In this document: positions 1-39,764 of the stretch, piece by piece
Layout: each line of letters opens with the position of its first letter
Position numbering within the stretch: position 1 is the stretch's first letter
Assembly: GCA_023245895.1 (NCBI GenBank)
Contig: JAHFJJ010000004.1
Span: 26,714 to 66,477, forward strand
From: Candidatus Doudnabacteria bacterium
Lineage (GTDB): Bacteria > Patescibacteriota > Doudnabacteria > UBA920
Length of the DNA stretch: 39,764 nt
Reading direction: 5' to 3'
Program-made: the position numbers and the translations under genes
Notes under the pieces: model-generated
The model's input: only the letters and a program-made list of their open reading frames with translations
Database searches by the model: none
What the model was told of the DNA's origin: nothing

Positions 1-376
1 CGGTTGACGGCGGTTCTGTCAGGTCTTCCAGCCTGCAAAACTTTGATTCTATATTTAACACAGCCGGCAATTTTACGGCCAGGGTTTCCAGCGGCGACGG
101 GCAAAATGCCAATTGTAGCCTGGTGGTCAATCCTCCGGCGGGCAATCCTCCAACCCGCGCCACCTTATTCTGCGTTGTCAAACCTGCTACTTCGGTTCCT
201 GTCGGCACCACGGTTAACTTTGCTGTGGGCGGCGGCGATGGCAACTACAGCTGGACGGTTGACGGCGGTTCTGTCAGGTCTTCCAGCCTGCAAAACTTTG
301 ATTCTATATTTAACACAGCCGGCAATTTTACGGCCAGGGTTTCCAGCGGCGACGGGCAAAATGCCAATTGTAGCCT
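1..376 (+). repeat. 121-bp exact direct repeat inside the surface-protein gene
   Basis: Bases 1-121 are identical to 256-376, a period of 255 bp (85 codons), so one Ig/PKD-like unit is duplicated in frame. The identity runs to the window edge, so the repeat may extend further upstream. Identity at synonymous sites as well points to recent duplication or gene conversion. Confidence 0.95.
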
Positions 377-1688
377 AACGGTTAATTCCGCCGCCTGCGT
401 TGTCAATACCGCCGCGGTCTTAACTGCCTCGGCCTTAACCAGAAACGGCTCTACTTACTCTACAACTTTAACCTGGTCATCCAGCGGCAGTAACCAAATT
501 AGGATTGCCCAAATTATTTCCGGCGGCTCCGAAACCGTTTTAACTGTGGGCTCTGCCGGCGGCAGTGTGAATGTTACCGGCTTGGCCGCGGGTACTACCT
601 ACGTCTTTAGGATGTATGATGCCAGCAGCTGCGGCAGGCTGTTAACTTTAGTCCAGGTTGTAACTCCGGGCAATCCCGGCCAGCTCATCTGCACTAACGC
701 CCCGACCGCAAATATTGACGAAGAAGTCATATTTACAGCTTCTAACGGGACAGCTCCCTTTACCTGGAAAACCAGTACGGATACTTTCCTCAACAGGCCT
801 GCTTCTTTTGCAGTGCGCTTTCAGGGGTCCGGCAGTAAGTTGGTGACTGTAACCAGCTCTGATGGTCGGGTAGCGGATTGTAATATTTTCATCAGTCCTC
901 CTGCCTCTATCCCTGCCGGCAACGGCAGCTGCAACAACAGTTCCAATTCCTGCAATAACAATAACAACACCAACAACCAGGGCGGCAACAGCGGTAATAA
1001 TAGCAGCAACCAGAGCAACCAAAATAACATCAACGGCAATAACAACACTGTTACCAACACCAACAACAATTGTGTAAATAATTCCTGCAACAATGTCAAT
1101 ACCTACAGCTATAATTACCAGCAGCCCAATTATTCCCAAACCAGCTACTATTCCCAGGCGGCTTACCAGCCTAATGTTTTGGGCGGTAATGTTGGCCTTA
1201 CTTACAGCAAGCGCGCGGTTAACGAAACAAAAAACGCGGACGCCACAACTGTCAATGCTTCACGCGAGGATTTTATTACCTACACTTTAACCGTGGCCAA
1301 TAACGGCAACACGCCGGCGAATAATTTCATCATTACCGATGATTTGTCCCAGGTCCTGCCTTACGCGGACATGGTGGACAACGGCGGCGGCAGTTTGGGC
1401 GGCAACACTATTAACTATCCGGGCATTACAGTCCCGGCGGGCGGCAGTGTTTCCAGGAGCTTTAAAGTCAGGGTAAAGTTTTCCCTGGCCCCAAACCTTA
1501 GCTACAGCATGAGCAACACTTACGGCAATACCGTTGCAATCCGCATTAACGCGCCGCAAGTCTTGGGAGCTTTTGTTGCCCCTAAAACCGGTGTGGAAAC
1601 TATGGGCTTTACTTTCGCCGGAATGTTCACCGCCGCGTTCGTGGCTTTAAAAAAGAGAAAAGGTTTAATGAAGTTGATATTCACCTAA
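1..1688 (+). CDS. Wall-anchored surface protein with PKD-like repeats, Asn-rich linker and DUF11 domain (5' partial)
   Basis: The reading frame is open from the left edge (first full codon at base 3), so the true start lies outside the window; the ATG at 123 is internal. Visible in order: two copies of an 85-residue Ig/PKD-like unit, further beta-rich domains with paired cysteines, an Asn-dominated stretch (about 925-1100), a Tyr/Gln-rich linker, a DUF11-type domain (about 1200-1550) and a C-terminus with PKTG, a hydrophobic segment and KKRKG. That last arrangement matches a sortase cell-wall sorting signal (LPXTG class, here APKTG). Established: DUF11 and PKD domains are common in large extracellular adhesins. 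Inference: a surface adhesin or S-layer-like protein attached by sortase; no sortase gene is in the window. A strong terminator follows directly. Confidence 0.8.
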   Translation, partial: VDGGSVRSSSLQNFDSIFNTAGNFTARVSSGDGQNANCSLVVNPPAGNPPTRATLFCVVKPATSVPVGTTVNFAVGGGDGNYSWTVDGGSVRSSSLQNFDSIFNTAGNFTARVSSGDGQNANCSLTVNSAACVVNTAAVLTASALTRNGSTYSTTLTWSSSGSNQIRIAQIISGGSETVLTVGSAGGSVNVTGLAAGTTYVFRMYDASSCGRLLTLVQVVTPGNPGQLICTNAPTANIDEEVIFTASNGTAPFTWKTSTDTFLNRPASFAVRFQGSGSKLVTVTSSDGRVADCNIFISPPASIPAGNGSCNNSSNSCNNNNNTNNQGGNSGNNSSNQSNQNNINGNNNTVTNTNNNCVNNSCNNVNTYSYNYQQPNYSQTSYYSQAAYQPNVLGGNVGLTYSKRAVNETKNADATTVNASREDFITYTLTVANNGNTPANNFIITDDLSQVLPYADMVDNGGGSLGGNTINYPGITVPAGGSVSRSFKVRVKFSLAPNLSYSMSNTYGNTVAIRINAPQVLGAFVAPKTGVETMGFTFAGMFTAAFVALKKRKGLMKLIFT

Positions 1689-1700
1689 AAATAATAAAAA

Positions 1701-1739
1701 ATATAAAACCGCCCCTTGAATATAGGGGCGGTTTTATAT
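1701..1739 (+). terminator. Rho-independent terminator of the surface-protein gene
   Basis: A perfect 15-bp stem (1701-1715 with 1725-1739) contains a GC-rich core (ACCGCCCC/GGGGCGGT) and ends in a T-rich 3' arm. It lies 12 nt after the stop codon. Confidence 0.9.
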
Positions 1740-1758
1740 AACAGTTGACAACCCTAAG

Positions 1759-1812
1759 TGTAGTTGCCTGATTTATCAGGCTTTTGATAGCTCGATAAAT
1801 CGAGCAACTACA
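1759..1812. repeat. REP-like element with GTAG/CTAC ends and two inner hairpins
   Basis: The outer arms TGTAGTTGC (1759-1767) and GCAACTACA (1804-1812) are complementary. Inside are two smaller palindromes, CTGATTTATCAG and CTCGATAAATCGAG, giving a Y-shaped fold. The same plan recurs at 36678-36728, inside a gene, and at 39380-39432. A GTAG tetranucleotide beside a palindrome is typical of REP sequences mobilised by RAYT transposases; no RAYT gene is in the window. Confidence 0.8.
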
Positions 1813-1871
1813 AATAATATCAACAAAATTAAAAATATGCTAAGTATTGTGAATTATTATGGTTTTTTGAA

Positions 1872-1899
1872 TTGCAAAATTATGCAAAACTGTTATTAT
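1872..1899 (+). promoter_or_regulatory. Possible sigma70-type promoter for the small membrane-protein gene
   Basis: TTGCAA (1872-1877) and TATTAT (1894-1899) are separated by 16 nt. The leader that follows contains a small CCTTC-TTA-GAAGG hairpin whose right arm overlaps a Shine-Dalgarno-like AAGGAGG (1931-1937). Confidence 0.4.
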
Positions 1900-1983
1900 T
1901 AAGCTAAACAAAGGGAGTTAGCCTTCTTAGAAGGAGGTTTGGGTAGTTCACCACATAGTTTCTTAAACGCTCTTGGAGGTGTT

Positions 1984-2148
1984 ATGGGTGACGGAAAGAA
2001 AGCCGGATTTTGGATGGTTGCCTTGGCTTTTAGCCTATGGTGCTCCTGGCCTTATCTCAGGGATTTTTCTTTTAGCGGCGGGAAGCCCCAGCCGGTCCAA
2101 CGTATTGTTGTATTGCCGGTCGCGGTAAGGCCGGTTTGCGCGCGATGA
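1984..2148 (+). CDS. Small putative membrane protein (54 aa), unrecognised
   Basis: The ATG at 1984 follows a GGAGG at 1975-1979, and the frame ends in TGA at 2146-2148. The peptide is basic at its start (GDGKKAG), has one hydrophobic, tryptophan-containing segment (FWMVALAFSLWCSWPYL), then a polar stretch and a second valine-rich patch. It stands alone between two terminators with its own possible promoter, so it is either an independent small gene or part of a structured RNA transcript. No family is recognised. An upstream TTG at 1939 would extend the frame but lies only 1 nt after AAGGAGG, too close to be a good start. Confidence 0.45.
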   Translation: MGDGKKAGFWMVALAFSLWCSWPYLRDFSFSGGKPQPVQRIVVLPVAVRPVCAR

Positions 2149-2167
2149 TCGGCGGAAGTTTAAGCAT

Positions 2168-2197
2168 AAGGGATTTAGCCAGACGGCTAAATCCCTT
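2168..2197 (+). terminator. Hairpin, likely terminator after the small gene
   Basis: A perfect 13-bp stem (2168-2180 with 2185-2197) has the 4-nt loop AGAC. The T-tract after it is short, so termination is likely but may be inefficient. Confidence 0.65.
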
Positions 2198-2252
2198 TAC
2201 TATTTGCAATGTAATTATTTAGTGCTATTATTAAATCATCGAAAACAAAAAT

Positions 2253-2285
2253 AAACAGCTGGGACGGCTGTTTTTTGTTGTTTTA
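2253..2285 (+). terminator. Second terminator-like hairpin upstream of galE-like gene
   Basis: AAACAGC (2253-2259) pairs with GCTGTTT (2267-2273) and is followed by a T-rich tract broken only by two G residues. It gives a second stop signal before the next gene. Confidence 0.6.
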
Positions 2286-2306
2286 AATTAATTTTTCTTG
2301 TATTAT

Positions 2307-3470
2307 ATGGATAATCGTTATTTATTGGAATTAATAAATGAAGCTAAAAACCGTGGGGGAGGGTTAATTTTAAGCTATGAAGAAAAGCCAGCGGTTGTGG
2401 TTTTAACAGTCGATAAATACAACGAATTTTTAAAACAAAACACGCCGCCTTATTCTAAGTTAGACAAGGCGGATAAACAAGAATTTATGGGCCAAGAAAA
2501 ATCCAAAGTTTTAGTGACCGGCGGGGCAGGCTACATTGGCGGGCATTTGGTCAGCGAGCTGGTGAAAAAAAACTTTGAAGTCGTTGTTTTGGACAATTTA
2601 TCCACGGGTAAAAAAGAAAATTTAGACCCGGCCGCGGTTTTCGTGGAAGGGGATTTGGGCGACGAAAGCCTGCTGAAAGATTTGTTTGCCAACAACCAGT
2701 TTGAAGCAGTTTTCCATATGGCCGCCAGTTTGGAAGTGGAAGAGTCGGTTCGGGAGCCGGCCAAATATTTTGAAAATAATGTGGTGAATTTAGCCAGGCT
2801 TTTAAAGGCCATGGAAGAAGCCGGCGTAAAGAAAATTATTTTTTCCTCCTCGGCCGCAGTTTACGGCCAGCCTGAACATACGCCAATAACCGAAAATTCT
2901 CCGCTTAAGCCGCAGAACCCATACGGCTACACAAAGCTTTTGGGCGAAAGGCTTATAAAATATTTTTGCGAATACATGGGTTTTACGGCTACAATTTTTC
3001 GTTATTTTAACGCCTGCGGTTTTAATCCCGCTACTCATATTACACCCACCCACCAGTCGCATTTAGTCTACAACGTCATGCTGGTGGCAAAAGGCGACAG
3101 GCCGGCTTTGCAGGTTTTTGGAAATGACTACCCGACTTCCGACGGCACATGCGTGCGCGACTATGTGCATGTTTTGGATATTGCCTTGCCTCACATTTTG
3201 GCTTTGGAGAGAATGCGCGAAGGCGCCGGCCCGTTTGAAGTTTATAACATAGGCACAGGCAAAGGCTCCAGCGTGGCCCAGGTTGCCAACGCCGCTTCCG
3301 AAGTTTTAAATAAAATCATCCCCATGGACATGGCGCCGCGCCGCGCCGGCGACCCGGCGGCTTTGACTGCCGATAACTCAAAATTGACGAATCAGTTGGG
3401 GTATAGGTTAAACCATAGCAGTTTGGAAAATATTATCAGGACATCGTGGGAAGTAATGAAAGATATGTAA
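2307..3470 (+). CDS. galE: UDP-glucose 4-epimerase-like SDR protein with a Phd/YefM-like N-terminal extension
   Basis: From about residue 60 the protein is a full-length GalE-type extended SDR epimerase. It has the NAD-binding VTGGAGYIGGH motif, SSSAAVYG with the catalytic Ser, and the YGYTK (YxxxK) catalytic pair, then the substrate region (VRDYVHVLDIA, EVYNIGTGKG). The expected role is interconversion of UDP-glucose and UDP-galactose or an N-acetyl analogue for the glycans made by neighbouring genes. The first roughly 55 residues (MDNRYLLELINEAKN...LILSYEEKPAVVVLTVDKYNEFL) are not part of GalE and resemble the strand-helix core of Phd/YefM antitoxins. No Shine-Dalgarno is seen at 2307. A TATTAT box abuts this ATG, so initiation at TTG 2298 or at the internal ATG 2487, which would give a normal-length GalE, is possible. 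Confidence 0.8.
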   Translation: MDNRYLLELINEAKNRGGGLILSYEEKPAVVVLTVDKYNEFLKQNTPPYSKLDKADKQEFMGQEKSKVLVTGGAGYIGGHLVSELVKKNFEVVVLDNLSTGKKENLDPAAVFVEGDLGDESLLKDLFANNQFEAVFHMAASLEVEESVREPAKYFENNVVNLARLLKAMEEAGVKKIIFSSSAAVYGQPEHTPITENSPLKPQNPYGYTKLLGERLIKYFCEYMGFTATIFRYFNACGFNPATHITPTHQSHLVYNVMLVAKGDRPALQVFGNDYPTSDGTCVRDYVHVLDIALPHILALERMREGAGPFEVYNIGTGKGSSVAQVANAASEVLNKIIPMDMAPRRAGDPAALTADNSKLTNQLGYRLNHSSLENIIRTSWEVMKDM

Positions 3471-3551
3471 TTAGATATTGGTAGATATAAAATTGATATT
3501 GAAGAATTTTTTAGTATCTAAAATATCCCAATATCTATAAAGTATCTTTAA
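3471..3551. repeat. Iterated-word inverted-repeat spacer 1 (TAGATATTGG words)
   Basis: Tandem variants of the word TAGATATTGG/GATATTG fill the spacer and are repeated in inverse orientation. TAGATATTGG (3472-3481) pairs perfectly with CCAATATCTA (3528-3537). It starts right after the galE stop. Confidence 0.8.
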
Positions 3552-3573
3552 TCCGAAACAAATCCGGCGCAAT

Positions 3574-3600
3574 CCCGTCTATATAAGGTAGGCGGGTTTT
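3574..3600 (+). terminator. Rho-independent terminator after galE-like gene
   Basis: CCCGTCTA (3574-3581) pairs with TAGGCGGG (3589-3596) through one G-U pair, followed by TTTT. Confidence 0.7.
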
Positions 3601-3604
3601 GTGT

Positions 3605-3610
3605 TATAAT
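3605..3610 (+). promoter_or_regulatory. -10 box for the GT2 gene
   Basis: A consensus TATAAT lies 22 nt upstream of the ATG at 3633 and directly behind the preceding terminator. No good -35 is visible. Confidence 0.5.
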
Positions 3611-3632
3611 AAAGGCAATTAATAATACAAAA

Positions 3633-4394
3633 ATGAATGAAAAAATGTCCGCCGGAGGCGGATCCGCCTTTGGCGGACAAAAATTATCCGTAGTTATTCC
3701 CGCGTATAACGAAGCAAGCCGCATTAGCCACACTTTGCTGGCGGTAAGCGACTATTTAAAAAACCAGGCGTACGAGTACGAAATTTTAGTGGTCAACGAC
3801 GGCTCCAAAGACAACACAGCCGGGGTTGTTAGGGACTTAGAGCCATCAATACAGAATTTACATCTTATCGACAACAAAGAAAACCACGGCAAAGGCTGGG
3901 TAACCAAACAGGGCATGCTGGCGGCCACGGGCGATGTCCGTTTGTTTATGGACGCGGACAATTCCACGGCGGTTGATGAAGTTGAAAAAATGCTTCCCTT
4001 ATTTGACCAGGGTTATGAGGTTGTAATCGGCTCGCGCAGGATTCAGGGTTCGGTAATTACCGTCCACCAGCCGTGGTTTAGGGATTTTTTAGGCGGCGTG
4101 TTTAGGCTTATTGTCCATACTGCTGTCCCCATTGGCGTAACCGACTCGCAATGCGGTTTTAAAGCTTTTTCCGGCACAGCCGCGCAGGCGATTTTTCCCA
4201 AGCAAAGCATTTATAGGTGGGCTTTTGACGTAGAAATACTAGCCCTGGCCCGGAAAATGGGTTTTAAGCTTAAGGAAGTGCCCATAACCTGGATAAACGA
4301 TACCGAAAGCCACGTAAAACTTAGCGGCATGGTAAGCATGCTTGTGGAAGTTTTACAGGTCAGGCTGAATTTGTGGGCGGGAAAGTATAAATAA
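3633..4394 (+). CDS. GT2 family glycosyltransferase, polyprenyl/dolichyl-phosphate glucose synthase-like
   Basis: A 253-aa GT-A fold enzyme. LSVVIPAYNEASRI starts the nucleotide-binding half, VNDGSKDNT follows, the metal-binding DxD-type motif is MDADNS, and GSRR and QCGFKAF mark the acceptor half. This pattern matches the DPM1/dolichyl-phosphate beta-glucosyltransferase branch, which loads a sugar from a nucleotide donor onto a membrane polyprenyl phosphate. There is no C-terminal membrane domain, so it should act peripherally at the membrane. Residues 5-16 (MSAGGGSAFGGQ) are encoded by a GC-rich palindrome that looks inserted just after the start codon. The gene has its own TATAAT and lies between an epimerase and exported enzymes, fitting a role in surface glycan synthesis. 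Donor and acceptor cannot be read from the sequence. Confidence 0.85.
   Translation: MNEKMSAGGGSAFGGQKLSVVIPAYNEASRISHTLLAVSDYLKNQAYEYEILVVNDGSKDNTAGVVRDLEPSIQNLHLIDNKENHGKGWVTKQGMLAATGDVRLFMDADNSTAVDEVEKMLPLFDQGYEVVIGSRRIQGSVITVHQPWFRDFLGGVFRLIVHTAVPIGVTDSQCGFKAFSGTAAQAIFPKQSIYRWAFDVEILALARKMGFKLKEVPITWINDTESHVKLSGMVSMLVEVLQVRLNLWAGKYK
3647..3678. repeat. TCCGCC palindrome inserted in the GT2 coding region
   Basis: A 32-bp near-perfect palindrome with GTCCGCC / GGCGGAC ends and a central GGCGGATCCGCC encodes SAGGGSAFGG near the N-terminus. A nearly identical copy lies at 12330-12359 in another gene. Confidence 0.85.
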
Positions 4395-4415
4395 TTATTT
4401 TTAATCTGAATTTTC

Positions 4416-6293
4416 TTGTTTAAAAAATTCTCAAAGCAAAAATGGAGAAAATTTTTCTTTACGGCAACGCTCCGCTTGCTGGTTTTATTTTTTCTCCTAA
4501 CGCCGGTTTTGCCTTTTGCCCCGGCATCGGCATCGGCATCGGAAGCAGGCGGGGAGTATGTTATTAAGCTTTCTAATACTGGAAATTACGGCAGGCTGTT
4601 GGATGTCGCGCAAAATATTAACAGGAAATTTTTAGGCAATAAAAATAGCCAATTCCAAAATATCTACACTTTTACTTCAGATTACGGGCCGACTTATCTT
4701 AAAATTTTTTTAGCGGGCAATTTCGATTATTTAGAACTACAAACAGGACTACAGGCGGATACGGTTTTTGTAAACGACCCCGGGTTTACTTCTGATGCCC
4801 AAAATACGGACAAGCAATGGGGGCTGGCAAAAGCGGGCTTTAGCGATGCCTGGCAAAAAACCACCGGCAGTGAAACTAATATTGTGGCAATTATAGATAC
4901 GGGCATTGACCAGACGCACGAGGATTTGCAGGCAATAAAATACCTTCCGGGCTTTAATTTTCTTTCCGGACAGGCAATCGCCCCTGGCACGGATTCTGAC
5001 GACAATGGCCACGGAACTTTAGTTACAGGAGTATTGGGCGCTACTGTTAACAACGGACTCGGGATAGCCGGCACCAATTGGAAAATTTCCGTTATGCCGC
5101 TTAAGACTTTGGATGCCTTAGGCAAGGGTAACGCTTCGGACTTGGCCCAGGCCGTGGTTTGGGCGGCTGACCACGGCGCGCAGTTTATTAATTTAAGCGT
5201 CGGAGGCGTTGGTTTTGGCCAAGACACAACTTTGGCAAACGCCATAACTTACGCCTTTAATAAAAACATTGTAATAGTCGCGGCCGCGGGAAACGACGTG
5301 GCGGTTACCGGCGGCAACTTGGACTTGAGCCCCGTTTTCCCCATTTGCGACGACAACAATTTTAACATGGTAATCGGCGTCGCGGCTACCGACCAGAACG
5401 ACACCAAGCCGGAATTTTCCAACTACGGCAAAAATTGCATAGACGTAACCGCGCCGGGCAAAAGGATACTTTCCACCATCAATTTTGACCCTTTAAGCAA
5501 AAAACCTTCCCGCAATTCTTATGCTTACGCTTCGGGCACTTCTTTGGCCGTGCCGTTTGTCGTGGGGGAGGCGGCGCTGATAAAATCTTTATACCCGCTG
5601 GCCACCAACATCCAAATCCGCGACCGGATAATTACCACGGCCGACCCTGTTGACAATTTAAGTTTGGTCCACTGCGGCGGCAGTTCCTGCCGCGGGCTTT
5701 TGGGCGCGGGCAGGGTCAATGTCTTTAAAAGTTTGCGGACCGCCATAGAGCCGGAATTTATGGAAGGCGACTTGGTAAAAGTTACCGACTTAAACGGCGA
5801 AGTCTACCAAATTGTCGGCGGGCAAAAAAGGCTTGTTTCGGCCTTTGTTTACAACCAGCGTTTTTCCGGCGCCGCTTTTAAAACCGGCGGCTTTAACCAG
5901 CTGTCAGCCTTTCCCGAAGGCCCATATGTAACTCCTACTGACGGGACTTTGGTTAAGTACGACAAAAGCCCGACAGTTTATATTATCCAAAGCGGCAAAA
6001 AATTGCCCCTGACTTACGCCGTATTTCAGCAGAGGAAGCTGAGCTTTGCGGGCATTGGCACGTTGAGCTTTCCGGAAATGGACTCCTGGCTTACAGGCAA
6101 CTTTTATCCGCCGGCCGAAGGTACGCTGCTGAAAACCGCGCGCAGCAAAACCGTCTATTGGGTTATTGGCGAAGTTTTGCATCCAATTAATTATAATTTT
6201 TTTGCCTACAAGGGCTTGGGTATTTTTCCAATTTTGACGGTTCCGGACAAAGACATTGAGGGCTTTGCCAAAGGCGAAGCGTATATTAGGTAG
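4416..6293 (+). CDS. Exported subtilisin-family (S8) serine peptidase with C-terminal surface repeats
   Basis: 625 aa. The basic start (KKFSKQKWRK) and hydrophobic core (LRLLVLFFLLTPVLPF) ending near ASASAS form a signal peptide. The catalytic triad of S8 peptidases is intact: Asp161 in IIDTGID, His199 in NGHGT and Ser376 in SGTSLAVP, with NLSVGG and AAAGND supplying the usual oxyanion and substrate strands. After about residue 450 there are three copies of a roughly 45-residue repeat of the form GTLVK-x(5,8)-VY-I-x3-GK-x-P. The same repeat occurs in the next gene, so both proteins are probably displayed on or bound to the same surface structure. Translation starts at TTG 4416, the only initiator placed before the signal peptide; no Shine-Dalgarno is seen, and TAATCT 8 nt upstream could be a -10 box. 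Confidence 0.88.
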   Translation: MFKKFSKQKWRKFFFTATLRLLVLFFLLTPVLPFAPASASASEAGGEYVIKLSNTGNYGRLLDVAQNINRKFLGNKNSQFQNIYTFTSDYGPTYLKIFLAGNFDYLELQTGLQADTVFVNDPGFTSDAQNTDKQWGLAKAGFSDAWQKTTGSETNIVAIIDTGIDQTHEDLQAIKYLPGFNFLSGQAIAPGTDSDDNGHGTLVTGVLGATVNNGLGIAGTNWKISVMPLKTLDALGKGNASDLAQAVVWAADHGAQFINLSVGGVGFGQDTTLANAITYAFNKNIVIVAAAGNDVAVTGGNLDLSPVFPICDDNNFNMVIGVAATDQNDTKPEFSNYGKNCIDVTAPGKRILSTINFDPLSKKPSRNSYAYASGTSLAVPFVVGEAALIKSLYPLATNIQIRDRIITTADPVDNLSLVHCGGSSCRGLLGAGRVNVFKSLRTAIEPEFMEGDLVKVTDLNGEVYQIVGGQKRLVSAFVYNQRFSGAAFKTGGFNQLSAFPEGPYVTPTDGTLVKYDKSPTVYIIQSGKKLPLTYAVFQQRKLSFAGIGTLSFPEMDSWLTGNFYPPAEGTLLKTARSKTVYWVIGEVLHPINYNFFAYKGLGIFPILTVPDKDIEGFAKGEAYIR

Positions 6294-6297
6294 CGCA

Positions 6298-6374
6298 GGA
6301 TATTAGATATTAGGATATTTGATATTGTGCTTATTAGTTTCTAATATCCAATTTCCAATATCAGTCAATATCTA
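6298..6374. repeat. Iterated-word inverted-repeat spacer 2 (GATATTAG words)
   Basis: GGATATTAG (6298-6306) pairs with CTAATATCC (6341-6349), and TAGATATT (6305-6312) with AATATCTA (6367-6374). The rest consists of variants of the same word. The array ends 4 nt before the next ATG. Confidence 0.85.
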
Positions 6375-6378
6375 AACC

Positions 6379-8238
6379 ATGGTACATACACCAAAATTTA
6401 CAAAATATATTAGCGTAATTATTTTATTGACGCTGCCGCTATCCGCCCTTGCCCAGCCGCCCGACCCCGCGTTTAACCCCAACCGGCTTGTTGAGGATAA
6501 GGTTTTTTCTGACGTTGAAACTTTTGGCGGGGCCGCGGGAGTACAAAAATTTTTGGCGGATAAAAATTCGGTTCTGGCGAATACATCTTATGACTTTTTG
6601 GTAAAGTTAAAGGAGCCGCAAGCCTTGGAGTTAAAACAAGCTTTAGACGACCCACAGCCTAATTTAGGCAGGCTTCGCACCGCCGCGGAATTAATTTGGG
6701 ACGCGTCTGTCCAAAGCGGCCTTAACCCGCAGGTAATTTTGGTTACTTTAAATAAAGAGCAGGGGCTTATTACTTCGGCTAACGATTTTAACGCGGCCAA
6801 ATTGCAAAAGGCTTTAGACCGCGCCATGGGTTTTGACTGCCCGGACGGCTCGGGTTGCGGCGACTTATTTCCCGGCTTTTACTATCAGCTTTTCGGCAAT
6901 TACGACTCCGCCGGCAACCGCTATTTAGGCGCGGCAAAATCTCTAATGAAATCTTTTTCCACCCCGGGCGGCCGGGGGCCGATTGTAAACGGCCAGCCAG
7001 CCCGTACCGATAGTAGCATCACGCTAGATAATACTTTAGGCGGCTACGACAACATACTTTCACAGCAAAGTGTTACCTTGCTCAATAACGCCACTGCGGC
7101 GCTTTACCGCTACACCCCGCATGTTTTTAACGGCAACTATAATTTTTGGAAATTTTTCCAGGGCTGGTTTAAGTACCCCAATGGGAGCTTGCTTAAACTT
7201 TCATCCGGCAGTGATGTTTATATTATCCAAGACGGCCTAAAGGCTTTGGTGCCCCAGTTCGTGGCGCAGGCCAGAGCCCTTAATCTGTCCAATATAATTA
7301 CGGTTTCGCCCACGGAGTTTGGCAATTACACAACAGACAAACCCCTGGGGCCGGCGGACAATACCATTGTGGCAATCCCGGGCGAGGCTTCCAAGTTTGT
7401 TTTTATAAGTAATACCCGCCATCAGGCATCTGATTTAGTTATTTCCCAGCGCGGGCTTAATCCAAAAAATACTTTGGTAATTTCCGCAAGCGAAGCCGCG
7501 CTATTTGATGTGGGGACTGTCCTGCCGCCCAAAGACGGGACAATTATCCGCGGCGCGGCCGACAAGTCGGTGTATCTTGTAGATGGCGGAAAAATAAAAA
7601 TGTACAGCGCGTACACTTTTGCCCAGAATAAAATTATTGCCAGGCAAATTGTTATTGTTCCCGATGCTGAAGTCGCAAGCTACTCCCAAAACGGTTTTGT
7701 GCCGCCTAAGGACGGAAGTTTAGTTAAATCGTCCTCTGACAGTACAGTCTACCTTGTTCAAAGCGGGCTAAGACAACCGGTGCTGGGTGATGTCTTTAAA
7801 AACCGCGGCTTTAGCTTTAAGCAGGTTGTAACCGTTTCCTCGGACGAGTTAAACGCCCTGGCTATGGGTTTGTTTGCCGCGCCCAAAGATTATACTTTTT
7901 TTGCAACAGGCGCCAAGGCCGGGCCCGTTTTTGAATTTAAAGACGGAGCGGCCCATTCGGTATCACCCTACGTAGCCAAACAGCGCGGCATAAAGCCGGA
8001 CTACGTTTTTGATTCCGATGTTGTCTTATCCTGGCTTACGGGTATACCAGTGCCTCCCAGGGATAATACCATTTTAAAAGGCGACGCCAGCGACGCCGTG
8101 TATCTCGTAACAAAAGGCCAGTTGCGCCCGCTAACCTACAAAGCCTACCTAAACCGCAAAATCACGCCCAAGAAAATTGTAACCCTGCCCCAAAGCGAAG
8201 TTGACGCTTATGCAAAAGGGGATGCTATAGAAAAATAG
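6379..8238 (+). CDS. Exported lysozyme-like protein with C-terminal surface repeats
   Basis: 619 aa with a short signal peptide (basic start, VIILLTLPLSALAQ). Residues about 100-260 resemble the lysozyme/glucosaminidase-like domain of secreted actinobacterial proteins: NPQVILVTLNKEQGLIT carries the likely catalytic Glu, and the domain ends in YRYTPHVFNGNYNFWKFF. From about residue 265 onward come about seven copies of the 45-55-residue repeat (DGxLVK...VYLVxxGxxxPV...V...G) also present in the preceding subtilase. Inference: it cleaves or binds peptidoglycan or another surface glycan and is held at the envelope by its repeats. It is separated from the subtilase only by an iterated-word spacer, so the two are probably co-expressed. 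Confidence 0.75.
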   Translation: MVHTPKFTKYISVIILLTLPLSALAQPPDPAFNPNRLVEDKVFSDVETFGGAAGVQKFLADKNSVLANTSYDFLVKLKEPQALELKQALDDPQPNLGRLRTAAELIWDASVQSGLNPQVILVTLNKEQGLITSANDFNAAKLQKALDRAMGFDCPDGSGCGDLFPGFYYQLFGNYDSAGNRYLGAAKSLMKSFSTPGGRGPIVNGQPARTDSSITLDNTLGGYDNILSQQSVTLLNNATAALYRYTPHVFNGNYNFWKFFQGWFKYPNGSLLKLSSGSDVYIIQDGLKALVPQFVAQARALNLSNIITVSPTEFGNYTTDKPLGPADNTIVAIPGEASKFVFISNTRHQASDLVISQRGLNPKNTLVISASEAALFDVGTVLPPKDGTIIRGAADKSVYLVDGGKIKMYSAYTFAQNKIIARQIVIVPDAEVASYSQNGFVPPKDGSLVKSSSDSTVYLVQSGLRQPVLGDVFKNRGFSFKQVVTVSSDELNALAMGLFAAPKDYTFFATGAKAGPVFEFKDGAAHSVSPYVAKQRGIKPDYVFDSDVVLSWLTGIPVPPRDNTILKGDASDAVYLVTKGQLRPLTYKAYLNRKITPKKIVTLPQSEVDAYAKGDAIEK

Positions 8239-8256
8239 TTATCCACAATAGGTTTG

Positions 8257-8283
8257 TTGACATAAGGTGGACGATAGTATACT
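8257..8283 (+). promoter_or_regulatory. Promoter of the Bro-N gene
   Basis: A perfect TTGACA (8257-8262) and TATACT (8278-8283) are separated by 15 nt, 8 nt before the ATG. The -10 lies inside the palindrome AGTATACT, and a related TAGTAT follows, which could form an operator. The short spacing suggests a weak or regulated promoter. Confidence 0.65.
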
Positions 8284-8291
8284 ATTGTAGT

Positions 8292-8924
8292 ATGACTGAA
8301 ATTCAACAAATTGCCCTATTTAAAGGTAAGGAAATTAGGAAAACCATTTATAATAATGAGTGGTGGTTTTCAGTTGTAGATGTATGCGGCGCTTTAACTG
8401 ATAGTTTGGACTCCGGAGCCTATTGGCGAAAACTAAAGCAAAGATTAATAGAGGAAGGCAGCGAGGTCGTGACATTTTGTCACGGACTGAAATTAGCCGC
8501 TTCCGACGGCAAGTACTACGAAACCGATTGTGCCAACACAGAAGGCATTTTTAGAATTATCCAGTCTATCCCGTCTCCTAAAGCCGAACCTTTTAAACGT
8601 TGGTTGGCTAAAGTTGGCTACGAGCGCGTTCAGGAAATTGAAGATCCGGAATTGGCAACCAAAAGGACTAGGGCTTTGTATAAAGCTAAGGGTTATAGCG
8701 ATGCCTGGATAGAAAAACGCATGCGCGGCATTGCCGTGCGCGACGAGTTGACCAATGAGTGGAAGCAAAGGGGAGTAAAAGAAGAAGTTGAGTACAAAAT
8801 TTTAACCGCGGAAATTTCCAAAGCTACCTTTGGGATGACACCCGGCCAGTATAAAAAATTCAAAAACCTTAAGCGGGAAAATTTGCGCGACCATATGAAC
8901 GACCTTGAGCTGATCAACAAATAA
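8292..8924 (+). CDS. Bro-N (BRO family N-terminal domain) antirepressor-like protein, probably C-terminally truncated
   Basis: 210 aa. The N-terminal part (IALFKGKEIRKTIYNNEWWF..VVDVCGALT) is a Bro-N DNA-binding domain as found in phage antirepressors. It continues into the DinD-like region (FKRWLAKVGYERVQEIEDPE, YKAKGYSDAWIEKRMRGIA). Family members I know continue past DHMNDLELI with a conserved C-terminal segment of about 70 residues; here the frame reads DHMNDLELINK and stops, so the end appears lost. Established: Bro-N proteins are common in phages and mobile elements and often act in repressor control. No phage structural gene lies nearby, so this is a single-gene remnant or domesticated regulator. 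It has a strong, possibly self-regulated promoter. Confidence 0.8.
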   Translation: MTEIQQIALFKGKEIRKTIYNNEWWFSVVDVCGALTDSLDSGAYWRKLKQRLIEEGSEVVTFCHGLKLAASDGKYYETDCANTEGIFRIIQSIPSPKAEPFKRWLAKVGYERVQEIEDPELATKRTRALYKAKGYSDAWIEKRMRGIAVRDELTNEWKQRGVKEEVEYKILTAEISKATFGMTPGQYKKFKNLKRENLRDHMNDLELINK

Positions 8925-8951
8925 ACTACTTTCAAATAAGGCAATTTTTGC

Positions 8952-8957
8952 TATACT
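8952..8957 (+). promoter_or_regulatory. -10 box placing the transcript start at the aminotransferase ATG (leaderless)
   Basis: TATACT ends 6 nt before the ATG at 8964, so transcription should begin at or next to the start codon. No Shine-Dalgarno is present. Confidence 0.55.
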
Positions 8958-8963
8958 TAAATT

Positions 8964-10145
8964 ATGGATACAAGACAAAAGGACAAAAAATATCTGGGCC
9001 GTGACGGAAGTTTTCGTGATGTAGAAGTTACTAAGGCTAAAGGCAGTTATGTTTACGATGCGCATGGTAAAAAGTACATAGATTTTTATATGGGCTGGTG
9101 CGTGGGGAATGTCGGCTGGGGTGTTGATGAAATAGTCAGACAGATTAAAAATTTTAACGGGCCTGACTATGTAAGCCCCATGTATTTTTATAAGCCTTGG
9201 GCCGAATTGGCCGAACTGCTTGCAAAAATTACTCCCGGAAAGCTGGTTAAAAGTTTTCGCGCCACGGGTGGGACCGAAGCGGTAGAAATTGCCTTGCAGG
9301 CCGCCATGGCTTATACCAAACGTTCTAAGTTCATTTCTATTGAAGGCAGTTATCACGGGCATTCAATTGGAGCCATGAGTATTGGGGCGTCAGATTTTAG
9401 GGGATGGTATAAGAACTTACTTCCTGATTGCCATAAAATAAAGCCGCCGCTTGACAGAGTAGCCGCGCGCGAAGTTGAGAAAATCCTAAGTAAGCGCGAC
9501 GTTGCGGCCTTTATCGCGGAGCCTACCATTTGCAACCTGGCAGTTGTTATTCCGACAAAAGAATTTTTTAATATTGTCCAAAAAGCCTGTAAAAAGTACG
9601 GAACGCTTTTTATTGCGGATGAGGTGGCCACAGGTTTTGGCAGGACCGGCAAGATGTTCGCCTGCGAGCATTATGGCATTGAGCCTGACATTATGTGTTT
9701 GGCAAAAGGTTTAACCGGCGGTTTTGGCGCGTTAGGCGCGACTATTATGACAAATGAAGTCGCCAAATCTATGGAATTTGGCTTTAGTTTTTATTCTACC
9801 TTTGGCTGGCATCCCCTAAACGTGCACGGAGCAATCGCCAATATTAAATACCTTTTAAAAAATAAAAAAGAATTTTTAAAGAATGCAAATGACTTGAGCT
9901 TTTATTTTAAAGAACGTTTAGAAAAAATGCCCTTCCGGTATCCGGCAGAAATTAGGGCCCAGGGGTTGGCAATTGGCGTAGAATTTACTAAAAATGGCTA
10001 TAGCGACGCAATCATAAAAAAAGCCATGGGCAAAGGCTTGCTGATTGCCGATGCTAAACCTAATACTTTCATTATTTATCCGGCCATAAATATTTCACGG
10101 TCTGTCGCAAAACAAGGCTTGGATATTCTGGAAGGCTGTCTCTAA
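8964..10145 (+). CDS. Class III (PLP-dependent) aminotransferase
   Basis: 393 aa, full length for fold-type I class III aminotransferases. ATGGTEAVEIALQAA binds the PLP phosphate, SYHGHS is the aromatic stacking region, DEVATGFGRTG carries the Asp contacting the PLP ring nitrogen, and LAKGLTGG carries the Schiff-base Lys. The family includes acetylornithine, 4-aminobutyrate, diaminobutyrate and glutamate-1-semialdehyde enzymes; the sequence does not let me choose between them. The gene stands alone with a probable leaderless transcript and ends in a bidirectional terminator facing reverse-strand genes, so the context gives no pathway. Making an amino sugar or amino-acid precursor for the envelope is possible but only a guess. 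Confidence 0.85.
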   Translation: MDTRQKDKKYLGRDGSFRDVEVTKAKGSYVYDAHGKKYIDFYMGWCVGNVGWGVDEIVRQIKNFNGPDYVSPMYFYKPWAELAELLAKITPGKLVKSFRATGGTEAVEIALQAAMAYTKRSKFISIEGSYHGHSIGAMSIGASDFRGWYKNLLPDCHKIKPPLDRVAAREVEKILSKRDVAAFIAEPTICNLAVVIPTKEFFNIVQKACKKYGTLFIADEVATGFGRTGKMFACEHYGIEPDIMCLAKGLTGGFGALGATIMTNEVAKSMEFGFSFYSTFGWHPLNVHGAIANIKYLLKNKKEFLKNANDLSFYFKERLEKMPFRYPAEIRAQGLAIGVEFTKNGYSDAIIKKAMGKGLLIADAKPNTFIIYPAINISRSVAKQGLDILEGCL

Positions 10146-10172
10146 TTGGTTTTTAATAAAGCAAAAAAATTC

Positions 10173-10203
10173 AAAGCACCTCAACCATCGGTTGAGGTGC
10201 TTT
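10173..10203. terminator. Bidirectional terminator between convergent genes
   Basis: A perfect 14-bp stem (10173-10186 with 10190-10203) has a 3-nt loop. An A-rich run upstream gives the T-tract on the reverse strand. It serves the aminotransferase and the reverse-strand M23 peptidase. Confidence 0.85.
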
Positions 10204-10212
10204 AAGTAAGGT

Positions 10213-10749
10213 TTACAGCGAATCAGTTGTAGGTACATCCGTCGGAATAACGATGCCTTCCAGGTTTGCTTTGGTGTGCAGGTAATCCATATTCGGCACC
10301 GGGTAGCAAATATAGATGGTTGGGCTGTTTTTGGATTTTACGACTTTGGCTTGGTTCATAGGTTCTCCTTCCCAGTTGAATTTTTCTGGGTCTATAAAAT
10401 TATTAATGTTGTTTAAATCTAAATTATTTTTGCTAATGTCCAAATGCAGGTGCGGGCCGGTGCTGGCGCCGGTATTGCCGGTTCTGGCTATAAGCTCGCC
10501 TTTTTTACAGCTGCCGACTTTAATGAATTGGTCTAAATGCAAAAAACGGATTACTATAGGCTGGTTGTCCGGCCTAAAGTGGATGGTCTTGCCGCCCTGC
10601 GGCCCAAAGGCCGTAGTTACAGTGCCATCAAAAGGCGCGAACAGCTTGTTGAAGTCCGCGGTATAGTCCGTGCCCAAATGGAAACTGCTGTAAAAGGTGG
10701 GTTGTCCAAAAGTGTAGCCGCCTATTTTTCTTTGGTTGAGTGGAAACAT
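10213..10749 (-). CDS. M23/LytM-family metallopeptidase without signal peptide
   Basis: 178 aa. The LytM zinc site is visible as HLGTDY (first His and Asp) and HLHLD (HxH), with the fold-typical APFDGTV and GELIARTGNTG strands between. Established: M23 enzymes cleave peptidoglycan cross-bridges or stem peptides. No signal peptide or membrane segment is visible at the start (MFPLNQRKIGGY), which is unusual for an envelope enzyme; export by another route, or action during lysis as in phages, is possible. After the catalytic domain is a segment with VKSKNSPTIYICYP, resembling the first half of the surface repeat of the 4416 and 6379 genes. It is the last of three reverse-strand genes that all touch the cell envelope. 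Confidence 0.85.
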   Translation of the reverse strand: MFPLNQRKIGGYTFGQPTFYSSFHLGTDYTADFNKLFAPFDGTVTTAFGPQGGKTIHFRPDNQPIVIRFLHLDQFIKVGSCKKGELIARTGNTGASTGPHLHLDISKNNLDLNNINNFIDPEKFNWEGEPMNQAKVVKSKNSPTIYICYPVPNMDYLHTKANLEGIVIPTDVPTTDSL

Positions 10750-10789
10750 ATATTAAAATATTAGCGGATTTAGGCTTAAAGTCAAGTTG

Positions 10790-11224
10790 CTATTTATTGA
10801 AAAAGTAAATTATAAAAATGCCGGAAAAAACCAGGACTCCTCCGACTATTGTGGCGGTTGTGAGCTGACTTTCTTTAAACAGCAAGTAGGCGAATAGGGC
10901 AATAAACAGGGGATAGGAGATTTCTATCAGCCCCGCGAGCGTGGCGTTTTTGTTTGTAATGGAAAAAGCAATGCACAAATCAGCGGCTATAGCCGTGGCA
11001 ACGCCGCCTGCTAAAAGCCACATAAGTTTTTTGGATTGGAATATGGCCTGAAGGTCAGGTTTAATCTTTCCGGAAAATACAGAAAGGAAAAGCATTGCAA
11101 AAAACATTATTAGGCAGACAATCCACAAGCTGGTTGCCACTGAAATTTTTTTATATATCTGTTCAAACAAAACATAGCTTAGCCCCCAAAGTATGGACGC
11201 GCTTAAAGCAAATATAATCCACAT
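10790..11224 (-). CDS. EamA/DMT-superfamily half-size transporter
   Basis: 144 aa with about five hydrophobic helices: residues 1-18, 30-52, 69-90, 97-115 and 122-141. The sequence has the EamA pattern (ILWGLSYVLFEQIY at the start, GGVLVFSGIFIIYFF at the end). Full DMT transporters have two EamA repeats in 300 residues; this is one repeat and, like EmrE-type or other short members, would work as a dimer. The substrate is unknown. It starts 5 nt downstream of the transglycosylase stop on the same strand, so the two are co-transcribed. Confidence 0.8.
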   Translation of the reverse strand: MWIIFALSASILWGLSYVLFEQIYKKISVATSLWIVCLIMFFAMLFLSVFSGKIKPDLQAIFQSKKLMWLLAGGVATAIAADLCIAFSITNKNATLAGLIEISYPLFIALFAYLLFKESQLTTATIVGGVLVFSGIFIIYFFNK

Positions 11225-11228
11225 AAGT

Positions 11229-12629
11229 TTATGCCTGCTGGTCGTTAAAATACTGGATGACTTTGTAAATTTTAGCCAAATAGTTTACTGTTTCGTTCCT
11301 TAGGCTTCCGGTTTTTAGTTCGTTTAACTGGTTAGTTGCTTCTGCCAACTGTGCTTGCAGGGCGGCTTTTATTTTTTTATCTTTAGCTTTTTTTATTTGC
11401 GAAGTTAAGCTGTTTACCTGCGCCTGGGTGGCATTAAGCTGTCCGCTCTTGTCCTCGTTCCAGCTGGTGCCAAAAGCGTTTACGGCCCTGGCTACACGCG
11501 TGGTGCCGCCGTTATAACTTGCGGCGCCGTAATCAAACACCCGGCTGGAAACAAAACCCAAAGAAGCTTTAACGCGCACTGCCCCGGCGTAATCATCTAA
11601 TAATAAATACATGGCTTTAATGGAGTTTTGGTGGTCGGACATGCCTTCCAGAAAGTCGGGGATTAGCCCGACTTCACCACGGCGTTTAACCAGGCTTTGG
11701 TAAGTGGATGGGATGAATTGGGCAATACCGCGCGCGCCGGCCGTGCTGACGCTGTACTTATAGGCGTCGCCTTCGTTTACAGCCAAAAGAATATTTAGCT
11801 GGTTAATGGTGGCCTGGGTGTCGTTGCCGTTTAGCACCTGCGCAGTATCAGTATGTTCTGCGTAAACCAGGGCTTTAATCATTGCCGGCGGAATGGCTTG
11901 CGTAATAGTTTGTCCGGGTATGGCCTGCGAAGGAATATTTTGCAGTTGGAGTGTCACACTATTTATTATATTGTTCAAATAATCCGAGCCGTAAGCAATT
12001 ACATCCGGCGCGCTTAGCGAGTCGGAGTAGGGGACATACACGGCTTCGGATAAGCCTTTTTCTATGGCTGATTTGCTGCCTGACTCTTTTGCGCTTATTA
12101 AATATTTTAAGGCAATTATTTTCCCGTTCGCGGGCGTATTAACTTGGAATTTGCTGTTGACGCCGTTAAATTTTGTTAGTTTAACATCCACCGCGGGATC
12201 CGGGAAAGTCATGGACTTTCCGTTTAGCCTGCCTATGGTAATAATTGTCCTAGCCGTGGCCGGGTCTAAAATAGCAAGCGCAATGTCTTTACTGCCCAGG
12301 TTGTACCTTAAAAGCGTTTTGGTATTTTTTCCGCCTGAGGCGGATCCGCCTTTGGCGGATTTGTAAACCGGAATAAGCGCGTGGTTTAAAGTGGTTGTGG
12401 AAAGGAGGGCTTTGGCCTCTTTAATTTGGTTTATGATGGGCGGAATAAGCGGCGTTTGTAAACCCAGAACGCTGGCCGGGGTTGAAGACGCCAATTCGGG
12501 AGCTTGCCCTGTACCGGAGCCATTCGATGGCGACTGGTATAGGGTTGATGTTGCTTCTTGGGCAAAAGCAGTGCTGGAAAATAACGTAATTCCGACAATG
12601 ATTGAGCATAAGGATTTTATTTTTTCCAT
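11229..12629 (-). CDS. Exported lytic transglycosylase-like (SLT domain) protein
   Basis: 466 aa with a signal peptide (MEKIKSLCSIIVGITLFSSTAFAQ). The N-terminal half is not recognised. The C-terminal half has transglycosylase SLT features: ALVYAEHTD, with the candidate catalytic Glu, GARGIAQFIPSTY in place of the usual GxxGxxQ-P-T motif, and AASYNGG. A coiled-coil-like Q/A/K-rich stretch (LNATQAQVNSLTSQIKKAKD onward) and a helical tail follow. Established: such enzymes cleave the MurNAc-GlcNAc bond of peptidoglycan. A TCCGCC palindrome (12330-12359) is inserted in frame and encodes SAKGGSASGG at about residue 91. It heads a three-gene reverse-strand unit with the EamA protein and the M23 peptidase, suggesting wall remodelling. 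Confidence 0.8.
   Translation of the reverse strand: MEKIKSLCSIIVGITLFSSTAFAQEATSTLYQSPSNGSGTGQAPELASSTPASVLGLQTPLIPPIINQIKEAKALLSTTTLNHALIPVYKSAKGGSASGGKNTKTLLRYNLGSKDIALAILDPATARTIITIGRLNGKSMTFPDPAVDVKLTKFNGVNSKFQVNTPANGKIIALKYLISAKESGSKSAIEKGLSEAVYVPYSDSLSAPDVIAYGSDYLNNIINSVTLQLQNIPSQAIPGQTITQAIPPAMIKALVYAEHTDTAQVLNGNDTQATINQLNILLAVNEGDAYKYSVSTAGARGIAQFIPSTYQSLVKRRGEVGLIPDFLEGMSDHQNSIKAMYLLLDDYAGAVRVKASLGFVSSRVFDYGAASYNGGTTRVARAVNAFGTSWNEDKSGQLNATQAQVNSLTSQIKKAKDKKIKAALQAQLAEATNQLNELKTGSLRNETVNYLAKIYKVIQYFNDQQA
12330..12359. repeat. TCCGCC palindrome inserted in the transglycosylase coding region
   Basis: A 30-bp near-palindrome, nearly identical to 3648-3677 but read from the other strand relative to its host gene. 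It still gives SAKGGSASGG, because length and phase keep the same frame in both orientations. Confidence 0.85.
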
Positions 12630-12731
12630 TGTTTAATTATAGCATGTTCTTCGGTTAAAATCGTTAAATATTTTCCGGCCAGAGTATGCTAGAATATGAA
12701 ACAGGTATCCACAACTAAGGAGGCAAGGTAA

Positions 12732-12851
12732 ATGGCAATGAGGAGAAGTTACTCCCGAGTTCACGCTCGCGCTTGCTCGAGCGAAAACGCCGATCGCGGA
12801 AGTAGCGGGTTTAGCGCTTGTGATTACTCTCCAAGTTCTCACAAGCGCTAA
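12732..12851 (+). CDS. Small ORF (39 aa) with a strong Shine-Dalgarno, unrecognised; may instead be a structured RNA
   Basis: The ATG at 12732 follows a perfect AAGGAGG (12717-12723) at 8-nt spacing, the best ribosome binding site in this part of the window. A possible -10 (TAGAAT, 12690-12695) lies upstream. The peptide is rich in Arg and Ser (MAMRRSYSRVHARACSS...), has no membrane segment and matches no family I know. Its last codons form the two arms of a perfect 14-bp hairpin, and a CGCTCG/CGAGCG stem lies in the middle, so the region may act as a leader RNA of the flippase gene that starts 23 nt later. Coding status is uncertain. Confidence 0.4.
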   Translation: MAMRRSYSRVHARACSSENADRGSSGFSACDYSPSSHKR

Positions 12852-12852
12852 A
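12810..12852 (+). other. Perfect 14-bp hairpin upstream of the flippase gene
   Basis: TTTAGCGCTTGTGA (12810-12823) pairs with TCACAAGCGCTAAA (12839-12852). There is no T-tract, so it is not a standard terminator. It lies 22 nt before the flippase ATG and contains the stop codon of the small ORF. Confidence 0.7.
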
Positions 12853-12874
12853 AACTCTCACAGCAAGATGCTTT

Positions 12875-14317
12875 ATGTCTATACACATTTCCAAAAATAT
12901 TTTGTGGCTGACAATATCCAGAGTCGCTGCTTTGGCGCTTTTGGCAATTGCTTATTTCGCCTTATTCCGTTATTTAAGACCTTTTGGCAACGGGCAATAC
13001 CAGTTTGTCCTGTCCTATGTTTTGCTGTTTTCCACAGTCGTGGATTTCGGCATCCAGCAATACATTACTAAAAAAATCAGCGAAGACCCAAGCCAAACCA
13101 AAACTTATTTTCAGAATTTTTTTACTTTTGAAGCTTTGGCTTCGGTTTTGCTTTACGGGCTGTTGATGGCAATTGCTTATTTCCGGCATTTTGAGCCGGT
13201 TGTGTTTAACGCCATTGCCATAACCGGATTGGGGATGATTGCCAATGCTTTATGTTACCCTTTTATGTCGGTTTTGGCCGCTTTTCAGGACATAAAAAAA
13301 GTCGCGCTGATAAATTTCCTTAATTCGGTTGTTAACATAAGCATAATTTTTTTAGCGATTTTTTTCCACCGCTACATAGTTTTTTTGGCCTGCACCCAAG
13401 TGGTTTTTGGAATTTTAGATTTAATTCTGTATAATTTTTTCGTCAAAAAGTATTTGCCCGAGCCTCAAATTTTAAAAGCAATTTTTCGTTTTGATTTTTC
13501 CATCATCAGCAATATTTTAAAACAAGGCTGGCCGTTCGCGGTTTTGGTTGGCTTTAGCGCGATTTATAACCGGATTGACGTTGTTATTATAACTATTTTA
13601 AAAAATTACACCCAAACCGGGCTTTATACCGCGGCTTACAAAATTTTTGATTTGCTCGGTTTTTTCCCGGCCGCGGTTTCTTTTACGCTCTTTCCGTTTT
13701 TTGCCTCGCTCGTGGCCAGAAAAGCTTTGATTGATGTCAGGCAAAATTTGGAGAAGTATCTGCGGCTGATGGTTGCCGCGGCTTTGCCAATGGCTGTGGG
13801 CGGGATGCTTTTATCATCGCGCCTTATTTCTTTGGTGGCCGGCCCGGGCTATGAAGGGGCGGCGCAAGTTCTGGCAATTTTAATTTGGGCGCCGGCGATT
13901 TTGTTTATTTACATTCCGGTAAATTCTTTGGTCATTTCCCAGTTGACCAAAAAAGCGGTTGTAATTACCGGGGTAAATGTGGTGATAAACATTGCGGGCA
14001 ATTTAATTTTTATCCCGCATTACGGCATTAAAGCCGCGGCCGCAATGACTGTCGCGTCCGAAGCCTTACAGGGCATTTTTTATTTTTATTTTGTGAAAAA
14101 AAATATCACGCAATTTAATTTTTTGCAATTCCTCTTTAAACCTTTATTGGCGGCAGTGGTTATGGGCTTGGCATTGTGGCCGGTCCGCAATCAAGGACTT
14201 TTTATTAGCCTGCCTCTCGGCGCCGCGGTCTATTTTATTGTATTAATTGCCACAGGCTTTATTGGCAAAGATGATTTTGTAACTGTTAAAGGGTTATTTC
14301 AGTCGCCTAATTCTTAA
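12875..14317 (+). CDS. Wzx-like polysaccharide flippase (MOP superfamily)
   Basis: 480 aa with about 12-14 hydrophobic helices throughout, the length and layout of RfbX/Wzx and MVIN-like flippases. Features include the N-terminal amphipathic NILWLTISRVAALAL, the central GWPFAVLVGFSAIYNRIDVVI and the typical YTAAYKIFDLL. Established: such proteins move undecaprenyl-linked oligosaccharide from the inner to the outer face of the cytoplasmic membrane. It is the first large gene of a co-directional run with a nucleotidyltransferase, glycosyltransferases and a Wzy/ligase-like protein, which supports the role. No Shine-Dalgarno precedes the ATG; a hairpin and a small ORF lie just upstream. Confidence 0.88.
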   Translation: MSIHISKNILWLTISRVAALALLAIAYFALFRYLRPFGNGQYQFVLSYVLLFSTVVDFGIQQYITKKISEDPSQTKTYFQNFFTFEALASVLLYGLLMAIAYFRHFEPVVFNAIAITGLGMIANALCYPFMSVLAAFQDIKKVALINFLNSVVNISIIFLAIFFHRYIVFLACTQVVFGILDLILYNFFVKKYLPEPQILKAIFRFDFSIISNILKQGWPFAVLVGFSAIYNRIDVVIITILKNYTQTGLYTAAYKIFDLLGFFPAAVSFTLFPFFASLVARKALIDVRQNLEKYLRLMVAAALPMAVGGMLLSSRLISLVAGPGYEGAAQVLAILIWAPAILFIYIPVNSLVISQLTKKAVVITGVNVVINIAGNLIFIPHYGIKAAAAMTVASEALQGIFYFYFVKKNITQFNFLQFLFKPLLAAVVMGLALWPVRNQGLFISLPLGAAVYFIVLIATGFIGKDDFVTVKGLFQSPNS

Positions 14318-14320
14318 CTC

Positions 14321-14746
14321 ATGATTCATCATCCTAAAATTAAAATTATGGCCTTTGGCACTTTTGACCTTTTGCACAAAGGGCATTTGGATTTTTTTAA
14401 ACAGGCGCGCCTCATAGCTAAGCGGCCTTATTTGATAGTATCAGTTGCGCGGGATGTTAACGTTAAACGAATAAAAGGCCGCCCCCCAAGTTTTACACAA
14501 TCGCAAAGGCTAAAAAAGGTTAAGGCTTGCAAGCTTGTGGATAAAGCCGTTTTAGGGGCAGCCAAAAACCACATCCCGCATATACTAAAAGAACATCCGT
14601 CAATTATAACCCTGGGCTATGATCAGGATGCTTATACTGACAATTTAAAGGAGGCTTTGAAAAAACAGGGCTTGGAAGTTAAAGTTGTTAGGCTAAAAAG
14701 CTTCAAGCCCCATATTTACAAAAGCAGCTTATTTGGTAAAAAATAG
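14321..14746 (+). CDS. Cytidylyltransferase-like nucleotidyltransferase (RibL/TagD type)
   Basis: 141 aa. GTFDLLHKGHLDFF (residues about 13-26) is the HxGH-type nucleotide-binding motif of the cytidylyltransferase superfamily; VSVARDVNVKRIKGRPP and ITLGYDQD match its later motifs. The pattern is closest to archaeal-type FAD synthase (RibL) and glycerol-3-phosphate cytidylyltransferase; I cannot separate these by eye. In the polysaccharide context a CDP-activated precursor is plausible, but in a CPR cell with few cofactor genes FAD synthesis is an equally good guess. It starts 3 nt after the flippase stop, so the genes are co-transcribed. Confidence 0.8.
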   Translation: MIHHPKIKIMAFGTFDLLHKGHLDFFKQARLIAKRPYLIVSVARDVNVKRIKGRPPSFTQSQRLKKVKACKLVDKAVLGAAKNHIPHILKEHPSIITLGYDQDAYTDNLKEALKKQGLEVKVVRLKSFKPHIYKSSLFGKK

Positions 14747-14761
14747 GCTGTGTGATATAAT
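14733..14761 (+). promoter_or_regulatory. Promoter of the 67-aa membrane-protein gene
   Basis: TTGGTA (14733-14738), a 17-nt spacer and a consensus TATAAT (14756-14761) lie over the end of the preceding gene, leaving a leader of about 35 nt. Confidence 0.65.
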
Positions 14762-14802
14762 ACCTCTACATTAAAGAATAATTAAGTAAGAAATAAAAAT
14801 AA

Positions 14803-15006
14803 ATGGCAAACAAAAATCAAAAATTTAACATAACTTTTTGGCAACTATTCACGCTCCTGGTTATTTCCATGGTGCTGGGGGGCGTAGTTTATAACTTTGC
14901 TTTTAACAACCAGTTGCAGGATGAAATCAACTCCACCAGCTTTCTTCCGCGTGTAAATAAGGAAACCACGAAAATCCCTTCAAAACCTGCACCTAAGAAA
15001 AAATAA
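14803..15006 (+). CDS. Small single-pass membrane protein (67 aa), unrecognised
   Basis: It has a polar start (MANKNQKFN), one hydrophobic helix (residues about 11-34, ending VLGGVVYNFAF), a short acidic stretch and a Lys/Pro-rich tail ending PAPKKK. By the positive-inside rule the basic tail is more likely cytoplasmic, but orientation is unsure. It has its own promoter and terminator and so is a single-gene unit between two glycan genes. No family recognised. Confidence 0.7.
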   Translation: MANKNQKFNITFWQLFTLLVISMVLGGVVYNFAFNNQLQDEINSTSFLPRVNKETTKIPSKPAPKKK

Positions 15007-15021
15007 CAGCTTAAACTTATA

Positions 15022-15057
15022 AATGGAGCTTTTGCTTAAGCAAAAGCTCCATTTTTT
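15022..15057 (+). terminator. Rho-independent terminator
   Basis: A perfect 14-bp stem (15022-15035 with 15040-15053), a TTAA loop and a T-run after it. It ends the 67-aa gene. Confidence 0.92.
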
Positions 15058-15061
15058 ATGC

Positions 15062-15067
15062 TACAAT
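15062..15067 (+). promoter_or_regulatory. -10 box giving a leaderless GT4 transcript
   Basis: TACAAT ends 6 nt before the ATG at 15074 and lies directly behind the preceding terminator. Transcription should start at the initiator codon. Confidence 0.55.
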
Positions 15068-15073
15068 TAAAAG

Positions 15074-16159
15074 ATGACCATTGGCATAGAAGCGGAAAGG
15101 GCGAATAATCCGGTTAAAACCGGCGTTGAGCACTACGCGAAACAGTTAATTTTGCATTTGGCGCGAATTGACAAAGCCAATTCTTATGTTTTGTATTTGC
15201 GGACCCGGCCAGAGGAGTGGCTTACAAGCCTACCGGCCAATTTCAAGCTCAAGGTTATGCCGTTCCCATTTTTTTGGACGCAAATTCGTATAAGCCTGGA
15301 GATGCTATTAAACCCGGTGGATGTCTTATTCATTCCGGCTTCGGCTTTGCCGCTGGTCCACCCAAAAAAATCAATAGTAACAATCCACGACTTGGCCTGG
15401 AAATTTTACCCGGAGTCGTTTACCCGGTTTATGAGGGATTTCCTGGAATGGTCAACGGGGTTCGCGGTTAAAAGAGCATGCAAAATTATTGCGGTTTCCA
15501 AAAGCACAAAGAACGACTTGGTAAAATTTTATAAGCTGGATGAAAGAAAAGTTGAAGTTGTGCATCATGGGTATGAGGATGCACAATTAACAATTAACAA
15601 TTTACAATTAACAATTCAACACAGCCTGCCGGAGAAATATGTCTTATTTTTGTCGACTCTCCAGCCAAGGAAAAATTTGGAGGGGCTGATTGATGCTTTT
15701 CGGCTTTTGAAAACAGAGGAGCAGGATTTGCCCCACAAGCTTGTTGTTGTGGGCAGGCCCGGCTGGAAGTACATGGATATTTTAAACAAGATTTCAAAGA
15801 ACAAGGATATAGTTGTTTACCTGAATCATGTAGCTGATGACGATCGCCTGGCAATTTTATCCAAAGCCGATTTGCTGGTCTTGCCAAGTTTTTATGAAGG
15901 CTTTGGCATGCAGATACTGGAAGCCTTTGCCGCCAATGTTCCGGTGGCGGTGTCTAAAATCTCCAGCATGCCCGAGGTGGCGGGGGAGGCGGCGGTTTAT
16001 TTTGACCCCACAGATACTGTTGAAGTCAAATCAGCCATGAAATCTGTCTTAACGGATAAGTCTTTGGCCGATAGCTTAAAAGAAAAAGGCAGACGGCGAC
16101 TAAAAGATTTTAGCTGGCAAAAATGCGCAGAGGAAACTTTAAAATTTTTAACTCTATAG
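15074..16159 (+). CDS. GT4 family glycosyltransferase
   Basis: 361 aa with the GT-B fold of the GT4 family: TGVEHYAKQLILHLAR near the start, VTIHDLAWKFYPE, AVSKSTKNDLVKFY, LFLSTLQPRKNLEGLIDAF and the donor-binding SFYEGFGMQILEAFA with its E-x7-E pattern. Such enzymes transfer a sugar from a nucleotide donor in the cytoplasm; donor and acceptor are not readable. Between the two GT-B domains is AQLTINNLQLTIQHS, encoded by iterated ACAATTA words like those of the intergenic spacers, and probably an insertion in the interdomain linker. The transcript appears leaderless. Confidence 0.88.
   Translation: MTIGIEAERANNPVKTGVEHYAKQLILHLARIDKANSYVLYLRTRPEEWLTSLPANFKLKVMPFPFFWTQIRISLEMLLNPVDVLFIPASALPLVHPKKSIVTIHDLAWKFYPESFTRFMRDFLEWSTGFAVKRACKIIAVSKSTKNDLVKFYKLDERKVEVVHHGYEDAQLTINNLQLTIQHSLPEKYVLFLSTLQPRKNLEGLIDAFRLLKTEEQDLPHKLVVVGRPGWKYMDILNKISKNKDIVVYLNHVADDDRLAILSKADLLVLPSFYEGFGMQILEAFAANVPVAVSKISSMPEVAGEAAVYFDPTDTVEVKSAMKSVLTDKSLADSLKEKGRRRLKDFSWQKCAEETLKFLTL
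15579..15620 (+). repeat. Iterated ACAATTA words inside the GT4 coding region
   Basis: Five or so copies of ACAATTA(A) in one orientation lie in frame and encode the AQLTINNLQLTIQ segment. They are the same words as in spacers 9 and 13 but without the inverse arm. Confidence 0.75.
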
Positions 16160-16163
16160 CCGT

Positions 16164-16322
16164 TGTGTCATTCCGAGCGATCCGCCTGCCTAAGGCAGGC
16201 GGACGAGCCGAGGAATCCCTTACATTTGATAAATCATCAGCGTTAAGGGATCCCCTTCGGCTTCGCTCAGGGCTTCGCCTAACACAGGCTCCCTCAGATG
16301 CATTCGGTCGATCGGGATGACA
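16164..16322. repeat. Composite GTGTCAT...GATGACAC palindromic element
   Basis: The left end GTGTCATTCCGAGCGATCCG is the inverse of the right end, which contains GGTCGATCGGGATGACAC. Inside are a TCCGCCTGCC-TAA-GGCAGGCGGA palindrome (16181-16203) and imperfect arms around GCCGAGGAATCCC and GGGATCCCCTTCGGC. GATGCATTCGG near the right end is shared with the element inside the 35646 gene. It fills the spacer before the Wzy-like gene. Confidence 0.75.
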
Positions 16323-16339
16323 CCAATCGTAATCTCACT

Positions 16340-17920
16340 ATGACCCAAGACCTGCTTTTAAAAATTAAAGAACTGCCGCGTTTAAAGCTGTTAATTATTA
16401 TTTTTACGGTTTGGCAGTACATTAGCATATTGGGTATTGCGGTTTTGAACTGGCCAAATTCGCTGGTCTGGTTGAATATGGGTTTGCTGCTGGCTTTTAT
16501 AGTTTTAAGCCCGGTGTATGAATCTCTTCTGCTTTTAATTTTATCCATACCTTTTTCTGTAGTTTTGCCCAATTCCCGTTTTGAATCCCTGCCCATGTGG
16601 AGAGTTTTGTACTTGGCGCTGTTTCTGGTTTGGATAATCCGCGACAAAAAATTCAGGTTCAACGACATCCATTTCCTGCCCTGGGATAAATACCTGGCGG
16701 GCTTTGCCCTGACCGGATTTTTTGTGGCCTTTTTTTTCGGCAGTTTCAAGTTGCAAGCGGCCAAGGAGGTATTTTTTTGGGCAAATATTTACTTTTTGTA
16801 CGTTGTGCTTATTAACACCTTAAGGGGCAAACAGCAAATTTTTGAAGTTATCCGCTGCTTAATTTGGTCTTTAACTATTATTGTAGCGCTGGGCTTTGCC
16901 CAGCTTTTTGGCACCTTGCTTACTGACTTAAGCACTTTTTGGGTGTATTGGGCGTCTAATGTAACTAAACTGTATTACGGCCCAAGCTTTGCCCAAGTGG
17001 CGCTTTATTCTAATTCCTGGTTTTCCTACAACGGCGCGACCGGCCTTAGGATGTTTTCCATAATGCCCGACTCGCAATCTTTTGCTTATATTTCTTTTTT
17101 TGGCCTGTGCCTGGGCACGGCCTTAACCAGGAGTGTTTTTAAGCATGTAAAAAAGTGGCTATGGTCTGGCGTCAGGTTCGCCGGCATGGCCGTAATCCTT
17201 TCCGGCACGCGCGCGGTTTGGGTGGGCATGGCCCTGCCTTTTTTTGCCGTGTTGCTGGCTTACTTTAAAAATTTCCAGCGGCATTTGGCAAAAAAATTCC
17301 TCTGGCCGTTTATTATTATTTTTGCCCTGTTCGCGGCTTCGCCAATAATTAACCAGGGGCTTGAGTATCTGCGCGTGGAAAAATTCCGGGAAGATTTCTT
17401 CCCCCGCCTTAGCAGTATTTACGACCTTAGGGAAAACTCCAACCGGGGCAGGATTGAAATGTGGAAGAACAGCGCCCTGTTTGCCTTAAACCACCCCTTG
17501 GGCGTTGGCTTCGCGAATTTTATAACGTCATTTACCCAAAATCCTTACTCCAAAAGCTACCAGGAGCTGGGCGCGGAAATTAATGAGCGCTACAACCTTC
17601 CTGCCAAGTATGTTTCGGCCCACAGCCTTTACCTGCAAGTTTTGGTTGAAACAGGCTTTATAGGTTTTGGCCTGTTCGCCATGTTCTGGTTCTGTGTTAT
17701 TAAATATTTTTGGCGGTTCGTCCGGCATTACTCCAAAGTCGACGATTTTTTAATTTATTTTGTCGCCCAGGCCCTCTTGGTGGTTTTTTGGATTCTGGCC
17801 GCCTCAGTTTTTGACATTACATTGCTCAACGATAAAGTCTTAATGTTCTTTTTTATAGATATTGGCATTGCTGGGTTGATTGTAAAACGCTATCAGGAAT
17901 ATGAAGTAGAGGAGCAATAA
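16340..17920 (+). CDS. O-antigen polymerase/ligase-like (Wzy/WaaL) membrane protein
   Basis: 526 aa with about 11-12 hydrophobic helices and a large external loop before the last helices. The loop region carries the Wzy_C-family signature: SGTRAVWVGMALPF, NRGRIEMWKNSALFALNHP-LGVGFANF, and SAHSLYLQVLVETGFIGF with the conserved His. Established: such proteins polymerise or ligate lipid-linked glycans at the outer face of the membrane. It fits with the flippase and glycosyltransferases around it. I chose the ATG at 16340 because the 14 codons upstream of it lie within the palindromic element; a start at 16298 would put repeat DNA at the N-terminus. Confidence 0.85.
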   Translation: MTQDLLLKIKELPRLKLLIIIFTVWQYISILGIAVLNWPNSLVWLNMGLLLAFIVLSPVYESLLLLILSIPFSVVLPNSRFESLPMWRVLYLALFLVWIIRDKKFRFNDIHFLPWDKYLAGFALTGFFVAFFFGSFKLQAAKEVFFWANIYFLYVVLINTLRGKQQIFEVIRCLIWSLTIIVALGFAQLFGTLLTDLSTFWVYWASNVTKLYYGPSFAQVALYSNSWFSYNGATGLRMFSIMPDSQSFAYISFFGLCLGTALTRSVFKHVKKWLWSGVRFAGMAVILSGTRAVWVGMALPFFAVLLAYFKNFQRHLAKKFLWPFIIIFALFAASPIINQGLEYLRVEKFREDFFPRLSSIYDLRENSNRGRIEMWKNSALFALNHPLGVGFANFITSFTQNPYSKSYQELGAEINERYNLPAKYVSAHSLYLQVLVETGFIGFGLFAMFWFCVIKYFWRFVRHYSKVDDFLIYFVAQALLVVFWILAASVFDITLLNDKVLMFFFIDIGIAGLIVKRYQEYEVEEQ

Positions 17921-17983
17921 TTGATAACTATTAACAACTTCGAGGGTTTAAAAGTTATAAATTATCAATTCACAATTATCAGT
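17919..17983. repeat. Iterated-word inverted-repeat spacer 3 (TTGATAACTA words)
   Basis: AATTGATAA (17919-17927) pairs with TTATCAATT (17962-17970), with further ATAACTATTAACAACTT / AAAGTTATAAATTATC complementarity. It begins within the preceding stop codon and ends 1-2 nt before the next ATG. Confidence 0.8.
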
Positions 17984-17984
17984 T

Positions 17985-18980
17985 ATGTCCCAAGTCACCA
18001 TTGTCCAAGTAATCTACAATTCCAAAAGGTTCATTGAGCCGGTTTTTTCCGGTATTTTTCGGCAGACTTTTAAGGATTTTAATGTGGTTGCGGTTATTTC
18101 CGGCAATGATGACGGCGGTAAAGAACTGTTAATGGGAAAGTTCCCGCAAGTGGAAGTAATAGACCCGGGCTATAACATTGGCTTTGCAGGGGGGCATAAT
18201 TTGGTTTTTTCAAAATATAATTCGGAATTTTTTCAGCTGGTGAATCCTGACTTAATAATGGAGCCGAACTATATAGAGGAGATGCTTAAAGTTTTTAATG
18301 ATGAAAAAGTAGCTGGCGCGACGGGCAAACTTTACCAAGCTGATATTACAAGGGGAATCCTTGCGCTGCACAAGGATTCCCCTTGTACTCTTGATACGAC
18401 TGGTGTAAACATCAGCAAGTCCGGCAGGGCCAGGGACAGAGGACAGCATGAGGAGGATAAGCATCAGTACGACGCTTTAGTGGTAGTTGATGGTGTATCA
18501 GGCGCAGGAGCAATGTACAGGCGGGCAGCTTTAGAAAATATCAAATATCAAGTATCAAATATCAAAAACGAATATTTTGATGAAGATTTCCATAGTTACT
18601 GGGAAGACGTAGACTTGAGCTGGCGGATGGCCAATGCAGGCTGGAAAAATGTTTTTGTGCCATCGGCTATTGCTTACCATGGCCGTACGGCAGGCTCCAG
18701 TAAAAGTGGATATGGCGATGTTTCAGGATTCATTGCGCATCATAGAAAACTTTCGCCCCGCATTCGGCAATTGAATTACCAAAACCATATTTTTATGTAT
18801 GTAAAAAATTCCCCTTGGTTTTACCCACAATTTTTTGTCCGCGAATTTTTTATGTTCATCTATATTTTAATTTTTGAAACCGCAACACTAAAAGTTTTGC
18901 CGGAAATGTTTAAATTATTGTCGAAGATGTTTAAAAAAAGAAGATTAATAAATACTACTATAACACACGGCCGTGTATGA
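17985..18980 (+). CDS. GT2 family glycosyltransferase (rhamnosyltransferase-like)
   Basis: 331 aa. The GT-A core starts at VTIVQVIYNSKRFIEPV; NIGFAGGHN and LVNPDL (the DxD equivalent is NPD) are typical of the WcaA/rhamnosyltransferase group, and DEDFHSYWEDVDLSWRMANAG holds the ED-x-D-x-x-x-R acceptor motif. A C-terminal hydrophobic region probably anchors it to the membrane. Two odd stretches interrupt the acceptor domain: TRGILALHKDSP, encoded by a perfect 16-bp hairpin (18348-18386), and KYQVSNIKNEY, encoded by iterated AAATATCA words (18537-18572). Both look like in-frame insertions. It ends in TGA. Confidence 0.85.
   Translation: MSQVTIVQVIYNSKRFIEPVFSGIFRQTFKDFNVVAVISGNDDGGKELLMGKFPQVEVIDPGYNIGFAGGHNLVFSKYNSEFFQLVNPDLIMEPNYIEEMLKVFNDEKVAGATGKLYQADITRGILALHKDSPCTLDTTGVNISKSGRARDRGQHEEDKHQYDALVVVDGVSGAGAMYRRAALENIKYQVSNIKNEYFDEDFHSYWEDVDLSWRMANAGWKNVFVPSAIAYHGRTAGSSKSGYGDVSGFIAHHRKLSPRIRQLNYQNHIFMYVKNSPWFYPQFFVREFFMFIYILIFETATLKVLPEMFKLLSKMFKKRRLINTTITHGRV
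18348..18386. repeat. Perfect 16-bp inverted repeat inside the GT2 gene
   Basis: ACAAGGGGAATCCTTG (18348-18363) and its exact inverse (18371-18386) are separated by 7 nt. It has the shape of a terminator without a T-tract, inside coding sequence, and encodes part of TRGILALHKDSPC. Confidence 0.85.
18537..18572 (+). repeat. Iterated AAATATCA words inside the GT2 gene
   Basis: Four near copies of AAATATCA(A/G) run in one orientation in the coding region. They match the words of spacers 2 and 14. Confidence 0.7.
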
Positions 18981-19008
18981 TAGTAGTAAAGTGCGATTAA
19001 AAAAATAA

Positions 19009-19072
19009 GGCGTTATCCTAAGTGAAGCTAAGGATCTTTAAAGTGATCGTTTACTTCTTTCAGAATGACGCC
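19009..19072. repeat. GGCGTTAT...AATGACGCC palindromic element
   Basis: The left end GGCGTTATCCTAAGTGAAG is the approximate inverse of the right end TTACTTCTTTCAGAATGACGCC (shown as its outer halves TTACTTC and AATGACGCC). It resembles the GTCATTC-type elements at 16164 and 20310. It lies in the 445-bp gap between two GT2 genes. Confidence 0.65.
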
Positions 19073-19181
19073 TGGGACTAGCCAACTTAAGCGGGGACTT
19101 CTTCAATTATGAAGCAGGGTGTCTGTTGAAGCTCGGCTTGAGTGATCTGAATTGGCTCTGCGATCCCCACAGTCTTTGTCT

Positions 19182-19379
19182 CTATGTAGATAAACGCCCC
19201 CTAGGTGTAGTAAATCCGCAGAAGACAATTGTCCCATAGGGAACAGATCGCCCGTCGAAGGGGTCGATAGAAGTCCAAGAGGACGGCTCGCGCATTCCGT
19301 CAAACAACCGTAAGGCAAATCTTCTACCGTCCGAATACCACCCAAGAACCTCCGCTTTTTTAGTTTTCTGCAATTCCAT
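19182..19379 (-). CDS. Small hypothetical protein (65 aa) in reverse orientation between two GT2 genes
   Basis: On the reverse strand the ATG at 19379 has a GGAGG 5 nt upstream, a clear Shine-Dalgarno. A TTGACT/TTAGAT pair (about 19439-19412, 16-nt spacing) could be its promoter and overlaps the start of the forward GT2 gene. The protein begins MELQKTKKAEVLGWYSDGRR, has no membrane segment and is rich in aromatic residues and Gly (RSVPYGTIVFCGFTTP), suggesting a small beta-rich domain. An in-frame upstream ATG would give 92 aa but overlaps the GT2 gene. No family recognised. The opposite orientation within a forward cluster suggests a separately acquired gene. Confidence 0.5.
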   Translation of the reverse strand: MELQKTKKAEVLGWYSDGRRFALRLFDGMREPSSWTSIDPFDGRSVPYGTIVFCGFTTPRGRLST

Positions 19380-19425
19380 TATGTCCTCCGATCCCGATTC
19401 CGAATAACTCAATCTAACCATTTTT

Positions 19426-20301
19426 ATGCAAAAAGTCAATCCCGACTTATCCGTAATCATCCTGTCTTATAAATCCAAGGAGCACTTAAAAGCCTTGCTC
19501 CCTAGTGTTTTTGCGTCGACAAAAAAATATACTTACGAAGTTGTTGTGGTGGATAACGACTCGCGGGACGGCACGGCGGAGGCAATTGAAAGTTTGTTGC
19601 CGTCTATTCCGAATTTGAAACTAATCAGGAATAAAAATAATGGATTTGCGGCCGGTAATAATATTGGAATTAAGGCATCATCGGGGAAATACATTCTTCT
19701 CCTAAATCCTGACACCAAAGTTAAGCCCGATACTTTTGAGGTTATGCTGGACATTATGGAAAACCGTCCTCAAGTTGGGATCAGCGGTTGTAAAATAATC
19801 AAGCCTGACGGCAAACTGGATTTAGCCTGCAGAAGAAGATTCCCAAACCCTTGGAACAGTTTTAAAAGGCTATTTTTGTTAAGCAATAAAGATTACAACT
19901 ATACAAACATCAGCGAGGACCAAGAGATAGAAGTAGACAGCGTGGTCGGCGCGTTTTTGCTTATTAGGAAATCGGTTATTGATAAAATCGGCTTGCTCGA
20001 TGAAAGTTTTTTTATGTACGGAGAGGATTTGGACTGGTGCTGGCGGTGTAAGGAGACTGGTTTAAAAGTTTTGTACTATCCAAAAACTTTTATTACCCAT
20101 TATAAAGGCTCCTCTTCCGCTAAAGTCCCTTTTAAGGCTTTAAAATGGTTCCATGATTCCATGTGGATTTTTTATACAAAGCACTACGCCTCCAAATACC
20201 CAAAAGTTTTTAGTTGGCTGGTATTTTTAGCGGTTTACCTGCGTTTAAGTATTTTAGTTATCATCAATTTGTTTAAGTCAAAGCCGGTTGTAAGTAAATA
20301 G
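19426..20301 (+). CDS. GT2 family glycosyltransferase
   Basis: 291 aa. LSVIILSYKSKEHLKALLPS opens the GT-A domain; VVVDNDSRDGT, NNGFAAGNNIGI, LLLNPDTKV (DxD position) and FFMYGEDLDWCWRCKETG (ED-x-D acceptor motif) are all present, the pattern of the rhamnosyl/galactofuranosyl GT2 group. A C-terminal hydrophobic helix (about residues 262-282) likely tethers it to the membrane. It follows another GT2 in the same cluster, so the two probably add successive sugars. No Shine-Dalgarno; the start lies within an AT-rich stretch. Confidence 0.88.
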   Translation: MQKVNPDLSVIILSYKSKEHLKALLPSVFASTKKYTYEVVVVDNDSRDGTAEAIESLLPSIPNLKLIRNKNNGFAAGNNIGIKASSGKYILLLNPDTKVKPDTFEVMLDIMENRPQVGISGCKIIKPDGKLDLACRRRFPNPWNSFKRLFLLSNKDYNYTNISEDQEIEVDSVVGAFLLIRKSVIDKIGLLDESFFMYGEDLDWCWRCKETGLKVLYYPKTFITHYKGSSSAKVPFKALKWFHDSMWIFYTKHYASKYPKVFSWLVFLAVYLRLSILVIINLFKSKPVVSK

Positions 20302-20309
20302 GGGGTATG

Positions 20310-20400
20310 TGTGTCATTGCGAGTGCACCCGAAGCAATCTAATAACCAAAATAAAGAGATCCTTCGCCTCATGCACCCCTCAGGACGCCGCCAGGGTCGG
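20310..20400. repeat. Degenerate GTCATTGCGAG-type repeat
   Basis: GTGTGTCATTGCGAGTGCAC and CCGAAGCAATCT, then GAGATCCTTCGCC and CCTCAGGA, form an eroded palindromic element of the same broad type as at 16164 and 19009. No gene is seen here. Confidence 0.55.
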
Positions 20401-20427
20401 AGATTTAGCTTTTGGCAAATTTTCTGT

Positions 20428-20563
20428 TATAATGTTAGGACATAATTAAATAAAAAATCATGGACCCCGTTAGAAGTTCTTTTGTTCTTCTTGCAACGGG
20501 ATAAGTTTTAGTTCTATAAAAAACTTTAAACGATCACAAACTTATGAATACTTCTAACGGGGT
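20428..20563 (+). promoter_or_regulatory. Leader with long-range pairing to the first codons of the S41 protease gene
   Basis: TATAAT (20428-20433) is the -10 box. ACCCCGTTAGAAGT (20464-20477), inside a tiny leader ORF, is an exact 14-nt complement of ACTTCTAACGGGGT (20550-20563), which begins 6 nt after the first base of the main ATG and encodes part of NTSNGV. The same plan precedes the SIMPL-domain gene at 32782. Pairing would fold the start region into a stem; translation of the leader would open it. The regulatory role is inferred. Confidence 0.6.
20460..20504 (+). CDS. Leader peptide ORF (14 aa, MDPVRSSFVLLATG)
   Basis: An ATG-TAA frame of 14 codons lies 26 nt after the -10 box and 39 nt before the S41 protease start. 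Its first six residues nearly match the leader ORF at 32716 (MDPIRS). It has no Shine-Dalgarno, so translation is unproven. Its codons 2-6 supply the left arm of the stem with the main gene. Confidence 0.35.
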   Translation: MDPVRSSFVLLATG

Positions 20564-21821
20564 GGATTCGCAAGAAAATCAGGTGCCAAATCCGGTTCCT
20601 CAAAAGCCCCACAGCTATTTTGTCAAAGGCGTGAGCTTTTTGCTTTTAATAATAATCGCTTATTCCCTGGGCTACCAAAGCGGCCGCAAAGGCTTTATTT
20701 TTAACCCAAAAAGTTTTCAGGTCATAAACCAAAATGAGGCGCCGGCCAGCGTGGATTACAACCTGCTTTGGGAAGCTATTAAGACTTTAAATGAAAAATA
20801 TATAGACAAGCCGCTGGACCAGCAGAAAATTTTATACGGAGCGGTAAAAGGCGCTATTGATTCCGTAGGCGACCCGTATACCGCTTTTTTCCAGCCGAAA
20901 GATTTGCAGAACTTCCAGACCCAGCTTAAGGGCAGCTTTAGCGGCATTGGCGCTGAAGTCGGGAAAAAGAATGACGCTATTGTAATTATCGCCCCGCTGG
21001 AAGAGACTCCGGCCAAACGCGCCGGCATTTTAGCGGGAGATATTATTGTCCAGGTAGACGGGCAGTCCACAGCCGGCTGGTCGGTTGACCAGGCAGTGGA
21101 AAAAATCCGCGGCGCTAAAGGCACAAAAGTGACTTTGAACATTTACAGAAACGGCAAGGACAAGCCTTTTGACGTTACTATGGTCAGGGATACAATTTTG
21201 GTAAAGAGCGTTAAGTGGAAGTTTAAAGAAGTAGAGGACAACGGCCGGAAAAAGACTGTTGCGATTATCAATTTAAGCGAATTCGGCGATGATAGCCGCG
21301 TCTTGTTTAACCAGGCGGTTAACGAAGCGCTGGCTAAAAATTCCAGCGGAATAGTTTTGGATTTGCGCAATAACCCGGGCGGGTATTTGCAGACAGCGGT
21401 AGACATTGCTTCCAACTGGGTAAAGGCCGGCGACCTTGTGGTTTCCGAGGACCACAGCGACGGCACCAGCGAAAAATACAAAGGCCAAGGCAATCCAAGG
21501 CTTAACGGCATTAAAACAATCGTACTTATAAACGGCGGTTCGGCATCGGCCGCGGAAATTCTTTCAGGCGCGCTCCATGACCACAAGCTTGCCCAGCTTT
21601 TGGGAGAAAAAAGTTTTGGCAAAGGCAGTGTCCAGGAGCTTATAGATTTACCCGGCAACACCGCGGTTAAAGTTACCATTGCCAAATGGGTTACTCCCGG
21701 CGGCGTTAACTTAAACCACAACGGCCTGGACCCGGACATTGTAGTCAAACTCACAGAAGATGATATAAACGCTGGCAAAGACCCGCAGATGGATGCCGCG
21801 CTTAAAGAGGTAGTTAAGTAA
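20544..21821 (+). CDS. S41-family C-terminal processing peptidase (CtpA/Prc type)
   Basis: 425 aa. A polar start is followed by a membrane helix (about residues 28-45, VSFLLLIIIAYSLGY), then the helical ELYxxxxxxL-type region, a PDZ domain (about 125-215, with GAEVGKKNDAIVIIAPLEE and AGILAGDIIVQVDG) and the S41 catalytic core. The Ser/Lys dyad is visible: Ser335 in GGSASAAEI and Lys360 in FGKG, 25 residues apart as in known CtpA enzymes. Established: it cleaves exported or membrane proteins near their C-termini. It is anchored in the membrane with the active part outside. Expression may be controlled by the leader stem described at 20428-20563. An iterated-word spacer separates it from alaS. 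Confidence 0.92.
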   Translation: MNTSNGVDSQENQVPNPVPQKPHSYFVKGVSFLLLIIIAYSLGYQSGRKGFIFNPKSFQVINQNEAPASVDYNLLWEAIKTLNEKYIDKPLDQQKILYGAVKGAIDSVGDPYTAFFQPKDLQNFQTQLKGSFSGIGAEVGKKNDAIVIIAPLEETPAKRAGILAGDIIVQVDGQSTAGWSVDQAVEKIRGAKGTKVTLNIYRNGKDKPFDVTMVRDTILVKSVKWKFKEVEDNGRKKTVAIINLSEFGDDSRVLFNQAVNEALAKNSSGIVLDLRNNPGGYLQTAVDIASNWVKAGDLVVSEDHSDGTSEKYKGQGNPRLNGIKTIVLINGGSASAAEILSGALHDHKLAQLLGEKSFGKGSVQELIDLPGNTAVKVTIAKWVTPGGVNLNHNGLDPDIVVKLTEDDINAGKDPQMDAALKEVVK

Positions 21822-21827
21822 CAGTCT

Positions 21828-21901
21828 ATCTCAATTATATTTCAAAGTATTTCTACTTTATTTCGGAAATATATTGAAACATATTGAAATAAAGTAGAAA
21901 T
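21828..21901. repeat. Iterated-word inverted-repeat spacer 4 (ATTTCTACTTTATTTC words)
   Basis: ATTTCTACTTTATTTC (21849-21864) and its exact 16-nt inverse (21886-21901) frame further ATATTGAAA words. The right arm ends on the base directly before the alaS ATG. Confidence 0.92.
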
Positions 21902-23785
21902 ATGCCAAATATTAGTGCACAAGAATTACGAACTAAATACCTGGAATTTTTTAAGTCCAAAGGCCACACTATAATCCCTTCGTCTTCTTTGGTGCCGGAA
22001 AATGATGCCACCACCTTGTTTACAGGTTCGGGTATGCAGCCTATGGTTCCTTATTTGCTGGGGGAAAGCCACCCTAAGGGAAACCGGCTTACTGATTCAC
22101 AAAAATGTTTTAGGTCACAGGATATAGAAGAAGTAGGCGACAACCGCCATACAACTTTTTTTGAGATGCTGGGCAACTGGTCGCTGGGTGATTATTTTAA
22201 GCAGGAACAAATTCAGTGGATGTTTGAATTCCTAACGGAGCAAGTCGGCCTGGACCCCAAGTTTTTATATATTACTGTTTTTCGCGGCAAAGAAGACTTG
22301 GGTATATCCAGGGACGAAGAATCCGCAAAAATTTGGCAAGGGCTTTTTGAACAAAAGGGCATTGCCGGCAAGATTCTTGATTTTCCGGAAAAAGAAGGCA
22401 TGCGGGACGGCAGGATTTTTTACTACGGCGAAGAAAAGAATTGGTGGTCAAGGGTCGGCGTTACCGGCAACATGCCGGCTGGCGAGCCCGGCGGGCCCGA
22501 TTCCGAAATGTTTTGGGATTACGGCGAGCATTTAGGCATCCATGAAAAATCCGACTTTAAAAACCAGCCTTGCCACGTTAATTGCGACTGCGGACGTTTT
22601 GTGGAAATTGGCAACAATGTTTTTATGGAGTATGTCAAAACCCAAAGCGGTTTTGAAAAATTAAAACAGCATAATGTGGACTTTGGCGGAGGCTTGGAGC
22701 GGATGCTCGCGGCCGCTAACGGCCAGCAGTCGGTTTTTGACACCGATTTATTTAAAAACATGTGGGAAGTCCTGGCGCTTGACCAGGAAATAATGACCAA
22801 TCAGGAAGTCCGGAAGGCCAGGATTATTTTGGACCATGTTAGGGCCTCGGTCTTTATGGTTAGCGACGGCATGCAACCATCCAATAAAGACCGCGGCTAT
22901 GTTTTGCGCCGTTTGCTTAGGCGCTCAATGGTTATGGGCAGGCTTTTAAATTTAAAATTCCACTGGCTTAAGGCGCTAATTGGACAGGTGGTAAGCACTT
23001 ACGCCGAAAGCTACCCGGAACTTGTAGACAAGTCACAAAATATTTTTGAAGTTATAGAAGGTGAGCAGGCTAAATTTGAAAAGACCTTGGAAAAAGGGCT
23101 GAAACAATTTGAATTAAGAATCAGGAATCAGGAATTAGGGGAGGTTACGGGAAAAGAGGCTTTTGATTTATATCAGACATATGGCTTTCCTTGGGAATTA
23201 ACTAAGGAGCTAGTTGAGAATTTTGGCCATAAAATTAAGCAAAAAGATTTTGAAGCTGAATTTAAAAAACACCAGGAATTATCGCGCACAGCATCAGCCG
23301 GCCAATTCAAGGGCGGCTTAGCATCGCACTCGGACAAAATTGTGCGCCTTCATACCGCCACTCATTTAATGAACGCGGCGTTAAGGCAGGTACTGGGCGA
23401 AGGCGTATGGCAAAAGGGCAGTAATATTACCGAAGAAAGGACGAGGTTTGACTTTACTTTTGAGCGCAAAATGACGCTTGAAGAAGTTGGTCATGTGGAG
23501 TCTTTAGTCAACGGCTGGATAGGGCGCGACCTTACAGTAAAAAAAGAAATTATGCCCTACGAGGAAGCGCGCAAGCTAAATGCCATTGGCGTGTTCGGGG
23601 AAAAATACGCGGATACCGTGTCTATATACACGGTCTTTGACCCAAAATCCAACGAAATAATCAGCCGGGAATTCTGCGGCGGCCCGCACGTTGAACATAC
23701 AGGTATCATTGGCAAATTTAAAATAGCAAAGGAAGAAGCATCATCGGCCGGAGTAAGGAGAATTAAGGCAGTTATTGAATACTAG
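21902..23785 (+). CDS. alaS: Alanyl-tRNA synthetase, short form without the C-terminal (C-Ala) domain
   Basis: 627 aa, against about 870 for typical bacterial AlaRS. The class II catalytic core is complete (FFKSKGHTIIPSSSL, GSGMQPMVPYLLG, QKCFRSQDIEEVG, FFEMLGNWSLGDYF, HNVDFGGGLERM). It is followed by the tRNA-recognition helices (RRLLRRSMVMGR) and the editing domain, whose zinc/active-site motifs HTATHLMNAAL and FCGGPHVEHTG are intact. The protein ends right after the editing domain (SSAGVRRIKAVIEY), so the DHHA1/C-Ala part is absent. Editing should remain, but dimerisation and elbow binding by C-Ala are lost. Residues near 401-412 (ELRIRNQELGE) are encoded by iterated AATCAGGAAT words, another likely in-frame insertion. 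Confidence 0.95.
   Translation: MPNISAQELRTKYLEFFKSKGHTIIPSSSLVPENDATTLFTGSGMQPMVPYLLGESHPKGNRLTDSQKCFRSQDIEEVGDNRHTTFFEMLGNWSLGDYFKQEQIQWMFEFLTEQVGLDPKFLYITVFRGKEDLGISRDEESAKIWQGLFEQKGIAGKILDFPEKEGMRDGRIFYYGEEKNWWSRVGVTGNMPAGEPGGPDSEMFWDYGEHLGIHEKSDFKNQPCHVNCDCGRFVEIGNNVFMEYVKTQSGFEKLKQHNVDFGGGLERMLAAANGQQSVFDTDLFKNMWEVLALDQEIMTNQEVRKARIILDHVRASVFMVSDGMQPSNKDRGYVLRRLLRRSMVMGRLLNLKFHWLKALIGQVVSTYAESYPELVDKSQNIFEVIEGEQAKFEKTLEKGLKQFELRIRNQELGEVTGKEAFDLYQTYGFPWELTKELVENFGHKIKQKDFEAEFKKHQELSRTASAGQFKGGLASHSDKIVRLHTATHLMNAALRQVLGEGVWQKGSNITEERTRFDFTFERKMTLEEVGHVESLVNGWIGRDLTVKKEIMPYEEARKLNAIGVFGEKYADTVSIYTVFDPKSNEIISREFCGGPHVEHTGIIGKFKIAKEEASSAGVRRIKAVIEY
23105..23142 (+). repeat. Iterated GAATTAGGAATCA words inside alaS
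   Basis: Three or four near copies of GAAT(T/C)AG(G/A) run in one orientation within coding sequence. The words match those of spacer 5. Confidence 0.65.
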
Positions 23786-23806
23786 ATAAAATAAAGTTAA
23801 AATAAT

Positions 23807-24973
23807 ATGAAACTAGAATTTTACAACTGCCCGGAGGCGGAAAAAATTACGTCAGTTAAATTGCCGGAAAATTTGGAATTCTTAAGTCACCGGCCGGATT
23901 TTGAATTGATGAAAAAAACTGCCCAGCAGTACCAAAGTTTCCGCAACATTTTGGTCATAGGCAACGGGGGGAGCATAAATTCCTTTTATGGCTTTTACCA
24001 CGCGTTAAAATCCACGGCCAAGAAAAACGTTTACTTTTTAAACACCCAGGACCCGGATTACATTTATGACTTAAAACAAAAACTTAGTCCACTAGATACT
24101 TTGGTAATTTCTACCAGCAAGTCAGGGGAAAATACCCAGCAGATTGAGGAAACCATGCAGTTTACAAATTACCCTCTGCTGATAATAACCGCTAAAACCA
24201 GCCCTCTACGTGCGGTCGGCGAAAAATTAAATTCAAGGATTATTACCCATCCCCCCATTGGCGGCCGTTTTACCGGGCTTACGGAAGTCAACCTTTTGCC
24301 CGCGGCTCTAATTGGCTTGGACGTGGAAGCTATGTATGAAGGAGGCAAGCAATTTTACCAGGATTTTTATAAAGAAAATTTGGCTTGGCGGGCTGCGTCT
24401 ATTTTTTACCAGCTTGAGCAAAAAGGTTTTGTGGATATTTTAATGTTTTTTTATTCCCACTTTCTCTACCCCATGAATTTTTCCATTCTACAGCTGTGCC
24501 ATGAGTCATTCGGCAAAAACGGTAAAGGCCAGAGTTACTTCGCGAGCGAAGGTCCGGAAGTCCAGCATCATACGACCCAAAGGTTTTATGGCGGCCCAAA
24601 AAACATTGCAGGAATGTTTTTTACTGTGGAAAATTTTCTGCACCCGACCCAAAATATTTTCCCTCCCCAGGTGCATAGCGTGCAAATTAAAGGCCACCAT
24701 CTTTTTGACATAGATAAAGTCCCGCTGGAAACGGCTTTAAGCTATGAATGGATGGCTAATATTGAAGACGCCCGCATAAACGGCATTCCTGTGGCGCATT
24801 TATCAATCGCCGGGTTCCTGCCTAAAGAAATAGGAGCCCTTTTGGCTTTTTGGCAGTTGTTTGCCGTTTATTCTTCGGTCTTGCGCGGGGTAGACCCCTT
24901 TGACCAGCCCCAGGTGGAAGCCAGCAAGAACATAAGCTTTAACAAAAGGTTGGCGTTTAAGGGTTTGTTGTAA
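23807..24973 (+). CDS. pgi: Glucose-6-phosphate isomerase, compact form
   Basis: 388 aa, shorter than the usual 440-550. SIS-domain phosphosugar sites are visible: IGNGGSINSF, STSKSGENTQQIEE, GGRFTGLTEV (PGI signature region), the catalytic ESFGKNGKG and GPEVQHHTTQ (with the His), and the C-terminal DPFDQPQVEASK with the conserved catalytic Lys. Established: it interconverts glucose-6-phosphate and fructose-6-phosphate in glycolysis, and feeds sugar-nucleotide synthesis. A bifunctional phosphoglucose/phosphomannose isomerase is a possible alternative, but the GPEVQHH and QVEASK motifs favour true PGI. It lies 21 nt behind alaS, so co-transcription is likely. Confidence 0.85.
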   Translation: MKLEFYNCPEAEKITSVKLPENLEFLSHRPDFELMKKTAQQYQSFRNILVIGNGGSINSFYGFYHALKSTAKKNVYFLNTQDPDYIYDLKQKLSPLDTLVISTSKSGENTQQIEETMQFTNYPLLIITAKTSPLRAVGEKLNSRIITHPPIGGRFTGLTEVNLLPAALIGLDVEAMYEGGKQFYQDFYKENLAWRAASIFYQLEQKGFVDILMFFYSHFLYPMNFSILQLCHESFGKNGKGQSYFASEGPEVQHHTTQRFYGGPKNIAGMFFTVENFLHPTQNIFPPQVHSVQIKGHHLFDIDKVPLETALSYEWMANIEDARINGIPVAHLSIAGFLPKEIGALLAFWQLFAVYSSVLRGVDPFDQPQVEASKNISFNKRLAFKGLL

Positions 24974-25010
24974 ATTTGACGATAGAGTTAGCGTTTACTA
25001 CACTACAATT

Positions 25011-25077
25011 GAATTAGGAAGCATGAATTATGAATTAAGGGCATCCATAATTCCTAATTCTATATTCATAATTCTTA
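25011..25077. repeat. Iterated-word inverted-repeat spacer 5 (GAATTAGGAA words)
   Basis: GAATTAGGAA (25011-25020) pairs exactly with TTCCTAATTC (25051-25060). TGAATTATGAATTA and TATTCATAATTC add to the same fold. It ends 3-4 nt before the next ATG. Confidence 0.88.
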
Positions 25078-25080
25078 CCC

Positions 25081-26781
25081 ATGGCTATTCCGAGCATTTA
25101 CATAAATTTAGAAGATGATGTTTCCAAAATTACCACCCGGTTGGCTCGCCAGACTGCCAAGCAGGCTGTATTAGTTTGTCCGAAAAAATGTTTTTTATTT
25201 TCTGACCCGCTGAATTTAAAACTCTTAAAGGAACAAACAGACCTTTTAGGCAAGGAACTGTTTGTTTTGACCATGGATGAAAAAGGCCAGCAATATGCTG
25301 AGGAAGCCGGCTTTCAGTTGAAGTTTTTGCCCAAAGTTAATTCCGCTAAAACTTTCTCCGACGTTAAGGTTCCTAAAAGGCCTGCCCAAGAAGCGCCGGT
25401 AGAGGCTGTGCCAGCAGAGCCAGGCATTCTGGCCGCCGCGGTCCAGGGCATAAAAGATACCGCGAGGAGGATTGTTCCGGCCGCGATTTTGGAATCTAAA
25501 GTTATAGAGAAACAGCCGTTAATCCCCGAAAGCCAACAAGATGCCCCGCTTCAGGCAAGTGAAACTTTTTTTCCTGACGAAATAAGAAAAGATTACGAAG
25601 CGCCAAAGGTAAAGTCCCGCATGCCAAAAATAATTATGGCGGTAGTCGCCGTGTCTTTAATTTTAATTTTACTGTTATTTTTTGTTGTCCTGCCCAAAGC
25701 CACGGTTGTGGTTTACGCGAAACGCGAACCGGTAACCAGGGACATGGACGTCAGCGCCAGCGGGCAACTCAAGGCCATAGATACCGCAAAACTCGCAATA
25801 CCTGCCACTCCGGTCAGCGAAGCGGTAATTGCAACGGATAAATTCCAAAGCCAGGGCAAAAAACAAATCGGCAACAGGGCAACAGGTACTGTTAGGATTT
25901 ACAATTTTACCAAACAGCCTATAAATTTAAAAAGCGCTACTACAATTTTGAGTATCGGGGGCAAAAATTACAATTTTATTTCAGATATTTCGGGCCTAAA
26001 GCCTACAACCTATAAAAACGCCCAGACCAAGGAAGTCAACCAAGCCAGCCTGGCCGCGCCTTTGGAAGTAATTGCGGCCGAAGGGGGCGAGGATTACAAT
26101 TTGCCGGCGGGGACCAGGGTTGAAATTACCAACCAGGTTTTTGGCAGCAACCCGCAGCTGCTTTACGCGAAAACCGATTCCGAAATTAAGGGCGGCACTA
26201 CCCGCTATTTATCGGTAATTTCCCAGGAAGACGCCGCGTTGGCCAAGACACAACTGGAGCAGAAAGCCCTGGCGCAGGTTAGGGAAAAACTTTCGGCAAC
26301 CGGTTTGGTGTTGCCGGACAAAGCTTTTGCCTTTGAGTCAGAAGAGTTCGCGCCGGACAACCCAATTGGTACTGAAGCCCCTGTTTTCCAGGGAGCCCTG
26401 CAAATTAAAGTAACCGGGCTGGCTTTTAAAAAGACGGATTTGTCAGATTTAATTACCAAGCGGATAAACGAAACGCTGGCGGCAAATAAAACCTTGCAGG
26501 TAAAAAATCCGGAGAATACCGTTTATACTGTAAAAAGCTTGGACATGGCAAACCAGCTTTTGGTTTTAGCGGTGCACTTTGAAGGCCAGGCAATTTACAA
26601 TTTAAATTTGCCTTACATTGCTCCCGAACTTGTAGGAAAAACCCAGAACCAGGTAAATGAAATTTTAAGGTCCAAGGCAGAAATTGACCGTGTGGATATT
26701 ACCCTTGCGCCTGCCTGGCAGAAGAATTTCCCGTTTTTCGCGGGGAAAATAAACGTAAGTATTAGCCAGGACCAGCCGTAA
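25081..26781 (+). CDS. Single-pass membrane protein with baseplate-J-like extracellular region
   Basis: 566 aa. The N-terminal 90 residues form an alpha/beta domain (SIYINLEDDVSKITTRLAR, CPKKCFLFSDPLNLKLL); a Pro/Ala-rich linker follows; one membrane helix lies at about residues 184-206 (IIMAVVAVSLILILLLFFVV); the rest is outside the membrane by inference. The outer part contains RATGTVRIYNFTKQP...GEDYNLPAGTR, a pattern seen in Patescibacteria proteins often labelled baseplate J/gp47-like. The function is unknown; the layout suggests an envelope protein linking a cytoplasmic nucleotide- or protein-binding domain to a beta-rich outer region. It is the last gene before the ribosomal operon and has no visible terminator. 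Confidence 0.65.
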   Translation: MAIPSIYINLEDDVSKITTRLARQTAKQAVLVCPKKCFLFSDPLNLKLLKEQTDLLGKELFVLTMDEKGQQYAEEAGFQLKFLPKVNSAKTFSDVKVPKRPAQEAPVEAVPAEPGILAAAVQGIKDTARRIVPAAILESKVIEKQPLIPESQQDAPLQASETFFPDEIRKDYEAPKVKSRMPKIIMAVVAVSLILILLLFFVVLPKATVVVYAKREPVTRDMDVSASGQLKAIDTAKLAIPATPVSEAVIATDKFQSQGKKQIGNRATGTVRIYNFTKQPINLKSATTILSIGGKNYNFISDISGLKPTTYKNAQTKEVNQASLAAPLEVIAAEGGEDYNLPAGTRVEITNQVFGSNPQLLYAKTDSEIKGGTTRYLSVISQEDAALAKTQLEQKALAQVREKLSATGLVLPDKAFAFESEEFAPDNPIGTEAPVFQGALQIKVTGLAFKKTDLSDLITKRINETLAANKTLQVKNPENTVYTVKSLDMANQLLVLAVHFEGQAIYNLNLPYIAPELVGKTQNQVNEILRSKAEIDRVDITLAPAWQKNFPFFAGKINVSISQDQP

Positions 26782-26848
26782 AGCCGCTTATATAAGGCAA
26801 AATTTATTCAAAAGGATTTTTGGATTTGTTTTGGTTGAGCCAGTAATA

Positions 26849-26938
26849 CAACATTTGATAAAAATTTATTGACAAATTTTAATTTTTTATTAATCAATTT
26901 TTAAATATAGGCTTAAATAAGAACAAAATCAAATGTTG
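26849..26938. repeat. Inverted repeat upstream of the infA promoter
   Basis: CAACATTTGAT (26849-26859) and ATCAAATGTTG (26928-26938) are exact inverses about 70 nt apart, enclosing very AT-rich DNA. They could form a regulatory loop or a remnant of an element; the right copy ends 10 nt before the -35 box. Confidence 0.55.
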
Positions 26939-26948
26939 ATATACTGAG

Positions 26949-26978
26949 TTGACAGAACTCGGGGGCGTGTGTTAAAAT
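26949..26978 (+). promoter_or_regulatory. Promoter of the infA-rpsI operon
   Basis: Perfect TTGACA (26949-26954), an 18-nt spacer and TAAAAT (26973-26978), 14 nt before the infA ATG. It is the only clear promoter for the nine-gene operon. Confidence 0.75.
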
Positions 26979-26992
26979 AGCCAAGATTAGTA

Positions 26993-27262
26993 ATGTATTT
27001 AAATAGTTTGTCAAACGGTAATCAAGACTTAGGGAAGTCTGGCACAAATCAAAAAGAAGTTATTGAACTTGAGGGCAAAGTAATAGAAAATTTGCCTAAT
27101 GCTATTTTTCGTGTCCAGTTAGATTCAGGCCAAACAGTCATGGGCCATTTGGCCGGTAAAATGCGCGTTAACATGATACGCGTAATGCCAGGCGACCGCG
27201 TCGTTATAGAAATGACGCCCTATGATTTAACCAAGGGCAGGATTACCAGAAGGATGAGGTAG
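26993..27262 (+). CDS. infA: Translation initiation factor IF-1 with N-terminal extension
   Basis: 89 aa; the S1-like OB-fold core begins at about residue 21 ([19 protein letters not shown]) and carries the family motifs [26 protein letters not shown] and GRITRR. IF-1 is normally about 72 aa, so about 17-20 polar residues ([17 protein letters not shown]) are added in front. It binds the 30S A site during initiation. It opens the operon behind its own promoter, with a leader of only a few nt and no Shine-Dalgarno. The ATG at 26993 is the only Met start before the core. Confidence 0.93.
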
Positions 27263-27384
27263 TAATCGCGAATATACGAATCAGTATTAATATACAAAAT
27301 TTTGATTTGTAACGCGTTAAATTCATTAAAAAATTTACAGTCCAGCGGTTTGTATATTAATTAAAATTTGTATATTCGCGATTA
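27263..27384. repeat. Large inverted-repeat spacer 6 between infA and rpmJ
   Basis: TAATCGCGAATATAC (27263-27277) pairs perfectly with the inverse at 27370-27384, with an inner AATATACAAA/TTTGTATATT match. The left arm starts on the base after the infA stop; the right arm ends 4 nt before the rpmJ ATG. Confidence 0.9.
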
Positions 27385-27388
27385 CTAT

Positions 27389-27502
27389 ATGAAGGTCAGA
27401 GCAAGCGTAAAACCCATGTGCAAAAAGTGCAAAGTCGTCAAGAGATTTGGACGGGTCTATATTATTTGCTCGACTCCCAAGCATAAGCAGCGTCAGGGCT
27501 AA
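27389..27502 (+). CDS. rpmJ: 50S ribosomal protein bL36
   Basis: 37 aa, [20 protein letters not shown] onward to HKQRQG. The zinc ligands CxxC...C...H (CKKC, ICSTPKH) are all present, so this is the Cys-plus bL36 form. The position between infA and rpsM is the standard bacterial order. The start is the ATG 4 nt after spacer 6. Confidence 0.95.
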
Positions 27503-27515
27503 AGCCCTTTTAGAG

Positions 27516-27577
27516 ATTGGAAATTGGATATTGGAGATCAGAATTCCAACCTCCAACTGCTAATCCCTAATTTCCAA
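27516..27577. repeat. Iterated-word inverted-repeat spacer 7 (ATTGGAAATTGG words)
   Basis: TTGGAAATT (27517-27525) pairs with AATTTCCAA (27569-27577). Between them are GGATATTGGAG and CCAACCTCCAAC words. It ends 3 nt before the rpsM ATG. Confidence 0.85.
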
Positions 27578-27580
27578 ATT

Positions 27581-27970
27581 ATGGCTAGAATCGCCGGGAT
27601 AAACATCCCTAACGAAAAAAGAATAGAAGCCTCGTTGCCTTACATTTACGGCGTGGGTTTAAGTTTGTCAAAAAAGATTTTGGCAGCCACCAGCGTTGAC
27701 CCAAATAAAAGGACCAAAGACCTCAGTGAAGCCGAACTTAACAGGATACGCGAATATTTGGAAAAAACTTTTAAAGTTGAAGGCGAGTTAAGACAGCAAG
27801 TTTTGCTGAATATTAAACGCCTTAAAGAAATCGGTTCCTACCGCGGCATCCGCCACATTAGGGGCTTGCCGGTAAGAGGCCAGAGGACCAAGACCAACTC
27901 CCGCACCAGGAGAGGTAACGTCCGTAAGACAGCCGGCTCAGGCCGCAAGAACGCGTCGGAGAAAACCTAG
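27581..27970 (+). CDS. rpsM: 30S ribosomal protein uS13
   Basis: 129 aa starting [19 protein letters not shown], with the helix-two-turn-helix region ([20 protein letters not shown]) and the conserved basic tail [20 protein letters not shown] plus [13 protein letters not shown] chose the ATG at 27581 because the upstream in-frame codons (from 27524) are spacer repeat. It binds 16S rRNA in the 30S head and contacts the P-site tRNA. Confidence 0.97.
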
Positions 27971-27989
27971 CGCCGGAAGGCGCAAGTAG

Positions 27990-28052
27990 AAAGTTTATAA
28001 AGTGGACTGTAGTAACTTATAAACATTTAGAATTTTATAACTTTATAAACTG
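27990..28052. repeat. Iterated-word inverted-repeat spacer 8 (AGTTTATAAAG words)
   Basis: AGTTTATAAAG (27992-28002) and CTTTATAAACT (28041-28051) are exact inverses. CTTATAAAC and TTTTATAAC words fill the middle. It ends 7 nt before rpsK. Confidence 0.85.
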
Positions 28053-28058
28053 ATTTTC

Positions 28059-28520
28059 ATGGCCGAAGAAACAATCACAACCCCCGTAGCAACAGAAGAA
28101 GCTCCCGCCCAGGAAGCGGTTTTAGAGGTGGCATCCAAAATTAAAACCAGCAAGAAAAAGAAAGCCAAAGCTAAAATTACCAAAGGCAAGATTTTTATTA
28201 ATTCCACTTACAACAATACCATTGTCTGCCTTACAGATATGGCCGGTAACGTTTTGGTTTGGAGCAGCGCCGGAAAAATTGGCTTTAAGGGTTCTAAGAA
28301 GTCCACTCCCTACGCAGGCCAGCGTACTATGGAAGATGTTTTGGCAAAACTCCGTGAAAGGGGATTGGCCGAGCTGGATGTATTAATTAAAGGAATTGGC
28401 TCAGGCCGCGAATCCGCTATCCGCGCTTTGCAAGGCAGCGGCTTGAATATTTTGTCTATTAAAGACCAGACTCCCATGCCTCATGGGGGAGTAAGGCCGA
28501 AGAAACCGAGGAGAGTTTAA
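28059..28520 (+). CDS. rpsK: 30S ribosomal protein uS11 with charged N-terminal extension
   Basis: 153 aa. The uS11 core starts at about residue 40 (GKIFINSTYNNTIVCLTD) and contains the conserved GRESAIRALQGSGLNI and the tail DQTPMPHGGVRPKKPRRV. The typical length is near 129; here about 35 residues are added, acidic and Ala/Pro-rich (MAEETITTPVATEEAPAQ) and then Lys-rich (KTSKKKKAKAK). It forms part of the 30S platform. It sits between rpsM and rpsD, the usual order. Confidence 0.96.
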   Translation: MAEETITTPVATEEAPAQEAVLEVASKIKTSKKKKAKAKITKGKIFINSTYNNTIVCLTDMAGNVLVWSSAGKIGFKGSKKSTPYAGQRTMEDVLAKLRERGLAELDVLIKGIGSGRESAIRALQGSGLNILSIKDQTPMPHGGVRPKKPRRV

Positions 28521-28523
28521 TAC

Positions 28524-28598
28524 AACAATTAACGATTAACAATTGACAATTAACCGTCAACAGTAAAAGTTAATCGTTAATAGTAAATTGTTAAAAGT
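28524..28598. repeat. Iterated-word inverted-repeat spacer 9 (ACAATTAACGATTAAC words)
   Basis: AACGATTAAC (28531-28540) pairs with GTTAATCGTT (28569-28578); several ACAATTAAC and AATTGTTA copies flank these. Confidence 0.88.
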
Positions 28599-28606
28599 TT
28601 TACCTT

Positions 28607-29215
28607 ATGAGATACACAGGACCAAAAGCTAAAAAAGCAAGACGCTTAGGGATGGCCTTTACGGCCAAGGATGTTAAAATCCTGCAAAAAAGGAATTTTG
28701 CTCCGGGCGTTCACGGCCAAAACAGAGTCAGGCTTAGTGAATACGGCACCCAACTGCGTGAAAAGCAGAAAGCTAAAATTTCCTACGGCGTAATGGAAAG
28801 GCAATTTGAAATTTATTTTAAAAAAGCTTTAAAGCAGACAGGTGTTACCGGCGACAATTTGCTTAAAATGCTTGAGTCCCGCTTAGACAATGTAGTCTTC
28901 CGCCTCGGCTTCGCCGAAACCCGCGCCCAGGCCAGACAGCTTGTCAACCACGGCTTCTTCCAGGTCAACGGCAAGAAAGTAGATATTGCTTCTTACCAGA
29001 CTAAAGTTGGCGATGTCGTGGCTATCCGCCCCGGTAAACAAAAGAAAGCTTATGTTGAAAAGTTAAAGGAAAAAATGAAGAGCGTTAAGCCCCTAGACTG
29101 GCTCCAATTAAATGCCAATGAACTTTCCGGTAAAGTTTTAAGCGCTCCGGAAGTAGACGCTTTAGGCAGCGAAATTAACACCCAGCTTATTGTTGAGCAT
29201 TATAGCCGAACATAA
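28607..29215 (+). CDS. rpsD: 30S ribosomal protein uS4
   Basis: 202 aa. It has the N-terminal arm (MRYTGPKAKKARRLGMAF, no zinc cysteines), the GVHGQNRVRLSEYGTQLREK motif and the S4 RNA-binding domain (RLDNVVFRLGFAETRAQARQLVNHGFFQVNG). It nucleates 30S assembly on 16S rRNA and in many bacteria autoregulates its operon by binding the leader. Whether it does so here cannot be seen. Confidence 0.97.
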   Translation: MRYTGPKAKKARRLGMAFTAKDVKILQKRNFAPGVHGQNRVRLSEYGTQLREKQKAKISYGVMERQFEIYFKKALKQTGVTGDNLLKMLESRLDNVVFRLGFAETRAQARQLVNHGFFQVNGKKVDIASYQTKVGDVVAIRPGKQKKAYVEKLKEKMKSVKPLDWLQLNANELSGKVLSAPEVDALGSEINTQLIVEHYSRT

Positions 29216-29216
29216 T

Positions 29217-29301
29217 AATTAAGAACCAAGAATCAAGAAATCAAGAACCAAAACTGCAGTTTGCAGCCCTTTGGGACTTGGAATCTTATATCTTGAATAT
29301 T
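29217..29301. repeat. Iterated-word inverted-repeat spacer 10 (AAGAACCAAGAATC words)
   Basis: AAGAACCAAGAATCAAGAAA words on the left are the imperfect inverse of GGGACTTGGAATC and TATCTTG on the right, with CTGCAGTTTGCAG at the centre. Unusually for this operon it is followed by a Shine-Dalgarno (GGAGG at 29308-29312) before rpoA. Confidence 0.75.
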
Positions 29302-29321
29302 AACTTTGGAGGTCTAAATTT

Positions 29322-30257
29322 ATGGAAGCAATTCCTTTGCCAAACCACGTTCGGGTAACCGAACTGGGCAATAATAAATACAGCTTAATTCTGGAGCCGC
29401 TTTATCCCGGCTACGGAGTGACTATTGGTAATGCCATGCGCAGGGTCCTTTTGTCGTCCATGCCCGGCGCCGCGGTAACTTCCGTTAAAATCAAATTTGT
29501 TGACCACGAATTTTCAACAATTCCTAACGTAAAAGAAGATGTCATCCAGATTATTTTAAATTTAAAACAGCTCCGCTTAAAAAGCTTTTCCGCTGAACCG
29601 GTCAAGGTTAGCCTTAAAGTTAAAGGCGAAAAAGTTGTTACCGCCGCGGACATTAAGGAAACCGACCAGGTTCAGGTTATTAACAAAGACCTTCATATTG
29701 CCACTTTGGACAACAAAAATTCTGAATTGGACATGGAATTTACCATTGAACAGGGCCGCGGCTACCAGCCGGTCGAAGCCAGGGAAAACCAGAAACAGGA
29801 AGTTGGCGTAGTTGCCATAGATGCCATTTACACCCCGGTTAAGTCCGTCCACTTTGACGTTTCCAACGTCCGCGTGGGCCAGCTTACCAATTTTGACAAA
29901 CTGGAAGTTGTTTTGGAAACAGACGGCTCACTTTCCGGCCAGGAAGCCATGGATATTGCCTCCCACATTTTGGTTGACCACTTTACAATGATGTTCGCTC
30001 AGGGCTTTGCGGCCCCGGTAGCAGAAAGCGCAAGCCCGGAAGTTACATCTGAAGCTGTGGGAGAAACTGCGGTTGATGCCGGCGGCGAGAATGAAATTCA
30101 GGCCTCCACCTTGTCCACCCGCGCCAAAAACGCGCTTGGCAAGAACGGCGTAACCACAATGGCCCAGCTCCATGCTATGGATAAAGACCAAATTTCTAAC
30201 TTGAGCGGACTGGGCGAGAAGACAATTAATGAAATAGTAGATTTTTTGGGGAAATAA
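29322..30257 (+). CDS. rpoA: DNA-directed RNA polymerase subunit alpha
   Basis: 311 aa. The N-terminal dimerisation domain is complete (YPGYGVTIGNAMRRVLLSSM, GAAVTSVKI, VKEDVIQIILNLK, and VEARENQKQ in the 29750-29810 region). A short acidic Ala/Glu linker leads to the C-terminal helix-hairpin-helix domain (LSTRAKNALGKNGVTTMAQL, LSGLGEKTINEIVDFL). Presence of the CTD means upstream promoter elements and activators could be used. It is preceded by GGAGG, one of the few clear Shine-Dalgarno sites in the operon. Confidence 0.97.
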   Translation: MEAIPLPNHVRVTELGNNKYSLILEPLYPGYGVTIGNAMRRVLLSSMPGAAVTSVKIKFVDHEFSTIPNVKEDVIQIILNLKQLRLKSFSAEPVKVSLKVKGEKVVTAADIKETDQVQVINKDLHIATLDNKNSELDMEFTIEQGRGYQPVEARENQKQEVGVVAIDAIYTPVKSVHFDVSNVRVGQLTNFDKLEVVLETDGSLSGQEAMDIASHILVDHFTMMFAQGFAAPVAESASPEVTSEAVGETAVDAGGENEIQASTLSTRAKNALGKNGVTTMAQLHAMDKDQISNLSGLGEKTINEIVDFLGK

Positions 30258-30265
30258 CTAACAAG

Positions 30266-30328
30266 GTTCAAGGTGCCAGGTCCTAGGTTTAAGACCTAAA
30301 ACCTCCAACCTAGAACCTAGAACCTAAC
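30266..30328. repeat. Iterated-word inverted-repeat spacer 11 (CCTAGGTT/AACCTAG words)
   Basis: Left words AGGTTCAAGGTGCCAGGTCC and CTAGGTTTAAG are the inverse of right words ACCTCCAACCTAG and AACCTAGAACC. CTAGGTT (30283-30289) pairs with AACCTAG (30307-30313). It ends 2-3 nt before rplQ. Confidence 0.88.
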
Positions 30329-30330
30329 AT

Positions 30331-30675
30331 ATGAGGCACGGCAATAAGAAAAAATTCGGCAAAGGCATGGACCACAGAAGGAAGCTTTTAAGGACTTTAG
30401 CGTCTTCTGCTATTTTGTATGAAAAAATACAGACCAGCTATACTAACGCCAAGGTCGCGAAATCTTACGTGGAAAAAGCAATAACTATTTCCAAAAACAA
30501 CTCTTTGCATTCCAGAAGGCTTTTGCTTTCCAAGCTTACCCCTATGGCCGCTAAAAAAGCCATTGAAGTTTTAGGACCAAAATACCTGGAGCGCAAGGGA
30601 GGCTACACCAGATTAATTAAATTAAACAACCCGAAAGCAGGGGCTTCTAAAGCGATATTAGAACTAGTGGAGTAA
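30331..30675 (+). CDS. rplQ: 50S ribosomal protein bL17
   Basis: 114 aa, MRHGNKKKFGKGMDHRRKLL with the conserved RTLASSAILYEKIQTSY, then a family-typical C-terminus GGYTRLIKLNNPKAGASKA. Standard neighbour of rpoA. It lies near the exit of the peptide tunnel in the 50S subunit. Confidence 0.96.
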   Translation: MRHGNKKKFGKGMDHRRKLLRTLASSAILYEKIQTSYTNAKVAKSYVEKAITISKNNSLHSRRLLLSKLTPMAAKKAIEVLGPKYLERKGGYTRLIKLNNPKAGASKAILELVE

Positions 30676-30679
30676 CAAA

Positions 30680-30754
30680 CTATTTCTATTTATTTCCATC
30701 TATTTCAAATTATTTCAGGAAATAGGTAGAAATACGTAGAAATAAATGGAAATA
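30680..30754. repeat. Iterated-word inverted-repeat spacer 12 (ATTTCTATTTATTTCC words)
   Basis: Left: ATTTCTATTTATTTCCATC and TATTTCAAATTATTTC. Right: GAAATAGGTAGAAATACG and TAGAAATAAATGGAAAT, near-exact inverses. It ends 2-3 nt before rplM. Confidence 0.9.
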
Positions 30755-30756
30755 TT

Positions 30757-31167
30757 ATGCACAGTCAAAAACTCACATTACCGAATAAAGTTGTGCGCAA
30801 ATGGCATCAGATAGATGTTAGCAAGTTCTCTATGGGCAGGACCGCTACCCAGATTGCCAATTTGCTCCGAGGCAAGCACAAAAGGGATTTTGTCCCGCAT
30901 GTGGATATGGGCGACTATGTGGTTGCTATTAACGCAGGACATCTTAAGCTCACCGGCCGAAAAGTTGCGCAGAAAAAGTACTACCATCACTCCGGCTACT
31001 TGGGCGGCATTCGGGAAATAGCGCTTAAAGATTTAATCCAAAAAAACCCGGAAGATGTTTTAAAAAGAGCGGTCTTTAGCATGATAGACGACATTAAATT
31101 CCGCAAGAAAATAATGGCGCGTTTAAAAATAGTTAAAGGTGATAAACATGAATTTAAGATTAACTAA
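30757..31167 (+). CDS. rplM: 50S ribosomal protein uL13
   Basis: 136 aa. The conserved features are VRKWHQIDVSKFSMGRTATQ, the GDYVVAINAGHLKLTGRK segment, KKYYHHSGYLGGIRE and the NPEDVLKRAVFSMI region. The length is slightly under the usual 142. It is followed by rpsI, its near-universal partner. Confidence 0.96.
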   Translation: MHSQKLTLPNKVVRKWHQIDVSKFSMGRTATQIANLLRGKHKRDFVPHVDMGDYVVAINAGHLKLTGRKVAQKKYYHHSGYLGGIREIALKDLIQKNPEDVLKRAVFSMIDDIKFRKKIMARLKIVKGDKHEFKIN

Positions 31168-31250
31168 GAACAATTAACAATTTACTATTAACGATTAACG
31201 CAGGTAATTTAAAGTCAATTGTTAATCGTCAATAGTTAATAGTTTCCCCA
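31168..31250. repeat. Iterated-word inverted-repeat spacer 13 (CAATTAAC/ACGATTAAC words)
   Basis: CGATTAAC (31192-31199) pairs with GTTAATCG (31221-31228), with ACAATTAACAATT and TCAATAGTTAATAG arms outside. It uses the same words as spacer 9 although the two genes following are unrelated. Confidence 0.85.
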
Positions 31251-31252
31251 TT

Positions 31253-31822
31253 ATGGCCATTAAGACAACTACAACTAAACCAGCCAAAGCAGTAAAGAAA
31301 CCAGCAACCCACCGCGCTACTGCCCACAAAAAGCCCGCCGCTGAAAAGCCGGTTAAGGCCGAATTAGATATGCCGGAAGTTGCCAAGGAAGTCGATGTTG
31401 TGGTTGAACACACTCCAAAACATCACGTATCCAAAGAAAGGTATGTTTTTGCAACCGGCCGCAGGAAAACTGCGGTTGCGAACGTGAGGATGTTTGAAGG
31501 CAAAGGCGATATGGTTGTAAACAAAAAACCAATAAAACAATACTTTGGTTACAGCCTGCACATGGAAGAAATTACCAAGCCTTTTGAGGTTACCGGACTT
31601 GGCGGAAAATATCACTTTACCGCCCACGTTAATGGCGGCGGATCCCACGCCCAAGTCGGCGCCTTAAGGCACGGTATTGCCATAGCCCTCTCCCAAATTT
31701 CCGAAGACGTGCGCAAAGTCCTAAAGAAAAATGGCTTCCTCACCCGCGACGACCGCAAAAAAGAACGCAAGAAACCAGGTTTGAAGCGTGCCAGACGTTC
31801 CCCTCAGTGGGCGAAGAGATAA
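31253..31822 (+). CDS. rpsI: 30S ribosomal protein uS9 with long basic N-terminal extension
   Basis: 189 aa; the uS9 core begins at about residue 62 (YVFATGRRKTAVANVRMFEG) and includes KPIKQYFGYS, VNGGGSHAQVGALRHGIA and the decoding-site tail RDDRKKERKKPGLKRARRSPQWAKR, where the final Arg contacts P-site tRNA. The usual length is near 130, so about 58 residues of Lys/Ala/Pro/Thr-rich sequence are added in front. Last gene of the operon, followed by a terminator. Confidence 0.96.
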   Translation: MAIKTTTTKPAKAVKKPATHRATAHKKPAAEKPVKAELDMPEVAKEVDVVVEHTPKHHVSKERYVFATGRRKTAVANVRMFEGKGDMVVNKKPIKQYFGYSLHMEEITKPFEVTGLGGKYHFTAHVNGGGSHAQVGALRHGIAIALSQISEDVRKVLKKNGFLTRDDRKKERKKPGLKRARRSPQWAKR

Positions 31823-31870
31823 TCGTTGGTTTCTAAAACTGTGGATAAGTATTAGTACCTAAAAAAGATG

Positions 31871-31903
31871 AAAACTAGACTAGTTTAGTCTAGTTTTCTT
31901 ATT
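31871..31903 (+). terminator. Terminator of the ribosomal operon
   Basis: AAAACTAGACTA (31871-31882) pairs perfectly with TAGTCTAGTTTT (31886-31897), loop GTT, then CTTATT. The T-run is short but the stem is strong. Confidence 0.8.
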
Positions 31904-31923
31904 AGAAACGCTTATTTTTATAT

Positions 31924-31953
31924 TTGTCAAATAAAAATAAAAAATGTTATAAT
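31924..31953 (+). promoter_or_regulatory. Promoter of the AT-rich two-gene islet
   Basis: TTGTCA (31924-31929), an 18-nt spacer and consensus TATAAT (31948-31953), 28 nt before the ATG at 31982. Confidence 0.75.
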
Positions 31954-31981
31954 ATAAGTGCTTGCAAACAATCCAAAAAAT

Positions 31982-32245
31982 ATGATAAATAGCGAAGAAA
32001 AGCAAAAAGCTAACTCTACTGACAAAGAGCTCGAGGTTAAAATTGATAATGGCGATTTAAAATTGGTTGATTCGCTTGTTGAATCGTATGGATTTAAGGA
32101 CAGAAATTCGCTTTTCAAATTTGCGATAGGAGCTTTATTAGAAGGTAATAATAATGAGGGTATTTTTACAATAAAAACTGACTCCGATAATAAAAAAATA
32201 TTATCTGAAATTGAACCTTCAGCAGATATGCTTAATTCTAAGTAA
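31982..32245 (+). CDS. Small acidic protein (87 aa), possibly ribbon-helix-helix related
   Basis: I chose the ATG at 31982 because the alternative GTG at 31958 lies only 4 nt after the -10 box and would be upstream of the transcript start. The chain is highly charged (MINSEEKQKANSTDKELEVK). It contains LVDSLVESYGFKDRNSLFKFAI, which resembles the second helix pair of RHH/CopG-type small DNA-binding proteins, but the rest is unrecognised. Codons are AT-rich compared with the flanking ribosomal and SIMPL genes, pointing to separate origin. It is 6 nt upstream of the next gene, so both are co-transcribed. Confidence 0.65.
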   Translation: MINSEEKQKANSTDKELEVKIDNGDLKLVDSLVESYGFKDRNSLFKFAIGALLEGNNNEGIFTIKTDSDNKKILSEIEPSADMLNSK

Positions 32246-32251
32246 ATCAGT

Positions 32252-32572
32252 ATGGCAGGAAAACCAAAAAGGACAATCCAAATTCCCCAAGATTCTGACG
32301 TTAAAGGAGCAATAGAAAGTAATTTTAAGGAATCTTTTGTTGATACGCTGCAAGAAAGCAATACTGCTAGGAATGAAATGAAAGTTGTAATTCACGAGTT
32401 ATTAAGACAGCCCGATACCATTTCAGAAATAAAAGCGATAATTGACAAATGCGATAGGGATGCAATAAAAGTATTTTGGAAAAAATTTGGGTTTGTTGTT
32501 TGGTCAGCGGTTGTGTTTTTGTTAGGTTCTATAGCAACTGTAATTATAGAAAATCTGATTAGCAAAAAATAA
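32252..32572 (+). CDS. Small tail-anchored membrane protein (106 aa), unrecognised
   Basis: The N-terminal 75 residues are polar and helical (FKESFVDTLQESNTARNEMK, IHELLRQPDTISEIKAIIDK). A single membrane helix at about residues 82-101 (VVWSAVVFLLGSIATVIIE) is followed by a short basic end (NLISKK), the layout of a tail-anchored protein with a cytoplasmic domain. It forms a two-gene operon with the preceding protein; a charged soluble protein paired with a membrane protein could be a regulator/effector pair, but no family supports that. Same AT-rich codon use as its partner. Confidence 0.65.
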   Translation: MAGKPKRTIQIPQDSDVKGAIESNFKESFVDTLQESNTARNEMKVVIHELLRQPDTISEIKAIIDKCDRDAIKVFWKKFGFVVWSAVVFLLGSIATVIIENLISKK

Positions 32573-32596
32573 ACCGCCTTATGGCGGTTTATTTAG
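32569..32596 (+). terminator. Rho-independent terminator of the islet
   Basis: ATAAACCGCC (32569-32578) pairs with GGCGGTTTAT (32583-32592), loop TTAT, then TTAG. It overlaps the stop codon of the upstream gene. Confidence 0.8.
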
Positions 32597-32676
32597 TATC
32601 GTGTGCTCTTATTAACTATTTATATTTATTTTACTAAGCATGCTACTTGCATGTAACATTTTCCCCATTTTTGTAT

Positions 32677-32812
32677 TATACTTATATCAGAGTAAATTAT
32701 TAAAAATAAAATTGTATGGACCCCATTAGATCCATCAAGAATTAAAATTGATGAATTCGAGGGTCTTGAGAAAGAAAACATATGGATAATCAAAATATGG
32801 GATCTAACGGGG
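32677..32812 (+). promoter_or_regulatory. Leader with long-range pairing to the first codons of the SIMPL-domain gene
   Basis: TATACT (32677-32682) is the -10 box. CCCCATTAGATCC (32721-32733), inside a tiny leader ORF, is complementary at 12 of 13 positions to GGATCTAACGGGG (32800-32812), 18 nt into the main gene where it encodes part of GSNGA. The architecture is the same as at 20428-20563, although the spacers between the arms have unrelated sequence. Confidence 0.6.
32716..32745 (+). CDS. Leader peptide ORF (9 aa, MDPIRSIKN)
   Basis: An ATG-TAA frame of 9 codons, 33 nt after the -10 box and 36 nt before the SIMPL gene. It shares MDP(I/V)RS with the leader ORF at 20460, while the rest differs. 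No Shine-Dalgarno is visible; translation is inferred only from this conservation. Confidence 0.35.
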   Translation: MDPIRSIKN

Positions 32813-33576
32813 CAGGAAATGTGTTACCAAAATGGTTAGTTATGGGTTTAGGCGGGTTATTAATAGCTTTTGTGGCTTTGGGAGTTGTCCAAAAGGCCCA
32901 TGACCTTAATAGTTCTTTTAAGAATGACAGGCCGGCTAATACAATATCAGTTTCCGGCGAAGGCAAGGTGACGGCGAAGCCGGATTTAGCCACGGTTAGC
33001 ATCGGGGTTTTGTCCCAGGGCGCGAGCGCGGTTGATGTTAAGAACCAGAATAATGAGAAAGTAAATAAAGTAATTGCGTTTATAAAACAGCAGGGAATTG
33101 CTGATGCTGACATCCAAACTTCCCAGTTCAGCTTTTACGCGCAACAAGATTGGAAAACGGGAACCCAAAAAATCATCGGTTACCAGGGCAACCAGACGGT
33201 TACAGTAAAAGTCCGGGGGGTGGAAAAGGACACTACGGCGTTGGAAAAAATATTGGATGGCTCGGTGAATAACGGTGCTAACCAGGTTGATGGCGTTAAC
33301 TTGACCGTAGACAAACCTACGGATTTGCAAAACGAAGCCCGCAAACTGGCCATTGCCGACGCCAAAAAAAAAGCGAAGGAATTGGCCCAGGAGGCAGGCC
33401 TTACTTTGGGCAAAGTTGTCAGCGTGTCTGAAAACAGCATGGGCGGATATCCGGTCCCAATGGCTTACTCGACTAACCAAGCACTGGGGGCGGACATGAA
33501 GTCGTCAGCGCCCGACATCCAGACTGGCAGCCAGGAGATTAATGAAACTATGACCCTGGTGTTTGAAGTAAAATAA
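32782..33576 (+). CDS. SIMPL (DUF541) domain exported protein
   Basis: 264 aa. A membrane or signal helix (residues about 15-35, LPKWLVMGLGGLLIAFVALG) precedes a DUF541/SIMPL domain: ISVSGEGKVTAKPDLATVSIG, ASAVDVKNQNNEKVNKVIAF, DIQTSQFSFYAQQDW, GYQGNQTVTVKVRG and ARKLAIADAKKKAKELAQEAG are all typical. Established: SIMPL proteins (e.g. E. coli YggE) are periplasmic or surface proteins linked to oxidative stress, with unclear biochemistry. It carries the same unusual leader as the S41 protease, hinting at shared control of two exported proteins. Confidence 0.9.
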   Translation: MDNQNMGSNGAGNVLPKWLVMGLGGLLIAFVALGVVQKAHDLNSSFKNDRPANTISVSGEGKVTAKPDLATVSIGVLSQGASAVDVKNQNNEKVNKVIAFIKQQGIADADIQTSQFSFYAQQDWKTGTQKIIGYQGNQTVTVKVRGVEKDTTALEKILDGSVNNGANQVDGVNLTVDKPTDLQNEARKLAIADAKKKAKELAQEAGLTLGKVVSVSENSMGGYPVPMAYSTNQALGADMKSSAPDIQTGSQEINETMTLVFEVK

Positions 33577-33582
33577 CAAATA

Positions 33583-33611
33583 TTGACAAAAAGCTATTTT
33601 TATGATATCAT
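33583..33611 (+). promoter_or_regulatory. Promoter of rnpB
   Basis: Perfect TTGACA (33583-33588), a 17-nt spacer and TATCAT (33606-33611). The -10 ends 6 nt before helix P1, placing the transcript start at the 5' end of the RNA. Confidence 0.8.
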
Positions 33612-33617
33612 TCCAAA

Positions 33618-34012
33618 GCTTTAAGCAAATCGAATAATCGCTTTTTACGGTAGTAATACTGTAAAGGGAGGAAAGTCCGAACACTTGTTTGATACCCTCA
33701 TATGAGTTATCAAAACTGGTAGCGGGTAATTCCCGTCGGGAGTAATCCTAGAGGTGCGAACAGAAACGACCGATGCCGAAAGGCTAGGTAATCCCCTTAA
33801 AAGGATTGACCCCGCAGTAATGCGGGGGTGAAACGGCCAAATCCTTACTTGAGTGCAAGACCAAATTTGGTAGGTTGCTTGACCGTCCTGGCAACAGGAA
33901 CGGCAGATAGATGATTATTTTCGCTAACTATAATTTATTTTATAGCAGCGATCCGCCATAGCTTTAGCGACGGCGGAAGAAACAGAATTCGGCTTATGAG
34001 TTTGCTTAAAGC
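33618..34012 (+). ncRNA. rnpB: RNase P RNA, type A-like, lacking P15-P17 and with a two-hairpin insertion
   Basis: Helix P1 is GCTTTAAGCAAA (33618-33629) with TTTGCTTAAAGC (34001-34012). P2 is AATAATC (33633-33639) with GATTATT (33913-33919). P3 is a short hairpin (33647-33662). Conserved cores are seen: GGAGGAAAGTCCG (5' strand of P4), GAACAGAAACGACCGATG, GTGCAAGACCAAAT, GGTAGGTTGCTTGA, the P18 hairpin and ACAGAATTCGGCTTAT (3' strand of P4). Compared by memory with E. coli M1 RNA, CCAAAT joins GGTAGG almost directly, so P15, P16 and P17 with the CCA-binding GGU loop are missing. Between P2 and P4 (33920-33981) about 60 nt form two hairpins where E. coli has a few nt. The RNA processes tRNA 5' ends with protein RnpA. 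Confidence 0.92.
33952..33977. repeat. TCCGCC...GGCGGA palindrome inside rnpB
   Basis: TCCGCC (33952-33957) pairs with GGCGGA (33972-33977) around ATAGCTTTAGCGAC. It is preceded by AGCGA, giving AGCGATCCGCC, the same 11 nt as in the element at 16175. It forms the second hairpin of the rnpB insertion. Confidence 0.7.
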
Positions 34013-34049
34013 ATTAAAAAATCTCGCTGTGATGGCGGGATTTTTTAAT
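34013..34049 (+). terminator. Terminator of rnpB
   Basis: A 15-bp stem (34013-34027 with 34035-34049) has one G-U pair and a T-rich 3' arm; it begins on the base after P1. Confidence 0.9.
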
Positions 34050-34071
34050 GGCTTTTTGGTTCCAAAAATGT

Positions 34072-34077
34072 TATAAT
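34072..34077 (+). promoter_or_regulatory. -10 box of the second polysaccharide cluster
   Basis: TATAAT 22 nt upstream of the ATG at 34100, behind the rnpB terminator. No convincing -35. Confidence 0.5.
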
Positions 34078-34099
34078 TAAATTGTAATTTACATCTCAG

Positions 34100-35551
34100 A
34101 TGAAGAAAACCGAGCTTATTTTTAACCTCATTTCAATACCTTTGGACGCGCTTTCCCTGGCCCTGGCCGGAATTGCGTCTTTTTATTTGAGGCAGGAAGA
34201 CGTGACTGTCCGCCTGGTAGGCCCGGTTGTTTACAGCCTAAAGCTGCAACAGTTTTTATTGTCGGCTTATAAATTTATTCCGGTGATTATTTTAATTTTT
34301 GCTTTTTTAGGCTTATATAACCTAAAAGGCACGCGAAAATTTTCTTTGGAAACCGGCAGGATTGTTGTGGGAACTTCTTTGAGCCTGCTGATTATTATTT
34401 TAATTTTCTTTTTCAACAAGAATTTTTTTGCCGACATTTTCCCCTCCCGTTTTATTATTTTAGCCGCCTGGGGTTTGGGCATTGTTTTTGTAATTTTAGG
34501 CAGGTTAATTTTAAAGAGCTTCCAAACGCAATTATTTAAGCGAGGCATAGGCCTCCATAAGCTTGTGATAATTAACGGAGGGAATGAATTAGGGGCAATA
34601 GAAAATATTATTAAAGACAGGCGGCATGGGTATGAAATCGCGGGGGAGTTTTCTTACTCCGAAAATATTATTAACATACTCGAGGGCTTATATGCATCCG
34701 GCAAAATGGACGAGTTGCTCCAGGCAAACCCTAACTTAAACGAAGAAGCCAACCTAAAACTCGTCCAGTTCGCCCGGAACAAGGGGCTAAAATTTAGCTT
34801 TGTGCCTAACCTTTTTGAGGTACAAAGAAATATTATAGAGACCGACAACTTAAACGGCATTCCGTTAATTGGCCTAAAAAATACGCCTCTGGACGGCTGG
34901 GGCAAAGTGGCCAAGAGGGTTTTGGACATTGCCACCAGCGTTGCGTGCTTAATTTTTATTTCCCCAATCTTTTTAATGGTCGCTATAGCCATTAAATTGG
35001 ACTCGAAAGGAAAAATTATTTATTCGGCTGTTAGGGGCGGCAGGGGCAGGGACTTTAAATTTTACAAATTTAGGAGTATGTACAGCCATTTAAGCGTGGG
35101 CGACGGCTATGGCGGGCAGGAAGCGGAAAAAGTGCGCATGGAACTTTGGAAGAAGAACAACCGCGGCGGCGAAGAGGGGCCATTTTTAAAAATTAAGGAC
35201 GACCCTCGGGTCACCAAAGTCGGTAGGTTTTTACGCCGGAGCAAGCTGGATGAAATCCCGCAGTTTTGGAACGTGTTAAAAGGGGATATGAGCATGGTTG
35301 GCCCACGGGCTCACGTGCTCGATGAAGTAAAAAAATACCGTGACCGCTACCCGCGCATGTTCAGCATTAAGCCCGGTGCCTTTGGGCTTTCGCAGCTGGC
35401 CCAGCTTTCCTGGCCGGATTTACCGTTTGAGGAAGAAATCCGCCTCAACACTTTTTATATAGAAAACTGGTCTTTGTGGCTGGATGTTAAAATTTTAGCG
35501 CAAAGTTTTTATTTATTATTTTTTGGCGACAAGCCGAAACAGGATTATTAA
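34100..35551 (+). CDS. Undecaprenyl-phosphate sugar-1-phosphate transferase (WbaP/ExoY family)
   Basis: 483 aa. About four to five membrane helices fill residues 1-150, a Rossmann-like CoA_binding_3-type middle domain follows ([15 protein letters not shown]), and the bacterial sugar transferase domain starts near residue 271 ([15 protein letters not shown]). Its hallmarks are all there: [18 protein letters not shown], the [21 protein letters not shown] catalytic stretch with the Asp-Glu pair, and [11 protein letters not shown]. Established: it starts glycan assembly by moving sugar-1-phosphate from a nucleotide donor to undecaprenyl phosphate. As first gene it defines the following block as an exopolysaccharide or surface-glycan cluster; the sugar cannot be read. 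Confidence 0.92.
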
Positions 35552-35560
35552 CAAAAAAAA

Positions 35561-35636
35561 ACAGATATTGGATATTATGATATTAGATATTATTGAGCAA
35601 GCTGAATATCCAGTATCTAATATCAAATATCTTTTT
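35561..35636. repeat. Iterated-word inverted-repeat spacer 14 (GATATTAGATA words)
   Basis: GATATTAGATA (35579-35589) pairs exactly with TATCTAATATC (35614-35624), with AGATATTGGATATTATG and CAAATATCT outside. Same words as spacers 1 and 2. Confidence 0.88.
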
Positions 35637-35645
35637 TAGAATTCT

Positions 35646-36881
35646 ATGAGAATAGCTATCGCTCACGACTCCTTTACCCAAATGGGAGGCGCGGAAAGGG
35701 TTGTGGACGCACTGCACGAACTTTTTCCCGAGGCTCCTGTTTTTACTTTAGTCTTTGACCCGAAATTTAAGGAAAAATATAAAGGCTGGGACATCCGCAC
35801 TTCCGCGCTCCAAAGCCTTTATCTGGCTTTAGGTAAACTGCAATATCTTTTGCCGTTAATCCCCTGGGGCGTGGATAATTTAAATTTTGAGGGCTTTGAT
35901 GTTGTGCTATCTTCATCTTCGGGTTTTATAAAAAACATCCGCGTCCCTAAAAATTGCGTACATATAAATTATTGCCATACGCCCACCAGGTTTTTGTGGC
36001 AGGACGAAGGCTACTTACGGCAGGAAGTCCCAAAATATCTTTTACCGCTTGCAAGGATAATCCTCGCCCGTATGAAAAAATGGGATTATAAAAGCGCCCA
36101 AAGGGTTGCATATTTTATTGCAAATTCCCAGGAAGTCCAAAAGCGCATAAAAGATTATTATAAGCGTGATAGCCAGGTAATTTATCCTTTTGTGGATATT
36201 GAATTCTGGAAATCTAGTTTGGGTGTCATCCCGGAAGACTTGAGTGCATCCGAAAGGCTGTCTGGGATCCAGCCCTCGGATTCTGGATCCCAGAGCTCTG
36301 CCGATGCATTCGGCCGGGACGACACACATAAGTATTTCCTTTTAGCGGGCAGGCTCCAGGCGCATAAAAAAAACGATTTAATTATTAAAATATTTAACGA
36401 CTTAAATATTCCTTTGTATGTAGTAGGAACGGGTAGGCAGGAAAATTACCTTAAATCAATTGCTAAGCCCAACATAAAGTTCCTGGGCAGGGTTTCCGAT
36501 GAGCGCCTTCGTAATGAATATAGCGGCGCTAGGGCGCTTTTATTCCCGCAGGTTGAGGACTTTGGCCTTATGCCCCTGGAAGCCGCGGCTTGCGGCACGC
36601 CAACTCTGGCGTACGCGAAAGGCGGGGCTTTAGAAACCGTGGTTTCGGGGATAACAGGAGAATTTTTTGGTCCAAGCGTAGTTGCTCCATTTATGGAGCC
36701 CCATGAGCCTGGTGAATCAGGCAACTACACTTTGAAAGAAGAAATTAAAAAAATAATTTTAAATTGGGACGCAAAAAAATACCAGCCGGAGGACTTGCGT
36801 AGGCAGGCGGAAAAGTTCAGTAAAGAAAAATTTAAGACGGAAATTTTAAATTTTATCAAACAGCATGCAAGACCCTTATAA
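35646..36881 (+). CDS. GT4 family glycosyltransferase carrying two in-frame palindromic-element insertions
   Basis: 411 aa. GT4 features: MRIAIAHDSFTQMGGAERVV at the start, CHTPTRFLWQ, FIANSQEVQKRIKDYY, FLLAGRLQAHKKNDLIIKIF and the donor-site VEDFGLMPLEAAACGTP. Between the two GT-B domains, residues about 193-227 are encoded by a GTGTCAT...GACAC palindromic element (36223-36325), just where homologues go directly from the strand to the AGRL motif. Near the C-terminus a 51-bp REP-like element (36678-36728, exactly 17 codons) encodes VVAPFMEPHEPGESGNY. Both keep the frame open. The catalytic motifs are intact, so the enzyme is probably functional. The last 17 nt overlap the next gene. Confidence 0.88.
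   Translation: MRIAIAHDSFTQMGGAERVVDALHELFPEAPVFTLVFDPKFKEKYKGWDIRTSALQSLYLALGKLQYLLPLIPWGVDNLNFEGFDVVLSSSSGFIKNIRVPKNCVHINYCHTPTRFLWQDEGYLRQEVPKYLLPLARIILARMKKWDYKSAQRVAYFIANSQEVQKRIKDYYKRDSQVIYPFVDIEFWKSSLGVIPEDLSASERLSGIQPSDSGSQSSADAFGRDDTHKYFLLAGRLQAHKKNDLIIKIFNDLNIPLYVVGTGRQENYLKSIAKPNIKFLGRVSDERLRNEYSGARALLFPQVEDFGLMPLEAAACGTPTLAYAKGGALETVVSGITGEFFGPSVVAPFMEPHEPGESGNYTLKEEIKKIILNWDAKKYQPEDLRRQAEKFSKEKFKTEILNFIKQHARPL
36223..36325. repeat. GTGTCATCCC...GGGACGACAC palindromic element inside the GT4 gene
   Basis: Outer arms GTGTCATCCC (36223-36232) and GGGACGACAC (36316-36325) are inverse with one mismatch; inner arms CTGGGATCCAG (36262-36272) and CTGGATCCCAG (36283-36293) are exact. GATGCATTCGG is shared with the spacer element at 16164-16322. 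Confidence 0.85.
36678..36728. repeat. REP-like GTAGTTGC element inside the GT4 gene
   Basis: GTAGTTGC (36678-36685) and GCAACTAC (36721-36728) are exact inverses and match the ends of the intergenic element at 1760-1811. The inner hairpins CTCCATTTATGGAG and CCTGGTGAATCAGG keep the shape but changed bases in pairs. Length 51 bp, a multiple of three. Confidence 0.9.
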
Positions 36882-37482
36882 AACTACAATCGAAGTATAT
36901 AACCGGTTAGGCAAAAACTATTTGAAGGGCATTAGTAAAGCCTTTCCCAAAGAGCGGACTGCTTTTATTAAGCTGTTTCCCAAAAATGCCCGAATTCTGG
37001 ATGTTGGCTGTGCCGGAGGCAGGGACAGCAGGGCTTTTTTAAAAAGCGGTTTTCGGCTAACGGGCATAGATCTGTCCAGGGTCTTCATCAATGCAGCAAA
37101 AAAGTATGCCCCCGAAGGAAAGTTTTTATTAATGGACGCGCGTAAGTTGAAATTTCCACGCAACTCTTTTGACGGCATTTGGGCTAACGCGGTTTTGCTA
37201 CATATAAAAAAAGAAGATATCCTAAAAGTTCTCCGCGGGCTTCATAAAATTTTAAAACCCGGCGGTATTTTGCATGTAAGTGTTAAGCAAGGAAAAGGCG
37301 TTAAGGCTGTTGCCGAAAACATTTCACAAAATAATGAAAGGTTGTTTACATTTTTCCGGAAAAAAGAAATGGAAAAATTGCTAAAAAAAGCCGGATTTAA
37401 AATTATTTTCTCCAAGGTTGTGTCCGACACTCTGAAAAGAAAAAAAATCAAATGGGTCACAACCTGGGGCAAGAGAGCCTAA
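36865..37482 (+). CDS. Class I SAM-dependent methyltransferase
   Basis: 205 aa. Motif I is ILDVGCAGGRDSRAF, the acidic end of strand 2 is GIDLSRVFINAAKK, motif II is FLLMDARKLKFPRNSFDGIWANAVLLHI, and KILKPGGILHVSVK is the usual post-motif. This is the Methyltransf_11/25 group; the substrate cannot be read. Its ATG lies 17 nt before the end of the GT4 gene, so translation is probably coupled. In this cluster a role in methylating a glycan (which can stop chain growth) is plausible but inferred. Confidence 0.88.
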   Translation: MQDPYKTTIEVYNRLGKNYLKGISKAFPKERTAFIKLFPKNARILDVGCAGGRDSRAFLKSGFRLTGIDLSRVFINAAKKYAPEGKFLLMDARKLKFPRNSFDGIWANAVLLHIKKEDILKVLRGLHKILKPGGILHVSVKQGKGVKAVAENISQNNERLFTFFRKKEMEKLLKKAGFKIIFSKVVSDTLKRKKIKWVTTWGKRA

Positions 37483-37486
37483 TAAT

Positions 37487-38263
37487 ATGGAAACGCAAAT
37501 TGATTTAAAATACGAAAAAATTTTGGACTTTATGGTAGCTGCCGGAAAGAGGCTGCTTTTTAAGGCCGGGAACATTCAGGATATTGGGGTTACTAAAATA
37601 AACCTGACTGAAGAAGATTTGGCTATTGAAAGGGGCTTGAAAGACGTAATAAAAAGTTCCTCCAAAGACGCGGAGGTTTTTGCGGAAGAAGAAAATGGTA
37701 TTTTTAAAGATTCAAAAAATTTGTGGGTAATTGACCCTATTAGCGGCACCCACCAGTTTATAAGAGGGTTGCCGCATTATTCCATTGTTGTTACTCATCT
37801 GCTCAACCACCAACCCCAGTTTGCGGCAGTTTATGACCCAAGTGCTGACGAGTTATTTACCGCCTACTCGGGCAAAGGCTCCTTTTTAAACCAAAAGCCT
37901 ATCCGAATCAGTAAAGGCACAGCTAATATAATTATTAGGACATCCTCCGCCTGGTCAGACCCGGCCGCGGTGGACAGCGTAAAAAATTTTGTTGCGGGAA
38001 AAAATATAGAAAACAACACTTACTCTATGGCTGTTAATTATTGTTCAGTCGCGCGGGGAAAAGCGGACGGTATAATTAGTTTTTCAAAAGACGCTTTCCC
38101 TGAGTTTGCCGGACAGTTAATAATAAAGGAAGCAGGGGGAGTTTTTACTAATGTCGACGAATCAGAGCATATTCAGCCTGGCGACAGGATTTTTATTGGT
38201 GGAAACAAAAGTGTTTACGCGGAACTGCTTTCCTTAATAAGGCAATCCTTGGTTAAAATATGA
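37487..38263 (+). CDS. Inositol monophosphatase-family protein with altered metal-binding motifs
   Basis: 258 aa with the overall IMPase/CysQ/FBPase layout: VAAGKRLLFKAG helix, the FAEEENG segment holding the first metal-ligand Glu, then WVIDPISGTHQFIRGLP and a C-terminal IIKEAGGVFTN. The canonical motif is DPIDGT; here Asp83 is kept but the second Asp is Ser86 (DPISGT). The usual WDxAAG motif reads FPEFAG, so its Asp is also replaced. With two metal ligands changed, the normal two- or three-metal phosphatase mechanism may be lost or rearranged. It starts 4 nt after the methyltransferase and overlaps the next gene by 4 nt (ATGA), so it belongs to the glycan operon. Confidence 0.82.
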   Translation: METQIDLKYEKILDFMVAAGKRLLFKAGNIQDIGVTKINLTEEDLAIERGLKDVIKSSSKDAEVFAEEENGIFKDSKNLWVIDPISGTHQFIRGLPHYSIVVTHLLNHQPQFAAVYDPSADELFTAYSGKGSFLNQKPIRISKGTANIIIRTSSAWSDPAAVDSVKNFVAGKNIENNTYSMAVNYCSVARGKADGIISFSKDAFPEFAGQLIIKEAGGVFTNVDESEHIQPGDRIFIGGNKSVYAELLSLIRQSLVKI

Positions 38264-39375
38264 AAATCGCGATTGATTTAAGAAGTTTGTCCAGCGGAAG
38301 GGTATCGGGAGTTGAAAACTACTGCCTCAACTTGCTGGAAAATTTGCCTTTGCTGGACCAAAAAAACCGGTACGCCTTTTTTTATAATGCGCTACGAAGG
38401 AGGAAGCTCCCTGACTTCCACTATATCAACTCTGAAATAAAGCAAAAGAAAATTCCGAGCAAATTTTTAAATTTAGGCCTAAAATTCAACTTGGTTAAGC
38501 TGGAAAGCCTAACCGGCCCGGTGGACTGGATTTTTATGCCAAACTTAAACCAATTTTCCATCAATCCCCAAACAAAGCTGGCAATAACCGTACACGACCT
38601 TTCCCCCGTGGTTACGCCGGAGTTTTACGATGCCAAAAGGAGGCTTTGGCATAAGTTTCTTAATTATAAAAAAGCTTTCAGTAGGGCAAATACTTTATTT
38701 GCTGTCTCCGAATACACAAAAAATGACCTTATTAAAATTTTTAAAGTCCCGTCTGAAAAAGTAAAGGTAATCTATCCCGGCATTGACCATAAAATTTTCC
38801 ATCCAAATATACCGCCTGAAGAACTTAGGCAGGTCCGTAACATTTACGGCCTACCGGGCAAATTTATTTTGTTTTTAAATACGATAGAACCCAGAAAAAA
38901 TTTGGCGGCTCTTATTAAGGCTTTTGAGAAAACGGAAGGGGACGCCTGGCTGGTAATTGCCGGGCGCTTAGGCTGGAAGTACAGACCCGATTTTGAGCTT
39001 ATTAAAAACAGCAAGAAATCTGCTAAAATTAAGTACATAGGATATGTAGAAGAAAAATACAAACCGGCTCTGGTCAAGCTGGCAGCAGCGCTGGCTTACC
39101 CAAGTTTCTATGAAGGTTTTGGTTTCCAGCCGTTGGAAGCAATGGCGGTTGGCACGCCGGTTATTGCCGGCCAACTTGCGTCTTTGCCTGAAGTAGTGGG
39201 GGACGCGGGGCTATTAGTTGACCCTTATAATGAAAATAGTTTGGCTAGAGGATTAAATGAAATTTTGGGCAATAATATTTTACGTCAGCAGTTAATAAAA
39301 AAAGGCTTGGCTAGGGCGCAAAAATTTACTTGGCAAAATACTGCGGAGAAGATTTTAAGCAATTTTAGAAATTGA
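38260..39375 (+). CDS. GT4 family glycosyltransferase
   Basis: 371 aa. [20 protein letters not shown] start, [10 protein letters not shown] (as [11 protein letters not shown]), [42 protein letters not shown] and [20 protein letters not shown] with the donor-site Glu pair: the mannosyltransferase-like GT4 pattern. It is similar in plan to the gene at 15074. ATGA overlap with the upstream IMPase-like gene indicates coupled translation. Followed by a REP-like element. Confidence 0.92.
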
Positions 39376-39379
39376 TTCT

Positions 39380-39432
39380 GTAGCGTGCCCATTTATGGGC
39401 GTTGCTGTATCGCCGATAAATCGGCACGCTAT
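39380..39432. repeat. REP-like element with GTAGCGTGCC ends
   Basis: TAGCGTGCC (39381-39389) and GGCACGCTA (39423-39431) are exact inverses. Inside are GCCCATTTATGGGC and GCCGATAAATCGGC, with the same TTTAT and ATAAA loops as the element at 1759-1812. Its right end overlaps a TATACT box (39430-39435) that ends 8 nt before the next gene. Confidence 0.85.
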
Positions 39433-39443
39433 ACTTTTACCAA

Positions 39444-39764
39444 ATGAAAAAAATAGGTTTAGACTTAAGGCTATTTGGCACTCAACACGGCGGCATTGGC
39501 AGGTACTGCCAGGAGCTTTTTCCGCGGGTTTTGGAATTGGATAAAGAAAATGAGTACTTTATTTTTGTAAATAAAAAAACTGTTTTGCCGGCAAAAATGG
39601 GCAGCGCAAAAATTGTGGAGGCCAACGCGCGGCATTATTCTTTGGGTGAGCAGTTTGGTTTTTTAAGGCTCTTGAATAAATACAACCTTGACCTTGTCCA
39701 TTTCCCTAATTTTAACACGCCGGTTTTTTATAAAAAACCTTTCGTGGTAACCATCCATGATATG
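39444..39764 (+). CDS. GT4 family glycosyltransferase (3' partial)
   Basis: The frame starts at ATG 39444 and is open to the right edge (107 codons seen). MKKIGLDLRLFGTQHGGIGR (the glycine-rich N-terminal loop), ARHYSLGEQFGFLRLL, VHFPNFNTPVF and VTIHDM match the N-terminal GT-B domain of GT4 mannosyltransferase-like proteins, as in the preceding gene. The -10 (TATACT, 39430-39435) lies partly within a REP-like element and only 8 nt upstream, so the transcript would be nearly leaderless. Confidence 0.85.
   Translation, partial: MKKIGLDLRLFGTQHGGIGRYCQELFPRVLELDKENEYFIFVNKKTVLPAKMGSAKIVEANARHYSLGEQFGFLRLLNKYNLDLVHFPNFNTPVFYKKPFVVTIHDM

Follow-up and report, generated by a model that had tools for sequence, protein, structure and literature searches.

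Several families of small, symmetric repeats are known to enter or lie between genes. The Rickettsia palindromic elements (RPE) are palindromic repeats of 105-146 bp, specific to Rickettsia, that reside in frame in conserved genes as well as in intergenic regions, and the one host protein tested, guanylate kinase, remains active (PMC2229807). REPINs are inverted pairs of REP units, which are extragenic and found beside RAYT genes (PMC3116915). Mitochondrial GC clusters, double-hairpin elements and repetitive hairpin-forming elements are small GC-rich hairpins in an AT-richer genome whose units merge, shuffle and occasionally insert in genes; the yeast GC clusters have AG or ACT repeat flanks and lie mostly between genes (PMC4478555, PMC2800124). 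Finally, PARCELs are dyad-symmetric coding repeats that have spread horizontally over distant taxa (PMC2996958).

A preliminary description of a 39,764-nt stretch of DNA (the window) from a Candidatus Doudnabacteria relative had reported a near-palindromic 30-mer in two genes and likened it to RPE. The observation is correct, and it is much larger than first reported. Copy 1, TCCGCCGGAGGCGGATCCGCCTTTGGCGGA (positions 3648-3677, plus strand), comprises hairpin A (3648-3662, loop GGA) and hairpin B (3663-3677, loop TTT) and is translated as SAGGGSAFGG in a plus-strand gene for a family 2 glycosyltransferase (GT2; 3633-4394; Pfam PF00535, E=4e-29). Copy 2, TCCGCCTGAGGCGGATCCGCCTTTGGCGGA (12330-12359, minus strand), lies in a minus-strand gene for a lytic transglycosylase (SLT) domain protein (11229-12629; Pfam PF01464, E=2e-6), where the gene-strand reading TCCGCCAAAGGCGGATCCGCCTCAGGCGGA encodes SAKGGSASGG (residues 91-100), N-terminal to the SLT domain (residues 280-387). 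Both 30-mers and both peptides are as originally given; dinucleotide shuffles put their chance expectation at 0.00, and the window contains no third copy with up to three mismatches allowed. The opposite orientation reported for the pair says little, since the element reads almost identically on its complementary strand.

The window has other repeats and RNA features. A 27-nt inverted copy pair, AAGTGTAGTTGCCTGATTTATCAGGCT (1756-1782 and 36706-36732, 93% identical), has an internal GCCTGAT/ATCAGGC hairpin and possibly represents a second small dispersed repeat family. A 131-nt direct repeat (1-131 and 256-386, 97% identical, 255 nt apart) is located at the margin of a gene for a DUF11 protein, an intergenic 39-nt inverted repeat (27260-27298 and 27349-27387, 87%) surrounds a 50-nt spacer, and a class A RNase P RNA of 391 nt (33622-34012) compares with a 367-position model.

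The genome that holds the window (1.14 Mb, 41 contigs) contains 19 exact 30-nt dyads, 23 when other stem sequences are allowed (free stems), and 85 exact 15-nt half units, while a reversed control pattern had no match in it. Among the 19 exact copies, 14 are in long open reading frames (ORFs) and 13 of these 14 share one phase. Four single 15-nt units of this genome with TTA/TAA loops (L077:3841-3855, L077:6737-6751, L078:9933-9947 and L089:11699-11713) occupy the center of a longer intergenic repeat, tgtcattgcgag-[unit]-cgacgaagcaatc, and look either nested in that repeat or like a constituent of it. The core sequence GGCGGATCCGCC appears in six open-access papers, none of them devoted to a repeat of this kind judging by title or abstract, and the open-access literature searched yielded no account of a comparable element from Patescibacteria.

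The consensus of the copies is TCC-SSS-RRA-SSS-GGA followed by TCC-SSS-TYY-SSS-GGA, i.e., two abutting 15-nt hairpins. When eight genomes were searched with TCC..GGATCC..GGA only, nearly all matches took the form of two hairpins, and the stems GCC, CGC, GGC, CCC and ACC occurred in free combination, heterotypic pairs included. Over 42 distinct rows, 98.6% of cells are paired in the two-hairpin fold, compared to 85% in the full palindrome and 22-51% in slid controls, and 54 cells carry two-sided pair changes in the two-hairpin fold, a value that none of 500 shuffles attained. The search pattern left the three inner pairs of each stem free, the outer stem bases were fixed by most patterns, and the covariation tallies copies, not independent events. 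An unconstrained scan for tandem perfect 6-bp hairpins returned 167 with zero gap and 3-nt loops, some of them with changed outer pairs, versus 5 in shuffled DNA for all gap and loop classes together. Judged from these variants, the structural unit is a tandem of two predicted 15-nt hairpins; each stem varies independently of the other, and its base changes are compensated. The palindrome originally taken as the unit is real as the inserted 30-mer; as the conserved structure we dropped it in favor of the double hairpin with exchangeable stems, since the long pairing is disrupted in copies with mixed stems. In the common homotypic copies, the thermodynamically more stable fold is that of the full 30 nt (copy 1, -24.6 vs. 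-18.7 kcal/mol for the double hairpin).

The first hairpin mostly has an RRA loop and the second a TYY loop, each being the reverse-complement type of the other; the hairpin pair is therefore inverted, as in REPINs. Loop-loop pairing between the hairpins modestly exceeds that of shuffles (Watson-Crick, p=0.02). At the start codon of one lipoprotein gene, the stems are GCC in genome G000 and CGC in G008, and G001 has just one hairpin, with a CGC stem. No Rfam match overlapped a dyad at the 20 loci searched for structured RNAs.

Twelve further host fragments besides the window genes were searched for empty sites and aligned. Clean 10-codon gaps with the flanks kept were seen in orthologues of GT2, dinB, rluD, pnp, eamA (the orthologue compared being 86% identical) and a membrane-protein gene. 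GT2 orthologues aligned over the site start with M-[K/Q/N/T]-KLSVV and lack exactly these 10 codons: the relatives have M directly before a KLSVVIPAYNE-like sequence, where this genome reads M-SAGGGSAFGG-QKLSVV. The empty site is GAATTT^AAA in dinB and TTY^AAR in rluD. No target-site duplication was detected, as empty sites differ by the 30 nt only and the flanks are not repeated. The preferred target, WTN^RA, i.e., (T/A)T(T/C/G)^(A/G)A, is identical in intergenic copies; coding copies have T at -2 in 77%, A at +2 in 91% and A/G at +1 in 96%. At the level of aligned sequences, these comparisons show blunt insertion between WTN and RAN without target-site duplication, a feature of MITEs that the element lacks.

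Insertion as first proposed is clean in several genes, but some copies, including that of the lytic-transglycosylase gene, were exchanged for a small number of codons in a variable linker. The net gain versus orthologues is 15 nt in gyrA, ~18 nt in pyrG, ~24 nt in rplR and 6 nt in the SLT gene, so trimming or template-switch replacement also occurs. In the nine relatives with SLT-gene orthologues (49-67% identity), the site is a linker of variable length, and the nearest orthologues have eight different residues there. Copies are scattered and mostly not common to relatives; a few are shared among congeners and thus inherited, namely those in rplR (G000, G002 and, decaying, G003), gyrA (G000 and G002) and rluD (G000 and G006). 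At the rluD insertion site of G009 (L284), we found TTTT-GGGGGATCCCCCGAAGAGGGA-AAAAA, in which GGGGGATCCCCCGAAGAGGGA looks like what is left of a dyad that had a different stem and has lost part of its first half.

About 75% of the dyads are genic, 118 of 157 lying in long ORFs (gene calls were based on ORFs). Of the 91 copies in ORFs of 200 codons or more, 82 are in phase 0, which reads SAxGGSAxGG, whereas the target preference of intergenic copies predicts 44% from target bias alone (p=2e-20). Copies in the other two phases, which read PPxADPPxA or RxxRIRxxR, exist. Given this observed bias, we infer that selection against the other phases is its simplest cause. Confirmed host families are rplR, gyrA, pnp, pyrG, gpmI, atpD, tsaD, eno, pheT, cysS, dnaJ, rsmH, pyrE, ruvX and yvcK, of which rplR, gyrA, pyrG, atpD, cysS, pheT, tsaD and eno are essential. 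Two genes hold two dyads each, both in the Gly/Ser phase: pheT at L101 (1,020 nt apart) and dnaJ at L186 (105 nt apart).

Sites in linkers and N-termini, with at least four copies received by dnaJ G/F regions, could also be expected if original protein linkers had converged on Gly/Ser through loop tolerance. This reading is contradicted by the empty sites and the orthologues without the peptide, and further by an identity that extends to the nucleotides, on either strand and in genic and intergenic copies alike, and by the phase 1 and 2 copies; we give it practically no credence. Distant orthologues lack the peptide, so the finding that would have refuted an insertion, the same peptide in distant lineages, did not materialize. 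Upheld likewise was the idea of an inserted element with a length divisible by three that reads SAxGGSAxGG from either strand and is tolerated in genes.

Beyond this genome, half units are present in 37 of 49 genomes of the order, and a scan of GTDB genomes found at least 117 stretches with the element, in many Patescibacteria groups. Non-Patescibacteria among the matches listed include Omnitrophota, Kiritimatiellae, Lentisphaerae, Auribacterota, Firestonebacteria, Margulisbacteria, Ignavibacteria, Chloroflexota, Zixibacteria and Deltaproteobacteria. The hosts are groundwater bacteria and uncultured phyla. In other Patescibacteria, Kiritimatiellae/Lentisphaerae, Omnitrophota, Ignavibacteria and more, the element is multicopy, with free-stem counts of up to 61 (Kiritimatiellae) and 68 (Lentisphaerae) per genome. 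Every named genome is a metagenome bin, and some odd-phylum records could be misbinned contigs, which would suit an assembly artefact or bin contamination. However, loops and stems vary from copy to copy, the Kiritimatiellae and Lentisphaerae bins hold the 61 and 68 copies, and Ignavibacteria copies exactly split an NYPNPF-NPTT motif, which we take to be that phylum's own conserved C-terminal secretion motif. We regard an artefact as scarcely conceivable, and treat the repeat as a genuine genomic element.

In some of these genomes the element is carried inside longer repeats. Four Kiritimatiellae dyads (L097:4587-4616, L097:6408-6437, L118:7325-7354 and L161:7925-7954) adjoin ttgtcattccgagcgtag repeats, with near-identical flanks at several places, and have been amplified within this larger repeat. 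Pairs of dyads ~5 kb apart in Firestonebacteria had suggested the ends of a 5-kb transposon; this was dropped because these copies lie within a more extended intergenic repeat where contigs break. Carriage by phages was rejected as well, with one match in 2.9 million viral contigs.

Single-strand insertion of the IS200/IS605 type uses a short specific target and leaves no target duplication, and the element fits both features. This would agree with a REPIN/BIME-type doublet, in which inverted REP units are mobilized in trans by a RAYT (Y1, IS200-like) transposase. The inverted hairpins, told apart by loop type, resemble inverted REP pairs (PMC3116915), and Y1_Tnp genes occur in 15 of 20 relatives. 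Yet none of nine Y1 loci has a TCCGCC hairpin within ~1.5 kb flanks (one has a CCCGCC/GGCGGA half unit), and the window's genome, with the most copies, yields one weak Y1 match (E=2.7e-5). Copy number and Y1 show a Spearman coefficient of -0.14 within the genus and 0.41 (p=0.08) over 20 genomes, and G019 has 25 half units without any Y1 match. Moreover, REPs are extragenic, in contrast to the mostly genic element. Without a TCCGCC unit at the Y1 loci or a correlation at genus level, RAYT is not supported as the mobilizer, and we consider a REPIN/BIME-type origin unlikely.

We instead consider it very probable that the window 30-mers are copies of a non-autonomous miniature mobile element of two abutting 15-nt hairpins with opposite loop types, filtered by selection, although no insertion has been seen in action and no mobilizing enzyme identified. 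The empty sites show that the element inserts bluntly between WTN and RAN, without target-site duplication. As stems change while pairing is kept, we infer that the copying machinery probably recognizes a folded single strand; empty sites, blunt insertion, target and fold-level conservation indicate a non-autonomous element recognized, at this inferred step, as folded single-stranded DNA. Selection would then filter the genic insertions, such that copies in the SAxGGSAxGG phase may survive, mostly in loops, linkers and N-termini, and other phases are mostly lost.

A copy directly behind a start codon would place a stable hairpin within the initiation region. In GT2, the ATG equivalent to the orthologues' start codon (3645-3647, plus strand) abuts copy 1, and an extra in-frame ATG (3633-3635, plus strand), absent from orthologues, lies 12 nt upstream of it, so that the hairpin is at +16. 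This arrangement recurs: among the 21 start-adjacent copies in real genes, 20 are preceded by a second in-frame ATG, located at -12 (17 copies) or -15 (3 copies) from the ATG that touches the element, and the exception, L233, has a GTG at -15. The single hairpin of G001 has an ATG at -12 too. The hairpin thus begins at nucleotide 16 or 19 of the coding sequence. As background, ATG occurs at codon 5 in 1 of 357 other genes; the 20 cases are not all independent, as some are homologous genes or neighbors. For eno, ruvX, yvcK and atpD, the family profile sets in immediately after the element. The inner ATG corresponds to the start of the GT2, eamA and lipoprotein orthologues, and insert-free orthologues, where checked, lack the upstream ATG.

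From this association we infer that selection moved initiation upstream of the hairpin: start-adjacent copies would be retained where the gene has another in-frame ATG 12-15 nt upstream of the abutting one, so that the hairpin begins just beyond the initiating ribosome. A ribosome footprint accounts only in part for the sharp -12 spacing, as it would permit larger distances too. A bolder reading gives the hairpin a positive role: in the Doudnabacteria order the element may have been domesticated as a translation-start module, ATG-N9-ATG-double hairpin, in which the +16 hairpin marks or tunes the upstream start. In the lipoprotein gene, the arrangement is kept across genera while the stem sequence changes, and the +16 position matches the +13 to +17 range at which hairpins downstream of a start codon assist its selection by eukaryotic ribosomes (PMC2001202). 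We offer domestication only tentatively, as a minority possibility.

The recurrence of ATG-N9-ATG-hairpin across genes and genera, together with stem covariation, might also suggest that regulatory RNA or terminator hairpins were recruited gene by gene through selection and are not mobile DNA. Most copies, however, lie deep within genes, and insertion is blunt at a fixed target, with scattered copies mostly not common to relatives, leaving this alternative improbable in our view. A transcription terminator was excluded separately, as the TTT-hairpin-AAA flanks have the opposite polarity to an intrinsic terminator.

On the tests made, the mobile element that we propose resembles an RPE in its behavior and a REPIN or double-hairpin element in its architecture, but belongs to none of them. 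The parallel to RPE first drawn holds for in-frame insertion in conserved protein-coding genes, with intergenic copies besides, and fails for length (30 nt, by the exact gap versus orthologues), sequence and host, given its occurrence in Patescibacteria, Kiritimatiellae, Omnitrophota, Ignavibacteria and others. Two hairpins, an exact blunt target and one dominant phase further set it apart. With REPINs it shares two inverted hairpin units, dispersed and non-autonomous, but not the linkage to RAYT genes or the mainly extragenic location, and its 15-nt units have no spacer. Like mitochondrial double-hairpin elements, it consists of small GC-rich hairpins, set in a more AT-rich genome, with recombining units, as the heterotypic stems indicate; all copies, however, are in bacterial genomes, not organelles, and the mitochondrial accounts, as far as consulted, report no phase bias (PMC4478555, PMC2800124). 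PARCELs are likewise dyad-symmetric coding repeats across distant taxa, but form 25-residue tandem arrays in amphipathic domains, whereas this element occurs as single inserts in housekeeping genes (PMC2996958).

The element illustrates how mobile DNA can exist in compact, gene-dense genomes, by being open in nearly all frames, symmetric and encoding an inert linker. To our knowledge, it would be the smallest in-frame mobile element described in bacteria. In uncultured phyla, it is present in ribosomal protein L18, gyrase, ATP synthase, enolase and aminoacyl-tRNA synthetases, and therefore structure models and start-codon annotation must allow for it. The start-adjacent copies, finally, are a natural experiment on the distance from a bacterial start codon at which a hairpin is permissible.
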